DNA of 64,000 nt. Origin: Haemophilus parainfluenzae ATCC 33392. Lineage in GTDB: Bacteria; Pseudomonadota; Gammaproteobacteria; Enterobacterales; Pasteurellaceae. Shown here in pieces: positions 1 to 64,000 of the stretch. Both the position numbers and the translations under genes were made by a program. The DNA is taken from the NCBI RefSeq assembly GCF_031191205.1, contig NZ_CP133470.1, positions 813,501-877,500 on the forward strand. The letters run 5' to 3'. Position 1 is the first letter of the stretch. Each line of letters begins with the position of its first letter. The notes beneath the pieces were generated by a model. The model ran no database searches. It saw only the letters and a program-made list of their open reading frames with translations, and was not told the DNA's origin.

Positions 1-1408
1 TTTTTTGATTGAAGCGAGCCCAGCGAGCCTCATCAATCAAACCTAATTCATAGGCAATTGGCGTTAAACGAATGTCTGCATTGTCTTCACGTAATAACAA
101 ACGGTATTCCGCACGAGAAGTAAATACGCGATACGGTTCTTTGGTACCAAGCGTGCAAAGGTCATCCACCAATACGCCAGTATAGGATTGATCGCGACGT
201 GGATACCATGCCTCTTTTTCTTGTACATAAAGACCTGCGTTAATCCCTGCTAATAAACCTTGTGCCGCCGCTTCTTCATAACCCGTTGTACCATTAATTT
301 GACCCGCAAAGAACAAACCAGAAATAGATTTAGTTTCTAAAGTAGGTTTTAAATCACGCGGATCAAAATAATCATATTCAATGGCATAACCTGGTTTAAT
401 GATACGAGCTTTTTCCAAACCTTTCATGGAGTTCACAATACCCATTTGTACGTCAAACGGCAAACTAGTAGAGATCCCGTTTGGATACACTTCATTACTG
501 GTTAAGCCTTCTGGTTCCAAATAGATTTGATGTGAATTACGATCCGCAAAACGCATCACTTTATCTTCAATAGATGGACAATAACGCGGACCGATTCCTT
601 CAATCACACCGGTATACATTGGACTACGATCCAAGTTATTACGGATCACTTCATGAGTTTGTTCATTAGTATGGGTGATATAACAAGGAATTTGTTGAGG
701 ATGATCATCCACTGATCCCATAAAAGAGAACACAGGCAACACCTCATCACCATGCTGTTTAGCTAAAATATCAAAATTGATTGTACGTGCATCAATACGC
801 GGTGGTGTACCGGTTTTTAAACGATCAACGCGTAAATTCAAATCACGTAAACGATGAGAAAGTGTAACGGATGCCGGATCACCAGCTCGACCGCCTTCAT
901 AATGTTCTAAACCAATATGGATCTTACCCGCTAAAAAAGTACCGGCAGTTAAAACCACCGATTTAGCACGGAATTTAAGCCCCATTTTGGTTTCCACACC
1001 ACAAACGCAATCTTGCTCAACTAAAATATCGGTTACTTCTTGTTGGAAAATATCTAAATTAGGTTGATTCTCTAGTGCGATGCGTACAGCTTGACGGTAT
1101 AACACGCGGTCAGCTTGAGCACGAGTTGCGCGTACAGCAGGTCCTTTACTGCTGTTTAAAGTACGAAATTGAATCCCCGCCTTATCTGCAGCATGCGCCA
1201 TTAAACCGCCCATGGCATCCACTTCTTTCACTAAATGGCCTTTACCAATACCACCAATAGCGGGGTTACATGACATTTGTCCAAGGGTATCAACGTTATG
1301 TGTCAATAACAGGGTTTTTAATCCCATGCGTGCTGGTGCCAATGCGGCTTCTGTCCCGGCATGACCGCCACCAACAACGATCACATCATAATTTTCGGTG
1401 TAAAACAT
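1..1408 (-). CDS. mnmG: tRNA uridine-5-carboxymethylaminomethyl(34) synthesis enzyme MnmG (partial, N-terminal 469 residues)
   Basis: MnmG (GidA) works with MnmE to put the carboxymethylaminomethyl group on U34 of several tRNAs, using FAD and methylene-tetrahydrofolate. The reverse-strand frame opens with [18 protein letters not shown], a Rossmann dinucleotide-binding motif ([10 protein letters not shown]), and later shows the family blocks [23 protein letters not shown] and [13 protein letters not shown]. The family is about 630 residues, so about 160 C-terminal residues lie beyond the left edge. The start is the ATG at 1406-1408. The gene points away from the origin, as gidA does in E. coli and H. 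influenzae. Confidence 0.97.
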
Positions 1409-1534
1409 ATCTCTCTCTTCGTCTTCAATTTGATCTTCGATCTAAAAATAGGCGCTATTCTACTGAAAATTCCGTGTGCTTGAAAGCAAGAATTCAATTT
1501 GTGATGAGAGAAGATCGAGAGATAATAAAGATAA

Positions 1535-1610
1535 GATCTATTTATATATAAAGATCTTATTATTGTTACTATTAGGATCCTTTTACGCTGTGAATAAGAT
1601 CCTTTTCCTT
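1535..1610 (+). promoter_or_regulatory. DNA-unwinding element: four GATC-initial AT-rich 13-mers
   Basis: Four 13-mers begin with GATC: 1535 (GATCTATTTATAT), 1553 (GATCTTATTATTG), 1576 (GATCCTTTTACGC) and 1598 (GATCCTTTTCCTT). They resemble the L, M and R 13-mers of E. coli oriC, where strand opening begins. Spacing is about 20 bp, close to two helical turns. Confidence 0.8.
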
Positions 1611-1799
1611 TTTTAAATGAAGACGTTAGATCATTTTAGACTGTGTTGAAATGTCATCAGTTTGACGTTTTTTTCTTGTGGATAACCTTCAATTTTATCC
1701 ACAGTTAAAACAACCCTTATATTTATTCAGTGGAAAAGAACATTTTTTTGACAGGTTTTATTAAAGTTATCCACAGGTGATTTTTTTGGATATGGATAA
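1589..1799. promoter_or_regulatory. DnaA box cluster
   Basis: Perfect TTATCCACA boxes lie at 1677-1685 (minus), 1695-1703 (plus) and 1767-1775 (plus). TTATTCACA at 1589-1597 (minus) also fits the TTATNCACA consensus, and TTATCCATA at 1791-1799 (minus) has one mismatch. The 1677 and 1695 boxes face each other with nine bases between them. Confidence 0.9.
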
Positions 1800-1801
1800 A
1801 T

Positions 1802-1831
1802 AAAAAGCGATAAACTCAAATTATCGCTTTA
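1802..1831 (-). terminator. Intrinsic terminator of mioC
   Basis: A 10-bp stem, 1804-1813 (AAAGCGATAA) with 1821-1830, has a 7-base loop. On the minus strand it is followed by a T-rich run directly after the mioC stop codon. Confidence 0.8.
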
Positions 1832-1837
1832 TTATGA

Positions 1838-2275
1838 CTAAAGTGCATTTATAAATTGTGGCAGCCAATCTTCAGCAAATTGTTCTTGATCATCAACATG
1901 CAAGACATCTATTTTTAAACTCTCACAGATTTTGACCGCACTTTTTTTACTTAATTGTGTTTCGACTTTATTTACGGCATGACAGAATGTATCGTAATCT
2001 GAATTACCTAAGCCTACAACGGCAAAGCGGAGGGAAGATAAATCTTTATCTGATGCCGCAATTTGTTCAAAGAGTGGTTTCAAATTATCAGGCAATTCAC
2101 CTGCACCATGTGTAGAAGTGACAATCAACCAAATATTTTCATCAATCACCTCATCAAGTTCTGGTCCGTGGAAAAGTGCGGTCGAAAAACCTTGCGTTTT
2201 TAACACCTCTTCTAAATGTTCCGCTACATATTCAGCGCTGCCTAATGTGCTGCCTGAAATCACGCAAATATTCAT
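1838..2275 (-). CDS. mioC: Flavodoxin-like protein MioC
   Basis: The 145-residue product has the short-chain flavodoxin fold. An FMN phosphate loop lies near the N-terminus ([16 protein letters not shown]), followed by the [11 protein letters not shown] loop and a [16 protein letters not shown] block typical of MioC. In E. coli MioC is an FMN protein implicated in electron transfer for biotin synthase, and its transcription runs towards oriC. Here too the gene is immediately beside the origin. It carries an internal uptake signal at about 1937 and another at about 2178. It has its own terminator at 1802-1831. Confidence 0.95.
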
Positions 2276-2289
2276 ATTGTTTCCTAATA

Positions 2290-2320
2290 AGAAAAAAGGC
2301 TTAGATTTTCTAAGCCTTTA
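2290..2320 (-). terminator. Intrinsic terminator of zapB
   Basis: An 11-bp stem (2295-2305 with 2309-2319, arms AAAGGCTTAGA and TCTAAGCCTTT) with a 3-base loop is followed on the minus strand by a T-run. It lies 7 bp past the zapB stop. Confidence 0.88.
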
Positions 2321-2326
2321 TAGTCA

Positions 2327-2545
2327 TTATACGTTGTCGAATTTACCCAACAATGAACGAATATGTTCTTGCCAGTTGCGGTGCTCATTTTTAAGTTGCT
2401 CATTTTCATTTCGCAAGGCTTCTACTGATTGTTGAGATTGATTTTTTTGTTCTTTTAACTCTTCTACTTCAAGTTGAAGTAATTGAATCGTTTCTACTGC
2501 TTGTTTAATTTTTTCTTCAAGCTGATCTAAAATTTCTAAAGACAT
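2327..2545 (-). CDS. zapB: Cell division protein ZapB
   Basis: A 72-residue, entirely coiled-coil protein (MSLEILDQLEEKIKQ start; heptads of Leu/Ile with Glu, Lys and Gln to the end). Length and start match ZapB, the cytosolic FtsZ-ring-associated coiled coil that links the ring to the nucleoid through ZapA and MatP. I chose the ATG at 2543-2545 because a good ribosome-binding site (AAGGAAA) precedes it. The frame is open 16 codons further upstream, but that extension does not resemble the family. Confidence 0.88.
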   Translation of the reverse strand: MSLEILDQLEEKIKQAVETIQLLQLEVEELKEQKNQSQQSVEALRNENEQLKNEHRNWQEHIRSLLGKFDNV

Positions 2546-2631
2546 AGTGATTTCCTTTTTTAAAATAGTCCGAAATGGCTTTATTCTACCCACTTAATCC
2601 TATTTTTAAAAGCCTATTGTCAAAAATTATT

Positions 2632-2647
2632 ATGCAAACGTTTGCTT
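2632..2647. promoter_or_regulatory. PurR-type operator upstream of glpX
   Basis: The 16-mer ATGCAAACGTTTGCTT fits the E. coli PurR box ANGCAAACGTTTNCNT at every fixed position. Its core GCAAACGTTTGC (2634-2645) is a perfect 12-bp palindrome of the LacI/PurR family type. It lies about 40 bp before the glpX start, where a repressor could block transcription. Confidence 0.65.
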
Positions 2648-2686
2648 GATGATAAAATAACGAGACTTTTTGCATTGGGGGAAAAA

Positions 2687-3700
2687 ATGAATCGTGCATT
2701 AGCTATTGAATTTTCAAGAGTAACCGAAGCGGCAGCATTGGCTGCTTACACTTGGCTTGGTCGTGGTAATAAAAATGCGGCGGATGATGCAGCAGTCAAA
2801 GCCATGCGTTATATGCTGAATTTAATCCATATGGACGGTGAAATTGTGATTGGTGAAGGAGAAATTGACGAAGCACCAATGCTTTATATTGGCGAAAAAG
2901 TAGGGTCAGGTAATGGTGAACTCGTTTCTATTGCGGTTGATCCAATTGATGGCACAAGAATGACCGCAATGGGCCAATCAAATGCCATTTCAGTATTGGC
3001 AGCTGGTGGTAAACGTACCTTCTTAAAAGCGCCTGATATGTATATGGAAAAATTAGTCGTCGGTCCTGAAGTGAAAGGCATGATTGATTTAAGTTTACCG
3101 ATTGAACAAAATCTTCGTCGAGTGGCTTCTCGTTTAGGTAAATCTTTATCGGATTTAACCGTGATGGTGCTCGCTAAGCCACGTCACGATGAAATGATTA
3201 AACAAATGCATAATCTAGGTATTCGCGTGATGGCTATTCCAGATGGTGATGTGGCGGCTTCGGTTTTATGTTGTTTACCAGATGCGGAAGTAGATATGCT
3301 TTATGGTATTGGTGGTGCACCTGAAGGCGTGGCTGCTGCTGCCGCAATTCGTGCATTAGGTGGGGATATGCAAGCTCGTCTTATTCCACGTAATGAAGTG
3401 AAAGGTGATACAGAAGAAAATCGTAAAATTGCCGCTGAAGAAATTCAACGTTGTGAAGCCTTAGGTGTGAAGGTCAATGAAATCTTAAAATTAGAAGATT
3501 TAGTACGTGATGATAATCTTGTTTTTGCCGCAACAGGAATTACGCACGGTGAATTACTCAAAGGGATTTCTCGCCGTGGTAACTTGGCAACTACAGAAAC
3601 CTTATTAATTCGTGGTAAATCACGCACCATTCGTAAAATCCAATCCATCCATTATCTCGATAGAAAAGATTCTGAAATCTATGAGATTTTAAGAAATTAG
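2687..3700 (+). CDS. glpX: Class II fructose-1,6-bisphosphatase GlpX
   Basis: Hydrolyses fructose 1,6-bisphosphate to fructose 6-phosphate in gluconeogenesis; cytosolic and metal-dependent. The 337-residue product starts MNRALAIEFSRVTEAAALAA and has the GlpX metal/phosphate blocks GEIVIGEGEIDEAPML, VDPIDGTRMTAMG and DGDVAASV. E. coli GlpX is 336 residues. The start is ATG 2687, preceded by GGGGGAAAAA. An ATG-like extension to 2642 is possible but would overlap the PurR-type operator and is not family-like. It converges on mutS, and the two share a bidirectional terminator. Confidence 0.96.
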   Translation: MNRALAIEFSRVTEAAALAAYTWLGRGNKNAADDAAVKAMRYMLNLIHMDGEIVIGEGEIDEAPMLYIGEKVGSGNGELVSIAVDPIDGTRMTAMGQSNAISVLAAGGKRTFLKAPDMYMEKLVVGPEVKGMIDLSLPIEQNLRRVASRLGKSLSDLTVMVLAKPRHDEMIKQMHNLGIRVMAIPDGDVAASVLCCLPDAEVDMLYGIGGAPEGVAAAAAIRALGGDMQARLIPRNEVKGDTEENRKIAAEEIQRCEALGVKVNEILKLEDLVRDDNLVFAATGITHGELLKGISRRGNLATTETLLIRGKSRTIRKIQSIHYLDRKDSEIYEILRN

Positions 3701-3707
3701 TGAAAAT

Positions 3708-3754
3708 AAAAGAGCGGTCATAAAAAATAATGAATTTTTTGACCGCTCTTTTTT
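3708..3754. terminator. Bidirectional terminator between glpX and mutS
   Basis: A 13-bp perfect stem (3708-3720 with 3740-3752, arms AAAAGAGCGGTCA and TGACCGCTCTTTT) is flanked by A- and T-runs, so it works in both directions. The arms are one-base variants of the uptake signal (GAGCGGT for GTGCGGT). Confidence 0.9.
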
Positions 3755-3759
3755 ATTTC

Positions 3760-6342
3760 TTACAGCATTTTCTTCAATTGATACAGATAAGCTAAGGCTT
3801 GTTTTGGACTTAATTCATCTGGATCAAGTTGCTCAATGGCTTCGCGTAAAGCATCCGGTTCTGCTTCAAAAGCCAATTCACCTTGATGTTGATTTAATGC
3901 TCTTAAATGTTGAATTTGTTGATCACCATTTTGTGCCGACAATTTTTCTAATTGATGCAATTTTTGCTTCGCCAGTTTAATAACGGATTGAGGCACACCA
4001 GCCAGCGCTGCAACAGCAAGTCCATAACTTTTACTTGCCGCACCGTCTTGAACAGCGTGCATAAAGGCAATGGTATTGTTATGTTCTAATGCATCTAAAT
4101 GAATGTTAGCAATGCCTTCAATTTGTTCTGGCAGTGCGGTGAGTTCAAAATAATGGGTCGCAAATAATGTAAGTGAACGAGTTTTCTTTGCCAGCCATTC
4201 GGCACAAGCCCAAGCTAAAGAAAGCCCATCATAGGTAGAAGTACCGCGTCCAATTTCATCAATCAGAACTAAACTTTGTGAAGTGGCTTGATGAAGAATA
4301 TTCGCCATTTCGGTCATTTCTACCATAAATGTAGAACGACCGGAGGCTAAATCATCAGAGGCGCCAATTCGAGTAAAAATACGATCAATTTGCCCGATAA
4401 CCGCACTATCAGCTGGCACAAAACTGCCTATATACGCTATCAATGTAATTAAAGCTGTTTGACGCATATAGGTACTTTTACCACCCATATTTGGGCCAGT
4501 AATAATCAGCAAATGACGTTGCTGATTGAGATTCACAGGGTTAGCAATAAAGGGATCTTTTAAGACTTGTTCCACTACAGGATGGCGACCATTTTCAATT
4601 TTTACGCCAATTTCATCACTAAATTGTGGTGCAACATAATTTAAGGTTTCTGCTCGTTCTGCGAGGTTAACTAACACATCCAATTCAGACAATGCCAAGC
4701 TGGTTAACTGTAATTGACCTAAATGTGGCAACAATAAATCAAATAATTCATCATAAAGTTGCTTTTCTAAAGCAAGCGCCGCGCCTTTTGATTTTAAAAC
4801 CTTGTCTTCATATTCTTTTAATTCAGGAATAATGTAGCGTTCGGCATTTTTTAAGGTTTGACGACGAACATAATGAATCGGTGCTTTATGAGCTTGCCCT
4901 TGGCTGATTTGAATGTAATAACCATGCACCGCATTAAAGCCAATTTTTAAGGTATCAATACCTGTGCTTTCTCGTTCACGTTGTTCTAAATTTTCTAAAT
5001 ATTGCGTTGCGCCAGCGGAAAGGGTTCGCCATTCGTCTAATTCGGCATTATAGCCTTCAGCAATAACGCCACCATCGCGAATTAATAACGGAGGGGTTTC
5101 AATAATTGCTTTATTAAGTAGTTCGATTTGCGCGGAAAAATCATCAATTTGTGCAGAAAGTGCGGTCAAATTTGACGATGTTTTTGTATGAATCAGCGAT
5201 TTTATCGGTTCAATTTGTTCTAATGCAGTTCGTAAACGTGTGAGATCACGAGGACGAGCAGAACGCAGTGCTACACGAGCAAGAATCCGTTCCATATCCC
5301 CCACTTGTTGCAAATAAGGCTGCAATTCGTGATACAAATCTTGCTCAATAATTTCACCAATCGTTTTTTGGCGTTTTAATAGAATGTCTGTTTGACGGAT
5401 AGGCTGATGAATCCAACGTTTTAACAAACGGCTACCCATTGGCGTAACACATTTATCTAATACCGAAGCCAGCGTGTTTTCTGTACCACCCGCAAGATTT
5501 TGAGTGAGTTCTAAATTTCGGCGTGTTGCAGCATCTAATTGAATATTATCGTTATTTTGAATAACACTAATACTTTGAATATGTGGCAGAGAAGCGCGTT
5601 GTGTTTCTTTTGCATATTGCAATAAACAACCTGCTGCTGCCAAGCCAAGAGGTGATTTTTCTACACCAAATGCACGTAAATCTTTCGTACCAAATTGACG
5701 ATTAAGTTCTGAGATCGCGGTACTGAGTTCAAATTCCCAAATTGGACGACGACGTAATCCTTTATAATGTTCGATAATGGCCATTTCAGCAAAATCTTCA
5801 CAATAAAGTAATTCTACGGGATTAATACGCTGTAATTCAGCTTGCAAGGCTTCTTTTGAATGAGGTTCACAAAGCTGGAAACGTCCAGATGTCATGTCTA
5901 ATGTGGCTAGACCAAATTTTTCTTTTTCCTGATAAACCGCTACAATTAAGTTGTCTTGGCGTTCTGGTAAAAGGGCTTCATCACTCACTGTACCTGGTGT
6001 CACAATTCGCACAATTTTTCGCTCAACCGGTCCTTTTGATGTGGCGGGATCACCCACTTGTTCACAAATGGCTACAGGTTCACCTAATTGCACTAATTTT
6101 GCTAAATAGCCTTCTACCGCGTGATAAGGCACGCCCGCCATGGGAATTGGATTACCTGCGGATTGTCCACGTTTAGTTAAAGAAATATCTAACAACGCTG
6201 CCGCTTTTTTTGCATCATCATAAAAAAGTTCATAAAAATCCCCCATTCTATAAAATAACAAAATGTCAGGATTTTCTGCTTTTAACTTGAGATATTGCTG
6301 CATCATCGGCGTATGCTGATCGAAATTGTCTTGTAAATTCAT
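3760..6342 (-). CDS. mutS: DNA mismatch repair protein MutS
   Basis: The 860-residue full-length MutS recognises mismatches and small loops and recruits MutL. Near the N-terminus GDFYELF carries the mismatch-stacking Phe36 and Glu38 (E. coli numbering fits). The ATPase domain has Walker [14 protein letters not shown], Walker [14 protein letters not shown] and FATHYFELT. The C-terminal residues form the tetramer/beta-clamp region. The start is ATG 6342. It is not next to a tryptophanase cluster as in some H. influenzae strains; its neighbours are glpX and an mgtC family gene. Confidence 0.98.
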
Positions 6343-6426
6343 GACGTTATCCAGTTTAAGTTTTTAACTTTTTATCTAGCAAATAGTGGTTTTACGATAG
6401 AAGTGATGTGTTATTTTTAGCTGATT

Positions 6427-7143
6427 TTAATTTTCTACATCCACACTCAGTACTTCATCTTCTGTTTTTAACAGGGTATAGACATCTTTTAGCATTTCAT
6501 TATCAATATTGTAGCATCGTACTTGCAAGCGAACTTCACCACTCGCTTGGTCTTTTACTGAGATATTTTCAATGCGGTAATCATGTTTCAATAATAAATC
6601 CGTTACTTTACTGATGCCGCTAGCAGAGATTAGTTGAATGGCTAAACGAGTACGTTTTTTATAGGTTTTACGACGAACATAACGCTGCACAATCGGGCTG
6701 ATACGGATAGCGATTAAAATCATTAAAGTGGCAATAATCGCATCAAAAATAAAGCCTGCACCTGTTGCCACACCGATAGCCGCTGCTGCCCAGATAATTG
6801 CTGCAGTGGTTAAACCTGAAATCGCATCATTTTTCTTGTGCAAAATAACCCCTGCACCTAAGAAACCTATGCCACTGATTACTTGTGCGGCAAGTCGCAT
6901 AGGGTCAGTTCGGATATTATCTGAAACTTGAGCATAATGTTCTGCGGCTTGAATGGAGACAATCGTCAGTACACAAGTCGTCACCGCAATAATGGCACAG
7001 GTTTTGACCCCAACTGGTTTGTGCTTAAGTTCACGTTCTAAGCCAATAATCCCGCCAAGTACAAGTGCGAGTAGCATTTTCCCTAGGATAAGTAAATAAG
7101 CCGTCTGTTCAAGAGCGGTCGAAAAAAGAAAAGAATTTTCCAT
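6427..7143 (-). CDS. MgtC/SapB family inner-membrane protein
   Basis: A 238-residue membrane protein of the MgtC/SapB family. The conserved GGIIGLERELKHKPVGVKT and GIGFLGAGVIL blocks are present, with about five transmembrane helices in residues 1-150 and a soluble C-terminal ACT-like domain (about 160-238). MgtC proteins are linked to low-magnesium and acid adaptation, and in Salmonella to inhibition of the F1Fo ATPase. Whether this one shares that role is not shown by sequence. A variant uptake signal lies inside its 5' end near 7112. It is probably transcribed alone, 85 bp upstream of mutS. Confidence 0.85.
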   Translation of the reverse strand: MENSFLFSTALEQTAYLLILGKMLLALVLGGIIGLERELKHKPVGVKTCAIIAVTTCVLTIVSIQAAEHYAQVSDNIRTDPMRLAAQVISGIGFLGAGVILHKKNDAISGLTTAAIIWAAAAIGVATGAGFIFDAIIATLMILIAIRISPIVQRYVRRKTYKKRTRLAIQLISASGISKVTDLLLKHDYRIENISVKDQASGEVRLQVRCYNIDNEMLKDVYTLLKTEDEVLSVDVEN

Positions 7144-7283
7144 GTTAATAATGAATATGAGTAAATAAAAAAACGGGCATTATTCTACCTGAAAAAGGAC
7201 TTTAATGGGCAAATTTACAATCTATTTACCTTTAATTTATCGCCTTTCGGCTTGAAATTGAGTAAAATCTAAAGTTTTGAAAG

Positions 7284-8645
7284 ATGATGATAGCTGAGAA
7301 TAAATTTATGCAAAAATCAACGCCGAATATTGGCTTTGTAAGTTTAGGTTGTCCTAAAAATTTAGTGGATTCTGAACGTATTCTGACAGAATTACGTACC
7401 GATGGATATAACATTGTGCCAAGTTATGAAAATGTGGACTTGGTCATTGTGAATACTTGCGGCTTTATTGATAGTGCTGTGCAGGAATCCCTAGAAGCCA
7501 TTGGAGAGGCGTTGGAAGAAAATGGACGCGTGATTGTGACCGGCTGTTTAGGGGCGAAAGAAGATCAAATTCGCCAAGTTCATCCAAAAGTATTGGAAGT
7601 GAGCGGTCCGCACAGTTATGAAACAGTAATGGCACAAGTACATAAATACGTACCAAAACCTGAGCATAATCCATACACCAGCCTTGTACCAAAACAAGGG
7701 GTGAAATTAACACCAAAACACTACGCTTATTTGAAAATCTCAGAAGGCTGTGATCATCGCTGTACATTCTGTATAATCCCTTCATTACGTGGGGATTTAG
7801 AAAGCCGTTCTATTACTCAAGTATTGGATGAAGCAAAACGTCTTGCTGATGCGGGTGTGAAGGAATTGTTAGTTGTTTCACAAGATACTTCTGCTTATGC
7901 GATGGATACGCAACGTAAAGAAGGTGGCGTGAAAACGGCCTTCTGGAATGGTATGCCAATTAAAAATGACTTAATGACCTTGTGTAAACAGCTTGGTAAA
8001 TTAGGTATTTGGGTGCGTTTACATTACGTTTATCCTTATCCACATGTGGATGATTTAATCCCATTAATGGCGGAAGGTTTATTATTGCCTTATTTGGATA
8101 TTCCATTACAACATGCGAGTCCGAAAATTTTAAAAGCAATGAAAAGACCAGGAAAAATTGACCGCACTTTAGAGCGTATCAAGCAATGGCGTGAAATTTG
8201 TCCAGATTTAACTTTGCGTTCAACTTTCATCGTAGGTTTCCCAGGTGAAACAGAAGAAGACTTCCAAATGTTATTGGATTTCTTAAAAGAAGCACAACTT
8301 GATCGCGTGGGCTGTTTCAAATTTAGCCCAGTAGAAGGCGCACTTGCAACTGAAATGGCTGATCAAGTGCCTGAAGATGTAAAAGAAGAACGTTTCCACC
8401 GCTTTATGCAGTTACAACAAGAAATTTCGGCTGAACGATTAAAACAAAAAATTGGCCAAACGCTTGATGTCATTGTGGATGAAATTGATAACGAAGGTAT
8501 TATCGGCCGTACAAAAGCCGATGCACCCGAAGTTGATGGCTTAGTTTATATTGAAAATCTAAGTGGCACGCCTGTGAAAGTGGGCGAATTTATTAAAGTA
8601 ACCATTACCCATTCAGATGAATACGATCTTTGGGGAACCTGTTAA
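7284..8645 (+). CDS. rimO: Ribosomal protein S12 methylthiotransferase RimO
   Basis: A radical-SAM enzyme that adds a methylthio group to Asp89 of ribosomal protein S12. Three domains are visible: an N-terminal UPF0004 domain with cysteines in [20 protein letters not shown] and GCLGAKE; a radical-SAM core with [11 protein letters not shown] (CX3CX2C); and a C-terminal TRAM domain ending in [10 protein letters not shown]. The 453-residue frame may really start at the internal ATG 7308 ([10 protein letters not shown]), nearer to the 441 residues of E. coli RimO. The N-glycosyltransferase gene follows after 39 bp; rimO-ngt linkage is also known in Actinobacillus pleuropneumoniae. Confidence 0.96.
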
Positions 8646-8684
8646 TTATTAATCTTATTTATTTTTTACCAAAGGAATTAAAAA

Positions 8685-10703
8685 ATGGCAGAAACACAAA
8701 AACAACCAAGTGTTATCCGTTTTGAACAAGAAGTTGCGGCAAAAAATTATGAAGCAGCTTGCGTAGAATTGCTCGATATTTTAAGCAAAATTGATACTAA
8801 TTTTGGTGGCGTTGAAGGCATTGAAATTGATTATCCTAGCCAATTAAATGATGAATTAGTACAAGATAAAATTAAGCATTTTTGTACCCGTGTAGCGGTA
8901 GCAATGAGCGAGCTATTTTCTGATCCTAAATTAGATATTTCTGAAGGCGGAGCACAACGTTTCTTTACCTTACAACGTTGGATTAATATGATTTTTGCAT
9001 CATCACCTTTTGTGAATGCGGATCATGTTTTGCAAACTTATAACCGCAATCCAGATAAAACTAATTTATCCGATTTCCATTTAGATAATGCGAGATCATC
9101 ATTAATTAAATTCTGTATTTTTTACCTGCCAGAATCTAATGTGAATGTTAATCTTGATGCTTTATGGAATTTAGATCCTGAATTATGTGCATCCCTTTGT
9201 TTTGCATTGCAATCACCACGTTTTATCGGTACTGATCAAGCATTCTCTAAGCGTGGTACGCTTTTACAATGGTTCCCTGAAAAATTAGCGACGATTAAAA
9301 ACTTAAATAATGTGCCGAGTGCAATTTCACACGATGTATATATGCATTGCAGCTACGATATTGCTGAAAATAAACACTGGGTGAAAAAAGCATTAAACCA
9401 AGTTATTCGCCGTCATTTATTGGAAGGTGGATGGACAGATCGCGATGTCACTAAATTAGGTGAACGTAATGGCAAACCTGTCATGGTTGTATTATTGGAG
9501 CATTTCCATTCATCCCATTCAATTTATCGTACACATTCCACTTCAATGATTGCTGCACGTGAGCGTTTTCATTTAATTGGTGTGGGTAATGAAGCAGTAG
9601 ATGCGGCAGGACAAGCGGTGTTTGATGAATTCCATTTATTAAAAGGCGATAATATTTTTAGTAAATTGAATGAATTAAAAGAGATTTGTGAAAAAAATGG
9701 TGCAGCCGTTCTTTATATGCCAAGTATTGGGATGGATTTAACTACCATTTTTGCAAGTAATACGCGTCTTGCACCGGTTCAAGTGATTGCTTTAGGCCAT
9801 CCAGCGACGACACATTCTGATTTTATTGAATATGTAATTGTAGAAGATGACTACGTTGGTTCTGAAAAATGCTTCAGTGAGCAATTATTGCGTTTACCAA
9901 AAGATGCCTTACCTTATGTGCCTTCAGCGCTTGCACCGCAACACGTAGAATATCGCTTACGTGAAAATCCTGAAGTGGTGAATATTGGTATTGCTTCAAC
10001 TACAATGAAGCTTAACCCATATTTCTTGGCGGCATTAAAGGCTATTCGTGATCGTGCGAATGTTAAAGTGCATTTCCACTTTGCTTTAGGTCAATCCAGT
10101 GGTGTGACCCATCCTTATGTTGAGCGTTTTATTAAGTCTTATTTAGGCAATGATGCGACAGCTCATCCACATGCACCTTATGATCAATATCTTCGTATTT
10201 TGCATAACTGCGATATGATGGTAAACCCATTCCCATTCGGGAATACGAATGGCATTATTGATATGGTGACATTAGGTTTAGTGGGCATATGTAAAACTGG
10301 TGCAGAAGTTCACGAACATATTGATGAAGGGTTATTCAAACGTTTAGGTTTACCAGAATGGTTAATTGCAAATACGGTAGATGAATATGTTGAACGTGCA
10401 ATTCGTTTAGCAGAAAATCATCAAGAACGTTTAGCACTTCGCCATCATATCATTGAAAATAATGGCCTTCAAACCTTATTTACAGGTGATCCAAGCCCAA
10501 TGGGTAAAGTGTTACTTGAAAAATTTGAGGAATGGAAAGCGGCAAATTTAGCTGAAAAGCTAAAGAAAAAAGCAACTAAATCCACAACCACAAAAGAGAA
10601 GACCACCAAGTCTACCACAACAAAGAAAAGTGCGGTCAAATCTGAAGGTAAATCTGAGCCGAAAAAAACGGTAAAGAAAACCACGAAAAAAGCAGATAAA
10701 TAA
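8685..10703 (+). CDS. ngt: Cytosolic N-glycosyltransferase, HMW1C/NGT type (GT41)
   Basis: Transfers glucose from UDP-glucose to Asn in N-X-S/T sequons, without a lipid carrier, in the cytosol; classical substrates are HMW-type adhesins. The N-terminal all-alpha domain (about 1-250) is followed by a GT-B fold. EHFHSSHSIYR (272-282) holds the active-site histidine region, and HNCDMMVNPFPFGNTNG and GEVHEH-like TGAEVHEHIDEG are the UDP-binding blocks. The A. pleuropneumoniae enzyme is about 620 residues. This one is 672 because of a low-complexity Lys/Thr/Ser tail after about residue 615, which contains an uptake signal at 10628-10637 (encoding KSAVK). No HMW adhesin lies in this window. AAAGGAATT is the ribosome-binding site. 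It is likely co-transcribed with rimO and ends at a clear terminator. Confidence 0.93.
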   Translation: MAETQKQPSVIRFEQEVAAKNYEAACVELLDILSKIDTNFGGVEGIEIDYPSQLNDELVQDKIKHFCTRVAVAMSELFSDPKLDISEGGAQRFFTLQRWINMIFASSPFVNADHVLQTYNRNPDKTNLSDFHLDNARSSLIKFCIFYLPESNVNVNLDALWNLDPELCASLCFALQSPRFIGTDQAFSKRGTLLQWFPEKLATIKNLNNVPSAISHDVYMHCSYDIAENKHWVKKALNQVIRRHLLEGGWTDRDVTKLGERNGKPVMVVLLEHFHSSHSIYRTHSTSMIAARERFHLIGVGNEAVDAAGQAVFDEFHLLKGDNIFSKLNELKEICEKNGAAVLYMPSIGMDLTTIFASNTRLAPVQVIALGHPATTHSDFIEYVIVEDDYVGSEKCFSEQLLRLPKDALPYVPSALAPQHVEYRLRENPEVVNIGIASTTMKLNPYFLAALKAIRDRANVKVHFHFALGQSSGVTHPYVERFIKSYLGNDATAHPHAPYDQYLRILHNCDMMVNPFPFGNTNGIIDMVTLGLVGICKTGAEVHEHIDEGLFKRLGLPEWLIANTVDEYVERAIRLAENHQERLALRHHIIENNGLQTLFTGDPSPMGKVLLEKFEEWKAANLAEKLKKKATKSTTTKEKTTKSTTTKKSAVKSEGKSEPKKTVKKTTKKADK

Positions 10704-10709
10704 TCAATA

Positions 10710-10731
10710 AATCCCCGAAAGGGGATTTTTT
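10710..10731 (+). terminator. Intrinsic terminator of rimO-ngt
   Basis: A 7-bp stem (AATCCCC, 10710-10716, with GGGGATT, 10721-10727) with a GAAA tetraloop is followed by a T-run, 7 bases after the ngt stop. Confidence 0.93.
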
Positions 10732-10841
10732 ATTGAGAAAAATTAAACAAAGCCTCATTTTTTCTAAAAAAGCTTGATTTTGTGGCGTAAAGCCTGTAAT
10801 TAATAGACCCATTCAACACAACATAAAATAAGGAAAAATTC

Positions 10842-11957
10842 ATGAAAAACGTCGGTTTTATCGGTTGGCGCGGAATGGTCGGTTCCGTATTAATGGATCG
10901 TATGGTGCAAGAGCAAGATTTTGCCAATATTAATCCAGTTTTCTTCACCACTTCTCAAGCAGGTCAAAAAGCCCCTGTATTTGCGGGAAAAGAGGCGGGT
11001 GAACTTAAAAATGCATTCGACATTGAAGAACTTAAAAAATTAGACATTATCGTAACCTGCCAAGGTGGCGACTATACCAATGAAGTTTATCCAAAATTAA
11101 AAGCAACAGGTTGGGACGGATATTGGGTTGATGCCGCTTCTGCGCTACGTATGAAAGATGATGCAATTATCGTGCTTGATCCGGTAAACCAACACGTGAT
11201 TTCTGAAGGCTTGAAAAAAGGCATTAAAACTTTCGTGGGTGGTAACTGTACCGTGAGCTTAATGTTAATGGCTATCGGTGGTTTATTTGAAAAAGATTTA
11301 GTGGAATGGGTATCTGTCGCAACTTACCAAGCGGCTTCAGGTGCGGGCGCAAAAAATATGCGTGAATTGATTTCACAAATGGGCTTGTTAGAGCAAGCGG
11401 TTTCAAGCGAATTAAAAGACCCCGCTTCATCAATTTTAGATATTGAACGTAAAGTGACAGCAGAAATGCGTTCTGATAGCTTCCCAACGGATAACTTCGG
11501 TACAGCATTAGGTGGTAGCTTAATCCCTTGGATTGACAAACTTCTTCCTGAAACTGGACAAACTAAAGAAGAATGGAAAGGTTATGCAGAAACCAACAAA
11601 ATCTTAGGTTTAAGTGACAACCCAATTCCTGTTGATGGTCTATGTGTACGTATTGGTGCATTACGTTGCCACAGCCAAGCGTTCACCATCAAAATGAAAA
11701 AAGACTTACCATTAGAAGAAATCGAACAAATTATTGCATCACATAATGAATGGGTTAAAGTAATTCCAAATGACAAAGAAACCACATTACGTGAATTAAC
11801 TCCAGCTAAAGTAACAGGTACATTAAGCGTACCGGTTGGTCGTTTACGTAAATTGGCAATGGGTCCAGAATACTTAGCGGCATTTACTGTGGGTGACCAA
11901 TTATTATGGGGTGCTGCAGAGCCAGTTCGCCGCATTTTAAAACAATTGGTGGCATAA
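10842..11957 (+). CDS. asd: Aspartate-semialdehyde dehydrogenase
   Basis: Reduces aspartyl phosphate to aspartate semialdehyde with NADPH, the branch point to lysine/diaminopimelate, threonine and methionine. The 371-residue product has the GWRGMVGS nucleotide loop (8-15), the catalytic Cys136 in GGNCTVSLM and the catalytic-site histidine in [10 protein letters not shown]; this is the Gram-negative Asd subgroup. The start is ATG 10842 with AAGGAAAAA upstream. It is monocistronic with its own terminator. The 110-bp leader shows no lysine riboswitch. Confidence 0.97.
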
Positions 11958-11973
11958 GTTTTATTTTCACGAC

Positions 11974-11999
11974 AAAGGGCGTATTCACTACGCCCTTTT
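11974..11999 (+). terminator. Intrinsic terminator of asd
   Basis: A 10-bp perfect stem (11974-11983, AAAGGGCGTA, with 11989-11998) closes a 5-base loop and ends in a T-run, 16 bases after the asd stop. Confidence 0.9.
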
Positions 12000-12018
12000 C
12001 ATTACTACAAAAGATAAT

Positions 12019-12447
12019 ATGCTACGATCTATCTTTGTTTTTATTACAATTTCTTTAATGACATTTGTTTTGCAATATTGGTTTGTTTCACGCCTTGGTT
12101 ATCCTGAAACCTTTGCAACAACATGCCAAGATTACACGGGTGAATTCTTATCTGAGGCACATTGTGAATATACGTTTAATATATTATTTACAACGATAAC
12201 TGTTGCGTTTTTAGCATTGTTTCCTTTTATTATTTCTCAGAAATTATCTTACTTTATTATCGGTTGTTTATGGCTTGGGCTTTTATGGCTATTGGGTTCA
12301 GTTTTTATCACCTTTGATAGTACTGATTTAGGAAATACACTTGAGCTTTCAAGCTTATTTCACTATGCTTGGATCGAATTAAAGATACCTTATATCGTCA
12401 TATCTATTATCTCTATCCCTACACTATTTTTTATTAAAAAATTATGA
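12019..12447 (+). CDS. Small membrane protein of unknown function
   Basis: A 142-residue protein with four predicted transmembrane stretches (about 3-22, 55-75, 77-100 and 118-138). A polar loop between the first two has Cys36 and Cys49 (TTCQDYTGEF and HCEYTF), which would face the periplasm and could pair. I do not recognise a named family. Its stop overlaps the start of the lysophospholipase gene by 4 bp (ATGA), so the two are translationally coupled. Confidence 0.75.
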   Translation: MLRSIFVFITISLMTFVLQYWFVSRLGYPETFATTCQDYTGEFLSEAHCEYTFNILFTTITVAFLALFPFIISQKLSYFIIGCLWLGLLWLLGSVFITFDSTDLGNTLELSSLFHYAWIELKIPYIVISIISIPTLFFIKKL

Positions 12448-13379
12448 TCAGAGAACCTCATTTTCATCAATTTGCTCTTGCGGAGTTATTGCCTTTTTTT
12501 GAGCAATTTCCGACGCAATATCTTTCTGGCGAACGAAATATCAAATTGGCTTATCGTCATTTGGTTCAGCCTGAAAGTGCGGTCAGAAAATTGATGATTT
12601 TGGTGAATGGTCGAGCAGAAAATATGCTCAAATGGACTGAGTTGGCTTATGATTTTTACCAACAAGGTTATGATGTTTTGCTTTTCGATCATCGAGGACA
12701 AGGCTATTCACAGCGTATTATTCCTCAAAAAGGGCATTTAGATGAGTTTCGTTTTTATACCGATGATATGGCAAAAATCATTGAAAAAACGACCGCACTT
12801 TATGCTTATCAAGCGCAATATATTCTCGCCCACTCCCTAGGAGCTTTGATTTCCACCTATTATCTAGCCAATTACGATCATCATATTAAAAAGGCTGTGC
12901 TTTCTTCGCCTTTCTTTGGTGTTCCGATGAAACATCCATTACGAGATGAAGTCATCATTGCAACAATGATGGCATTTGGTCAAGGTCATCGCTATGTTTT
13001 TGGTAAAGGACATTACAAACCGGCAGATTTAAACCTTAATGAACTCAGCCATTCTAAAACGCGAATGAAATGGATGAACCGAATTAATCGAAAACGCGCT
13101 ACTATTCACTTAGGCGGCCCGACTTTCCGTTGGGTACATTTGTGTTTAAATGCAATCAAAGCGCTCCCTAAAATCATTCCAAGAGTGGAAACACCAGTGC
13201 TTATCCTACAAGCGGAAAAGGAAAAAATTGTGGATAACAAAAATCTTGAAAAATTGACCGCACTTTTTCCTCATGCAGAATCCATGCTTGTACTTCAGGC
13301 AAAACATGAAATCCTTTTTGAAAAGGATAACGTGAGAAAAGCCGTGCTTGAACGTGTGAATCAATTTCTTCATTCTTAA
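12444..13379 (+). CDS. pldB: Lysophospholipase-like alpha/beta hydrolase (PldB family)
   Basis: A 311-residue alpha/beta hydrolase with FDHRGQGYS (oxyanion region), the nucleophile elbow AHSLGA (Ser in GxSxG form at about 130) and a C-terminal KHEILFE segment supplying the catalytic His; the acid is probably in LQAEKEKIVD. It resembles PldB, lysophospholipase L2, which removes the remaining acyl chain from lysophospholipids at the inner membrane. There is no signal peptide. It carries uptake signals at 12577, 12792 and 13257. Substrate is inferred from family only. Confidence 0.85.
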   Translation: MIREPHFHQFALAELLPFFEQFPTQYLSGERNIKLAYRHLVQPESAVRKLMILVNGRAENMLKWTELAYDFYQQGYDVLLFDHRGQGYSQRIIPQKGHLDEFRFYTDDMAKIIEKTTALYAYQAQYILAHSLGALISTYYLANYDHHIKKAVLSSPFFGVPMKHPLRDEVIIATMMAFGQGHRYVFGKGHYKPADLNLNELSHSKTRMKWMNRINRKRATIHLGGPTFRWVHLCLNAIKALPKIIPRVETPVLILQAEKEKIVDNKNLEKLTALFPHAESMLVLQAKHEILFEKDNVRKAVLERVNQFLHS

Positions 13380-13450
13380 AGCTATTTTTTAATCTGAATC
13401 AAGTTTTTATCAAATTCTATTAAAAACATCTCTTAAATCTTTACTCATAC

Positions 13451-13512
13451 TAAATAAGTGGTATCTTTATATCCGCTTATTTAATCGATTGCGTCACGGT
13501 CGTTATACGTGA
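13451..13512 (+). promoter_or_regulatory. Two tandem hairpins in the leader of the DASS transporter gene
   Basis: The first hairpin pairs 13452-13461 (AAATAAGTGG) with 13473-13482. The second pairs TCACG (13494-13498) with CGTGA (13508-13512). Neither is followed by a T-run, so they are not ordinary terminators. They could be leader structure or an operator; function is unknown. Confidence 0.35.
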
Positions 13513-13550
13513 TGAATTATTTTTTTGTTCATTTATCTAGGAGTTATCCT

Positions 13551-15005
13551 ATGGAAAGTAAAATTCCAGCAGTAGAAGTCAAACTTGGCTTTAAATGGCA
13601 GGGGCTGCTGATTGCCATCATCGTTGGTTTAGGGATTTGGTTAATCCCGACACCAGAAGGTTTATCCGCTAAAGCATGGGGAATGCTAGCGCTGTTTGTG
13701 GCAACCATTGTGGCTATTATCGCTAAAGCAATGCCTATGGGTGCTGCAACGCTCGTTGCCTTGGTGATCAGTGGTTTGACTGGACTTACACCTATTTCAC
13801 CAAAACAAGGTGATGTAGGTATGTTATCCGGCTTTGCTAATGGCACAATTTGGTTGATTGCTATTGCCATGTTTTTATCTCGAGCAGTAATTAAAACTGG
13901 TTTAGGTAAACGTATCGCGCTGTACTTCGTTGGTCGTTTTGGTAAAAAAATGATGGGTGTGGCTTATGGTATGGCGTTGGCTGATGTTGTTATCGGTCCG
14001 GGGATTCCTTCGGCTTCTGCGCGTGGGGGTGGTATTATGTACCCAATTATGCAATCTATTGCTGATGCGTATGAGTCCAAACCAGGTCCAACCGCTCGTC
14101 GTGCGGGTGCATTCTTAGCGATTGCTGTCTCTCAAATCGATACCATTATTTGTACCATGTTCTTAACTGCGATGGCGGGTAACCCGTTAATTGCAGAACT
14201 TGCGAAAAGCCAAGGTGTAGAAATCACTTGGATGACATGGTTCTTAGGGGCAATCGTGCCGGGTATTGTGAGCTTAATTGTCTTACCTTATTTCGTGTAT
14301 TTAATTTATCCGCCAGAATTAAAAGATACGCCTAAAATGGCAGAAATGGCACGTGAAGAATTAAAAAGCATGGGTCCAATGAGCAAAGCAGAATGGATTC
14401 TTGCTCTAGACTTTATCCTTCTCTTATTCCTTTGGACGGTGGGTGATTTAGTCTTCCATATTCCTGCAACAATTTCAGCATTTATTGGTTTAGTGATTTT
14501 ATTATTAACCAATATTATGAGCTGGAAAAATATCGTGGCAGAAACCACCGCATGGGATACGATGTTCTGGTTTGCGGTATTGGTCATGATGGCGAATGCG
14601 CTTAATAAATACGGTGCAATCACTTGGATTTCCACCCACATTTCCGCATCTGTGGGCGATTTCAGCTGGCCAGTTGCCTTTACTATTTTAGTGTTGGTGT
14701 ATTTCTATACCCGCTATTTCTTTGCTTCAGCCATGGCGCATATTTCCGCAATGTACCTTGCTTTTGTGGCAGCGGCTATCGCTGTGGGTACACCACCAAT
14801 CATTGCTGCAATTGGTTTAGGTTACACCTCAACATTATCCATGAGCTTAACGCAATATGCTGGTGGTCCTGGCCCTGCTTTATACGGCTCAGGTTATAAC
14901 TCAACTGGTCAATGGTGGGGCGTGAGCTTTATTGTTTCCATCCTTTCATTAGTGATTTGGTTTGGTGTGGGTGGATTATGGATGAAACTCCTTGGTTGGT
15001 GGTAA
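13551..15005 (+). CDS. DASS-family anion/dicarboxylate transporter (CitT-like)
   Basis: A 484-residue, roughly 12-TM protein of the divalent anion:sodium symporter family. Two family landmarks are visible: the first hairpin half ending GPGIPSASARGGGIMYPI, and the second-half motif YTSTLSMSLTQYAGGPGPALYGSGY, which resembles the substrate-binding segment of CitT/YbhI-type exchangers. Likely substrates are citrate, tartrate, malate or 2-oxoglutarate; sequence does not decide. I start at ATG 13551 because of TAGGAG at 13538-13543. The longer frame from 13509 begins inside the second leader hairpin. Confidence 0.88.
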   Translation: MESKIPAVEVKLGFKWQGLLIAIIVGLGIWLIPTPEGLSAKAWGMLALFVATIVAIIAKAMPMGAATLVALVISGLTGLTPISPKQGDVGMLSGFANGTIWLIAIAMFLSRAVIKTGLGKRIALYFVGRFGKKMMGVAYGMALADVVIGPGIPSASARGGGIMYPIMQSIADAYESKPGPTARRAGAFLAIAVSQIDTIICTMFLTAMAGNPLIAELAKSQGVEITWMTWFLGAIVPGIVSLIVLPYFVYLIYPPELKDTPKMAEMAREELKSMGPMSKAEWILALDFILLLFLWTVGDLVFHIPATISAFIGLVILLLTNIMSWKNIVAETTAWDTMFWFAVLVMMANALNKYGAITWISTHISASVGDFSWPVAFTILVLVYFYTRYFFASAMAHISAMYLAFVAAAIAVGTPPIIAAIGLGYTSTLSMSLTQYAGGPGPALYGSGYNSTGQWWGVSFIVSILSLVIWFGVGGLWMKLLGWW

Positions 15006-15032
15006 TCCTTATTAATTCATAAAAATCCCTAA

Positions 15033-15079
15033 AAAAACGACCGCACTTTGATTTGTATCTCAAAAGTGCGGTTGTTTTT
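15033..15079. terminator. Bidirectional terminator made of an inverted uptake-signal pair
   Basis: A 17-bp stem (15033-15049 with 15063-15079, one G-T pair) is built from ACCGCACTTT and AAAGTGCGGT with A/T runs outside. It separates the DASS gene from the convergent lipoprotein gene. Confidence 0.88.
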
Positions 15080-15093
15080 ATCTGTATTTTGAA

Positions 15094-15396
15094 TTAATCA
15101 TCCCAGTTGTCATCCCAATCACTGTGTCTTCTGTGGTGGTGATGTCTTTTATGTTTTTTATGATGGCGATATTCTCTGTCATCGTAGTCTCCGCCTTTGT
15201 TCACTTGGCTACCGATTACGCCACCTAATGCTGCTCCGCCTAGAGTTGTGGCAATATCACCACCTAATAAACCACCGGCTACGCCACCGATTGCTGCACC
15301 TGTTGCAGTATGACGTTGTTGTCTGTCCATTTCACAAGCGGTTAAGCTTCCTGCTAATGCAACAATCACTAACCCTTTCATCAATTTAGATTTCAT
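15094..15396 (-). CDS. Glycine-zipper lipoprotein with a His/Asp-rich tail
   Basis: A 100-residue lipoprotein. The signal peptide ends in the lipobox LTAC (Cys21), followed by a glycine-zipper segment (GAAIGGVAGGLLGG and GGAALGGVIGSQV, about 33-66) typical of SlyB/Rick_17kDa-like small envelope proteins. The last 30 residues are rich in His (about 11), Arg/Lys and Asp, ending DWDDNWDD, which suggests cation binding. Function unknown; outer-membrane anchoring and oligomerisation through the zipper are inferred. Confidence 0.8.
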   Translation of the reverse strand: MKSKLMKGLVIVALAGSLTACEMDRQQRHTATGAAIGGVAGGLLGGDIATTLGGAALGGVIGSQVNKGGDYDDREYRHHKKHKRHHHHRRHSDWDDNWDD

Positions 15397-15639
15397 AAAT
15401 CTACTCCTCTATTTTTGTCGGGATTGCTTGCCTAAGCACTTATGCAATCCGGCGTGTAAAAGCATTCCTTTTACGATTGCTTTGACTATTTGGAAAATTA
15501 GTTAGTTCAAATGGCTTGTTCAATTGGTTCAAGAATGAGCAATTTTTGGTATGATTGTTGAGAGGTTTAATAGGTGATTAAATCAGATGTTGTAAAATTT
15601 ATTTTCACTAATTGAAGTTAAATCTCAAGTAATAAAATA

Positions 15640-15882
15640 ATGAGTAAGAAAATGAAAAAAAATATACTAATACCTTTATTTACACTACTGACTTCTTGTA
15701 CTTCAGATGTCAATGATCCCATAGTTAGGTTTTGGAATGATGGTATTCGTCCTTCCGAATCTAAGATGAGTGCAATTAAAGAATGTCTTGATAAGGCTTA
15801 TAAAATATATCCTAATGAAAAAGAAGGATATGATGATCGTATAGGATATGTAGATAGTTGCATGAAAGAAAAAGGATATTAA
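15640..15882 (+). CDS. Small Cys-containing lipoprotein, RFWN family, copy 1
   Basis: An 80-residue predicted lipoprotein with lipobox LTSC at about residue 20. The mature part begins DPIVRFWNDGIRP and has two further cysteines (KECLDKAY and SCMKEKGY). It is clearly related to the product at 17004 (FVRFWNGDVIP and two spaced Cys), and its end resembles ECMNTKGY in the gene remnant at 22076. Either ATG 15640 or ATG 15652 could start it. A decayed two-TM gene follows at 15923. Base composition is much more AT-rich than the core genes. I know no family name; immunity or envelope function is a guess. Confidence 0.7.
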   Translation: MSKKMKKNILIPLFTLLTSCTSDVNDPIVRFWNDGIRPSESKMSAIKECLDKAYKIYPNEKEGYDDRIGYVDSCMKEKGY

Positions 15883-15922
15883 TTTGTATATCATACACAG
15901 ACTGTAATAAGGTCATAATTAA

Positions 15923-16124
15923 ATGAGAAAAAGTGATTTTTTAAAATTCTAAAATTAACATTATTAGCTTTAGTTTTTTATATTTATATTCGCTATCGAA
16001 GTTCAATTTTAATTTTAATAAGATTGATTTGATATCAATATTTAAATTATTTCAGGTTTTGTTTTTATTGTTTTTATTTTGCTTTTTTATAAATAAATTT
16101 ACATGTGGTAATAATAGTAAATAA
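15923..16124 (+). pseudogene. Frameshifted paralogue of the small two-TM protein at 16756
   Basis: The reading frame starts MRKSDFLKF and then stops. One base later it continues KINIISFSFLYLYSLSKF, NFNFNKIDLISIFK and on to GNNSK before a stop. Compared with the intact product at 16756 (MKKNDFIEIIKIS, YSLYKFNFDFSKVKILSI), the two align along their length across a single extra base near 15950. It is therefore a broken copy of the same gene, placed directly after a lipoprotein gene, like the intact two-TM genes at 17261 and 22459. Confidence 0.7.
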
Positions 16125-16186
16125 GTATTTATATATTTAAATAATCTATAGAATGATTGATAATCAATGATGGAGAGATATAAATA

Positions 16187-16378
16187 ATGATTTTAAAAAT
16201 ATTAAAATTTTTTATAGCTGTTGCATTCATATTTTTCTTGTTTATGGTGATAGTTCAGTTCGATATGGGAAGAAATAATTTGCAATATGTAGTTCTTATG
16301 AAAGAAGCTTTAATTATGTCTCTAAAATTTCAGGTGGTTGCTTTGCCGATATATTTTCTCTTTTTTAAACGAGATTAG
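16187..16378 (+). CDS. Small two-TM membrane protein
   Basis: A 63-residue protein with helix 1 at about 5-25, a short loop with Asp and Arg (QFDMGRNN), helix 2 at about 40-60 and a basic end (FFKRD). GGAGAG at 16172-16177 is a plausible ribosome-binding site. It is one of several proteins of the same size and topology in this island (16411, 16756, 17261, 22459, 24205). No named family recognised. Confidence 0.6.
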   Translation: MILKILKFFIAVAFIFFLFMVIVQFDMGRNNLQYVVLMKEALIMSLKFQVVALPIYFLFFKRD

Positions 16379-16410
16379 AGCGGTTGGAATGAATAAAAAT
16401 AAGGTGGTAA

Positions 16411-16602
16411 ATGATGAAATATTTTATTTTTTATTTATTATCTTGCTTATTATGCTTTATTGTTTTTGAATTGATTATTGGTGTGTTTGATTATTTTATT
16501 TATGGACAGTTTACAGGAGATTTCATACAAGCCACAATCGCATCTATCATCGTTTCTGTTATAGCGATGGTTATTCATTTGATTTTTGGTATGAAGAAGT
16601 AA
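16411..16602 (+). CDS. Small two-TM membrane protein
   Basis: A 63-residue protein with two hydrophobic helices (about 3-25 and 40-60) separated by a polar turn (YFIYGQFTGDF) and ending in GMKK. AAGGTGG precedes it; the start may be ATG 16411 or ATG 16414. It has the same size and topology as its neighbours and its function is unknown. The 150 bp after it hold no gene I can support. Confidence 0.6.
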   Translation: MMKYFIFYLLSCLLCFIVFELIIGVFDYFIYGQFTGDFIQATIASIIVSVIAMVIHLIFGMKK

Positions 16603-16755
16603 ATTATTATCTTGTGATATATGATGATAAAATCAGGTAGGGAGCATGAATCGTGTGTCATTCATACTCTTGCTTATTGATGCCCAAGCGTAAATATTTG
16701 GTTCACAAGTGCCAACATTGACCAATGAACCACTATCTAAGAATGAACGGAAATA

Positions 16756-16953
16756 ATGAAAAAAAATGATTTTATTGAGATTATAAAAATATCAATGTTT
16801 CTGATTTTTATGGCAACTTTATACTCTCTATATAAATTTAACTTTGATTTTTCTAAAGTTAAAATTTTATCTATATTAAAGTGGTATCCAGCATCATTTA
16901 TTTGTGTATTAGTTGGCTTTTATCTTAGTCGTTTTCTAAAAAATAGTAGGTAG
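16756..16953 (+). CDS. Small two-TM membrane protein
   Basis: A 65-residue protein: basic N-terminus (MKKNDF), helix about 12-28, a charged turn (NFDFSKVK), helix about 43-60 and a basic tail (FLKNSR). It is the intact paralogue of the frameshifted copy at 15923. Found immediately before the lipoprotein gene at 17004. Function unknown. Confidence 0.6.
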   Translation: MKKNDFIEIIKISMFLIFMATLYSLYKFNFDFSKVKILSILKWYPASFICVLVGFYLSRFLKNSR

Positions 16954-17003
16954 AAAACTAGACAGGCTACATGAATGATGAAGGTAATATTGGGAGATAA
17001 AAA

Positions 17004-17258
17004 ATGAGTAAGATAAATCTCAGTCTCTTTTTGCTTTGTAGTATTTTGACTGCATGTGTTTCTTCTGATAGCCATTTTGTTCGATTTTGGAATGGTGATG
17101 TGATACCTGAAAGGCCATATGAGGAACAAAAAATTTTTGAATCATGTTATGAGAAATATAAAAATCTTCCTGATAAGACAAATGAGGAACGAGAGGTCAT
17201 AAGTTTGAAAGTTATGGACTGTATTTCACATGATAAATTAAAAGAAAAAGAGAAGTAG
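17004..17258 (+). CDS. Small Cys-containing lipoprotein, RFWN family, copy 2
   Basis: An 84-residue predicted lipoprotein with lipobox LTAC at residues 15-18. The mature part contains HFVRFWNGDVIPE, then two cysteines (ESCYEKYKN and MDCISHDK) spaced much as in the copy at 15640. GGGAGA at 16991-16996 is the ribosome-binding site. The next gene starts 2 bp after its stop, so the two are almost certainly one unit. Function unknown; the pair of Cys could form a periplasmic disulfide. Confidence 0.72.
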   Translation: MSKINLSLFLLCSILTACVSSDSHFVRFWNGDVIPERPYEEQKIFESCYEKYKNLPDKTNEEREVISLKVMDCISHDKLKEKEK

Positions 17259-17260
17259 GC

Positions 17261-17473
17261 ATGAGATATTTATTACTTATTTTAAAAAGATCTTTTTTGA
17301 TGACTATCATTCTGCAACTTATTTTTTATATAAATGCATGGTTTATTACGGGTAATGTTGATCAGATTGATTTTTTTGTAAGTAAAGAGCATTTATTCTT
17401 TAGTTTAAAGATATGGCTTTCTCTATTTGTTTTATTTTTATTAATATATTATTTAGGTAATAATAAATATTAA
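17261..17473 (+). CDS. Small two-TM membrane protein partnered with the upstream lipoprotein
   Basis: A 70-residue protein with a basic N-terminus (ILKRS), helix about 12-32, a loop with Asp and Lys (NVDQIDFFVSKEH) and helix about 48-65. It starts 2 bp after the lipoprotein stop. The lipoprotein plus two-TM arrangement is seen three times in this island. Function unknown. Confidence 0.65.
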   Translation: MRYLLLILKRSFLMTIILQLIFYINAWFITGNVDQIDFFVSKEHLFFSLKIWLSLFVLFLLIYYLGNNKY

Positions 17474-17516
17474 TGATTTACTGATGATGCAAAAATGAGA
17501 TAATTAAGGTGTGACA

Positions 17517-17858
17517 ATGTTTTATTTATTAGAAGAATATGAAGATGAATTGTTATGGTCTGGGAATATATTTAGAGTTTTTATCCAGAATAAGGGTGAG
17601 AATTATTACACAGATCGAGTCGTGGACTTTATTATCTTTGAAACAGAGGATGTTGACAGACCGCTTGGATTGTTATCTATATCTGGTTATAAGGCTGGAA
17701 AAATAGTGCTTATCTTTCCTAAAGAGGCTTTTAAAAAAGACGCGATTTATTCTTTAGATAAGAATTGGATAGAAAAAAACATATATGATTATTTATATCT
17801 AAACAAAGAGTGTGACAAAGTTTTTATATCAAAAAACGATTCAATACTTCCATTCTAA
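17517..17858 (+). CDS. Immunity-protein-like small cytosolic protein
   Basis: A 113-residue acidic soluble protein (MFYLLEEYEDELLWSG, VVDFIIFETED, LSISGYKAGKIV). Size, acidity and genomic context resemble orphan immunity proteins of polymorphic toxin systems, but I cannot assign a family. ATG 17517 is preferred over GTG 17511 because AAGG at 17506-17509 is correctly spaced for it. It is followed by an uptake-signal terminator that is copy 1 of the island repeat. Confidence 0.6.
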   Translation: MFYLLEEYEDELLWSGNIFRVFIQNKGENYYTDRVVDFIIFETEDVDRPLGLLSISGYKAGKIVLIFPKEAFKKDAIYSLDKNWIEKNIYDYLYLNKECDKVFISKNDSILPF

Positions 17859-17907
17859 TAGCTAGAGTAAGCTATATTTAAACTTATACAAAAGAAATTG
17901 TTGGATT

Positions 17908-17973
17908 AAAGTGCGGTCAATTTTCAAAGAGTTTTAAAACCTCTCAAAAATTGACCGCACTTTTTGTATTTTT
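17908..17973. repeat. Uptake-signal terminator and 46-bp island repeat, copy 1
   Basis: An inverted uptake-signal pair (AAAGTGCGGTCAATTTT from 17908, complement ending 17963) forms a long terminator. Its right part, 17928-17973, is nearly identical to 27233-27278 and 28374-28419. The shared unit begins AGAGTTTTAAAACCTCTC and ends in ACTTTTTGTATTTT. Confidence 0.85.
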
Positions 17974-17999
17974 GATGCTTCTTCTACCGAAATATCACC
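17974..17999 (-). pseudogene. Decayed fragment of the purT 3' end
   Basis: Directly after repeat copy 1, about 26 bp match the purT coding region near 28481-28506 with about three differences (shared GAAATATCAC and TTCTAC blocks). On the minus strand it reads DISVEEA, against DISVEKA in PurT. It is short, so chance similarity cannot be excluded alone, but the same repeat abuts purT-like sequence in the other two copies. Confidence 0.5.
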
Positions 18000-18178
18000 C
18001 TCTCATAGCAATCTCGACAGCAACACAATTCCTTTTCTGTTCACTTGTTCTATTGAGAAAACTGGTTAGTCCAACTCGCTTGTTTACTTGCTCTAAAAAT
18101 CAGTATGTTTATGATATTTTGATATAAAATTATCAAATAAAAATTTTTTTACATAAATTTGATAAAATTTTATTGATT
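18000..18178. other. AT-rich upstream region of tpl
   Basis: With the repeat and the leader, this completes the 443-bp gap 17859-18301 between the immunity-like gene and tpl. It is strongly AT-rich near its right end (runs of A and T at 18115-18175). I see no gene or recognisable site here other than the CRP box that follows. Confidence 0.5.
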
Positions 18179-18194
18179 TGTGACTTTGATCACA
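18179..18194. promoter_or_regulatory. CRP (cAMP receptor protein) binding site upstream of tpl
   Basis: TGTGA-N6-TCACA with both half-sites perfect, 108 bp before the tpl start. It implies catabolite control of tyrosine breakdown, as known for tpl and tna operons elsewhere. Confidence 0.8.
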
Positions 18195-18283
18195 GTATTG
18201 CAGAAAAAAATTAAGTACTATGCTTGCAACTCGATGATAGATGTTTTTAGTAGCGGGTTAATAATCATGGACTTTAAACCTAA

Positions 18284-19678
<1,395 letters not shown>

Positions 19679-19685
19679 GCCTACC

Positions 19686-19718
19686 GCCCTTACCTCAGTA
19701 ACGGGGTAAGGGCTTTTT
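19686..19718 (+). terminator. Hairpin terminator between tpl and tyrP
   Basis: A 9-bp stem (GCCCTTACC, 19686-19694, with GGTAAGGGC, 19705-19713) is followed by TTTTT. It probably attenuates read-through into tyrP rather than fully isolating it. Confidence 0.85.
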
Positions 19719-19809
19719 GTATCTAAAAAATATTTGGTTAATGAGAAAAATGCGAAAACATTCTAATGACATTGTGGTTTGATGTATTGTCAAATAAGGA
19801 AGTGACTAG

Positions 19810-19832
19810 CCTTTCTACGATAATCGGAAAGG
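19810..19832 (+). promoter_or_regulatory. Hairpin covering the tyrP ribosome-binding site
   Basis: CCTTTC (19810-19815) can pair with GAAAGG (19827-19832), with CGA and TCG extending the stem inside. The right arm includes the first bases of the AAGGAG Shine-Dalgarno sequence of tyrP, so folding would hide it. Confidence 0.45.
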
Positions 19833-19841
19833 AGAAAACTT

Positions 19842-21056
19842 ATGAACAAAACATTGGGAAGTACCTTGATTACCTCAGGGACGATGATTGGGGCAGGGAT
19901 GCTTGCCATGCCTCTCACCTCTGCAGGAATAGGTTTCACGTTTACAGTTGTTCTACTTGTTCTTTTATGGATTCTGCTCACCTATAGCGCATTATTATTT
20001 GTTGAGGTTTATCAAACAGCTGAACATGATGCCGGTATTGGCACGCTTGCCGCACAGTATTTTGGTCGACCAGGACGAATTATTGCAACCAGCGTATTAA
20101 TGATTTTCCTTTATGCGTTACTTTCCGCCTATGTAACCGGTGGTGGTGCAATTCTTGCTTCAACTTTACCTGATTTTGCGACGCCTGATCTCAAAATGAA
20201 AGGTTCCATCCTAGCATTTACGATCTTCTTTGGTATCTTCGTAGCAATTGGCACAAGCTTTGTGGATGCCTTAAATCGTTTCTTATTTATTACGATGATT
20301 GCGGCGCTATTCATTGTGCTTGGATTGATGATTCCAGAAATTAAAATCGATAACTTAATGGCCATGCCAATTGATAAAGCGCTATTGATTTCAGCTAGCC
20401 CAGTTTTCTTTACTGCTTTTGGTTTCCACGGTTCAATTCCTTGCTTAAATAAATATTTAGAAGGTGATGTAAAAGCCTTAAGATTTTCTATTATTATGGG
20501 CTCTGCAATCACATTAGTGGGTTATCTTTTATGGCAATTTTCTACTCACGGCGTGTTAAGTCAAAGCCGATTCTTAGAAATCCTTAATCAAGATCCAACA
20601 TTAAATGGATTGATTGAGGCCGTTCGAGTGATTACAGGCAGCACCATTATTGCGGCTGTCGTGAAAATCTTCTCTGCCTTAGCACTGATTACCTCATTCT
20701 TAGGGGTCGCACTAGGTTTACTAGAATGTATTGACGACTTGTTAAAACGTGTATTCAATTTTTCTGCAAACCGTTTAAGTTTAGGTTTCTTAACGTTCCT
20801 TCCGCCATTGCTCTTTGCATTCTTCTATCCAGAAGGTTTTATCCTTGCATTAGGTTATGCAGGACAAATGTTTGCTTTCTATGCAGTGGTATTGCCAGCA
20901 GCATTGGTTTGGAAAGCACGCCATCAACATCCAAACTTACCTTATCGTGTGCCGGGTGGTTCAGGGTTCTTACTCTTTGTCTCAATTCTAGGGATTATTA
21001 TTGTGAGTATCCCATTCCTAATCAAATTAGATGTATTGCCTGCAGTAGTAGGTTAA
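19842..21056 (+). CDS. tyrP: Tyrosine-specific transporter, TyrP type (HAAAP family)
   Basis: A 404-residue, about 11-TM aromatic amino acid permease of the inner membrane. The N-terminus (TLGSTLITSGTMIGAGMLAM) and the blocks FTAFGFHGSIPC and FLGVALGLLECIDDL match E. coli TyrP along the whole length better than Mtr or TnaB. Placed after tpl, it would import the substrate of tyrosine phenol-lyase, like the tutA-tutB pair of Erwinia herbicola. The ribosome-binding site is AAGGAG, partly in a hairpin. An inverted uptake-signal terminator ends the unit. Confidence 0.88.
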   Translation: MNKTLGSTLITSGTMIGAGMLAMPLTSAGIGFTFTVVLLVLLWILLTYSALLFVEVYQTAEHDAGIGTLAAQYFGRPGRIIATSVLMIFLYALLSAYVTGGGAILASTLPDFATPDLKMKGSILAFTIFFGIFVAIGTSFVDALNRFLFITMIAALFIVLGLMIPEIKIDNLMAMPIDKALLISASPVFFTAFGFHGSIPCLNKYLEGDVKALRFSIIMGSAITLVGYLLWQFSTHGVLSQSRFLEILNQDPTLNGLIEAVRVITGSTIIAAVVKIFSALALITSFLGVALGLLECIDDLLKRVFNFSANRLSLGFLTFLPPLLFAFFYPEGFILALGYAGQMFAFYAVVLPAALVWKARHQHPNLPYRVPGGSGFLLFVSILGIIIVSIPFLIKLDVLPAVVG

Positions 21057-21070
21057 TAACATGATTAAAA

Positions 21071-21117
21071 TAAAGAAGTGCGGTTAAAACACGCTGATTT
21101 TTAACCGCACTTCTTTA
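21071..21117. terminator. Bidirectional uptake-signal terminator between tyrP and the YheO-like gene
   Basis: A 19-bp stem (21071-21089 with 21099-21117) contains AAGTGCGGTTAAAA and its complement. The right arm includes the stop codon of the convergent gene. Confidence 0.88.
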
Positions 21118-21792
21118 TGCTTTCTCTTTGATCGTTTTGAGGTAGCGATATACGCTAGGTTCTGAGATTTTCAAATATTTCGCCACCATCGGAATGGCAC
21201 CTTTGATATTGAAAATGCCTTTATCAAATAAGACTTGAACGGCGTTTTCCCGCTGTCTTAAACTGAGTGGTTTATCGGAATGTAATAGGGTGAAATCAAG
21301 GTATTCACAAAGGATATCTTCGATAGAGTTTTCGAGTTTTTCTTTATTAATAATTTCGGCCTCTTCCACTTCAGCAAAGGCCGCATCAATACCTAAAATA
21401 TTGACGAAGTTTCCAAGATTTTCTAATGAAATTAATTTAGTCATCACATCAACCAACTCAGAGGTATCATGATTAATACAAAGGATGCCTTCTAATTTAT
21501 CCCCATTTTTAATGAAATAAGTTGCACCTCGAATGACCTTTTCGGAATCTGCCACCGCTTTGTAGTTAAAGATAAAATCCTTATCTAAATACACTTTATC
21601 CTGCAACAAACTTGAAGCAAAAGAGCTAAGCGGAGAAGAAAGCGTTCGACCACTGACGTGGCTATTCGCAATGGCTTCCATATGAGCCTTATTCTTATCA
21701 AAAGAATGAAATACGACTTCGTATTTAGGACCGAGAACATTTCCCAAAAAATGGGTTAGGCCAATAAAATATTTCTTTTGTATGTTATTCAT
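21115..21792 (-). CDS. YheO/DauR-like transcriptional regulator
   Basis: A 225-residue protein with an N-terminal PAS-like YheO domain (FLGNVLGPKYEVVFHSF near 15-31) and a C-terminal helix-turn-helix (AIPMVAKYLKISEPSVYRYL at about 200-219). Members of this family regulate amino-acid, sulfur or D-amino-acid genes. Position convergent with tpl-tyrP makes it a candidate regulator of tyrosine use; this is inference from neighbourhood. Confidence 0.8.
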   Translation of the reverse strand: MNNIQKKYFIGLTHFLGNVLGPKYEVVFHSFDKNKAHMEAIANSHVSGRTLSSPLSSFASSLLQDKVYLDKDFIFNYKAVADSEKVIRGATYFIKNGDKLEGILCINHDTSELVDVMTKLISLENLGNFVNILGIDAAFAEVEEAEIINKEKLENSIEDILCEYLDFTLLHSDKPLSLRQRENAVQVLFDKGIFNIKGAIPMVAKYLKISEPSVYRYLKTIKEKA

Positions 21793-22003
21793 ACCAGTTT
21801 ATCTCATTAATTTCAGATTGCTGTAGGTATTCTATAACCGCTTATTTTTTATGGCAAATATATTGTAAAAAACGGCAGGTTATCTATGTTTTTTTACTTT
21901 AAGTGAATCTTATAATGCTTAGAGGATATGGTTAGACAATACTTCTGTGATATTCTTTGGTGTTGGGATTTGTATCTTATTCAGTTGATGGTAAGCAATT
22001 TGA

Positions 22004-22363
22004 AGGAATCATGAAAAATACGCCAACAGGAAATTAATATGTTGGTATTCAAATGGATGTTTTTATACTCCAAAAATGGTTAATTGCGTTGATAAGGGAA
22101 AAGAATACCCATTAATTGCAGGGTATCAAAAAAAAGAACTACTAGGACATACAAACTCAAAACAAAGATGGAAAAATCTTGTTTCTTGTGGAGGAAAGTA
22201 TGGCGATATAAATCTACACTACTATCCACAAAACTATCAAATAAATGGTAAAAGATACAAAAATCTTGATGAATGTATGAATACTAAAGGGTATATATAT
22301 CTTTACCCTGCTGAATGTGGCTATCAAGATCCTAAGTGGGATAAGGGAAAATGTAACTTATAA
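22004..22363 (+). pseudogene. N-terminally truncated Cys-rich lipoprotein relative
   Basis: The frame is open from 22004 with no start until ATG 22076. The pre-ATG part (ICWYSNGCFYTPK) continues sensibly into MVNCVDKGKEYPL, so the gene has probably lost its signal peptide and start. Later parts have VSCGGKYGD and LDECMNTKGY, resembling the Cys pair and the C-x3-KGY end of the lipoprotein at 15640, then a tail with AECGYQDPKW. If expressed from 22076 it would be a 95-residue cytosolic protein. A small two-TM gene follows, repeating the lipoprotein plus two-TM order. Confidence 0.5.
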
Positions 22364-22458
22364 CGAATTGAATTTATTATTTAAACAGAGTGTGGTCAGT
22401 TTTCAAAGCGTTTTTCAGAGGCTGTTGGAAAAGAGTTGAATAATAAGGAGAATAAAAA

Positions 22459-22665
22459 ATGAGAACTTTATCTTTCTTAATTTGGTCTGGTATCTTTGTG
22501 TCTTTTTGTGGTTCTATTTTTGTAGGTTTTTTTCTACTTTTAAATTATATTAAATTTAATGAATTTGATTATATCTTACTATTCAAGGTGGTCTTTGTGT
22601 TTTTTATTGCTGGTTTTGTTATTCCTATACCAGAGTTAATAAAGTTAAGAAATAAAATAAAATGA
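22459..22665 (+). CDS. Small two-TM membrane protein
   Basis: A 68-residue protein with helix about 5-29, a turn with Lys, Glu and Asp (YIKFNEFD), helix about 39-56 and a basic end (LIKLRNKIK). Preceded by AAGGAGAA. Same size and topology as the products at 16187, 16411, 16756 and 17261, and again directly downstream of a Cys-rich lipoprotein-like gene. Function unknown. Confidence 0.62.
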   Translation: MRTLSFLIWSGIFVSFCGSIFVGFFLLLNYIKFNEFDYILLFKVVFVFFIAGFVIPIPELIKLRNKIK

Positions 22666-22710
22666 TTATTGGTTGATCATAATATTTAATTGTATATTTT
22701 TATTATCTAT

Positions 22711-22842
22711 ATGCTGGTGATGCTAAAATACCATGGATATACATGGTATCATCAAGACACAGGACGAATGCAATTAGCTCCAGAGTGGGATCATTCAAAG
22801 ACAGAACATGTGGGTGGAGATTATATCCAAAAAGGAAAATAA
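22711..22842 (+). pseudogene. C-terminal scrap of a WHH-family nuclease toxin
   Basis: A 43-codon frame reads GYTWYHQDTGRMQLAPEW and then DHSKTEHVGGDY before the stop. This is the end of the WHH-type nuclease domain (HNH/endonuclease VII group) found at the tips of CDI, Rhs and Maf polymorphic toxins, whose consensus is W-H-H, then MQLVP, then H and HxGG. The middle His of WHH is Tyr here. The rest of the toxin is absent, so it is an orphan tip. The immunity-like gene starts 1 bp after its stop, the expected toxin-immunity order. Confidence 0.75.
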
Positions 22843-22843
22843 T

Positions 22844-23227
22844 ATGTGGAAAATATATAAAGATAATGATCAAGATCTTAGTTTCGTATTAGGTTGTATG
22901 TATTGTCAAGCCATAGATTTAAAAGAGTTTAAATTATGGCTTTTGAGGGTAATTGAAACCTCTAATACAGATGACATACCTATGTATATTTATGATCTTA
23001 CTGATTTCGATGGCCCCTTATTTAAGATCTCAGAAGTGATAGGTTTTTCATTGAGGAATTATTTTTCTCTTGAAGAGGAATACTCTATTTATGGTATTGC
23101 TTATATTAGAAATAAAAATATTGTAGATGCGCCAGTTGAAATGGATAAAGCCATTCATTACCTTAAATTAAATAATTATTTATTGAAGAAATTTAAATAT
23201 TTTTTTCCTTTTATAGATGAGGTTTAA
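22844..23227 (+). CDS. Orphan immunity protein (partner of the WHH toxin scrap)
   Basis: A 127-residue acidic, soluble, predicted mixed alpha/beta protein (MWKIYKDNDQDLSFVLG, MYIYDLTDFDGP). I start it at ATG 22844, with AAAGGAAAAT upstream, rather than 22808, which lies inside the toxin scrap. Its place directly behind a WHH nuclease end makes it the likely cognate immunity protein. I do not recognise a named immunity family. Confidence 0.65.
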   Translation: MWKIYKDNDQDLSFVLGCMYCQAIDLKEFKLWLLRVIETSNTDDIPMYIYDLTDFDGPLFKISEVIGFSLRNYFSLEEEYSIYGIAYIRNKNIVDAPVEMDKAIHYLKLNNYLLKKFKYFFPFIDEV

Positions 23228-23354
23228 ATTCTTCTGATGCTCGCTCTCAGATAGCGTGCGTCTTCTGGCGTGTACTTGTATCTAACTAAAAATAAACAAA
23301 CTGAAATTCTTCATAAAAATAGTGAAAATCTGAATCAAATAAAATTGATGTTTA

Positions 23355-23378
23355 GGCTCGCGTTGGGAAACGCGAGCC
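23355..23378. repeat. GNRA-type hairpin element, copy A
   Basis: A 10-bp perfect stem (GGCTCGCGTT, 23355-23364, with AACGCGAGCC, 23369-23378) closes a GGGA tetraloop. It is GC-rich in an AT-rich island and has no T-run. Related hairpins occur at 23981-23999, 26333-26360 and 27022-27041. Confidence 0.55.
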
Positions 23379-23394
23379 ATCGTTGGAGCATTAA

Positions 23395-23895
23395 GTGAAA
23401 GACGTTAAAGAAAAGTTTAGAAATATTGATATTTGGTCTTTTGATGGAAAAGGTGATATAAATAACATATTGAAATTTCAATCTATATTCAACATTACTC
23501 TGCCAAATACTTATAGAGAATTAATGACTAGGTATAATAATCCTAAGTTTGAACAAGACACTTTTGATTTTTATGATCTATATCATAAACGAGAATCTTT
23601 AGCATCATTTGGATTTGATGGATTTAATTCCCAATATGAGAATATTTACAATCAATTTATTTATTCAGATGAAGATGGATATGAAAATGTGTATTCATTT
23701 GCTCATACATCTGAAGGAAACTGGTTATGCTTTGATTATAGAGATTCTCCTACAACATCAGAACCAAAGATCTCTTTAGTTATTCATGATGAATATAACG
23801 ATGAAATAGGAAAATGGCTTATTTTACCTGTGGCAAATAATTTTGATGATTTTCTAGATAGTCTTTATGATTTTAATGAGCGCTATCCTGATTAG
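23395..23895 (+). CDS. SMI1/KNR4 (SUKH) family immunity protein
   Basis: A 166-residue acidic protein with the SUKH pattern: LPNTYRELMTRYNN near the N-terminus, a central NWLCFDYRDSP, then IHDEYN and the terminal ANNFDDFLDSLYDF. SUKH proteins are typical immunity partners of nuclease toxins in contact-dependent and Rhs-type systems. The start is GTG 23395 with TTGGAG upstream. No toxin gene precedes it, so it is an orphan. Cognate toxin unknown. Confidence 0.82.
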   Translation: MKDVKEKFRNIDIWSFDGKGDINNILKFQSIFNITLPNTYRELMTRYNNPKFEQDTFDFYDLYHKRESLASFGFDGFNSQYENIYNQFIYSDEDGYENVYSFAHTSEGNWLCFDYRDSPTTSEPKISLVIHDEYNDEIGKWLILPVANNFDDFLDSLYDFNERYPD

Positions 23896-23924
23896 CAAGG
23901 AGTAATAGTGTTTCCCCAATGATA

Positions 23925-23999
23925 GCGCCAGCGTCCACGCTGGTGCTGCTTAATAAAAACATTGCGAATTTTACCCATAAACGTTGGGAGAACCAATGT
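23925..23999. repeat. Two further hairpin elements between orphan immunity genes
   Basis: GCGCCAGCGT (23925-23934) pairs with ACGCTGGTGC (23937-23946), with one G-T pair. About 35 bp on, AACGTTGG can pair with CCAATGTT across a GAGAA loop (about 23980-24000). The second resembles copy A in its GTTGGGA-AAC core. Confidence 0.4.
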
Positions 24000-24027
24000 T
24001 CAAAATTCTTTGGATTTTGTGACCGCA

Positions 24028-24204
24028 CTTTTAGTTGATAGGCACAAGCAAGGACTCTTGCGCCATCGTGGGGGATACGAAGATTATAAATATTTACCAG
24101 TTAGATTTGGGGCAGTAGTCGATTCAATGGCGAGTGAAGCTACAAGTAAAAAATTGGAAAATAATGAGAAAAACATGAAATCTATAATTCTAGGAGGTGA
24201 ATAA
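24028..24204 (+). pseudogene. Probable C-terminal toxin fragment
   Basis: An open frame reads HRGGYEDYKYLPVRFGAVV, then DSMASEATSKKLENN and MKSIILGGE. It has no plausible own start and begins just after an uptake signal (24021-24029). The next gene starts with GTG directly after its TAA, and the ribosome-binding site AGGAGG lies inside the fragment's end. That is the layout of a toxin C-terminus followed by its immunity gene. I do not recognise the toxin domain. Confidence 0.45.
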
Positions 24205-24432
24205 GTGTTTAATAATATTATTCAGTTTTTTATTTATTCCCTCGTTGTTTTTCTATCTGGATTTATAATAATATCTTTATGTTTTATCGTGTTTACCTTT
24301 ATCATAAATCTAGGTGATATTTCTATTCTTGAGATAAAGGATATACTATCTTTTAATTTCTATATGTTTTCTAGGATGTCACCATTAATAGTATTAGTAA
24401 TGCTTATATCTAAAAAACTCAGAGGTAGCTAG
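24205..24432 (+). CDS. Small membrane protein, possibly immunity to a membrane toxin
   Basis: A 75-residue protein with two long hydrophobic segments (about 6-36 and 52-67), a loop with GDISILEIKD and a basic tail (SKKLRGS). It starts at GTG 24205 with AGGAGG at good spacing, immediately after the toxin-like fragment. The size is that of the other two-TM proteins of the island. Function inferred only from position. Confidence 0.6.
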   Translation: MFNNIIQFFIYSLVVFLSGFIIISLCFIVFTFIINLGDISILEIKDILSFNFYMFSRMSPLIVLVMLISKKLRGS

Positions 24433-24556
24433 TATAGAAAGTGTTTAATTTCTGATGTTAAGTTATTAGAAATTTGTAGTCTGTTTGATATTTAAACAGA
24501 CTACAATTTAAAATACAGAAGTACAAAGTGCGGTCGATTTCTAAAACGTTTTCTGT

Positions 24557-24966
24557 TACCCATTTATTAGATAAACCTTTCCAACAACTTTCCGGCGGCG
24601 AAAAAAGCCCGCGTGCAGCTTGCCCGTTGTTGCATTAAAGAGGCGCCCCTATTGCTTGCCGATGAACCCATTGCTTCACTCGATCCTTACTACCAAATCG
24701 ACATCATGGAACAGCTCAAATCTCTCACCCCAACGCATACTTGCGTGGTGGCGATTCATCATCTTTCTTTGGCGTATAAATTTTGTGATGAAGTGATTTT
24801 ATTGAATAAAGGGCAAATTATTGCCAACGGTGAAACACAATGCGTATTAACCGCTGATAATTTGGCGAAAACGTTTAGTATTTGGGCGGAAATTGACGAA
24901 ACAAAAAAAGAAATCGTCGCCATTGAAAAACTAAAGAACAATGAATTTTTATCCCATTACGAATAA
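24557..24966 (+). pseudogene. ABC transporter ATPase remnant (C-terminal part, frameshifted)
   Basis: The fragment begins THLLDKPFQQLSGGE and continues KARVQLARCCIKEAPLLL, ADEPIASLDPYYQ and VVAIHHLSLAYKFCDE. This is the signature, Walker B and switch His of an iron/haem/cobalamin-type ABC ATPase. The frame breaks at GAAAAAAGCC (near 24600), where one A too many separates LSGGE from KARVQ. The N-terminal half with Walker A is missing. The preceding uptake signal at about 24528 suggests a junction made by transformation. Confidence 0.8.
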
Positions 24967-25177
24967 TATCCTCGAAATGTGCGTAATGGTTAATGTTAAA
25001 AGTGCAGCTATTTTCTTGGTATTGTTTTGTAAATCATGGTGTTAAATAGAAAATACTTTGAGTTAAAATATTCTAGTGCTAATATAATAATCGATTGCAA
25101 AGGAGTGTTTAATGCAATCGGGCTAAGGACAATTTTATATTGCCTATAGATTATATTAATTATATTAAAAGGAAAAC
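24967..25177. promoter_or_regulatory. Upstream region of the trimeric autotransporter gene with an inverted repeat
   Basis: CGATTGCA (25092-25099) and TGCAATCG (25113-25120) form an 8-bp inverted repeat around AAGGAGTG, about 60 bp before the adhesin start. It may be an operator or leader hairpin. Very AT-rich sequence follows up to AAAAGGAAAAC, the ribosome-binding site. Confidence 0.35.
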
Positions 25178-26224
25178 ATGAAAAATATAACATTTAAAAG
25201 TAGTTTAATTGCATTGCTTGTAGCAGGGATGGGTATTGGTACTGCAACCGCAGCAACAGTAGATGATTTGGATAAAATCGTTACCCGTCATGGAAAGGTT
25301 ATCGGTGCACATGAAAAAGTAATCCAAGCTCATGAAAAAGTAATCCAAGCTCATGAAAAAGTGATCCAAACGCATGAAGGCGCAATTAAAACGCATGAAG
25401 GCGCAATTAAAACGCATGAGGGAGTGATTAATAACCATTCTGATCAGTTGGCAGATCATAATGACAAATTAGTGAAATATAAAAGAACAATCGATAATCA
25501 TGATAGCGTTATTACTGCGCATGAAGGCGTGATTCAGACTCATGAAAAAGTAATTCAAACTCATGAAGGCGTAATTCAAAATCATGAGAAAGCAATTCAA
25601 ACTCATGAAGGCGCGATTAAAACTCATGAAGGTGTACTCCAAACTCATGAAGGCGCGATTAAAACTCACGAGGGTGCAATCCAGACTCATGAGAAAGTAA
25701 TTCAAGCTCATGAGAAAGCAATTCAAACTCATGAAGGTGCGATTAAAACTCATGAAGGTGTACTCCAAACTCATGAAGGTGTACTCCAAACTCATGAAGG
25801 TGCGATTAAAACTCACGAGGGTGTACTCCAAACTCATGAAAATGCAATCAATGCGCAAAAAGCTGTATTAAATACCCATGAAAATGCGATTAATGCACAT
25901 AAAGCCGCGTTAGACAGACATGAAACTGAAATTCGTGAAAGTAGAGCAAATGTTGCCGGTTTGAATACCCGCATCGATAGCTTAGGCCGTGAAATCAAAA
26001 ATGGCCTGTCTACACAAGCAGCATTAAACGGTTTATTCCAACCTTATAATGTCGGTAAACTAAATATAAGTGCTGCGGTTGGTGGTTATCGTGATAAAAC
26101 TGCTTTAGCGGTAGGTAGCGGTTTCCGTTTCAATGAAAAATTTGCGATGAAAGCCGGTGTTGCTGTAAACGCCAATGGCGGTGGTGGTATGGCATATAAC
26201 GTTGGTGCTAACTTTGAATTCTAA
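25178..26224 (+). CDS. Short trimeric autotransporter adhesin (YadA-anchor) with a histidine-heptad stalk
   Basis: A 348-residue surface protein secreted by the type Vc route. A signal peptide (about 1-25, ending ATAA) leads into a stalk of 31 consecutive heptads (residues 37-253) and a YadA-type membrane anchor (about 254-348, with LNTRIDSLGREIKNGL, then four beta strands ending NVGANFEF). There is no head domain. The heptad consensus is [TA]HE[GK][AV][IL][KQ]: Ile/Leu/Val sits at core position a and His at core position d in 29 of 31 heptads (Tyr in heptad 10, Gln in heptad 28). Only NIT in the signal peptide and NIS in the anchor are N-glycosylation sequons, so it is an unlikely target of the ngt product. 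It is flanked by the ABC remnant and a strong terminator. Confidence 0.88.
   Translation: MKNITFKSSLIALLVAGMGIGTATAATVDDLDKIVTRHGKVIGAHEKVIQAHEKVIQAHEKVIQTHEGAIKTHEGAIKTHEGVINNHSDQLADHNDKLVKYKRTIDNHDSVITAHEGVIQTHEKVIQTHEGVIQNHEKAIQTHEGAIKTHEGVLQTHEGAIKTHEGAIQTHEKVIQAHEKAIQTHEGAIKTHEGVLQTHEGVLQTHEGAIKTHEGVLQTHENAINAQKAVLNTHENAINAHKAALDRHETEIRESRANVAGLNTRIDSLGREIKNGLSTQAALNGLFQPYNVGKLNISAAVGGYRDKTALAVGSGFRFNEKFAMKAGVAVNANGGGGMAYNVGANFEF
25286..25936 (+). repeat. 21-bp tandem repeat array encoding coiled-coil heptads
   Basis: Thirty-one in-phase 21-bp units with the pattern CATGAAGGY or CATGAAAAR in nearly every unit. Adjacent copies are often identical (for example the units at 25307-25369). 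Recombination or slippage between units changes stalk length without breaking the frame. Confidence 0.9.
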
Positions 26225-26246
26225 TTCAAGTTTTTGTTAAATTAAA

Positions 26247-26281
26247 AAAAAGCGCTATTTCGAGAGAGATAGCGCTTTTTG
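26247..26281 (+). terminator. Intrinsic terminator of the trimeric autotransporter gene
   Basis: A 12-bp stem (26247-26258, AAAAAGCGCTAT, with 26269-26280) has a 10-base loop and an A/T-rich exterior. It lies 23 bases after the stop. Confidence 0.9.
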
Positions 26282-26332
26282 TTTGTCATATCTAAAAGTG
26301 CGGTTCATTTTTCAGGTATTTTTCCTTGGAGT

Positions 26333-26360
26333 TAGGCACTCGCCGGAAAACGAGTACCAT
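26333..26360. repeat. Hairpin element, copy B
   Basis: GGCACTCG and CGAGTACC flank CCGGAAAA. Together with the TTAGGC before and CCATC after, this matches the frame of copy A (TTAGGC, stem, GGAAA, stem, CCATC). Confidence 0.4.
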
Positions 26361-26375
26361 CAAAAAAATCTATAT

Positions 26376-26840
26376 TTACCCACCCTGACAATTCAACCAA
26401 GCCTTTCGCGTGCCTTGATAGTTTTTGTAATAAACGGAACTATGTTCACGCGCCACCAAATCAACAGTGCTTCCTTGAATAGGGTTGTACGATTGATAAA
26501 GCACTTCAAAACGGCTACCGCGCGCATTTAATGCTCTATTCGCAAGATGATCAAACGGCATCGCATTGCCGCCATCCAGTTGGAAATAAAAACCGAAATT
26601 ATCTTTCATCCGACTCTCTACCGAGAGAGGAAAGTAGGTTGCCAAATATGAGGTTGACCCTGTTTCCGAGTTCTTACAACGATAATGATATTGCTTGTAA
26701 TTAAGGGCATTATTTAATTCTGCTTGGCTAATATTATCCTTTAAAAATCTGGTCTTCAGCGGTTTTTTGGGCGGCGTTGTTGTACATGCAAATAAACTCA
26801 CCAACGCCGTGGTGAATAACATCATTTTAAGTTTGTTCAT
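26376..26840 (-). CDS. Small lipoprotein of unknown function
   Basis: A 154-residue predicted lipoprotein: signal peptide MNKLKMMLFTTALVSLFAC with the lipid Cys at 19. The mature part has two Cys, in YHYRCKNSETG and AWLNCQGG at the extreme end, that could pair, and aromatic-rich strands (FYFQLDGG, SRFEVLYQSYNP). The frame is open to 26981, but the lipoprotein signal fixes the start at ATG 26840. Cysteine placement recalls small periplasmic beta-barrel inhibitors such as MliC, without enough similarity to claim it. Confidence 0.7.
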   Translation of the reverse strand: MNKLKMMLFTTALVSLFACTTTPPKKPLKTRFLKDNISQAELNNALNYKQYHYRCKNSETGSTSYLATYFPLSVESRMKDNFGFYFQLDGGNAMPFDHLANRALNARGSRFEVLYQSYNPIQGSTVDLVAREHSSVYYKNYQGTRKAWLNCQGG

Positions 26841-27091
26841 GGTATCAATTTCAAGAGAAGTGTGATTGAAAGCACTGTTGGCTACACGATAGTTTAGTTG
26901 CTGAGACAGTCGGTTTACAGAATGATTCTTGGAAAGTGTCAGCAATGAAGTTCCAACGATTTTGTCGTAATTGGAAATCAACTACCAAAATTAGGCGGGG
27001 ATTATACCACTCTTTTGCCAACGCGTGTTTCCTAACGCGCGCCCAAGAACGTAAATAAAGTGCGGTGAGTTTTTGAAGTGTTTTTTTACGG
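26841..27091. other. Non-coding stretch with a hairpin element
   Basis: Between the lipoprotein start and the MITE-like element I see no gene. CGCGTGTT (27022-27029) pairs with AACGCGCG (27034-27041) around TCCT. Read on the other strand this is GCGTT-AGGA-AACACGC, close to copy A at 23355. A single uptake signal lies at 27058. Confidence 0.45.
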
Positions 27092-27227
27092 TATTATGTA
27101 GCAAATGCACAAAACGCTTGCTGAGCCTGTCGAAGCATTGGTTTTGTGTATCGGAGAAGCTGAAATTACTTACACTTCGACAAGCTCAGTGACCGCAATT
27201 TCAGCTTTGTGCAACTGCTACATAATA
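27092..27227. mobile_element. MITE-like palindromic element
   Basis: A 136-bp element with 22-bp terminal inverted repeats: TATTATGTAGCAAATGCACA-type at the left and its complement at the right, two mismatches. Inside are a second inverted pair (GCTGAAATT and AATTTCAGC) and two opposed copies of the widespread CTGAGCYTGTCGAAG motif. There is no coding frame. A clear target duplication is not visible. Confidence 0.7.
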
Positions 27228-27232
27228 TCGAA

Positions 27233-27278
27233 AGAGTTTTAAAACCTCTCAAAAATTGACCGCACTTTTTGTATTTTC
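27233..27278. repeat. 46-bp island repeat, copy 2
   Basis: Nearly identical to 17928-17973 and 28374-28419 (AGAGTTTTAAAACCTCTC, then the uptake signal, then TTTTTGTATTTT). Here the left uptake-signal arm is missing because the MITE-like element abuts at 27227. Confidence 0.85.
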
Positions 27279-27301
27279 AGAACTACTTATATTTAAGCTA
27301 A

Positions 27302-27358
27302 TCTTATAATTTCACATCCAACTTATCGTAAGAGCGTTCTATCACGAGCAAGTAATAG
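27302..27358 (-). pseudogene. Decayed duplicate of the purT 3' end
   Basis: Read on the minus strand this gives ERSYDKLDVKL and a stop, against [11 protein letters not shown] at the end of the real PurT. It follows repeat copy 2 at the same distance as purT follows copy 3. About 28 bp of the purT sequence are deleted, after which homology resumes (ATCACGAGC). Confidence 0.8.
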
Positions 27359-27379
27359 GTGGAAGCAGTGGCAAGGAAG

Positions 27380-27496
27380 ATGGCGAAAGTAAAACTTACC
27401 AAGCAAGCCACTTATAGAAAATATTTAGCTAACCGACAGTATGAAATAAGAGCGGAAGTTTTAGTTGCTATTGAAAAATTTGGAGTAAATAAATGA
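27380..27496 (+). pseudogene. Possible toxin C-terminal fragment overlapping the next gene
   Basis: A 38-codon frame (MAKVKLTKQATYRKYLANRQ, then EIRAEVLVAIEKFGVNK) ends in a TGA that overlaps the next ATG (ATGA). The basic, helical sequence directly in front of an acidic immunity-like gene fits the end of a toxin. It is too short to assign and could be a genuine small gene. Confidence 0.4.
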
Positions 27497-28338
27497 TAGG
27501 GTTATCAGAAAAACAAATTAATGACATGTTTACAGAATTTTATAATGAATTTGATTCAATTCCATTTTGTGAGCTAAATCTGAGTGATGCTAAAAGAACA
27601 TTTGATGGATATAACTTTATAGTAAAGGGTGATCTTTTTGAGAATATAATAGGTCCTTTTAGATATATTCAGCCACTATCATTTTCCTATATGAGCAAAG
27701 GAAAATTCTTCTATGGGGTTGAGAAAAGTAATATACCTGTAATGGGAGATATTACACAGTTTGGTATATTAATAAATAATATTGGATATTATATAAAATA
27801 TGATCCTTTTTCATATAAGAGTGGTAACAAAAGTATGGGAGGATTTCATCGTTATATTCCAAAAGAAATAATGTGCTCTTGGTTATATGTAAGTCAAGGA
27901 TGGGAAATTGCAGAAGATACAATACATAATATATATAAAAGTAATTTACCTTCATTATTATTAATGCCCATTCATTCAATTATAGAAGGTTTTGAAGATA
28001 GTCATGGCGTTGCACTTCCTGAATATACAGCTTTTCTAGAACATAAATTTCATCATGCTTTTAGACAAAGCTATGATGATAAATTTAATGATGAAAAATA
28101 TTTTGAATTAAGATGTTTGCTTGATACCCGTTCCAATGATGATGGGAGTAAAACAGGATATCAATTATTTGTGTCTTCTCATAATGATGAACGTAATGTT
28201 TATGTGATACCTAGAGCAGATGTGATGGGTATTAAAAAGTTGACGAATCCAGCAGAGGCAATAGATCATTATGCTGCTCATTTATTCTCACGTGCTGAGG
28301 GTGAGTTTGATTTTATGCAATATGCAGAAGATTTTTAA
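27493..28338 (+). CDS. Acidic protein of unknown function, probably an orphan immunity protein
   Basis: A 281-residue soluble acidic protein (MIGLSEKQINDMFTEFYNEF start; central MGGFHRYIPKEI; end AEGEFDFMQYAEDF). No signal peptide or membrane segment. Low GC, a 4-bp overlap with a truncated upstream frame and a position among SUKH and WHH-linked genes suggest an immunity gene, perhaps of two domains. I do not recognise the family. It is bracketed by copies 2 and 3 of the 46-bp repeat and purT ends. Confidence 0.6.
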   Translation: MIGLSEKQINDMFTEFYNEFDSIPFCELNLSDAKRTFDGYNFIVKGDLFENIIGPFRYIQPLSFSYMSKGKFFYGVEKSNIPVMGDITQFGILINNIGYYIKYDPFSYKSGNKSMGGFHRYIPKEIMCSWLYVSQGWEIAEDTIHNIYKSNLPSLLLMPIHSIIEGFEDSHGVALPEYTAFLEHKFHHAFRQSYDDKFNDEKYFELRCLLDTRSNDDGSKTGYQLFVSSHNDERNVYVIPRADVMGIKKLTNPAEAIDHYAAHLFSRAEGEFDFMQYAEDF

Positions 28339-28353
28339 TTAATACAATAAATT

Positions 28354-28419
28354 AAAGTGCGGTCTTTTTTAAAAGAGTTTTAAAACCTCTCAAAAACTAA
28401 CCGCACTTTTTGTATTTTC
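28354..28419. repeat. Uptake-signal terminator and 46-bp island repeat, copy 3
   Basis: An inverted uptake-signal pair (28354-28363 with 28400-28409) forms a terminator for the orphan gene and, on the other strand, purT. Positions 28374-28419 match copies 1 and 2. Confidence 0.85.
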
Positions 28420-28441
28420 AACGGCTTATGTTAAGTAAGTT

Positions 28442-29623
28442 TTATAATTTTACATCTAATTTGGCGTAAGCACGCTCTACTTTTTCCAATGCTTTTTCTA
28501 CGGAAATATCACGAGCGAGTAAGACACCTAAACGGCGATGACCATTGACTTCACCTTTGCCGAAAATGCGGATATTGGTGTGGGGTTCAGCCAATACTTC
28601 GGCGATATTGCCAAATTGCACGTTTTTCGATTGGCCTTCTACCACGATGGCTTTGGAAGCCGATGGGCTAATGAGGGTGATTTCCGGAATAGGTAAGCCT
28701 AAAATCGCGCGGGCATGTAAGGCGAATTCAGATAATTCTTGAGAAATTAGCGTGACCATACCGGTATCGTGTGGACGAGGGGAAACTTCATTGAAGATAA
28801 CCTCATCACCACATACAAACATTTCCACACCAAAAATACCGCGACCACCTAATGCAGTGGTAATTTTCTCTGCTACGTCTTGTGCTTTTTTCAACGCTGC
28901 ATCAGACATGGCTTGTGGTTGCCAAGATTCGCGATAGTCGCCATCTTCTTGACGGTGGCCGATTGGCGCTAAGAAGCTGGTGCCATTAATGTGGCGAACG
29001 GTGAGTAAGGTGATTTCATAATCGAATTTAACAAACCCTTCTACAATCACGCGTCCTGCGCCTGCACGACCACCTTGTTGCGCGTAATCCCAGGCTTTTT
29101 GTAAGTCGTCTTTGGATTTCAAAATACTTTGACCGTGGCCAGAAGAGGACATAATCGGTTTCACCACGCAAGGAATACCGATTTTTTCAACCGCACTTTG
29201 GAAGTCAGCAAAGTTATCGACAAATTGATAAGGTGAGGTTGGCAAACCAAGCTCTTCGGCAGCCAAACGACGAATGCCTTCACGATTCATTGTAAGCTTG
29301 GTGGCTTTGGCGGTAGGCACAACATTAAAACCTGCTTTTTCTAATTCAATCAGCGTATCTGTCGCGATGGCTTCCACTTCCGGCACGATGTAATCTGGGC
29401 GCTCTTTTTCCACTAAGGCTTTGAGTGCTGCACCATCTAGCATGGAAATCGTATAAGCACGATGTGCCACTTGTTGTGCTGGGGCGTTTTCATAACGATC
29501 GACGGCAATCACTTCCACGCCTAAACGTTGTAATTCAATCACCACCTCTTTGCCCAGTTCACCAGAGCCAAGCATCATCACTTTAATAGCATTCGGGGTT
29601 AATGCTGTACCTAGGATTGTCAT
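28442..29623 (-). CDS. purT: Formate-dependent phosphoribosylglycinamide formyltransferase
   Basis: Makes formyl-GAR from GAR, formate and ATP, the folate-independent route to purine ring carbon 8. The 393-residue ATP-grasp enzyme has [16 protein letters not shown] at the N-terminus, [12 protein letters not shown] in the ATP-binding lid and [16 protein letters not shown] for substrate binding. It starts 9 bp after luxS, so the two form one unit. Decayed copies of its 3' end lie at 27302-27358 and probably 17974-17999. Confidence 0.97.
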
Positions 29624-29632
29624 GTTGTGTCC

Positions 29633-30136
29633 TTATTTTAAGAAAGATTCATCAAGTGCTAAATCGTCATTTTTATTAATCCCCACACCGCGAGCAATCA
29701 CATTTTTAGCAATATCATGTGCTTCTTCTAAAGAATGCTCGGTGTAAGTTCCGCATTGGTATTCATTTAATTCAGGAATTTGGTTTTGGTCTTGCACGGT
29801 TAAAATATCTTTCATGGAAGCTAACCATGCATCAGCTACTTGTTGCTCGTTTGGTGTGCCAATTAATGACATGTAAAAACCTGTACGGCAACCCATTGGG
29901 GAAATATCGATGATTTCTACATTGTCATTATTTAAATGGTCACGCATGAAACCCGCAAATAAATGCTCAAGGGTGTGAATCCCTTTTGGTGGGAGAATTT
30001 CTTTGTTTGGAATGCAAAAACGAAGATCAAAAACAGTGATGTCATCGCCCTTTGGGGTACGCATCGTTTTGGCAACGCGCACGGCAGGTGCGTTCATACG
30101 GGTGTGATCCACTTTAAAACTGTCGAGTAATGGCAT
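29633..30136 (-). CDS. luxS: S-ribosylhomocysteine lyase LuxS
   Basis: Cleaves S-ribosylhomocysteine to homocysteine and the AI-2 precursor DPD. The 167-residue product has the metal site HTLEH (His54, His58) and a catalytic Cys83 in [11 protein letters not shown]; the third metal ligand is the Cys in [10 protein letters not shown]. The ATG at 30136 ([14 protein letters not shown]) has a fair ribosome-binding site. An upstream frame to 30178 is not family-like. Downstream purT and the divergent sRNA candidate define its neighbourhood. Confidence 0.98.
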
Positions 30137-30217
30137 ATTTATTTCCTTGAAAATCAGTGATTTGTAAATTAATTGCAAGTTTTTGTAAATTTTTTTACAT
30201 TTTTTTACAATTTCTTT

Positions 30218-30244
30218 GAACTTTTCTTTTTAGCGTCGGTCTTA
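30218..30244 (+). promoter_or_regulatory. Sigma-E-type promoter upstream of the sRNA candidate
   Basis: GAACTT at 30218-30223 matches the sigma-E -35 GGAACTT except for its first base. Sixteen bases later TCTTA (30240-30244) resembles the -10 TCTGA/TCAAA. Sixteen bases is the usual sigma-E spacing. It directs transcription away from luxS. Confidence 0.5.
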
Positions 30245-30247
30245 TAG

Positions 30248-30325
30248 AACAAGCAACTTGCAGTTGTTTTAATAAAATTGGTTCCTTAGGTTATTTGCCC
30301 CTTACTCGATAAGGGGCGTTTTTTT
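30248..30325 (+). ncRNA. Candidate MicA-like small RNA
   Basis: A transcript of about 75 nt would start a few bases after the sigma-E-type promoter. It would have a 5' stem-loop (AACAA-GCAA with TTGC and TTGTT), a single-stranded middle containing GGUUCCUUAGG, complementary to an AAGGAAC-type Shine-Dalgarno region, and a strong terminator (GCCCCTTA, 30297-30304, with TAAGGGGC, 30310-30317, then T7). In E. coli MicA lies between luxS and gshA-yqaA-yqaB, divergent to luxS and sigma-E dependent. Here gshA is absent and yqaA-yqaB follow at once. There is no clear primary-sequence match to MicA. Confidence 0.6.
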
Positions 30326-30392
30326 ATCTGTTGAATATTAACTCGTCTTTATTCTAGCCCACAACCAGGTTATGCACAAAGGCTATTCACAG

Positions 30393-30872
30393 CTATGACA
30401 CGAAAGGCAAACTGAAAAAGAGCAAGGCAATATAACGCAGTCCTTTTCCAATCGTCATAAAAATCAAACAACTTAGCCAATTCAATCTAAGCCAACCGGC
30501 TACCGCACAAAACACATCCCCGATAATAGGCAACCAGCTCAATAATAAAGTGATGGCGCCATAGCGTTGTATTTTGTTTATTGCCCATAAAGTGCGGTCA
30601 TTTTTGCTGTCGATTTTCGGAAACCATCGACCAATCCAATAAGTGGTGAGGCTGCCTAGCGTATTGCCTGCGGTTGCCATAAAAACAAGCCAAAAAATAT
30701 CCGCACTTAATAATGATCCGACCAATACTTTTGGCGCAGCCAGGGAGACAAACACAATTTCTGAATTACCCGGCAAAATGGTGGCACTTAAGAAAGCGCT
30801 GAAAAACATCAGCCACAAGCCATGGGTTTGCCAAAAATCAGCCCAAAAACTGAAAGAGAAAATGTCCCACAT
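30393..30872 (-). CDS. yqaA: YqaA-family inner-membrane protein (DedA/SNARE-associated group)
   Basis: A 159-residue membrane protein with four or five helices and the DedA-type re-entrant region (LPGNSEIVFVSLAA and GNTLGSLTTYWIGRWF). The family is linked to membrane homeostasis and lipid scrambling-like activity; the exact role is unknown. It overlaps yqaB by one base and is transcribed with it, as in E. coli. An uptake signal lies at 30591. Confidence 0.88.
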   Translation of the reverse strand: MWDIFSFSFWADFWQTHGLWLMFFSAFLSATILPGNSEIVFVSLAAPKVLVGSLLSADIFWLVFMATAGNTLGSLTTYWIGRWFPKIDSKNDRTLWAINKIQRYGAITLLLSWLPIIGDVFCAVAGWLRLNWLSCLIFMTIGKGLRYIALLFFSLPFVS

Positions 30873-31471
30873 TAGGCTCTAATAATCTCGCGCGTTCTGA
30901 CATCAAACACATCCATTCCTGCACTTAATCCTGCTTTTACACCAAGATCGGCATCTTCAAAGACGATACAACGTGATGGTTCGGCTTTTGCCAGTTCTGC
31001 GCAGCGTAAAAAGGTTTCTGGATGCGGTTTATGTTCTTTCACATCATCTGCGCTGACAATGGCGTTAAAGTAATGTTTGATATCTAATTTTTGCATCAAC
31101 ATATCAATAATTTGGCGGTTCGAGCCTGAACCGAGCGCAATCGGCTTTTGTTGATAGTAATGACGCACCACGTCAAAGGTTGGGAGTAATTTTGATTCTG
31201 TTGGAATCAATTCATAGGAAAGTTTGCGTTTCGCTTGTATGACTTCATTTAAGCGTTCTTGTGGCATACCGGCATCTTGCATAATGGCGGAGGCGATAGT
31301 GCTCACAGTTGCGCCACCTAAATCATACATAATTTGGCTGTTAAAACGATAACCAAATTGTTCCCCCACCATGTTCCACGCACGGGCGTGTACTGGCATG
31401 GTGTCGATTAAAGTGCCATCCATATCAAAAATCAGGCCATCATATTTTTCAAAAAGTCTGTTATCTATCAT
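30872..31471 (-). CDS. yqaB: HAD-family sugar-phosphate phosphatase YqaB
   Basis: A 199-residue HAD-IA hydrolase: motif I DMDGTLIDT (about 17-25), motif II in LGSGSNRQ and motif III/IV KPHPETF and VFEDADLG. E. coli YqaB dephosphorylates fructose 1-phosphate and 6-phosphogluconate. First gene of the yqaB-yqaA unit, next to luxS as in enterics. Confidence 0.9.
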   Translation of the reverse strand: MIDNRLFEKYDGLIFDMDGTLIDTMPVHARAWNMVGEQFGYRFNSQIMYDLGGATVSTIASAIMQDAGMPQERLNEVIQAKRKLSYELIPTESKLLPTFDVVRHYYQQKPIALGSGSNRQIIDMLMQKLDIKHYFNAIVSADDVKEHKPHPETFLRCAELAKAEPSRCIVFEDADLGVKAGLSAGMDVFDVRTREIIRA

Positions 31472-31582
31472 TTATTGCTTTCCTAGTTCGTAAATTTTTT
31501 CACTTTGTTTCAATTTTGTGATCTGTGCACTGGTAATTTTGTGAAATAGCGGTAAAGTTATCCTATCTTAAAAAGGAATGTT

Positions 31583-31948
31583 ATGTCGTTACTCAAACAA
31601 TTAACCCGTTGGAAAATTCGCGGTCAGATTGATCAGGACGTTATTGATATTATTCTGACTTTGCAAAGTCGCCTAGAGCATCATTGGCGCATTGATGTGT
31701 CTATTCCGACCGTCATTACACTCTTATTGCATATTGCCAACAGCCTTGCCCGTTTAAAACGAGGGGGTTGCGTTTCCCCGCTTCATCAAGCCTTTTATGA
31801 TGAAATGCAAAGTGCGGTCATTTTTCCTGATGTTTTGGAAATTCACCACGATTTGCTTTCTTTTATTCCGCAAGAAATTCCCGAAGCAGAGCAGAGTTAT
31901 TATCTCGCCAATATTTATAGCTTGCTGTTGGAGCAAGATAAAAAATAA
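31583..31948 (+). CDS. Small cytosolic protein, possibly a stand-alone PRD domain
   Basis: A 121-residue, predominantly helical soluble protein. The segment TLLLHIANSLARLKRGG (about 46-62) resembles the phosphorylatable-His motif of PTS regulation domains, and the length suits one such domain with no DNA-binding part. It might bind or compete with PTS components. The assignment is tentative. An internal uptake signal lies at 31810. AAAGGAATG precedes the start. Confidence 0.55.
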   Translation: MSLLKQLTRWKIRGQIDQDVIDIILTLQSRLEHHWRIDVSIPTVITLLLHIANSLARLKRGGCVSPLHQAFYDEMQSAVIFPDVLEIHHDLLSFIPQEIPEAEQSYYLANIYSLLLEQDKK

Positions 31949-31970
31949 GGGCACGAAAGCCCCTATTTTA
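31942..31970. terminator. Bidirectional terminator between the PRD-like gene and ppx
   Basis: AAATAAGGGC (31943-31952) pairs with GCCCCTATTT (31959-31968), one mismatch, with A and T runs outside. It overlaps the 3' ends of both genes. Confidence 0.7.
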
Positions 31971-33515
31971 TCAGTTAAAAATCAAACTGAGTTCTAAATC
32001 TTTGAGTAAATTGCTTTCTAAGCGCAATTCATTCCACACTAACGGATTGTTATCCAAATAATGTTTCTCAAAAGTCAGTTCCCAAGTCTGTAAAGAGCGG
32101 TCAATTCTGAGATTAATTTTATCGGTGCTATCTGTCGCCTGGCGAGATTTATTCAAAATTACCGAAATACGTAAAAGAAGCAGTAAAGCAAGGACATCTT
32201 CATCCGCATAACGAGCAAAAATCGGTAAATCATTCTTTTTAAATGCACCTGTGTGATAACGAACTAAATTCACCAATAAGCGTTGCTGCTCGCGATCAAA
32301 GCCCGGTAATTCCATATTCTGCAGAATATAAGCGGAATGTTTTTGTACATTGCGATGATTAATCACAATACCCACTTCCAATAAGCGTGCCGCCCAAATC
32401 AACAGATTTTTCATTTCATCAGCAAGATGCGGTTTTTGCCAATGGATGTATTGGTCAATTAAGGTTTTTGCACTATTTGCCACGCGATCAGCTTGCGCTA
32501 AATCTAAGTTAAATTGTTCGGCAAGCCCTAATGCAGTACGAGTACGGATGTCTGAAACTTGGAAGTTTTTTTCTAAGCTGTAAATCACCCCTTCACGCAA
32601 AGCGCCGTCAGAATAGCGCATATTTTCTAAGCCAAAAACGTCAAAAACGGCACTTAAAATAGCTAAGCCTGGTACAAAGACATCCACGCGGTCAGGGTTT
32701 AATCCTGCGATGTTGAGCTCTTCAAAATGGGAAGCTTGTAAGGTTCGTTCAATTAAATTTTGTAAGCGTTCAGCGGTGATGATACCGTTCGGATCAAGAG
32801 TTGCGGTAATCACTTGATAGACGGTTTTGATGGTGCCTGACGAACCTAACACCGATTGCCATCCGAGCTTGCGATATTCCCAGCTTAAATCTTCAATTTT
32901 ATTGACCGCACTTTGGCGAGCTTGCTCGAAGTTTTCTTTTGAAATTTGTCCGTTCGGGAAGAATTTTTTGGCAAAGCTCACACAGCCCATGTGGCGACTT
33001 TCTGCTACTAAGGGGGTGAAATCGTCACCGATGATCATTTCGGTTGAGCCACCACCAATATCGATGACCAGTTTACGTCCGCTTTCTGGTTGAGTGTGGC
33101 AAACACCTGCATAAATGGTTTTGGCTTCAGTTTGACCGCTGATGATATTAATGGGATAAGGAAAGACTGTGGCAGCCTGACGTAAAAATTCGTCATTATT
33201 GACCGCTCTTCGTAAGGTATAAGTGCCTACGACATTCACATCTTCTGGGGCAAAACCTTGTAAGCGCTCAGCAAAAAGTGCAAGGCAATTTACACCGCGC
33301 TCAATGGCTTCTTGGCTTAATACATTGTGCTCATCTAAGCCGTCGGCGAGCCTCACTTTTTGTTTTAAACGAGAAAGCACCTGGATTGAGCCATTGATAA
33401 TACGCGCCACAATCATGTGGAAGCTGTTTGAGCCTAAATCAATGGCGGCAATCTCCCGGGCTTCACCTCGGTGATGAGGTTCTGCGAGTTGAGCCAGTTG
33501 CTTGTCGTTATGCAT
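31971..33515 (-). CDS. ppx: Exopolyphosphatase (Ppx/GppA family)
   Basis: Processively removes phosphate from polyphosphate ends, affecting phosphate storage and stringent response. The 514-residue protein has the actin-like ATPase-fold motifs IAAIDLGSNSFHMIVARI at about 22-39 and VIDIGGGSTEMIIG at about 150, a second domain SGTIKTVYQ and a C-terminal HD-like domain. Length fits Ppx better than GppA-only. The tamBA genes lie upstream, 9 bp away, so it may be part of that unit. Confidence 0.92.
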   Translation of the reverse strand: MHNDKQLAQLAEPHHRGEAREIAAIDLGSNSFHMIVARIINGSIQVLSRLKQKVRLADGLDEHNVLSQEAIERGVNCLALFAERLQGFAPEDVNVVGTYTLRRAVNNDEFLRQAATVFPYPINIISGQTEAKTIYAGVCHTQPESGRKLVIDIGGGSTEMIIGDDFTPLVAESRHMGCVSFAKKFFPNGQISKENFEQARQSAVNKIEDLSWEYRKLGWQSVLGSSGTIKTVYQVITATLDPNGIITAERLQNLIERTLQASHFEELNIAGLNPDRVDVFVPGLAILSAVFDVFGLENMRYSDGALREGVIYSLEKNFQVSDIRTRTALGLAEQFNLDLAQADRVANSAKTLIDQYIHWQKPHLADEMKNLLIWAARLLEVGIVINHRNVQKHSAYILQNMELPGFDREQQRLLVNLVRYHTGAFKKNDLPIFARYADEDVLALLLLLRISVILNKSRQATDSTDKINLRIDRSLQTWELTFEKHYLDNNPLVWNELRLESNLLKDLELSLIFN

Positions 33516-33523
33516 GTCCTTTC

Positions 33524-36500
33524 CTAAAATTCAAATTGATACAATAAATCAAAAACTTGGTTTGTACTGGAAACCGATTGGAAATAAAGTTGCGGCATTA
33601 AGCGGTAACGTAAAGTCACTTCGGCTAAGCCATCAAACAATCCTACACCGTATTTCACTTGTAAGCGTTTACCAATATTACCACTAACTTGCACTTTAGA
33701 GCTATCCCCAACACCGGCAGTGCCTAAGTTTAAGTCTTGAATACCAAAGGCTTCGCCAATACCGCTGACTACTTTACCACTTTTCGCCAAACCTAAGCCA
33801 AGTAATGCCGCACCGACAGAACCGCTAGAACCTGCTTCACCACTGTTTTCTAATGATCGACCGGTTAATAAATAGGAAAGCGCTTGGTCTTGAGGTTTAG
33901 CCGGGTCAGAGAAAATGGTGACTTGTGGGCTGGATGCCAGACCAATCACTTTTACCCCCGCGGTCACTTTACTGTCTTCCATCGCTTCTGGGTTACGAAT
34001 CGCTTCAATATTTAACATCGGTTGTGAAGGTAAACCAGAGAAGCTGATTTGTCCTTTACGAATTAATAAATCCTGTCCAAAAGAAGCATAACGACCATTT
34101 TTCAGGTTAATTTGACCGAATAATCCTAATTTGCCTTTATCCTGTTTCACAGAAAGTAAGCCATTCAAATTGGTTTTTAAACCATAGGCATCTAAATGCA
34201 CATCATCACCGATTTTAATTTTTAAATCAGATTGAATTTGCATGCCCGATTTAGTTTCTGAAGCAAATTGGCGATTAATGAGTTCTTCTTTACTTTTTCT
34301 TGGGCCATTTAAAATGACTTCATCTTCACTCACTGGTTCAGCATTGTCCGGTAAGCTTTCAATGGCAATTCTCGCCCATGGAATATCCACATTACCACTC
34401 AAATCTAAGAGTTTTGGTGAGGCTTTGACAACCACATTTGGGCTGACTTTTAATTTCGCCATGGATGGAATATCAACTTTGAAATTATCTGCTTGCGCTC
34501 TAACTTCTGCCGTCCAGTTATCCATGTGAGCCCAGTTAGCTTGTCCGTTGATGTTGAGTTTGCTATCAGGTGTTTGAACATGACCATTTAAGGTTGAAGA
34601 GGTGCCATTAAAGCGAATTGCGACTTGGCCATCAGTCACATCAAAAGGCAGGCTTTTCAGTTTTGTTTTCACATTTCGAATATCGAAATTGCCATTTAAT
34701 AATGGTTTTTCTAAATTACCACCAAAACTTAAGCGTGAGACCACTTCACCATCTAGGCTTTCCCCGCTAGAGAAAAGTTGATTGGCTAAAGATAAGCGTA
34801 AACCTCCAATGGTAAAGGTACCGCCTAATTGACGGCCTTTACTTAAATCATTAATTTTTAAGTCTGTGCCGATTCGACCTTGATTTTGAACGTTAATGTC
34901 AGATTTCAAGGTTAAATTGTTATTTTGAATATCAGCATTCACACTTAATTTAGGAATATCTAGCTTAAAGGTACGGTAGTCTAATTTTTGTGCTACACCA
35001 ATGTTATTACCTTCCACTGCCACATTCAGTTGTAACGGTTTATCTGTGAACCATGCCACTTTACCTCGGCTTTGTAACTGGCCTTTGAGCGTGTCTTGTC
35101 CCATCAATTTATTCACTAAATCTAAATTGATGCGTTTAAGCTCAAAAGGGACTTCGCCGTTTTTCCCTGCCGTAAATTGTTGAGGGAAGCACAGATCTAA
35201 GTCTTGGTTAATCCAGCAGTGTGACCCAATGGTGGCTTGGATTTTTTTATTGTCATAAGTCACTGGAATGGTTTGATTCACTTTAAAATCACCGATAGGT
35301 GAGTTTAGGCTCACTTGACTTAAATTACCTTTCCATTGCTGAGAAGTGCGGTCAAAATTCCCCGAGATTTGTAAATCAGCTGCAACAGGTTCACCTTTTG
35401 ATTTTAAGGTGAGCGTATGATGTTTTTCATCACCTGATGCATTCAAATCAATATTATGTAATTTGATGCTGTCACCATAACGGAAGCTTTCCGCTTTGAC
35501 GTTAAGTTCACCTTTCACTTGTGGTTCACTGACAACATTACCTTTAATTACGGCTTTAGATAAGTCTAATCCTTGGAAGTTCAAGCCTTGTGCCGTTAAA
35601 TCAGTATTAATGGTTGGCGCAGTAAGTTTCCCTAAAATCTGTGCTTTGCCGACTACGGAACCCGCTAAATCTTGCCACAGACCACGTAAACTTGGTGCGT
35701 TGATATCTAAATCTAGGTTTGATTTATCACCTAATGTACCTTTTGCCGCAATGCGGTTATCGCCATAGTTCAGCAATAAATCAGGAATATTTAATAAGGT
35801 TTCATGACTTAAAAAGACGCTACCTTTTAAGCTTAATGGACGAGAAGAGAGGCTACCGGTTAAATCCACGGTAGGCACATCCACTTTCCAATGATTGGAA
35901 TCTGCGGAACCTTGAGAGCTCACTTTGCCCGATAATACGGCTGGCATGGCAGGCACGTAAGGACGAATGTTCATTTTATTTAAATCAGCCGTCACATCCC
36001 ATTGTGCGCTATCTTTCCAGTTTGAGGAACCTGTTAAACGTGCGGTACCATCTAGGGCAGCAAGTTTTAATTCGTTGATGGTGACTTCGTAGAGTTTACC
36101 GTCTACATTTAAATCAACGTGAGTATGAGGGATATGATCCATACCCTCCACGCCACCAACAACCTCTGCGTGATAATTCAATAAATCGCCCGTGAGTTTA
36201 ATATCAACATCGTTAATTTTGAGCGGTGCAAGGCTATCTGCAAAAGCGTATTGACCTTTTTTCGCTTTTAACTGCAGATTTAATGGCATTTTATCTTCGG
36301 CCAGTTTCACATCACCTGTTAAGGTGGCATCAAGCACACCCTGTGTGGTTAACGAAAGTGCGGTTGTTTTTTTCAAGGAACCCGATAAATTGAGATCAAC
36401 TTTGCTAGCAGGCAGAATAGTTTTGTCTTTTGATTTAAAGGCTTGGAGATCAGATTTTAATGTGAGATCAACCGGAAAATCTTCATTGAGCCGGAGTTGC

Positions 36501-37423
36501 CCTTGGCTCGAAAGTGTACCAAGAGAGCTGTCAATGTCGAGTTTTTGTAATTTCACTAAATGATCGGTGGCATCTGCTTGCAATTCCACTTTAGGCACAG
36601 TGATTTTTTGGATTTCTTTGCCTTTTTCATTGAGCGATTGATATTGCCAGTTTGTACCCAAAAAACTTGGAATGTGCATATCAAAAGGCAAGTTCACCGC
36701 ATTTAAATTACCTAAAAAAGCCGGTGTGAGTGTTTGCTCAATTTGCGCCCAATCAACGGGTTTAGCGGGTTCTTTTTTCTTAGGTTGAGGTGTATTCGGT
36801 TGAGTTTGGGAGACAGTTGAGAAAAGCACGTCTGAAAGCGTGGTGGGCTCAAGGGTAAGGCCAGATTCATTGTTTAAACTGATCGCACTTTGAAAAGACG
36901 AAAACGTAATATTGCTTTGATCGAGTTTCATATCAAAGTCAGTAATCGCCACATTTTTCACTTGCACAGAAACCGGTAAATGGATTTTTTCCATTGGACC
37001 ACTTTCCGTTTGTTTCTCTTCAGAAGGTGGCATGACACTGGTATCAATGGCAATTTTCGGCTGCGTTAAGCTGAGATCATCAACAATAATATCACCCGAA
37101 AGTAAACGAGCTAAATTCAGTTGTAATCGCGTTTTAGGGAGTGCCACATCTACGCCGGTTGTTTGAAAACGTAAATTTTCTAAGACTAAACCATCTTGTA
37201 AGCCACCGCTGACTTGCTCAATAGATAAGCTATCGAGCATTTTATCGGCGAGTTGAATAAGTGCACGTTGTCCACTATCAAAAGAAAGCGCTGTGACTAA
37301 GCCTAAAACAGGGACAAAAATGACCGCACTTCCGACACATAAAATTTTACGGCAGGTCTTTTTCTTTTTAACGGGTTGTGTGGTTTGGTTATCTGGTTGT
37401 TTTTCTTGTTCAGACATAGTCAT
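33524..37423 (-). CDS. tamB: Translocation and assembly module inner-membrane component TamB
   Basis: A 1299-residue AsmA-like bridge protein that spans the periplasm. One N-terminal membrane anchor (ILCVGSAVIFVPVLGLVTAL) is followed by a very long repetitive beta-taco region with a hydrophobic groove, and the C-terminal DUF490 domain (end FDLLYQFEF). With TamA it helps insert some outer-membrane proteins and, in E. coli, moves phospholipids outward. The start may be 37423 or the second ATG at 37417. It is 3 bp behind tamA. Confidence 0.95.
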   Translation of the reverse strand: MTMSEQEKQPDNQTTQPVKKKKTCRKILCVGSAVIFVPVLGLVTALSFDSGQRALIQLADKMLDSLSIEQVSGGLQDGLVLENLRFQTTGVDVALPKTRLQLNLARLLSGDIIVDDLSLTQPKIAIDTSVMPPSEEKQTESGPMEKIHLPVSVQVKNVAITDFDMKLDQSNITFSSFQSAISLNNESGLTLEPTTLSDVLFSTVSQTQPNTPQPKKKEPAKPVDWAQIEQTLTPAFLGNLNAVNLPFDMHIPSFLGTNWQYQSLNEKGKEIQKITVPKVELQADATDHLVKLQKLDIDSSLGTLSSQGQLRLNEDFPVDLTLKSDLQAFKSKDKTILPASKVDLNLSGSLKKTTALSLTTQGVLDATLTGDVKLAEDKMPLNLQLKAKKGQYAFADSLAPLKINDVDIKLTGDLLNYHAEVVGGVEGMDHIPHTHVDLNVDGKLYEVTINELKLAALDGTARLTGSSNWKDSAQWDVTADLNKMNIRPYVPAMPAVLSGKVSSQGSADSNHWKVDVPTVDLTGSLSSRPLSLKGSVFLSHETLLNIPDLLLNYGDNRIAAKGTLGDKSNLDLDINAPSLRGLWQDLAGSVVGKAQILGKLTAPTINTDLTAQGLNFQGLDLSKAVIKGNVVSEPQVKGELNVKAESFRYGDSIKLHNIDLNASGDEKHHTLTLKSKGEPVAADLQISGNFDRTSQQWKGNLSQVSLNSPIGDFKVNQTIPVTYDNKKIQATIGSHCWINQDLDLCFPQQFTAGKNGEVPFELKRINLDLVNKLMGQDTLKGQLQSRGKVAWFTDKPLQLNVAVEGNNIGVAQKLDYRTFKLDIPKLSVNADIQNNNLTLKSDINVQNQGRIGTDLKINDLSKGRQLGGTFTIGGLRLSLANQLFSSGESLDGEVVSRLSFGGNLEKPLLNGNFDIRNVKTKLKSLPFDVTDGQVAIRFNGTSSTLNGHVQTPDSKLNINGQANWAHMDNWTAEVRAQADNFKVDIPSMAKLKVSPNVVVKASPKLLDLSGNVDIPWARIAIESLPDNAEPVSEDEVILNGPRKSKEELINRQFASETKSGMQIQSDLKIKIGDDVHLDAYGLKTNLNGLLSVKQDKGKLGLFGQINLKNGRYASFGQDLLIRKGQISFSGLPSQPMLNIEAIRNPEAMEDSKVTAGVKVIGLASSPQVTIFSDPAKPQDQALSYLLTGRSLENSGEAGSSGSVGAALLGLGLAKSGKVVSGIGEAFGIQDLNLGTAGVGDSSKVQVSGNIGKRLQVKYGVGLFDGLAEVTLRYRLMPQLYFQSVSSTNQVFDLLYQFEF

Positions 37424-37426
37424 ACC

Positions 37427-39163
37427 CTAAATTTCAGCCCCTAAGCCAATGTAAAATTGAATGTTTTTGCTGTTATCTTTATCTCGAATTGGCGTTGCAA
37501 TATCAAATTTGATGGCGCCAACTGGCGATGCCCAACGTACACCGAAACCTGCGCCGTAGCGTAACTCATTTGCTTTGTAAGCATCTGCGGCTAAGCCTGT
37601 ATCCGCAAATACTGCTCCCCACCAATTTGGGTAAACTTGATATTGATATTCAAGGCTACCTGTTACTAAGCGAGAGCCGCCGACTAATTTTCCATCTTTA
37701 TTTTTCGGTGAGATTTTCTTGTAGCCATAACCTCGCACACTGCGATCGCCCCCCGCAAAGAAACGTAATGCCGGTGGAATTTTACGAATATCCGCGGTAT
37801 TTAAATAACCAATTTCTGCACGGGTAATAAAACGGTGATTTTCGGCATAAGTACGAATCCACGCTGTGGAAGCTTGAATTTTAAAGAAATTGGCTTCTGA
37901 CATCCAAAGCTTATTCCCTAAATCAACCGTGATTTTTTGGGTATCTCCCCATGTTGGGAATTGGCCACCTCTTAAACGGGTACGGTTAAAGCCCCCAGTT
38001 GGATAAACCAGGAAGGTTTTATCGGTGAAATCAGCTTGTGTGTAGCTGTCATAACGGACACGAAGACCCGCAAAATATTGCCAACCCTCGCTATTATTCC
38101 AATAGCGTAATGCAGCGAAAGTGAGGGCTTTGGTATCCGTATCGTTTTTATTTTCTTTTTCATAACCGGTTGAAAATTCATAATAATAATTTAATGGATT
38201 TTTCAACAATGGCATTTTATAGGTGGCTTCAAAGTTTTGTTTTGGTGCAGAGACGTAAAGATTTGTACGGAAACTATGGCCTCGGCTATTGATCCAAGGT
38301 TTTGTCCAACCAATTTGGACATGAGGGCCTGTATCAGTCGCAAAACCGACCCCAAGCTCCATTGAGTTTTTCTTACGTGGATAAAGTAAAAGTTCGATAT
38401 CGACTAATTTATCTTCTTCTCGGACATGCGGTTGTAAAAGTACGGAGCTAAACCAGTTGGTGGAAGAAAAATTATTGGTTAATTCAGATAAATCACTGAC
38501 TAAATAAGGATCGCCAGATTTGATGTTGAGCATGTTTTGCAAATAATCTTCGCGAATTTGGGAATGGTTGAAGGTGATATTGCCATAATGATAACGTACG
38601 CCACTATCAAACAGCATGCGCCACCATGCTTCATGCGTTTCTGGGCTGATTTCTAAGCGAGAAATTTGGAATTTTCCGTCAAGATAACCACGAGCTAGTG
38701 CAAGGTTTGAAATGCTGCTTTTATAGTCATCGTATTTTTGATGCTCAACTAACTCCCCTTGTTTTGGCAAGTTTTTACGGAGCGCCGTGAAGTTTTCATC
38801 TTCTGCGGCTTCGCCTGTAATTTCAACGTCTGTTCCCGCAATTTTACTTGGCTCACCCGGGGTGACATTAGCAATAAGTAAATCTCGTTGACCTTTGCGT
38901 TTTTTCAGTTCAAAGGTCACGGAGGAACCATAATAACCGAAGACTCGAAGGCCTTTATCGACAGCATCTGAAACTAATTGTTTATACCGATCTGAGTCGT
39001 TCATCTCGCCTTTATCAATGAGATTGACATTCATGTCAGTATTGCTAATGGCGCGTTCACCCTTAATACCGCGGATCTCAATATCTACGGTTTGTTCTGC
39101 AAGGGCTGAAAAACTCATCCATCCAAGCAAAAGTGCGGTTATTTTTAACGAAATTTTTTTCAT
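37427..39163 (-). CDS. tamA: Translocation and assembly module outer-membrane component TamA
   Basis: A 578-residue Omp85-family protein: signal peptide ([20 protein letters not shown], about 1-22), three POTRA domains (to about 260) and a 16-strand barrel ending FYIGLGAEI with the lid-lock type [15 protein letters not shown] motif. It lies directly upstream of tamB, its partner. The gap upstream (39164-39351) holds only the dtd 3' side and no recognised site. Confidence 0.95.
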
Positions 39164-39351
39164 TTTATTACAAGCTAAACTTTAAGAAGATCCAGATCAA
39201 ACCGCCCTAGTTTACCCATAAAATAAGGGGATTACCAACGCAATTATGGATGGGATTTGAAATTGTTATATGCATTTGAGCGTTAATACGACAATGCGAT
39301 CAAAGAAAGAGTTTCCTTTGCTTTGAAAAAAATAGCGATTTTTCTCTTTAT

Positions 39352-39786
39352 TCAGATATTTAACCAAAATGTAACCGGGCCATCATTGGTTAGCGTTACT
39401 TGCATATCTGCTGCAAATTGTCCGTTAGCAACCGCGACTTTTTCTGCACATTTTTGCGAAAAATACTCATACAATTCGTTAGCCAAGGCTGGTGCGGCAC
39501 CTTTTGAGAAACTTGGTCGTAGCCCTTTTTGCGTGTCTGCAGCTAGGGTAAATTGGGATACCACAAGCACTTCGCCACCGATTTGTTGAACATTTAAATT
39601 CATTTTGTCATTTTCATCGCTGAAAATACGGTAATTTAATACTTTCTCGGCAAGTTTATCCGCCTTGGCTTGGTCATCTTCTTTTTCCACGCCTAATAAG
39701 ACCAATAATCCCTTGCCGATTTGTCCCACAATTTGACCTTCAACTTCCACTTTAGCCTGTGTTACACGCTGGATTAATGCAATCAT
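39352..39786 (-). CDS. dtd: D-aminoacyl-tRNA deacylase
   Basis: Removes D-amino acids (and glycine) mischarged on tRNA. The 144-residue product has the [21 protein letters not shown] active-site block and the cross-subunit Gly-cisPro motif NDGPVTFWL. The ATG at 39786 overlaps the yihY stop by 4 bp. A longer frame to 39960 lies inside yihY and is not coding. E. coli has the same yihY-dtd order. Confidence 0.96.
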
Positions 39787-40607
39787 TTTACTTCCTCTAA
39801 ATTTGTTTGATTCGTTGACCGCACTTCTGCCAGTACTGCGGCTAATTGCGCACCCAATAACACTACTGTCCAGCTGATTTGAATCCACAATAACATGATT
39901 GGCAGTGTCGCCATGGCACCATAAATTAATTGATAAGACGGGAAGGTGGCGATGTACCAAGTAAAGGCTTGTTTTCCTAAGGTAAAGAAAATTGCCGCAA
40001 TTAATGCGCCTGCTGCAGAGTGTTTGATGCTCACTTTCTTATTTGGCACGACCATATAAATGAGCGTGAAAATAAACCAAGTAGAAAGAAATGGCACAAA
40101 GCTGAGGAGTTTTAAGCCAAAAGAGAGCGTTTCAGATTGCTCGAACATGGCTTTAACATAGGAACTTGCCGCAATGCTAGTACCGATTAAAAGCGGGCCG
40201 AGCGTTAAAATGAGCCAATAAATAGCAAATGACGTAAAAATCGGGCGATTACTAGTGTCTTGCCAAATACCATTGAGTGTACGGTCGATGGAGTTAATGA
40301 GCATCAATGCCACTAAAATCAAACTCACAATCCCCACGGCACTCATTTGCTTGGAGTTACGGACGAATTCATCAATATATTGCCCTACAACATCGCTCGC
40401 GGAAGGGGCGAAATTGGTGAAGATGAATTCTTTCAATGCACCAGTGACTTCGTTAAAAACGGGAAAAGCAGAGAAAATTGAAAACACCACCATAATTAAT
40501 GGCACGATAGCGAGCATGGTGCTGTAGGTGAGTGAACCGGCAGCTTGCGTTAATTTATTTTCTTGAGAACGCTGCCAGAATAATGCGAGAAAAGAGGTTA
40601 AGGTCAT
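39783..40607 (-). CDS. yihY: YihY/BrkB-family inner-membrane protein
   Basis: A 274-residue, six-TM membrane protein of the YihY (once RNase BN) family: [17 protein letters not shown] near the N-terminus and the later [16 protein letters not shown]. The family may transport lipids or small molecules; the ribonuclease label is known to be wrong. I start at ATG 40607, which overlaps the ychJ stop (TAATG), instead of 40628. Confidence 0.9.
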
Positions 40608-41080
40608 TAGAGCAAGCCTCCGCAACAATGTTTAAATTTCTTCCCTGAGCCACAAACACAAGGCTGTTTATTGCTTGGGAGCGGCACAGTGGGATCAACA
40701 AAGTACCAACGACCATCAATTTTTACAAAAAGAGAATATTCGTGATGTACTTGCGGCTGTTTGTTGCCTTGAAAATGTGCTTTAAATTCAACCGCACTTT
40801 GTGTTTTGGTTAAGGCTTCTGCTTTGACAATGTCTAAACCGAGCCATTGCGTTTCATCCGCCCAATCTTGCAGGGCTTTTTCATCTAATAACGTTTGTTG
40901 GCTTGGCACAGTGGTTTGCACGATATAAGGAATCTTTTTAAGCACAAACGCTGAATAGCGGGAACGCATAAGTTGTTCCGCTGTTTCTGGAAACATATTG
41001 TCTGAATGAAAGCGTCCGCAACAATCTTCGTAAGAAAGCGAAGATTGGCACGGACAAAGTGCGGTCGTTTTAGCCGACAT
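40607..41080 (-). CDS. ychJ: YchJ-family SEC-C protein
   Basis: A 157-residue UPF0225 protein: an N-terminal zinc cluster ([13 protein letters not shown]) followed by [15 protein letters not shown], an NTF2-like core and a C-terminal SEC-C zinc motif ([15 protein letters not shown]). Function is unknown; SEC-C motifs otherwise link proteins to SecA/SecB. It starts 2 bp after yiiM and has an uptake signal at 41057, inside its 5' end. Confidence 0.9.
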
Positions 41081-41081
41081 T

Positions 41082-41747
41082 TTAGGCTGCCTTTTGTAAA
41101 TTACGTAATTGTGAATGAATAGAACGTTTAAATGCCGCTGCTAGTTCCTCAATGGCTAAGGCTTCCTCTAATTCTGAATTGCTTGAAGGGGCAGAAAGTA
41201 ACGTATTTAAGCGACGAATTGTCCATTCTGGGTAAGGACGGTGTTGCAAGATGAGTTCATCGCCTTGATGAATTTCACCTTCTTCGATCACGCGAACATA
41301 CCAACCTGTCCAACCGGACTGACGAATTACCTCTCTTGTATTCTCATTCTTGGTATTATGAGATAAACGTTCGCAAGGTTTACGTGGTTGAGACACTTCT
41401 AAAAGCGTGGTGCCAATTTTGTAACGATCGCCTATACAGACATTATCTTCATGTAAGCCAGATACCACAAAGTTTTCACCATAAATCGCGCTACCGTGAA
41501 AATCAAACTTTTCACCAAGTAGTGCGTTTAAAGCAGGGAAAGACACATCAGACATAAAAAACAAGGCTTTATCAACACCACCGTGATGGGCTTTTAAGCC
41601 CACATCGTTACCTTCTGCACCCAGCGTGTGCACTTTTACCATGGGTACCGGTTTTTTACGGATAGCACTTTCATATGAGCTGCCATCAGGGAATGTTAAG
41701 GTTTCTATCAATCCTGTTTTAATAATAAGAATTTTTGCGTTTGACAT
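41082..41747 (-). CDS. yiiM: MOSC-domain protein YiiM
   Basis: A 221-residue MOSC-domain protein with a C-terminal three-helix extension. The conserved cysteine lies in QPRKPCERL. YiiM in E. coli uses molybdenum cofactor to reduce N-hydroxylated compounds such as 6-hydroxylaminopurine. It heads the yiiM-ychJ-yihY-dtd run, all closely packed. Confidence 0.88.
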
Positions 41748-41869
41748 CTATTTTTCCTGCTTTTAATTAGTTTTGAGAAATTATACCGTAAAATCACTTA
41801 AATTTTGACCGCACTTCGTTTTTTCCTTATTATTCGTTTAAATAAAACCAACAAAACAAAGGAATCTTT

Positions 41870-43369
41870 ATGCAATATTCTCTCGCGCGTACCGAACAAG
41901 GTCAAACCCTTGGTATTACCGCAAAAATGGCAAACCGTCACGGTCTGATCGCTGGAGCGACAGGGACGGGGAAAACTGTCACACTACGAAAAATGGCGGA
42001 AGCGTTCAGTGATGATGGCGTGCCGGTCTTTTTAGTTGATGTAAAAGGCGATTTGTCTGGTTTAGTCAAAGCGGGCACATTCAGTGGCAAAGTGGCGGAA
42101 CGCATTGAGCAATTTGATTTAGGTGGCGAGAGTTATTTAAATGGCTATCCTGTGTCATTTTGGGATGTATTCGGTGAAACCGGTATTCCACTTCGCACCA
42201 CGATTTCTGAAATGGGACCATTATTACTTTCCCGTTTATTAAATTTAAACGCAACTCAAGAAGGCTTATTAAACCTCGTATTCCGTGTGGCAGATGACAA
42301 AGGTTTGTTACTCATCGACTTAAAAGATTTACGCGCAATGCTTAAATTTGTGGGAGAGAATGCAAAAACCTTCCAAGTAGAATATGGTAATGTTTCAGCC
42401 GCGAGTGTAGGGGCGATTCAACGTGCCTTACTGACACTTGAAAATGAAGGGGCGACCAATCTTTTTGGTGAGCCGGCATTAAATCTTGAAGATTGGTTAC
42501 AAACCCGTGATGGTCGTGGTGTGATCAATGTTTTAAATTCTGAAAAATTAATTAATTCCCCAAGAATGTATAGTGCGTTCTTGCTTTGGTTGATGTCTGA
42601 ATTATTTGAGCAATTGCCGGAAGTCGGCGATCCAGAGAAACCAAAATTTGTGATGTTCTTCGATGAAGCACACTTACTCTTTGATGGTGCACCGAGTGTG
42701 TTGGTGGACAAAGTGGAGCAAGTGGTTCGCTTGATTCGTTCTAAAGGTGTGGGGATTTATTTTGTGACCCAAAACCCATTAGATTTACCGGATACCGTGT
42801 TAGGCCAATTAGGTAACCGCGTTCAACACGCATTACGTGCTTTCACGCCACGCGATCAAAAAGCGGTGAAATCCGCAGCAGAAACGTTCCGTTCAAATCC
42901 TGCTGTCAATGTGGTTGAAACCATTTCAACTTTAGGTGTGGGCCAAGCATTGATTTCATTCTTAGATGAAAAAGGTATGCCAACGCCAGTTGAAGTGGCT
43001 TATGTTTATCCGCCGAAAAGCCAACTAGCCCCGATTACTGAAGAAGAGCGAGCTGCTTGGGTGAAAGACGATGATCTTTATGCATTCTATAAAGATTACG
43101 TGGATAATGAGTCTGCCTTCGAAGTATTAAATGCTCAAGCGGATTTAGCGGCAGTACAACAAAAACAAGCCGAACAAGCGCAACAAGAGGAAGAAAGCGG
43201 TTTATTTGGTCGCTTAAGCCGAATGATTTTTGGAACACAAAAACGTGGGGATAAACTTTCTCCGACAGAACAAATTGTGAATAGCGTGGCAAAATCAGTC
43301 GGTCGCAATATTCGTAATGAAGTGACCAAACAAATCATGCGTGGTATCTTAGGGGCATTGAAAAAATAA
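41870..43369 (+). CDS. yjgR: HerA-like ATPase of the YjgR/DUF853 family
   Basis: A 499-residue cytosolic P-loop ATPase: Walker [14 protein letters not shown] (about 30-42), Walker [13 protein letters not shown] and the sensor region [11 protein letters not shown]. It belongs with the HerA/FtsK-type helicases but lacks the N-terminal HAS barrel. A C-terminal Gln-rich linker (about 430-450) leads to a short helical tail. Cellular role unknown. An uptake signal separates it from udp. Confidence 0.9.
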
Positions 43370-43418
43370 TGAAAATTTGACCGCACTTTGCGGCAAGAAT
43401 GATAAAAAGGAGATTATT

Positions 43419-44177
43419 ATGTCTGATGTATTTCACTTAAACTTGACTAAAGCACAACTGAAAGGTGCCACATTAGCTATCGTGCCAGGGGATCCTGCAC
43501 GTAGCGAACGTATTGCTAAAAAACTTGATAACCCTGAGTTTCTTGCAAGTACACGTGAGTTCACTTCTTGGTTAGGCTATTTAAATGGTCAACCGGTGGT
43601 GGTGTGTTCAACCGGTATTGGTGGCCCTTCTACATCTATCTGTGTGGAAGAGCTGGCTCAGCTTGGTGTGCGTACATTTTTACGTATTGGCACAACAGGT
43701 GCGATTCAACCGCATATTAATGTGGGCGATATTCTTGTTACAACGGGTGCAGTTCGTCTTGATGGTGCAAGCCGTCACTTTGCGCCAATTGAATATCCAG
43801 CGGTAGCAAATTTTGAATGTACCACTGCACTTTACAATGCAGCTAAAGAAAAAGGTATTGAGCCATTTGTAGGAATTACAGCCTCTTCAGATACCTTCTA
43901 TCCAGGTCAAGAACGTTATGATACCTACAGTGGTAAAGTATATCGTGATTACCAAGGCTTGTTAAAACAATGGCAAGATCTCAATGTGATGAACTATGAG
44001 ATGGAATCAGCCACATTATTTACGATGTGTAATGCCCTTGGCTTACGAGCAGGTATGGTAGCTGGTGTGATTGTAAACCGTACACAACAAGAAATTCCAA
44101 ATGAAGCCACCATGAAAGATACGGAAGATAAAGCAGTATCTGTGGTGGTGGAAGCAGCAAGAAAATTGTTAGCGTAA
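43419..44177 (+). CDS. udp: Uridine phosphorylase
   Basis: Phosphorolyses uridine to uracil and ribose 1-phosphate for salvage. The 252-residue product shows the NP-I family motifs [11 protein letters not shown] (phosphate site), [10 protein letters not shown] and [12 protein letters not shown] (nucleoside site). I start at ATG 43419, with AAAGGAG upstream; the longer frame from 43377 would read through the uptake signal. Its terminator is at 44193. Confidence 0.95.
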
Positions 44178-44192
44178 AACTCAGATAAAAAG

Positions 44193-44225
44193 AACCGCAC
44201 TTTTTAGAAGTGCGGTTTATTTTTT
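44193..44225. terminator. Bidirectional uptake-signal terminator between udp and the aroE-like gene
   Basis: AACCGCACTT (44193-44202) pairs with AAGTGCGGTT (44208-44217) with a 5-base loop and T-runs. Confidence 0.9.
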
Positions 44226-45039
44226 AACTATTTTTTCGAGCAAAAGCGGCGGCTTCGGCGATTAATTGGTCATCAGGTCGAATGCCTGTGTAGAGCTCAA
44301 ATTGTTCAACAGCTTGTAGCACAATCACTTCTGCACCAGAAATCGTTTGTTTCCCTTGCTGTTGAGCAAATTGGATAAATGGTGTTTCAGCAGGAATCGC
44401 CACCACATCAAAAGCGGTTTGAGCTTGTTGAATAAGATTTTCAGGAAAGGCGAGATTAAATTCTTCTTTTCCACCTTTCATCCCAATTGGCGTAACGTTG
44501 ACTAAAATGTCTGCCGATTGATTGCCTAAAGATGGGATATATTCATAGTCATAAAGTGCGGCTAAATTTTTACCTGTTTTTTCATTTCGAGCAAAAATCT
44601 TAAGATGCTCAAATCCACTGTTTTTAAAGGCTGCGACGACGGCTTTTGCCATACCACCACTGCCTTGTACAATCACTCTACTCTTTTTATCTAATTGATA
44701 TTCTTCGATAAGTTTAACAATGGCAATATAGTCGGTGTTGTAAGCACGAAGAAAACCTTGATCATTCACAATGGTATTCACAGACTGAATGGCTTGTGCA
44801 GAAGGGGAGATTTCATCTAAAAATGGCATGCAGCTTTCTTTAAAAGGCATTGAAACGGCACAACCTCGAATACCAAGTGCACGAATGCCTTTGACGGCGC
44901 TTTCAATATCCGTGGTAGTAAAGGCTTTATAGATAAAATTAAGCCCGAGTTTTTGATATAGATAGTTATGGAATGTTGTGCCAAAATTGCCCGGTCTGCC
45001 TGAAAGGGACATGCAAAGTTGGGTGTCTTTGTTAATCAT
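44224..45039 (-). CDS. Shikimate dehydrogenase-like protein (SdhL/HI0607 type)
   Basis: A 271-residue AroE-superfamily oxidoreductase. The substrate side has AVSMPFKE (true AroE usually has TVPHK or TVPFK) and the nucleotide side GSGGMAKAVVAAF. It resembles the H. influenzae SDH-like protein HI0607, which differs from AroE in its shikimate-site residues and has weak activity. The true substrate is unsettled. In H. influenzae it is next to cysE; here a foreign-looking gene lies between. Confidence 0.85.
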   Translation of the reverse strand: MINKDTQLCMSLSGRPGNFGTTFHNYLYQKLGLNFIYKAFTTTDIESAVKGIRALGIRGCAVSMPFKESCMPFLDEISPSAQAIQSVNTIVNDQGFLRAYNTDYIAIVKLIEEYQLDKKSRVIVQGSGGMAKAVVAAFKNSGFEHLKIFARNEKTGKNLAALYDYEYIPSLGNQSADILVNVTPIGMKGGKEEFNLAFPENLIQQAQTAFDVVAIPAETPFIQFAQQQGKQTISGAEVIVLQAVEQFELYTGIRPDDQLIAEAAAFARKNS

Positions 45040-45170
45040 TTTGCTTCCTTAAATTTATAAATAACGCTTCCTGAAATTTTCTGAAATTGTAGATTGCAAA
45101 GGCCTTAATAAATAACTTAAGAATATCTACCTGCTGCTAAAGGAACAATATCAAATTTTTATTATCTCTA

Positions 45171-45770
45171 TTATATTATATTAAAGTTTGGGTGGTATAT
45201 ATGATACTTTAATAAAGATACTGGGTGACGTATTACGCTAAATAGCACAAAAAGTGTAAAGAATGTCCCAGTATAAATTATATAAGTTAAGGATAACAAC
45301 CATATTACGTTATCCCTGACAAATAATGTATTGGTTTTAGATTCTTCAAGATCCCAATTATATATGTATGTTAAAAACACACACATCGTTACAAGAAGCA
45401 GAGCTGATATAATAAAGCCAAGTTTAATTAATATAGTTTTTTTTACACTTTTCTCTATTACCCTTCCACTATTAATAATTTCATTTTCCGACGAGTAAGT
45501 GAGCTTCAAAGTTAATGCTAGATAAATAGCAAACAGTGGAGCAATAATCATCGACAAATTTGAGATTATTTCAGATTGAAAGGAGTATATATGAGAATAT
45601 ACTCCTCTTCCCTTGACTAAATATTTATCGATAAATATTTCAAAGTTAGTTATTGGAACATCGTTAAAAAAAATAATTACAGATATGAATAATAGCAAAA
45701 CAAATATGAAGCTATACGTAAAAAAAAACTCATTCATCGAAAGTTGTGGATATTGTTTATCTTCTATCAT
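45171..45770 (-). CDS. Hypothetical membrane protein, probably acquired
   Basis: A 199-residue protein with four hydrophobic helices (about 20-40, 73-92, 120-141 and 158-185) and polar ends (MIEDKQYPQL; SLLKYHIYHPNFNII). AGGAAGC before ATG 45770 sets the start; the upstream extension to 45791 is doubtful. The gene is far more AT-rich than its flanks and uses many ATA and AGA codons. It splits the conserved cysE / aroE-like neighbourhood. No family recognised; membrane immunity is one possibility. Confidence 0.65.
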   Translation of the reverse strand: MIEDKQYPQLSMNEFFFTYSFIFVLLLFISVIIFFNDVPITNFEIFIDKYLVKGRGVYSHIYSFQSEIISNLSMIIAPLFAIYLALTLKLTYSSENEIINSGRVIEKSVKKTILIKLGFIISALLLVTMCVFLTYIYNWDLEESKTNTLFVRDNVIWLLSLTYIIYTGTFFTLFVLFSVIRHPVSLLKYHIYHPNFNII

Positions 45771-45846
45771 ATTGCTTCCTTTTACTCTCAAAAAAATGTG
45801 AATCTCGTCACAATAAGTTTAAGTATTTGTTAAGTATAGTAACTTT

Positions 45847-46644
45847 TTAAATATTCAAATTTATATCATCATCAATAAAATATTGATTCATTTCAAATGC
45901 CGGTTTTGCTGCTTTGTCTTTGCCGACAATACGAGCAGGTACACCTGCTGCAGTGGCATATTCAGGCACAGGTTGAAGTACAACAGAGTTGGCACCAATT
46001 TTGGCATATTTGCCCACTTCGATATTACCGAGAATTTTTGCCCCTGCTCCAATCATCACACCTTCTCGTACTTTTGGATGGCGATCGCCGGATTCTTTAC
46101 CTGTACCACCGAGGGTAACACCTTGTAAGATAGACACATCATTTTCAATTACCGAAGTTTCGCCGACAACAATACCAGTAGCGTGGTCAAACATAATGCC
46201 GTGCCCAATTTTGGCCGCAGGATGAATATCCACATCGAAAGCCACTGAAATTTGATTTTGTAAATAAAGTGCGAGTGCTTTTCGATTTTGGTTCCACAAA
46301 TAATGGGTAATTCGATAGCTCTGAATAGCGTGAAAACCTTTTAGATAAAGCAATGGTGTGGACCACAATTCCACAGCAGGATCGCGGTGGCGCACAGCTT
46401 TAATATCACAAGCAGCACAGTCAATGATATTGGGCTCGGCCTGATAGGCTTCTTCAATAATTTCACGTAGCGAAATTGCCGGCATGATCGGGTTAGCCAG
46501 TTTATTTGCAAGTAAATAACTCAAGGCACTGCCAAGATTTTGATGTTTTAAAATGGTGGAATGGAAAAAGCTTGCGAGCATTGGTTCGCATTCTGCTAAT
46601 TCTTTTGCCTCTTGGCGAATGTGTTGCCATACTTCTAACGTCAT
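45847..46644 (-). CDS. cysE: Serine acetyltransferase
   Basis: Acetylates L-serine with acetyl-CoA, the first step of cysteine synthesis. The 265-residue protein has the N-terminal SATase helical domain (WQHIRQEAKELAECEP) and a C-terminal left-handed beta helix (IGHGIMFDHATGIVVGE, VMIGAGAKILGNI). It ends in Ile (DINLNI), the residue that docks into the CysK active site. It lies 9 bp downstream of gpsA, as in E. coli. Confidence 0.97.
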   Translation of the reverse strand: MTLEVWQHIRQEAKELAECEPMLASFFHSTILKHQNLGSALSYLLANKLANPIMPAISLREIIEEAYQAEPNIIDCAACDIKAVRHRDPAVELWSTPLLYLKGFHAIQSYRITHYLWNQNRKALALYLQNQISVAFDVDIHPAAKIGHGIMFDHATGIVVGETSVIENDVSILQGVTLGGTGKESGDRHPKVREGVMIGAGAKILGNIEVGKYAKIGANSVVLQPVPEYATAAGVPARIVGKDKAAKPAFEMNQYFIDDDINLNI

Positions 46645-46653
46645 TTTTTCTCC

Positions 46654-47661
46654 TTATTCGCCTTTTCGTTCACGACCTAATAAGCTCAGTGCGACTTCTT
46701 GTGCACTTTTACCACAAAAGAGCATTTGGTAAATTTGTTCTGTAATCGGCATTTCCACGTCTTGTCGTTGCGCCAATAAATAGGTTTCTTTGGTGTTATA
46801 AAACCCTTCCACCACCTGACCAATTTCATCCATGGCTTGTTGGCTATCAGTCCCTTTGCCAAGCATTAAACCAAATCGACGGTTACGGGATTGGTTATCG
46901 GTACAAGTGAGCACTAAATCACCTAAACCAGACATGCCCATAAAGGTTTGTGTATTCGCTCCCATGGCTACACCTAAGCGAGTAATTTCCGCAATTCCAC
47001 GGGTAATCAATGCCGTTCTGGCATTGGCACCAAATCCCATACCATCTGAAATACCTGCGCCAATCGCAATTACGTTTTTAATGGCGCCACCTAATTGAAC
47101 GCCAATCATATCTTGGTTTACATACACCCGAAAATGCTGACTGCAATGAATTCGCGCTTGAAATTCTAAGGCAAACTTTTCATTACGAGAGGCAAGGGTA
47201 ATCGCTGTTGGTAAACCTTGAGCCAATTCTTTCGCAAAAGTGGGACCTGAAAGCACTGCGGTTGGAATTGCTTTACCTAAGGTTTCTTCCACTACTTCTT
47301 GTAGTAATCGGCCAGTGTTACGTTCTAATCCTTTAGTTGCCCAAATTAAACGATGATCAGGTTTTAAGTGCGGTCGAATTTTTAAGAGAATTTCGCCGAA
47401 AGCATGGCTTGGCACCACAATTAAAATGTCTTTCGATTGCTCAAGCGCCGTTTTCAAATCCAATTCTAAATGCAAACTTTCTGGAAATTCAATATCAGGT
47501 AGAAAACGGCGATTTTGACGTTCCTGTTGCATTTGATTAATGTGCTCGGGATTGTGCCCCCAAAGATAGGTTGGAGAGCCATTGCGAGAAAATGAGATAG
47601 CGAGTGCTGTTCCATAAGAACCGCAACCAAGAATGGTAATTGGAGATTGGGATGGGTTCAT
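46654..47661 (-). CDS. gpsA: Glycerol-3-phosphate dehydrogenase (NAD(P)+)
   Basis: Makes sn-glycerol 3-phosphate for phospholipids. The 335-residue product starts [20 protein letters not shown], a GxGxxG loop, and has [24 protein letters not shown] and [10 protein letters not shown] start at ATG 47661; the codon at 47670 is TTG. Between secB and cysE, with a terminator upstream, it keeps the enteric yibN-secB-gpsA-cysE order (grxC missing). Confidence 0.97.
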
Positions 47662-47679
47662 TTCAATCAACCTTTAAAA

Positions 47680-47710
47680 TAAAAGGGCAGACGGTATCGC
47701 CTGCCCTTAT
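47680..47710 (-). terminator. Terminator after secB
   Basis: AAAAGGGCAG (47681-47690) pairs with CTGCCCTT (47701-47708). On the minus strand it is followed by a T-run. It lies between secB and gpsA. Confidence 0.8.
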
Positions 47711-47715
47711 CACAA

Positions 47716-48225
47716 TTAATGTTGGGTTTCCTGATTTTCTTCCGCTTCGGCTGCTGCTTGCTGCTTGTTCATGTAATCAATGAACAACGCATCGAAGTTT
47801 ACTGGAGAAAGGTTTAATGCCGGGAATGTACCGCGATTTACTAAGTTAGAAATCAATTCACGTGCATAAGGGAAAAGCATATTTGGGCATTGAGATGTTA
47901 AGCAGTGTGCCATTTGAACATCTTCTAAACCGCTGATTGTAAATACGCCAGCTTGTTTTACTTCACAAATAAACGCCACATCACCAGAGTCTTCCATGGT
48001 GGTTTCTACGTTGATGTTTAACGTGACTTCGTATAAATCTTCACCCACTTGAACGGCTTCAGTGCTTAAATCAAAGCCGAGTTTTGGTTTCCATTCTTGG
48101 TGGAAAATATGAGGAAGATTTGGTGCTTCAAAAGAAACATCTTTTACATAAATACGTTGAATTTGAAGTACTGCTTCTTGTTGCTCTTCAGCTGCTACTT
48201 CAGGTTGTTGATTTTGTTCAGACAT
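47716..48225 (-). CDS. secB: Protein-export chaperone SecB
   Basis: A cytosolic tetrameric chaperone that keeps preproteins unfolded and hands them to SecA. The 169 residues include IQRIYVKDVSFEAPNLPHIF and CPNMLFPYARELISNLV, diagnostic of SecB; the acidic Gln-rich N-terminus is longer than in E. coli. It follows yibN by 9 bp. Confidence 0.97.
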   Translation of the reverse strand: MSEQNQQPEVAAEEQQEAVLQIQRIYVKDVSFEAPNLPHIFHQEWKPKLGFDLSTEAVQVGEDLYEVTLNINVETTMEDSGDVAFICEVKQAGVFTISGLEDVQMAHCLTSQCPNMLFPYARELISNLVNRGTFPALNLSPVNFDALFIDYMNKQQAAAEAEENQETQH

Positions 48226-48234
48226 AGAGGATCC

Positions 48235-48681
48235 TTACTTATGTTTTTTTACTAATGGTAAATTTGCACCCGCCCAAGCCGCTAAACCGTCTTTTAACAC
48301 ATAAACTTTTTCAAAGCCTTGTTTGGTTAAAAGTTCTGCGGATGTAGCAGAAGAAACACCGTTAACATCCACAATGATAAGCGGTTTTTCTTTGTGATGT
48401 TCAATTTTGCCTACATTTTGATTTTTAATTTCAGTTGGAAGCAAGTTGACGCTACCAATGATATGGCCGCGTTGGAATTCATCAATAGGGCGTAAATCAA
48501 TCACCACGGCTTCTTCATCGTTCATTAAGCGAACCGCTTCAGGGTTGGTGATGACGCGATATTTTTGTGTCGCACTTTTAAAAAAGGTGAAAAGTGTCAT
48601 AAAAAGGACAGCAAACCATGCGATCGTTAAAAAAGTGTGTTTTTGAGCAAATTCAATTGCTTGAGGAATAAATTCTTGCAT
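48235..48681 (-). CDS. yibN: Membrane-anchored rhodanese-like protein YibN
   Basis: A 148-residue protein with one N-terminal helix ([18 protein letters not shown], about 17-34) and a rhodanese domain ([19 protein letters not shown]). At the usual Cys position of the active loop the sequence reads [15 protein letters not shown], so the catalytic cysteine is absent and sulfurtransferase activity is unlikely. First gene of the yibN-secB unit. Confidence 0.9.
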
Positions 48682-48830
48682 GTTGTTCTCAACTTAATTT
48701 TGATAATGAATAAGAGTTTATCTTCAGATGAAATAAGGCTTTAAGTATAACCGCACTTTAGTTATCTTTCAAAAAAATTATCAAGGAAACGCAACGTTGG
48801 CGAAAGCTTATACAATCGGATCAATAAAAA

Positions 48831-48846
48831 TGTGATCGGGATCATA
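48831..48846. promoter_or_regulatory. Likely CRP site upstream of ansB
   Basis: TGTGA-N6-TCATA, one mismatch to the CRP consensus, 85 bp before ansB. CRP control fits asparaginase II regulation in enterics. I see no convincing FNR box beside it. Confidence 0.6.
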
Positions 48847-48930
48847 AATATCTTATCTTTGTGTTTATTCTACGCCTAATTAAGTAGAGAATAGCCAAAC
48901 TTAGATGATTAAACGTGAAAGGAGACGCGC

Positions 48931-49980
48931 ATGAAATTAAAAAAATTAACGGCACTTATGATGCTCGGATTCGGTTTTTCGGTCGCACAAGCTGCGGAAT
49001 TACCTAATATTACAATTTTAGCAACGGGCGGCACTATTGCCGGAAGTGGTGAAACTGCAGTTTCTTCTGCTTATAAAGCAGGGCAACTCAATGTTGACGC
49101 ATTAATTGATGCGGTGCCTGAAATTAAGCAACTCGCGAATGTAAAAGGTGAGCAAATTGTAAAAATTGGTTCACAAGATATGAGCGATGATGTGTGGTTA
49201 AAATTAGCAAAAGCGATTAATGCACAATGTAAAGATACCGATGGTTTTGTGATTACTCATGGTACCGATACCATGGAAGAAACCGCTTATTTCTTAGATC
49301 TTACCGCGAAATGTGAAAAACCAATTGTATTAGTGGGGGCAATGCGTCCTGCGACAGAAAAAAGTGCGGATGGTCCGTTAAACCTTTATAACGCCGTCGT
49401 CGTGGCAACGGATAAAAAATCATCTGGTCGCGGTGTATTAGTGGCGATGAATGGTGAAGTATTAGGTGCACGTGATGTGACTAAAATGAGTACCACTGCG
49501 GTGCAAACGTTCCATTCTCCAAACTATGGTACCTTGGGTTATATCCATAACAGTAAAGTGGATTACGAACGCTCACCTGAAAGCAAACATACTGTAAACA
49601 CACCATTTAACGTAGATAAATTAGACAGCTTACCGAAAGTAGGCATTGTTTATGCTTATTCTAATGCACCAATTGAGCCATTAAATTCATTATTGGATGC
49701 GGGCTATCAAGGCATTGTTTCTGCAGGTGTGGGTAATGGTAACGTGAATGCAGCCCATTTAGAACGTTTAGAAAAAGCGGCGAAAGATGGTGTTGTGGTG
49801 GTTCGTTCATCTCGTGTGCCAACCGGTTACACAACACGTGATGCTGAAGTGGATGATTCTAAATATGGTTTTGTGGCTTCAGGTACATTGAATCCGCAAA
49901 AAGCACGTGTGTTATTACAATTAGCCTTAACACAAACAAAAGATCCAAAAGTGATTCAACAATACTTTGAGGACTTCTAG
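48931..49980 (+). CDS. ansB: Periplasmic L-asparaginase II
   Basis: Hydrolyses asparagine to aspartate and ammonia in the periplasm. The 349-residue precursor has a signal peptide (MKLKKLTALMMLGFGFSVAQ then AA), the nucleophile Thr in LATGGTIAGSG and the second catalytic Thr/Asp in THGTDTMEETAYFL; this is the type II high-affinity form. The next gene, dcuA, would import aspartate in exchange for succinate, so the two make a metabolic pair, known from other Pasteurellaceae. Confidence 0.96.
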   Translation: MKLKKLTALMMLGFGFSVAQAAELPNITILATGGTIAGSGETAVSSAYKAGQLNVDALIDAVPEIKQLANVKGEQIVKIGSQDMSDDVWLKLAKAINAQCKDTDGFVITHGTDTMEETAYFLDLTAKCEKPIVLVGAMRPATEKSADGPLNLYNAVVVATDKKSSGRGVLVAMNGEVLGARDVTKMSTTAVQTFHSPNYGTLGYIHNSKVDYERSPESKHTVNTPFNVDKLDSLPKVGIVYAYSNAPIEPLNSLLDAGYQGIVSAGVGNGNVNAAHLERLEKAAKDGVVVVRSSRVPTGYTTRDAEVDDSKYGFVASGTLNPQKARVLLQLALTQTKDPKVIQQYFEDF

Positions 49981-49990
49981 GAAAGTCATT

Positions 49991-50035
49991 GAAAGTGCGG
50001 TCAGAATTTGAATCAAATTTTAACCGCACTTTCGG
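49991..50035. repeat. Inverted uptake-signal pair after ansB
   Basis: GAAAGTGCGGT (49991-50001) and ACCGCACTTTC (50023-50033) form an 11-bp stem with a 21-base spacer. There is no good T-run, so termination would be partial and read-through into dcuA is possible. Confidence 0.7.
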
Positions 50036-50135
50036 ATAAAATAGATTAATCCAATTAATAAATATAGATAATGCACTAGTTTGTTGTTAATATATGTTCC
50101 GGAATTATTTTTAAAATTAATATGGAGAAAATATT

Positions 50136-51437
50136 ATGATTTGGGCTCAACTTTTAGTCGTCCTACTCTTTATTTACCTAGGGGCTAGATTAGGCGGTAT
50201 TGGTATCGGTTTCATGGGGGGGATGGGTGTTGTTGCACTTTCACTACTTGGCTTAAAACCGGGTGCTATTCCGTTTGATGTAATTTCAGTTATCATGTCT
50301 GTAATCATGGCGATTGCGGCAATGCAAGTTGCGGGTGGTATGGATTTCTTAGTAAAAATGGCTGAAAAAATCCTACGTAAAAATCCAAAATACATCACTT
50401 TCCTTGCGCCAACGGTGACTTATTTTATGACTGTACTTGCAGGTACTGGTCACACCGCGTTCTCAACACTTCCAGTGATTGCTGAAGTGGCAAAAGAACA
50501 AGGCATTCGTCCTTCACGTCCACTTTCTATTGCGGTTATCGCTTCACAAATTGCGATTACAGCGTCTCCAATTTCTGCTGCGGTGGTATTTCTTTCTGCT
50601 GAATTAGAGAAAAACTTTGGTTTAAGTTACTTACAATTATTAGGTATTTGGATCCCAACTACTTACGCAGCATGTATGATTACTGCGGTGATTTGTAACT
50701 TCCTTGGTAAAGATTTGAAAAATGATGAAATTTACCAAGATCGTCTCGCGAAAGGTTTAATTACTATGCGTGGCGAAATGCAAATTGAGATCAAACCTTA
50801 TGCAAAACGCTCTGTCGCAATTTTCCTTATCGCGATTTTAGTGGTCATGCTTTATGCCACTGCAATCAGTAAAACAGTTGGTTTAATTCAAAACCCAATT
50901 CTTTCTCGCGATAACGCCATTATCTCTTTCATGCTTGCGACTGCAGCGATTATCACTATGGCATGTAAAGTGGATACTGCAAAAATTACTAATGCAGCAA
51001 CCTTTAAATCAGGTATGTCAGCGGTAATTTGTGTACTTGGTGTGGCATGGTTAGGTAATACTTTTGTTGAAGGTCATATCGATCAAATCAAAGCGGTATC
51101 AGCCGAGTTCTTACAACAATACCCTTGGAGTTTAGCGGTAATCTTGTTCTTCGCAAGTACCTTACTTTACTCACAAGCCGCAACTGCAAAAGCATTATAT
51201 CCAACTGCAATTTTATTAGGCGTTTCGCCGGAAGCAGCAATTGCAGCATTTGCCGCAGTATCAGCATTATTCATTCTTCCTACTTACCCAACCTTAATTG
51301 CGGCAGTAGAAATGGATGATACTGGTTCAACTCGTATCGGTAAATACGTATTTAACCACCCATTCTTAGTGCCTGGTGTGATTGCAATTGCTTTATCTGT
51401 TTTATTCGGTTTCTTAATGGCGGGTGCAGTTTTATAA
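50136..51437 (+). CDS. dcuA: C4-dicarboxylate/aspartate transporter, DcuA type
   Basis: A 433-residue inner-membrane carrier of the Dcu family that exchanges aspartate, fumarate or malate for succinate. Sequence and length follow E. coli DcuA (FDVISVIMSVIMAIAAMQ, YSQAATAKALYPTAILLG, FILPTYPTLIAAVEMDDTG) more than DcuB, which has an insert in the middle. TATGGAGAAA sets the start. It ends at a clear terminator. Confidence 0.92.
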   Translation: MIWAQLLVVLLFIYLGARLGGIGIGFMGGMGVVALSLLGLKPGAIPFDVISVIMSVIMAIAAMQVAGGMDFLVKMAEKILRKNPKYITFLAPTVTYFMTVLAGTGHTAFSTLPVIAEVAKEQGIRPSRPLSIAVIASQIAITASPISAAVVFLSAELEKNFGLSYLQLLGIWIPTTYAACMITAVICNFLGKDLKNDEIYQDRLAKGLITMRGEMQIEIKPYAKRSVAIFLIAILVVMLYATAISKTVGLIQNPILSRDNAIISFMLATAAIITMACKVDTAKITNAATFKSGMSAVICVLGVAWLGNTFVEGHIDQIKAVSAEFLQQYPWSLAVILFFASTLLYSQAATAKALYPTAILLGVSPEAAIAAFAAVSALFILPTYPTLIAAVEMDDTGSTRIGKYVFNHPFLVPGVIAIALSVLFGFLMAGAVL

Positions 51438-51462
51438 TCTCCCATTAAGCTAACATAAATGA

Positions 51463-51496
51463 AAACCATCTTGTCTACGGATAAGATGGTTTTTTA
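51463..51496 (+). terminator. Intrinsic terminator of dcuA
   Basis: AAACCATCTT (51463-51472) pairs with AAGATGGTTT (51483-51492), a 10-bp perfect stem, followed by a T-run. Confidence 0.9.
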
Positions 51497-51561
51497 ATGG
51501 GGAACTTCTTCTCACTGTGATACTCTAAAGGGCAACCTATTTTTATATATAAGGAAAACCA

Positions 51562-52197
51562 ATGAAGTTATTTAAAATCCTTTTTGCTGCATTAATTGCT
51601 TATGTGCCAACAGCATGGTCTGCGGTGGATTATAATATTAAATACAGTTCCAATTATTTAATGCCGGCGTATGTGCATTTTAAAGCTGATGGCTCACAGT
51701 ATTCAGTCAATGCGAAAATTAATATTCCGTTGTACAACATTGTGTTTACTTCTCGTGGTTCACAAACCGCGAGCCAATTTAAAATGGTGAATTATCAAGA
51801 TGTGCGTAATGGTAAACCTTATGCCATTTCTAAAATTTCACCAACAACCATTGAATACGGTAAAGTGAAAAATGGGTTAGAAACCGAACCGTTAACATTA
51901 CCGACTTTTGACTTATTCACCATGGCATTTCAGTTGAGCTATTACGATAAATTGCCAACCAGTTTCCAAATCACAAATGGTAAAAAACTTTACCCAATGG
52001 AAAATGTGAATGTGAAGAAAGTGGAAAAACAGATCCAATATAACAAGCAAACTGTCACTGAAATCACTTATTCATTTAAAACAGGTAATAAGGATATTAT
52101 GGTGAAGAAATTCTCAGGTGAACAATTTCCACGTTATATCAAATACACCAGAGATAGTGATGATTATGAGTTAGAGTTTGATGAGTTTGTCAAATAG
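51562..52197 (+). CDS. Secreted DUF3108 family protein
   Basis: A 211-residue exported protein: signal peptide (MKLFKILFAALIAYVPTAWS, then A) and a DUF3108 beta-rich domain (VDYNIKYSSNYLMPAYVHF, SFKTGNKDIMVKKF, FPRYIKYTRDSDDYELEF). The family is periplasmic, with no defined function. TAAGGAAAA precedes ATG. Single gene between two terminators. Confidence 0.85.
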   Translation: MKLFKILFAALIAYVPTAWSAVDYNIKYSSNYLMPAYVHFKADGSQYSVNAKINIPLYNIVFTSRGSQTASQFKMVNYQDVRNGKPYAISKISPTTIEYGKVKNGLETEPLTLPTFDLFTMAFQLSYYDKLPTSFQITNGKKLYPMENVNVKKVEKQIQYNKQTVTEITYSFKTGNKDIMVKKFSGEQFPRYIKYTRDSDDYELEFDEFVK

Positions 52198-52210
52198 CAT
52201 CAGATGATAA

Positions 52211-52241
52211 AAAGAAGCCACGCAATTGCGTGGCTTTTTAT
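52211..52241. terminator. Bidirectional terminator between the DUF3108 gene and yfcC
   Basis: A perfect palindrome, AAGCCACGCA with TGCGTGGCTT (52215-52236), flanked by A- and T-runs. Confidence 0.92.
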
Positions 52242-52249
52242 TTTATTGC

Positions 52250-53773
52250 TTATTGCGCATACATAAATACTTGAACAAGGAGAAGTATCGATGAAATAAC
52301 AAATTGGCAACCTACGATTGGCATGACAAATTTCAACCATTTATTGAATGGGATGCCAAGCATTTGTAATGTAACAAGGACTAATCCTGTTGGCGCAAGG
52401 AACAACATAATATATTGCCCCCAGTTGTAAGCCGATACCACGATATCTCTTGGAATGCCAACAGTATCAGCTAGCGGAGCCATAATTGGCATAGCGAGCA
52501 CGGCAAGACCTGAAGATGAAGGTACAACCAATCCTAAGAAAATGAAGACAATGAGTTGGCCGATAATAAAGATTCCGCCATTCATTCCAGCGACAAGGTG
52601 TGTCATACAATCGAGGATGGTGTCAGAAATCATTCCCTGTTCTAGAATGATATTAACTGCTCGAGCTAACCCGATAATCAATGCAACGCCGACTAATTCA
52701 GAAGCTCCGTGAGTAAACCCATTTACGACATCTTTTTCAGGCAATCCGCTGATGAACATAATAATAATGGTTATGGCTAGGAAGGAAGCCGCCATTTGAG
52801 GGAACCACCAACCGCCAAACATCACACCCCATACCATGAGAGGAAAGGCAGCGCTAAATAGAATCAGAATCAGTTTTCTTCTAAAGGTAAATTCAACCTT
52901 AGCATCCGGATCGATATCTTTCATATAGAGATCATAGAAGGCTTGGCGATCATCATAGGTATAAGAAAACTCAGGATTGGCACGTAGTTTTTTACAGTAC
53001 CAATACATGTAAGCAATCACACAGGCTCCACCAAGAATCAGACCCAGTGTACGAAATCCCATCCCTTCAGTGAATGGAATCCCTGCAGCATTTGAGGCAA
53101 TGACAACGGAGAATGGATTGATTGTAGAGAATGCCGTTCCCATTGAGGCAGCGAGGAATATGGCACCAACACAGACAATAGAATCATAGCCTAAGGCTAA
53201 AAAGACAGGAACAAGAATTGGGTAGAAGGCTACCGCTTCTTCTTCAATCCCGCAGGCAGTACCGCCTAACAGCATTAACACGCAGACAGCAAAGACAACA
53301 GAGAATTCATTTCCTTTCGTTTTCTTGGTAAGAGACATTAATCCGGCATTGAATGCTCCTGTTTTGTTTATCACACCAATCATTCCACCGAGTATGAAAA
53401 TAAAAATCATAATATCCGCGACTTCAATGGTGCCATCCACCATGGCGTGAATCATATCAGTAATGCCTTTTTCGTGTTGTTCAATGCGTTGATAGGTATC
53501 GGGGATAGCAATCGGCTTTTTGATAATGCCGTTGGTGAAATGAGAAAGTTGAATTTTGATATTGAGTTGATTAAGGGTTTGCTCTGTTGCTGGATAGCTT
53601 TGATCGGGAATTCCGTGGGTTTTGACAATAAAATGATTTTCGGTGGTGTCGTAGGAAAGTTTAGAGTAGGACCCTGAGGGAATAAGCCAAGTAAGACCAA
53701 TAGCAATAAGAAGAATAATAAAGAGAATGCTAAATGCGGAAGGGAATTTCATCTTTTTCTTTGATGCTTCCAT
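52250..53773 (-). CDS. yfcC: YfcC-family transporter (C4-dicarboxylate/basic amino acid antiporter type)
   Basis: A 507-residue, about 12-TM transporter of the YfcC family (TIGR00771-like). Landmarks are FPSAFSILFIILLIAIGLTW, the glycine-rich GGMIGVINKTGAFNAG and GGTACGIEEEAVAFYPILVP, and a second half ending LVVPSSSGLAVLAMPIMAPL. Substrates are debated: dicarboxylates, arginine/ornithine or peptides. A degenerate PurR-like box lies upstream. Confidence 0.88.
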   Translation of the reverse strand: MEASKKKMKFPSAFSILFIILLIAIGLTWLIPSGSYSKLSYDTTENHFIVKTHGIPDQSYPATEQTLNQLNIKIQLSHFTNGIIKKPIAIPDTYQRIEQHEKGITDMIHAMVDGTIEVADIMIFIFILGGMIGVINKTGAFNAGLMSLTKKTKGNEFSVVFAVCVLMLLGGTACGIEEEAVAFYPILVPVFLALGYDSIVCVGAIFLAASMGTAFSTINPFSVVIASNAAGIPFTEGMGFRTLGLILGGACVIAYMYWYCKKLRANPEFSYTYDDRQAFYDLYMKDIDPDAKVEFTFRRKLILILFSAAFPLMVWGVMFGGWWFPQMAASFLAITIIIMFISGLPEKDVVNGFTHGASELVGVALIIGLARAVNIILEQGMISDTILDCMTHLVAGMNGGIFIIGQLIVFIFLGLVVPSSSGLAVLAMPIMAPLADTVGIPRDIVVSAYNWGQYIMLFLAPTGLVLVTLQMLGIPFNKWLKFVMPIVGCQFVISSILLLVQVFMYAQ

Positions 53774-53883
53774 TATGGAGAACTCCTTGTGTTCGGATTA
53801 ATCAATAAGCCGAGCGCATATTCTACACAAAGTGAGCAAAAAAACAAAGCGTGATTTTTAAAAGAATGCGATAATATCGGGGT

Positions 53884-53899
53884 GGGCAATCGTTTACAT
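53884..53899. promoter_or_regulatory. Degenerate PurR-like box upstream of yfcC
   Basis: GGGCAATCGTTTACAT has two mismatches to ANGCAAACGTTTNCNT. It lies about 110 bp before the yfcC start and is the only notable element in the 210-bp gap. Confidence 0.3.
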
Positions 53900-53983
53900 G
53901 AATTAAATTTATGTGGTGAGATTTAATTTAAAATTGATTTATTTAGAAGAATAAGAGGTATATAGCATTTCATCATCACACTC

Positions 53984-55219
53984 TTATGATTTTTGATTGT
54001 AGTTCTTAAAAAAGTACCAAATAGCAAATGCAATGGTTGCCACAATCCAATATACCGTAACGTATCCCCATGTATTGATCAATCTGAGTGAAATAAAACC
54101 AGCTAAATATGCGCCTAGTAATGCAACAGAAAATTGTAGTGAACTATCCAATGTAGCATAAGCTTTAGATGAATAGTCAAGGATAATAGCCAGCAAGCAC
54201 GGCACAAGTAATGCGTAAGTAATACTTAATAATAAGATTGGTACAGCGATAAGATAAGGAAAATCTGTGCCGACATATTCAAATAAAATAAATAAGCAGA
54301 AGGCAAAAATTTGGCTAAATAATACCCATTGGGTGACGGAAAATCGAGAATATTTTTTGAGTAATAGGCCGCTGAGTGGAGCAAAGGTGATAGCACAAAG
54401 GGGTTCGAATACGGAAAGTAATAGCCCAATGTGTTGGCTTCTCCAGCCCAAGGCATTTAGGCGTGGGATGAAACTGCTGACCACCATGCCACTGGGAATA
54501 AACACGAGCAACAATAATATCAGCCAGCTGAGCGGAATGTGCGGTTGTCGCCAAAAGTGAAAAAAACGCGTGAATAAAAAACGCAATGGCGGATTTTGCG
54601 ATTCAGCCGCAACTGTAGGTTCGGAATATAGGCTGATTTGTAGGATCAGCAGTAGCGCAAAAACACTGATTAAATCCACCGCACTTTGCCAGCCGTAATG
54701 ATGATAAATCAGTAACACCAAACCGCCGCCAAGCATTTTACCCACGCGTCCTGCGATCACCTGAATAACACCGCCAAAGCCACGTTGCTCAAAAGGCAGG
54801 ATGGCACACGTCAGCCCCAACGCCGCACAACCGAAAAATAGACTGCTTAGGTTCAATAGCACACACGCCACCATAAGCAGTATAAAATCCCGTTGCGGTT
54901 GGATGAAATGCAACATGAATAGGGCAATAAAAATGATTAGCGAGGAAAGGCATAACCAACCGCGAAACTGCCCAATACGCTTGAGGCGATAGCGTTCAAT
55001 TAACGGTGAAATGATGAATTTCGCCATTTCTATTCCACCAAGCAAATAGAACCAACTAAGCTGTTTAAGATCGAACCCCATCTCTTTTAACATGGTGATC
55101 AGGCCAATCATATAAAACGCCACTAAACAGAATTTAAAACCGGAGGTAGTGGCAAGGAGTGCCCAATCCTGTTTAGTGAGTGATGTTGCCTTGTTGTTGA
55201 TATTGCCAAAATGCTGCAT
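53984..55219 (-). CDS. MFS transporter of the RhtX/FptX/YbtX siderophore type
   Basis: A 411-residue, 12-TM MFS protein. The block RGFGGVIQVIAGRVGKMLGG and the following LLIYHHYGWQSAV match the RhtX/FptX/YbtX group, single-component inner-membrane siderophore permeases. The start at 55219, with AAAGGACGTT before it, overlaps the ABC gene end by 47 bp, so translation is coupled. Last gene of the receptor-ABC-ABC-MFS operon. An uptake signal lies at 54676. Confidence 0.85.
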   Translation of the reverse strand: MQHFGNINNKATSLTKQDWALLATTSGFKFCLVAFYMIGLITMLKEMGFDLKQLSWFYLLGGIEMAKFIISPLIERYRLKRIGQFRGWLCLSSLIIFIALFMLHFIQPQRDFILLMVACVLLNLSSLFFGCAALGLTCAILPFEQRGFGGVIQVIAGRVGKMLGGGLVLLIYHHYGWQSAVDLISVFALLLILQISLYSEPTVAAESQNPPLRFLFTRFFHFWRQPHIPLSWLILLLLVFIPSGMVVSSFIPRLNALGWRSQHIGLLLSVFEPLCAITFAPLSGLLLKKYSRFSVTQWVLFSQIFAFCLFILFEYVGTDFPYLIAVPILLLSITYALLVPCLLAIILDYSSKAYATLDSSLQFSVALLGAYLAGFISLRLINTWGYVTVYWIVATIAFAIWYFFKNYNQKS

Positions 55220-56948
55220 AACGTCCTTTTTGTTCTAAGAGTGTTTGATGCGTGCCTTGTTCGGCAATGCAGCCGTTTTCCAACACATAAATGCAATGCG
55301 CTCCCACAATAGTGGAAAGTCGGTGAGCGATAATCAACACGGTTTTGTCTTTAACCAGCTGATCCAGTGCTTTTTGCACTGCCAGCTCATTGCGGGTATC
55401 CAACGATGCTGTCGGTTCATCTAAAATGAGAATCGGCGCATCTTTTAAAATCGCGCGGGCAATAGCAAGTCGTTGCTTTTCACCACCGGAAAAATTACTC
55501 CCAATTTCATTAACTTGCGTTTGATACCCTAGTGGTAATGCCTGAATAAAATCATGGCATTGGGCAAGTTTACAGGCGTGAATCACCTCTTCATCGGTAG
55601 CATTGGGTTTTGCCATTCGGATGTTATTTAATACGCTGTCTTGGAATAAATACACGTCTTGAAACACCACAGAAATTAAGCACATGAGTTTTTCTTGACT
55701 AACATCCCGAATATCGACACCGCCGATCGTAATTCGCCCTGATTGCGGATCAGCATAACGCAACAACAAGCGGAGTAATGTTGTTTTACCACAACCGCTA
55801 GTGCCTACAAAAGCATTGAGGCTGTTAGGTTTTATATCCAGATTAATGTCATTTAGGATAGTTTTTTCGGTATTGTAACCAAAGCGGACATGCTCATAAC
55901 GAATGCGATAATCTGTGGGTAATCTGCTGCTATGATTTTCCATCAATTCAGGCAATGCCATCAGTTTTTCAAATTTCTCACAGCTGATTACAAAAATTTC
56001 TAAGAGTGAAGACATTTGCACAAAGAAGTTCAATACATCCGAAATTCGTGCAATTAAAATCAGCACCGTGGCTAACAATACCCAATGGGCGCTACCGGAA
56101 ATCACCCAAAATGTGCCAACAATCAATACGGCAATCAGACTGAATTGAATGCTTGAGGTAATAATCAAATTCGGGCGTTCGCCTTTTTTAGTGCCGATGC
56201 GTTGAATGTTGGCGACATCTTCAATCACACGGTTGAAAATATGTTGTTTGTTTTCAGTCTGCCCTGTTGATTTCAGAATTTCCAAGCCTTGCACAAATTC
56301 AATGGTTTCGCCTTTAAGTCGTTGATTAGCTTCTGCCAAAATACTAAATCCACGACGAAAAGCTTTTCTTCGCCATAAATAAAGTGGCACGATAAGCGGA
56401 AAAATAATGAAGATCAACAGCCCAAAGCGGTAATCAAAGAAATAAAGACAAAGGGCGGCAGACACCGGTGTTACGATGCCGTAAATTAGAATACTAATTA
56501 AACTGAATGCGTAATTCGTCGCTTCATTAATACTTTGGATGGCAACGGCACTGAGTTCGCCTGCACGAAATCCACTGAGGACGGCAAGAGATACGCGGCG
56601 GAGTTTTTCGCCCAGTTGACGTCTCAATTGATATGTCGCCAAAAATGAATCGCCTTTAGTGTCATAATATTCCGCCCAAATGCGGAAAAGGAGGCTGGTG
56701 ACTAAAAGTCCGCCACACAAAACACTCCAAAAAATGACCGCACTTTGCCCTGCTTCAGTTTGTTCTAATGCCAAAAGCAGCGGATACAGCAAACCGATAG
56801 CCACGCCGAATAAGGTTGCAGACAGTGCCGCAAAAGCGAGACAGCGTAAGAATGCGCTTTGTTGCTGTTGGGCGGCGACAAATAAGGCGTGATAAGTTTG
56901 CCACAGGCTTTTTACGCGTTGAGTTTCGGGATTAAAGTAAGATTGCAT
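55173..56948 (-). CDS. ABC transporter with fused membrane and ATPase domains, YbtQ-like
   Basis: A 591-residue half-transporter: six-TM exporter-fold domain (about 30-320) and an ATPase domain with Walker A GTSGCGKTT, signature NFSGGEKQR and Walker B PILILDEPTASLD. I begin at ATG 56948 (MQSYFNPETQ), 8 bp after the previous stop, not at 56999. Together with its upstream neighbour it should form a heterodimeric importer of ferri-siderophores like YbtPQ or IrtAB. Confidence 0.88.
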   Translation of the reverse strand: MQSYFNPETQRVKSLWQTYHALFVAAQQQQSAFLRCLAFAALSATLFGVAIGLLYPLLLALEQTEAGQSAVIFWSVLCGGLLVTSLLFRIWAEYYDTKGDSFLATYQLRRQLGEKLRRVSLAVLSGFRAGELSAVAIQSINEATNYAFSLISILIYGIVTPVSAALCLYFFDYRFGLLIFIIFPLIVPLYLWRRKAFRRGFSILAEANQRLKGETIEFVQGLEILKSTGQTENKQHIFNRVIEDVANIQRIGTKKGERPNLIITSSIQFSLIAVLIVGTFWVISGSAHWVLLATVLILIARISDVLNFFVQMSSLLEIFVISCEKFEKLMALPELMENHSSRLPTDYRIRYEHVRFGYNTEKTILNDINLDIKPNSLNAFVGTSGCGKTTLLRLLLRYADPQSGRITIGGVDIRDVSQEKLMCLISVVFQDVYLFQDSVLNNIRMAKPNATDEEVIHACKLAQCHDFIQALPLGYQTQVNEIGSNFSGGEKQRLAIARAILKDAPILILDEPTASLDTRNELAVQKALDQLVKDKTVLIIAHRLSTIVGAHCIYVLENGCIAEQGTHQTLLEQKGRYAAFWQYQQQGNITH

Positions 56949-56956
56949 AACATTCT

Positions 56957-58681
56957 CTAATGTATCGTCCAAGATTTTGCCTGTTGATATTCCGCCCAAA
57001 GGATTTGATAGGCAGCATTGGTTTGCAATAAGGCTTGGTGGTTGCCTTGAGCGATGATTTTGCCGTTCTCTAAATAAATAATTTGATCGGCTTGGGTAAT
57101 GCTAGACAGCCGATGTGCCACCATGATCACTGTTTTATTTTGCATCAGCGCATGAAAGGCCTGCATTAAATCCGCCTCGTTTTTTGCATCGGAAAAGGCT
57201 GTGGGTTCGTCTAACAATAAAATCGGGCGATTTTGTAAAAAGGCTCGGGCTATACTGATGCGTTGTTTTTGTCCGCCTGACAATAATTGTCCGCGTTCCC
57301 CCACTTTCGTTTGATATTGCTCCGGCAAGGTCATAATAAAGTCGTGAATACGGGCTTGTTTGGCGGCATTGATAATGGCTTCTTCCGTCATATTTTCTAT
57401 GCCGTAAGCGATGTTTTCGGCAATAGAGCAAGAAAATAAGAAGTTATCCTGAAATACGACCGAACAATATTTCATAAGTTGATCCTGTTCCATATGACGA
57501 ATATCCGCACCACCTAAGGTGATTTTTCCGCTATCGACATCCCAAAAGCGCAACATCAAATTGAGCAAGGTAGTTTTGCCGGAGCCTGAAGTGCCAATAA
57601 TAGCGGTAAAACTATTTTGCGGCACACTGAAGTCAATATTTTTCAGTGTTGCTTTGTCGGCATCGTAGCTGAAATTGACCTGTTCAAATTGAACAGCATA
57701 CCCCTTTGGCGTTTGTAGCGGCAAAAGTGCGGTGGCATTTTCCAACGTTTTTATTTCGTTAATGCGTTCAATGGCGGCGCGGGAGCGTTCCAGCAAATGA
57801 AACAGCCCCATGTAAGGATGCATGGTTTCAATTAACCCAGCGGCTAACACTAAAAAGGCAAAAAAGCCAAAGGTGGAAAGCAGCGCAAGTGAGTGTAAAT
57901 ACACGCCTAACACGATCAAAAACAACATGATCGGCATTGGTGTAAAGAGCGAACGGGCAAGACGTGTTGGGGCGCCCACTTTGGCTAAAAAAGCGAAGAT
58001 GACCTGATTAAAATTTTCTAATGCGGTGCTAAAACGGCTGTACGAACTTTGTCCTGCATCAAAGGTACGAATCGTGCTCATACCTTGAATATACTCAATA
58101 ATCGCGCTATTGATTCGGCTCACGGCAGCACCGTAATCACGATAATTTAATCGACTTTTTTGCATTAAACGTTGCAGAATCGTAAACAATACAACAAGGA
58201 AAATCACCACAGCCAATGCCATTTGCCAATTTAACCAAAACAATGCCGCCAACACGAAAAGCGGTGTGGAATAAGCCTCCGCTTTAAGGGGGGGCGCATC
58301 GGCAACAAAGGTGTGCAATTCGTTTACGTCATCGCACAGCACTTTCGTTAAACCGCCTGAACCGATTTCATTGACTTTGCCTAACGATAATTGACTGATT
58401 TTTTTCGCAAGCTGTTGGCGTAGCATTTTTTCCAATTCAAAGGCCGCATAATGAGATTTGTCGTGCGCTTTAATTTTGCAGGTGTAATACAAAATGGATG
58501 TGGCAAGCAGCGCGAAAATCTGCCAATAAGGAAACGTAAGAGATTGGCTGACGGTAAACACAATGTGGATCATCAAAAGCCAAATCCCGATTTTTAACCC
58601 TTGTGCGAAGGTTGCCAACCACATTGAAGCGCGTAATTGCGCGGCAACAGGTTGGCAAATTTGTTGGTGCTGCTTACTCAT
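56957..58681 (-). CDS. ABC transporter with fused membrane and ATPase domains, YbtP-like
   Basis: A 574-residue half-transporter: exporter-fold membrane domain (about 20-310), Walker A GTSGSGKTT, signature LLSGGQKQR, and Walker B PILLLDEPTAFSD, where the usual catalytic neighbour pattern TASLD is replaced by TAFSD. It begins 3 bp after the receptor stop. The YbtP/YbtQ pair imports iron- and zinc-loaded yersiniabactin in Yersinia. The cargo here is unknown. Confidence 0.88.
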   Translation of the reverse strand: MSKQHQQICQPVAAQLRASMWLATFAQGLKIGIWLLMIHIVFTVSQSLTFPYWQIFALLATSILYYTCKIKAHDKSHYAAFELEKMLRQQLAKKISQLSLGKVNEIGSGGLTKVLCDDVNELHTFVADAPPLKAEAYSTPLFVLAALFWLNWQMALAVVIFLVVLFTILQRLMQKSRLNYRDYGAAVSRINSAIIEYIQGMSTIRTFDAGQSSYSRFSTALENFNQVIFAFLAKVGAPTRLARSLFTPMPIMLFLIVLGVYLHSLALLSTFGFFAFLVLAAGLIETMHPYMGLFHLLERSRAAIERINEIKTLENATALLPLQTPKGYAVQFEQVNFSYDADKATLKNIDFSVPQNSFTAIIGTSGSGKTTLLNLMLRFWDVDSGKITLGGADIRHMEQDQLMKYCSVVFQDNFLFSCSIAENIAYGIENMTEEAIINAAKQARIHDFIMTLPEQYQTKVGERGQLLSGGQKQRISIARAFLQNRPILLLDEPTAFSDAKNEADLMQAFHALMQNKTVIMVAHRLSSITQADQIIYLENGKIIAQGNHQALLQTNAAYQILWAEYQQAKSWTIH

Positions 58682-58684
58682 TGC

Positions 58685-60748
58685 TTAGAATCTTAACTCG
58701 GTAGAAAGCCCAATTTGGCGTTCTGGTTGACGGGTAATGTCGCCTGAGCGCGGTACGAGTAAGATATCTTTGCGTGAGTTAAGCACGTTGTCGGCATAGA
58801 GCGTGATTCTGGCATGCTTAAAGTCGTACGCTAAATAAACATCAAGTTGGTCATAATGTCCTACTTTACCATTGGCTAAGTTGTCGGCAGTGGAATAATA
58901 ACTGCTGTTGTAGCTGTAATTGGTGCCAATTTCTAGGTGGTCAAGAAGACGATAATTGGCCCCCACTTTTCCGCTGAAACTCGGTGCGCGAGCGAGTTTA
59001 TTCCCTTCAATGCTGCTGTTTGGATAACGTTTAATATCGGTTTTTAACATCCCGATGCCCGCATTGAGTGCCAGTTTCTCCGTGGCCTGCCATTCGGTAT
59101 TTATTTCCGCGCCATAGGTAACGACCTTATCGGCATTGCGGATCACGATGGAATTTGGACCAAGAGTGAACGGTAACTGCATGTCTTTGTAGTCGTTATA
59201 GAATAGGTTGCTGTTAATGCGTAGGCGTTTATCTGCGGATGTCCAACGATGATAAAGTTCGTAGTTCCAGACATATTCCGCGTCATATTCATAGCTGGTG
59301 TACGGCACACCGAAAGTCACACCGGCACCACCTGGGTTATAACCTTTGCCTACTTTAAAGCCTAAGCGTTGATCATCGTTAATTTTCCATGCAATGTCTG
59401 CTTTTGGCAGGAAGACATTGTATTTTTTATCCCGGTTGATGGAAAACATCGCACTTTTGCCTTTACGCTGATGATGTTCCTGTTCATAGCGAGCAGAAAT
59501 CGTCAATTCAAACGGAATATCCGGTGTAAAGGTAATTTCACCAAAGGCCGCCTTGGTTTTCGTTTTATCATTAAAATTTGTCGTAATCGGCGTGCGAGCA
59601 ATGCGTCCATTAAGCATCGTAACACTTTCATCTTGTTTCGCATTGAAATAGAACAAACCGAATAATCCACGGTATTTTTCGCTTTCGTATTTTATAATGG
59701 GTTCAATTTGGAATTCATTGCCATCAACGCGAGCCGGAACACCTCGACGATTTGGTGGCAATGCGGTGTTGAATGGCGAAGTCGTTTTTCTATCGTGAAT
59801 AAAGTGGGTATAAACCAATTTATTTTCCCATTTCCAACGCTCTGAGAGTTGATAGCCAATGTCCCAAATGGTGCTGGCAGAGCGAGTTTGGAATACCGGG
59901 CGTTCCGGCGTGTAACGTGGTGAATGAGATTGTAATTCCGTTTCACTTTGTGGCGCTCTTGCGTTTAAATGATTGAATGTTAAACGGCTATAGAGATCCG
60001 GCAACGCAGACGGCGTCCAGAGTAATTTGGCGCGGGTATTGGTGGCTTTAAACCAACGCGGGTTGCCGACGGGATCGTAATGTGGTAAATCTACAGCAGT
60101 TTCCCGTTGCTGATGATCTACGCTTAAACGAAACGCTAATTCGTCTTTCACTACAGGACCAGAAATTAGGGCCGCCGTTTGTGCCAATCGATGATTCCCC
60201 ATATTTAATTTCGCAGCACCTTCCCATTCTTGCGTTGGGTCATTGCTGGTCATGACCACCGCACCGGCAATGGCATTACGCCCTTGGGCATAGCTTTGTG
60301 CTCCACGATAGATTTCCACCTGTTTCATATCCCAGAGGGATTTTGTACCGAACGCCAGTTCGTTATAGCTGGAAGTTCTACCATCAATTTGCATATTTAA
60401 ACGTGGACGTGAACCGGCAAAAAATGCTACCGCACCGACCGCCGGGCCAGAACCGTCAACGCCGCGCACTGTAGGTAAATCATTGCCCAAGCCGGTGTCT
60501 AAAATATTTACATCGCGTTTTAATAATTGGGTCGCAGACAGTAAATTAGCTTCTCGTTTGAATTGATCACCAGTTACCACTGTTGTGCTTGAACCAGTCG
60601 AAGATTGACTACGTTCAAATTTCTCACCGGTCACTGTGATTTCGTCTAGTACTGTGGTCTGCTGACTTTCTTCGGCATGGGTAGAAAAAGAGTAGGCACT
60701 CATCAGGCAAAGGCTAATGAGGCTGAGTCGTGGGGATAACTTGTTCAT
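58685..60748 (-). CDS. TonB-dependent siderophore receptor
   Basis: A 687-residue outer-membrane receptor: signal peptide (about 1-25, ending THA), TonB box DEITVTG (35-41), plug domain (about 55-165, with PTVRGVDGSGP and QVEIYRGAQSYAQGRNAIAG) and a 22-strand barrel ending in Phe (IGLSTELRF). Its operon with siderophore permeases and no synthetase suggests uptake of another species' siderophore. It is divergent from the TetR gene with a shared operator. Confidence 0.93.
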   Translation of the reverse strand: MNKLSPRLSLISLCLMSAYSFSTHAEESQQTTVLDEITVTGEKFERSQSSTGSSTTVVTGDQFKREANLLSATQLLKRDVNILDTGLGNDLPTVRGVDGSGPAVGAVAFFAGSRPRLNMQIDGRTSSYNELAFGTKSLWDMKQVEIYRGAQSYAQGRNAIAGAVVMTSNDPTQEWEGAAKLNMGNHRLAQTAALISGPVVKDELAFRLSVDHQQRETAVDLPHYDPVGNPRWFKATNTRAKLLWTPSALPDLYSRLTFNHLNARAPQSETELQSHSPRYTPERPVFQTRSASTIWDIGYQLSERWKWENKLVYTHFIHDRKTTSPFNTALPPNRRGVPARVDGNEFQIEPIIKYESEKYRGLFGLFYFNAKQDESVTMLNGRIARTPITTNFNDKTKTKAAFGEITFTPDIPFELTISARYEQEHHQRKGKSAMFSINRDKKYNVFLPKADIAWKINDDQRLGFKVGKGYNPGGAGVTFGVPYTSYEYDAEYVWNYELYHRWTSADKRLRINSNLFYNDYKDMQLPFTLGPNSIVIRNADKVVTYGAEINTEWQATEKLALNAGIGMLKTDIKRYPNSSIEGNKLARAPSFSGKVGANYRLLDHLEIGTNYSYNSSYYSTADNLANGKVGHYDQLDVYLAYDFKHARITLYADNVLNSRKDILLVPRSGDITRQPERQIGLSTELRF

Positions 60749-60776
60749 GGGTTCTCCTAGGCTTCATTTTAGTTTA

Positions 60777-60818
60777 AGGTTTACACTTTTTGCATTAACT
60801 AATTAATAATGTAAACCT
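60777..60818. promoter_or_regulatory. Inverted repeat, likely operator of the TetR regulator
   Basis: AGGTTTACA (60777-60785) and TGTAAACCT (60810-60818) are perfect 9-bp arms 24 bp apart, in the gap between the receptor and the TetR gene. The arms are placed to control the receptor promoter. I see no strong Fur box. Confidence 0.65.
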
Positions 60819-60918
60819 AACACAATCACAATACGAAAGTAAATAAGAATTTTTCTCAAATTTGACATTTGACAATTAAAGGCTTTCGGCTATGTTATTG
60901 CTACTTAAGGAGTTGGTT

Positions 60919-61485
60919 ATGAAAAAAGATGTTTTACTAAAACAGATTGCGACTAAATTGTTTTATGAACAAGGCTGGGTATTAACCTCTGTAGCAGAAA
61001 TTTGTCGGGTAGCAGATGTAAGTCGAGTAACGTTTTATAAATATTTTCCTACTAAGCAGGCACTTGTGAAGTGTATCTTTGAAGAACAGAAAAATAAGAT
61101 GCGAGAAGATTTTGATAATTTGCTAGATACTCAATCAGATCTAAGTAAAATTATTACAAAAATTTTATCAATGCAGCAAGATTCTATGGAAACGTTATAC
61201 TCAGTACCAGTTTTACATGATTTACATCACGAACAGGATAGAGAATTACGGGTTTTTTTTAAAGAAATGGAAGAAGAGAAGTATCAATACATGCATTATT
61301 TTTTTGGTACTTTACAAAAACGCAAGATTATCCGTGATGATTTCCCTGTCATGTTAATTGATCTTTTTATTCAAAAAATAGATGAAATATTAAATTCTGC
61401 CAGCCTCCAATTCTACTATAAAGGAAGAGAGCAAAAGCTTTTTAAAGATGTATTACAACTTTTTATGTGTGGTATTCGATATTGA
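60919..61485 (+). CDS. TetR-family transcriptional regulator
   Basis: A 188-residue regulator: TetR helix-turn-helix (LFYEQGWVLTSVAEICRVAD, then VSRVTFYKYFPTKQALV) in residues 12-50 and a ligand-binding helical part ending FMCGIRY. ATG 60919 with TAAGGAG is the start; the frame is open to 60892. Divergent from the siderophore-uptake operon, which it likely represses. The ligand is unknown. Confidence 0.88.
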   Translation: MKKDVLLKQIATKLFYEQGWVLTSVAEICRVADVSRVTFYKYFPTKQALVKCIFEEQKNKMREDFDNLLDTQSDLSKIITKILSMQQDSMETLYSVPVLHDLHHEQDRELRVFFKEMEEEKYQYMHYFFGTLQKRKIIRDDFPVMLIDLFIQKIDEILNSASLQFYYKGREQKLFKDVLQLFMCGIRY

Positions 61486-61521
61486 TAGATTATTGTTTTT
61501 ATATTTATTTTGTACTTAGCC

Positions 61522-61550
61522 TAAAAAGAAACACGGAATTAACCGTGTTT
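61522..61550 (-). terminator. Terminator overlapping the virK-family stop codon
   Basis: AAACACGG (61529-61536) pairs with CCGTGTTT (61543-61550); the loop contains the TAA stop of the upstream gene. A T-run follows on the minus strand. Confidence 0.85.
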
Positions 61551-62429
61551 ACTTTCAAAATTTGAAATATTCTTGGACATTTCATCCAACATTTCATAAC
61601 GTTTTCGGTACATAGAACGTTTTTTGCTAGCGATTTCTTCCAGCGGTTTGCGGGTACTTTCAAGCGGTAATTGCCAATATTGACCTTTTAATTGACCTTG
61701 GTTTTCCTGCCAAAATTCATCGTAGTTGAATAGGATTTTACTGCGCGCAGATAAACGGTATTTACCTTGTGAAGTGTGAGGGATACCGATTAATTCACAT
61801 TGCCATTTTTCAGCTAACAAGCGGAAAACATTCATCAACATAAACATTGGACGAACACCGTGTAATTCTTTTGTGGCTTGTTTCACAGCTTCTTGCGCCT
61901 CTTCATAAGAAGGACCTTGAATGGAGGCAATGAGTAATTTATTTGGTTTTAAGAAGGTGAAAGAAGCATCATAAATGCTACGCCCATCATTGTCTTTTAA
62001 GTTAATGGAAAAATAACCTTCAAAAGGGTCAATCTGGTTGATGTTGAAATAAATACCAAGTTGATCCGTTAATTGTGCTAATAAAAGGGATTTTTCTTGG
62101 AGTAGTTTTTTACAAAATTCTACGCCCATTTTTTCTTCAAGCATTAGCAGATTATTGGTAATGGCATTGAGTCGATCGGTTGCAGAAAAACGTTTGTCAC
62201 AATAGGTGGCAAGCAATGCATTAAAACGATATGGATTTTGTTGAAAAAGCGGAATCCAGGTTTGATTATCATTTAAGAAATCAACCAAAGCATCACATTG
62301 TTTTTTAAATAAAAATTTACGTCCGTAATAACGGGCTTTATCCCTTAATTGTTTTTTTAATGGATGATTACAAGAATCGGGCAGTAATTCTTGAAAGGTC
62401 GCGAAAGTAATAGTTTGTTTTGCTGTCAT
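61539..62429 (-). CDS. VirK/YbjX (DUF535) family protein
   Basis: A 296-residue cytosolic protein of the VirK/YbjX family: FEGYFSINLKDNDGRSIYDA, LLIASIQGPSYEEAQEAVK, and YDEFWQENQGQLKG near the end. Relatives in Shigella and Salmonella are linked to virulence and antimicrobial-peptide resistance, with no known biochemistry. It is divergent from lon; an inverted uptake-signal pair (62437-62446, 62493-62502) lies in the gap. Confidence 0.88.
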   Translation of the reverse strand: MTAKQTITFATFQELLPDSCNHPLKKQLRDKARYYGRKFLFKKQCDALVDFLNDNQTWIPLFQQNPYRFNALLATYCDKRFSATDRLNAITNNLLMLEEKMGVEFCKKLLQEKSLLLAQLTDQLGIYFNINQIDPFEGYFSINLKDNDGRSIYDASFTFLKPNKLLIASIQGPSYEEAQEAVKQATKELHGVRPMFMLMNVFRLLAEKWQCELIGIPHTSQGKYRLSARSKILFNYDEFWQENQGQLKGQYWQLPLESTRKPLEEIASKKRSMYRKRYEMLDEMSKNISNFESKHG

Positions 62430-62599
62430 AATGGATAAAGTGCGGTTATTTTTTCAAACGTTTTTTATTGGGTAAAATCATGCTGATTTTTGACCGCACT
62501 TATTGTACCTGTATTCCATGGTTTTTCCAATTAAGCATCAATAAAGGTGGTTCTTTACTTGCCTATTTCTCGATTTGTCCTTAATATGCCAAATCCTAC

Positions 62600-62627
62600 C
62601 TTGAATTTATGCAACTCATCCCCATAT
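62600..62627 (+). promoter_or_regulatory. Sigma-32 heat-shock promoter of lon
   Basis: CTTGAA (62600-62605), a 14-bp spacer and CCCCATAT (62620-62627) match the RpoH consensus CTTGAAA-N13-15-CCCCATNT almost perfectly. It lies 38 bp before the lon start. Confidence 0.88.
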
Positions 62628-62664
62628 TCAATAAAATTATAGAATTGATGTAAGAGAGATAATT

Positions 62665-64000
62665 ATGAACGCCAAAAGAACTCAACAACGTACACTTCCT
62701 GTGTTGCCATTACGGGATGTTGTCGTTTTCCCTTATATGGTGATGCCACTTTTTGTTGGGCGCGCAAAATCGATTAGTGCCCTTGATGAAGCCATGAATG
62801 AGAGCAAACAATTATTATTGGTGTCACAAAAGCAAGCGGATTTGGAAGAACCTACCGTTGATGATGTATTCGATGTCGGGACGATTGCGAATATTATTCA
62901 ACTATTAAAATTGCCAGACGGCACGGTGAAAGTGTTGGTGGAAGGGCAACAACGCGCGAAAATTAATCAATTAAATGATGGTGAAGACCATTTTTCAGCG
63001 GAAGTCACACCGATTGAAACCACGTTTGGTGATGAAAAAGAATTAGATGTGGTGAAGGCAGCTGTTTTAAATGAATTTGAAAGCTATCTTCAACTCAATA
63101 AAAAAATTCCTGCAGACGTTTTAGGTGCGCTTCAACGTATTGATGATGCCGATCGTTTAGCTGATACCATGGCCGCGCATATTCCAGTGACTGTTCGTCA
63201 TAAACAAAGCGTATTAGAACTGGCTGGTGTACAAGAGCGTTTAGAATATTTACTTGGCATGATGGAATCTGAAGCGGATATTCTTCAAGTTGAAAAACGA
63301 ATTCGTGGCCGTGTGAAAAAACAAATGGAGAAAAGCCAGCGTAACTATTATCTTAGCGAACAAATTAAAGCGATTCGCAAAGAAATGGACGATGGTGAAA
63401 GCGAAGATACTATTGATGAAGTTGAGCAACTTCGTCAAAAGGTTGAAGCTGCAGGTATGCCAGCAGATGTGCGTGAAAAAGTAGAGAGTGAGTTACAAAA
63501 ACTCAAAATGATGTCAGCGATGTCTGCGGAAGCAACGGTGGTGCGTAGCTATGTTGAGTGGATGCTTCAAGTGCCATGGCATAAACGCACTAAAGTGAAG
63601 AAAGATATCGCAAAAGCACAACAAGTCTTAGATGCGGATCACTACGGTTTAGAACGTGTGAAAGAACGCATTTTAGAATACCTTGCGGTGCAAGCACGTT
63701 TAAACAAAATCAAAGGTCCAATCCTTTGCTTAGTCGGGCCACCAGGGGTAGGTAAAACCTCACTAGGTCAATCTATTGCGAATGCCACAGGTCGTAAATA
63801 TGTGCGTATGGCATTAGGTGGAGTACGTGATGAAGCAGAAATCCGTGGTCACCGTAAAACTTATATTGGTGCATTACCGGGTAAATTGATTCAAAAAATG
63901 GCAAAAGTTGGCGTGAAAAACCCACTCTTCTTGCTTGATGAGATCGATAAAATGTCTTCGGATATGCGTGGTGATCCTGCGTCAGCCTTGTTAGAGGTGC
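62665..64000 (+). CDS. lon: ATP-dependent protease Lon (partial, N-terminal 445 residues)
   Basis: A cytosolic AAA+ serine protease that degrades misfolded and regulatory proteins. The visible part has the LonN substrate domain (RTLPVLPLRDVVVFPYMVMP), the coiled-coil linker (KSQRNYYLSEQIKAIRKEM), Walker A GPPGVGKTS and Walker B FLLDEIDKM. The Ser-Lys protease domain lies beyond the right edge. The heat-shock promoter fits. The start is ATG 62665 with AGAGAG upstream. Confidence 0.98.
   Translation, partial: MNAKRTQQRTLPVLPLRDVVVFPYMVMPLFVGRAKSISALDEAMNESKQLLLVSQKQADLEEPTVDDVFDVGTIANIIQLLKLPDGTVKVLVEGQQRAKINQLNDGEDHFSAEVTPIETTFGDEKELDVVKAAVLNEFESYLQLNKKIPADVLGALQRIDDADRLADTMAAHIPVTVRHKQSVLELAGVQERLEYLLGMMESEADILQVEKRIRGRVKKQMEKSQRNYYLSEQIKAIRKEMDDGESEDTIDEVEQLRQKVEAAGMPADVREKVESELQKLKMMSAMSAEATVVRSYVEWMLQVPWHKRTKVKKDIAKAQQVLDADHYGLERVKERILEYLAVQARLNKIKGPILCLVGPPGVGKTSLGQSIANATGRKYVRMALGGVRDEAEIRGHRKTYIGALPGKLIQKMAKVGVKNPLFLLDEIDKMSSDMRGDPASALLEV

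Follow-up and report, generated by a model that had tools for sequence, protein, structure and literature searches.

The DNA analyzed here is a stretch of 64,000 nucleotides from the genome of Haemophilus parainfluenzae ATCC 33392 (assembly GCF_031191205.1, contig NZ_CP133470.1, positions 813,501 to 877,500 of the forward strand), referred to below as the window, and positions are given in window coordinates unless a locus is named. As shown in Table 1, the region of interest contains an open reading frame for a 348-aa protein that appears to be a short trimeric autotransporter adhesin, the remnant of an ABC transporter ATPase gene on its 5′ side, and a stem-loop resembling an intrinsic terminator on its 3′ side. 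The consensus scan that located the stem-loop gave 2 sites versus 0.9 expected.

Table 1. Features of the adhesin gene and its surroundings, in window coordinates.
Feature	Position	Strand	Basis
ABC transporter ATPase gene remnant, 5′ part missing and frame disturbed	24525..24966	+	blastn, ORFs
Uptake sequence AAGTGCGGT, left edge of the A. segnis-like block	24526..24534	+	
Gene for a 348-aa short headless trimeric autotransporter adhesin	25178..26224	+	ORF with stop
Probable signal peptide, residues 1-25	25178..25252	+	translation judged by eye, typical sequence
Stalk, 31 heptads, residues 35-251, His at d in 29/31	25280..25930	+	heptad cutting
Tyr101, first non-His residue at d, heptad LVKYKRT (A. 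segnis counterpart LVKYKRE)	25478..25480	+	
Gln227, second non-His residue at d, heptad INAQKAV	25856..25858	+	
Stalk end with hydrophobic core (V259/L262, I266/L269) and YadA-type anchor	25931..26221	+	Pfam, 2lme alignment
Intrinsic-terminator-like stem-loop 3′ of the adhesin gene	26247..26280	+	consensus scan
Uptake sequence AAGTGCGGT, close to where the A. segnis-like block ends on the right	26296..26304	+	

The C terminus of the protein matched the YadA_anchor family (PF03895) at residues 287-348 with an E value of 6.4e-15 and a score of 55.4 bits versus a cut-off of 22.7, whereas the other 13 Pfam matches listed for the adhesin protein were all below their own cut-offs. Residues 260-347 aligned to the YadA anchor structure 2lme with an E value of 3.6e-22, and this YadA-type anchor bears out the proposal of the initial annotation that the His-rich array belongs to a trimeric autotransporter stalk. 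The same annotation had described the protein as headless, and indeed no head domain was found, with only nine residues separating the signal peptide (judged by eye) from the first His heptad. An AlphaFold2 model, computed for one chain from the single sequence and therefore silent on trimers (mean pLDDT 71.7, pTM 0.51), gave a helical stalk with block pLDDT values of 81-92 over most of its length and lower values near residues 141-150; the helix was interrupted near residues 143-146, and the anchor strands were modeled at low confidence. A fold search returned mostly SMC and chemoreceptor helices and was informative for the YadA anchor alone. Judged from its sequence, the protein is probably a type Vc trimeric autotransporter of the OMP100/ApiA kind, short and headless, with the role of an adhesin assigned to it by family only.

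The stalk was found to consist of 31 consecutive heptads in a single frame, with position a occupied by Ile in 22, Leu in 8 and Val in 1, and the number of heptads and of His at position d is exactly as first reported. All 29 His residues of the protein fall at position d, the longest unbroken run being 17, and Gly is present at position f in 14 of the 31 heptads. When the stretch was shuffled 10,000 times, the greatest number of His residues at any one heptad position was 12 and the mean of the best values was 6.8, compared with the observed 29. The heptad frame continues without interruption or insertion from V28/L31 before the array to the hydrophobic pairs of the stalk end after it (Table 1). 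Because ordinary hydrophobic heptads on both flanks share this frame, the register with Ile at a and His at d is fixed. The array had originally been placed at 25286..25936, a few bases off the whole heptads.

A claim of the initial annotation that did not hold concerns the 21-bp units, which had been called near-identical: 30 of the 31 are distinct, their mean pairwise identity is 61%, and close copies are limited to stretches, such as a 126-bp unit present in 1.8 copies with an 89% match. Stalk length was said to be variable on this account, and it does differ between species (31 heptads here and 23 in the A. segnis relative described below), although the near-identical units are lacking. 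The amino acid differences between units are distributed unevenly. Position d differs in 13% of pairs of window units versus 40-75% at the other positions; the corresponding values are 25% versus 47-84% for the A. segnis units, and 0% versus 49-71% for those of G108, the third genome with a long array. Because 27 of the 29 His codons of the window array are CAT, synonymous differences at d are few as well, and therefore selection to keep His at this position is suggested by the sequences but not proven. In a three-way alignment of the arrays (A1), His occupied 14/14 of the d columns covered by all rows; the input comprised 21/31 heptads from the window, about 14/23 from A. segnis and a portion of the G108 array, it omitted the A. 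segnis heptads with a residue other than His at d, and repeat alignment itself favors invariant His.

The distribution of such arrays was evaluated by searching genomes at increasing taxonomic distance. Among 11 genomes of the window's own genus, the array gene was unique to the window genome, and matches in the other 10 were confined to the anchor and the stalk heptads next to it, with 27-35% identity. A search with the stalk alone matched 12 of 140 family genomes at E ≤ 1e-6, and long His arrays were present in three of the 140, belonging to three genera: the window genome (longest run 17), G108 (run of 28) and G031 (run of 14), whose protein is identical to that of A. segnis HK_296. The other nine stalk matches comprised G070, with a run of five His, and eight with at most one. 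The A. segnis HK_296 protein (locus L005) has 23 heptads with 20 His at d; in this locus the frame is interrupted between the signal peptide and the stalk (4001-4884), and the window copy is open throughout. The G108 protein (730 aa, minus strand of locus L069, 9255-11447) has His in 28/28 heptads, built from only 9 distinct units. Its array sits below a YadA-like head and neck (identified by eye), and therefore the His array is a stalk. At this locus (L069, 7850-13092), two adhesin genes of 358 and 730 aa face each other, and an ORF that was labeled transposase-like by eye adjoins them.

Outside the family, the search of 369 genomes of the class gave two weak matches beyond the window's own, to ORFs with 1 and 0 motifs of the H@d type (His at d), and that of 398 genomes of the phylum gave only the window's own match. 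Among 394 genomes of the order there was one match outside the family, in G828, consisting of LPRHTRA repeats that are unlikely to form a coiled coil because of the proline in the repeat. The class, order and phylum samples overlap, and some family genomes lie outside them. One phage record matched, with heptads of the N@d type (Asn at d), none of 10 candidate stretches in viral contigs contained a His array, and the array was present in 1 of 27 candidate stretches in named genome contigs, which was that of A. segnis. The plasmid search matched 34 records, and 2 were inspected among the 20 matches listed. One plasmid, of Photobacterium toruni (L083, from 2998), carries IVTHEQP/IVTHEQF repeats with 11 His at seven-residue spacing in an unannotated frame; a coiled coil is unlikely here because the unit contains proline and a gene is annotated on the opposite strand. 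In the sampled genomes of the class, order and phylum, we thus recognized no convincing His array outside the family by sequence similarity, on which these searches rest and which His arrays with very different surface residues would escape. In a weak match (E 0.012) to the TRAF5 chain of PDB entry 6ku5, the row MKRHSGLLDIHATQLRTHSEHLQE comprises three successive heptads in which Leu comes four residues after His, possibly a further case of His at d in a natural coiled coil. In the window's own genome, two very large open frames of 2956 and 2502 aa (L003 and L004) matched the end of the protein weakly (E 1.4e-5 and 9.4e-5), and are probably further, much longer trimeric autotransporters.

The relationship to A. 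segnis extends beyond the adhesin gene. It was found by blastn that the window matches A. segnis in the same order, at 24525-24914 with 80% identity and at 25042-26330, the segment with the adhesin gene, with 69% identity. The former segment is the 3′ part of the ATPase gene, and its 80% DNA identity is to the gene that precedes the relative in A. segnis. There, the ATPase ORF is complete and lies behind genes for a FecCD permease and a periplasmic binding protein, and behind a TonB receptor gene of which the locus edge leaves just the end. A second ATPase-like stretch, with 76% identity, is present elsewhere in the window genome. On the right, the flank from about 28350 matches 10 of 10 other genomes of the genus at 91-95%, and on the left, the flank up to about 22040 matches at least 5 of the 10 at 91-96% among the matches listed, with a spacing between the flanks that varies across these genomes. 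The adhesin gene lies in a block that resembles the A. segnis locus and was probably imported, most likely through natural transformation with DNA of an Aggregatibacter-like donor. The uptake sequence near each edge of the block (Table 1) is suggestive only, because the window contains 45 such 9-mers. Nearby, a low-GC stretch of about 21700-24400, pieces of which match some genomes of the genus among the matches listed, includes an ORF of the SUKH/SMI1-KNR4 family (23395-23895, E 8.9e-17) and has the look of a variable island that carries genes of the immunity type. At about 27115-27215, CTGAGCCTGTCGAAGC and CTTCGACAAGCTCAG were noticed by eye as the two halves of an inverted repeat, and pieces of the stretch just 3′ of it match several places in related genomes.

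To place the His layers among related stalks, the d position was scored in 29 ORFs, which were chosen from the loci (at most 30 per search) by a crude motif filter that missed one locus, L047. These ORFs contain 384 N@d motifs and 109 H@d motifs, and the three long arrays account for 77 of the latter; L037, with ten H@d motifs, is an example of a shorter set. The window protein has no N@d motif. Most related stalks carry Asn at d, and the kinship with such stalks that the initial annotation had pointed out is seen in the aliphatic residue at a and the polar residue at d.

The residue that follows d differs between the two types. The residue after His is acidic in 25/29 window heptads (Glu or Asp), in 16/20 of A. 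segnis and in 17/28 of G108, where the other 11 His are followed by a basic residue. Among the other 11 proteins with H@d motifs, which hold shorter sets, an acidic residue follows His in 6/30 cases, and a basic residue follows 1/30 His versus 121/215 Asn; heptads taken from a single protein do not count as independent here, and the motifs were picked with a crude filter. A general rule that an acidic residue at e accompanies His at d was rejected, as the association is pronounced in just two long arrays and reaches 6/30 in the other proteins. What appears to hold in the 11 proteins is that a basic residue is rare after His at d and common after Asn at d.

A structural precedent for a core His layer is found in UspA1 of Moraxella. 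In the structure of residues 299-452, His428 at position d faces the core, and its Nδ1 holds an axial water (the atom is Nδ1 in Table 2 of that paper, whose text prints Nδ2), and the neighboring chain bonds to Nε2 through Oγ of Ser429 (PMC6839023). Residue 429 is at e because it is the next after d. As cited in the same paper, another UspA1 fragment has three core His residues at a or d, two of which hold phosphate and one water, and QxxHxxx is described as the commonest heptad motif of trimeric autotransporter adhesins with a hydrophilic core (PMC6839023). This solved layer, which points inward, supports the view taken at the outset that the window His residues face the core. The window stalk resembles UspA1 in having His at d of a trimeric autotransporter heptad, where, as in UspA1, it may face the core and be held by the residue after His in the neighboring chain. 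It differs from UspA1 in having 29 such layers instead of the one and three of the two fragments, and in having mostly Glu instead of Ser after His (PMC6839023).

The reach of this Glu was evaluated in an idealized trimer. With His at d, the Glu after His reached Nε2 of the next chain in 504/526 models, and with His at a (Glu then being at b) in 0/320; these models have a parametric ideal backbone, a distance of 2.0-3.2 Å between Nδ1 and the axis, and an a/d phase that was scanned, not fitted, and their clash test covers rings and backbone, with Ile layers and clashes within Glu left out. The alternative register, with His at a and Val/Ala at d, was rejected on this result and because it breaks the frame common to both flanks.

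Because of the UspA1 layer, the counts of acidic residues at e and the difference between 504/526 and 0/320 models, we propose that the stalk contains rings of His-Glu clamps. Three chains would form a left-handed parallel coiled coil of about 32 nm (217 residues at about 1.48 Å), closed at its end by a YadA-type barrel, as a form of the N@d stalk with His substituted for Asn. Almost all d layers would consist of three His that point toward the axis with Nδ1 in the center, holding water or a small anion, which we take as the default core ligand because of the analogy with UspA1. The Nε2 of each His would be held by the e residue of the next chain, and as this residue is usually Glu, three inter-chain clamps would ring and lock each layer. 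The core would stay hydrophilic, which would suit a passenger that crosses the outer membrane unfolded and then zips up in register. Given its imidazole core, such a stalk is expected to be more sensitive in its stability to pH and to ions bound in the core than N@d stalks are. A stack of 29 His layers could, however, be unstable, and Gly at f in 14 of the 31 heptads counts against the model as well. It also weighs against the clamps that UspA1 has Ser and not Glu after His (PMC6839023), and that an acidic e residue is not universal (11/28 basic in G108, 6/30 acidic in the other proteins). We nevertheless regard the whole explanation, a headless type Vc adhesin with an H@d stalk and inter-chain His-Glu clamps, as moderately probable.

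Several known systems resemble the window protein in part. OMP100 of Aggregatibacter actinomycetemcomitans, also named ApiA, is a trimeric autotransporter that is likewise short and has a similar anchor. Its published stalk construct (PMC4786415), minus its first residue, is present in an ORF of locus L035 that is 40% identical to the window protein over residues 117-348. Because L035 carries this sequence and falls into one genus group with A. segnis HK_296, this group is probably Aggregatibacter. The L035 ORF has 13 N@d motifs, no H@d motif and an IENKADKAD beta-layer motif, whereas the window protein has 29 H@d motifs, no N@d motif and no insertion in its heptads; it was rejected as an OMP100/ApiA ortholog, as the IENKADKAD motif is absent from its translation and its N@d count is 0. 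The trimeric tail needle protein gp26 of phage P22, in the alignment to 4lin, has the heptads LADHEARI and VDDHESRI beside ITANTKAI in a solved structure, but it is a phage protein with isolated His heptads, and the likeness is at the coiled-coil level only. The N@d stalks, represented among the short relatives by the long arrays of G021 and G022, share with the window protein an aliphatic residue at a and a polar d residue in a hydrophilic core ring, and they differ in having Asn at d, commonly followed by Lys or Arg, in place of His mostly followed by Glu. In solved examples, this Asn binds chloride (PMC6839023). Finally, the designed isoleucine-zipper trimer TZ1H has His at d and responds to pH and Ag; it is man-made and has six heptads with three His per chain in alternate heptads, whereas the window stalk is natural and has 29 (PMC6662064).

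The TZ1H precedent makes responses to pH and metal realistic for the window stalk, and by analogy either would be plausible, as the initial annotation had suggested. As a pH switch, the buried imidazoles would be neutral near pH 7, and acid, for example in plaque, would protonate them and loosen or rearrange the stalk, which would zip up again as the pH rises. His at 29/31 d positions is in keeping with this, as is the assembly of TZ1H into a trimer above the His pKa and its random coil state below it (PMC6662064). We consider such a switch unlikely, since a neighboring Glu at e could compensate for the charge and make the effect weaker, and the phosphate or water held by core His in UspA1 indicates that a charged layer is perhaps tolerated (PMC6839023). 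A stalk that loads metal, in which three axial Nδ1 per layer with Glu as second shell would give stacked His3 sites for Zn, Cu, Ni or similar ions, could draw on the Ag-His3 sites at d in TZ1H (PMC6662064) and on designed three-stranded coils that bind Zn and Co through three His (PMC13262294). Of the positions tried in our models, a and d were the ones that allowed an axial site, but common rotamers gave the d site in only 3/6 backbone settings (a: 4/6), and His at d in UspA1 holds water (PMC6839023). The A. segnis gene lies downstream of the TonB receptor end, the periplasmic binding protein and the FecCD-type transporter, which would fit metal loading; however, the window retains only the broken ATPase remnant, and a metal-uptake gene was not recognized by eye among the 14 listed ORFs around the G108 gene. 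An association of the array with a metal-uptake operon was accordingly rejected, and metal loading itself appears very unlikely. The haem-like ligands that had also been proposed are unlikely and were set aside, as no pocket is expected in a tight trimer and a haem ring would find no room there.

The array could also be a by-product of repeat amplification, in which slippage multiplied a single H@d heptad and His would do no more than fill a d layer. In genus group g19, a row of IATNKAD-type heptads at L043 ends in one IATHTQR, whereas L047 has five IATHT heptads at the corresponding place, and this difference between similar adhesin ends is a natural Asn-to-His swap that probably came about by heptad copying. 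A single base change turns Asn into His, and the few distinct units of G108 also fit simple copying. The distinctness of 30/31 window units with d as the least changed position, the tendency of Glu to go with His, and the long arrays in three genera argue the other way, and we judge this origin improbable. It would be quite unlikely, in our view, that such one-base changes and heptad copying turned an N@d stalk into up to 29 Glu-backed axial His3 rings over about 30 nm, whose cooperative uptake of protons or metal tunes the stiffness, length or stickiness of the adhesin to its surroundings. The stalk with inter-chain His-Glu clamps and water or an anion in the core remains the reading that we prefer.

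Single layers with His at d, arrays with Asn at d and designed trimers with His at d are already known. In the open-access papers covered by our searches we found no nearly pure H@d stalk of 29 layers, and since the defining papers on N@d stalks lie outside this scope, an earlier mention is possible. Three more papers in which histidine appears together with these adhesins have it in their reference lists alone. Polar core layers are a signature of trimeric autotransporter stalks, and their purpose is regarded as unsettled. A natural stalk with His for Asn in nearly every layer, mostly accompanied by Glu, could separate anion binding from a core that is merely hydrophilic for export. Long natural trimer modules of this kind, maybe sensitive to pH or metal, would also be of use in protein design. 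The 29-layer array offers a natural system in which possible responses of a stalk to pH, anions or metals can be put to the test.
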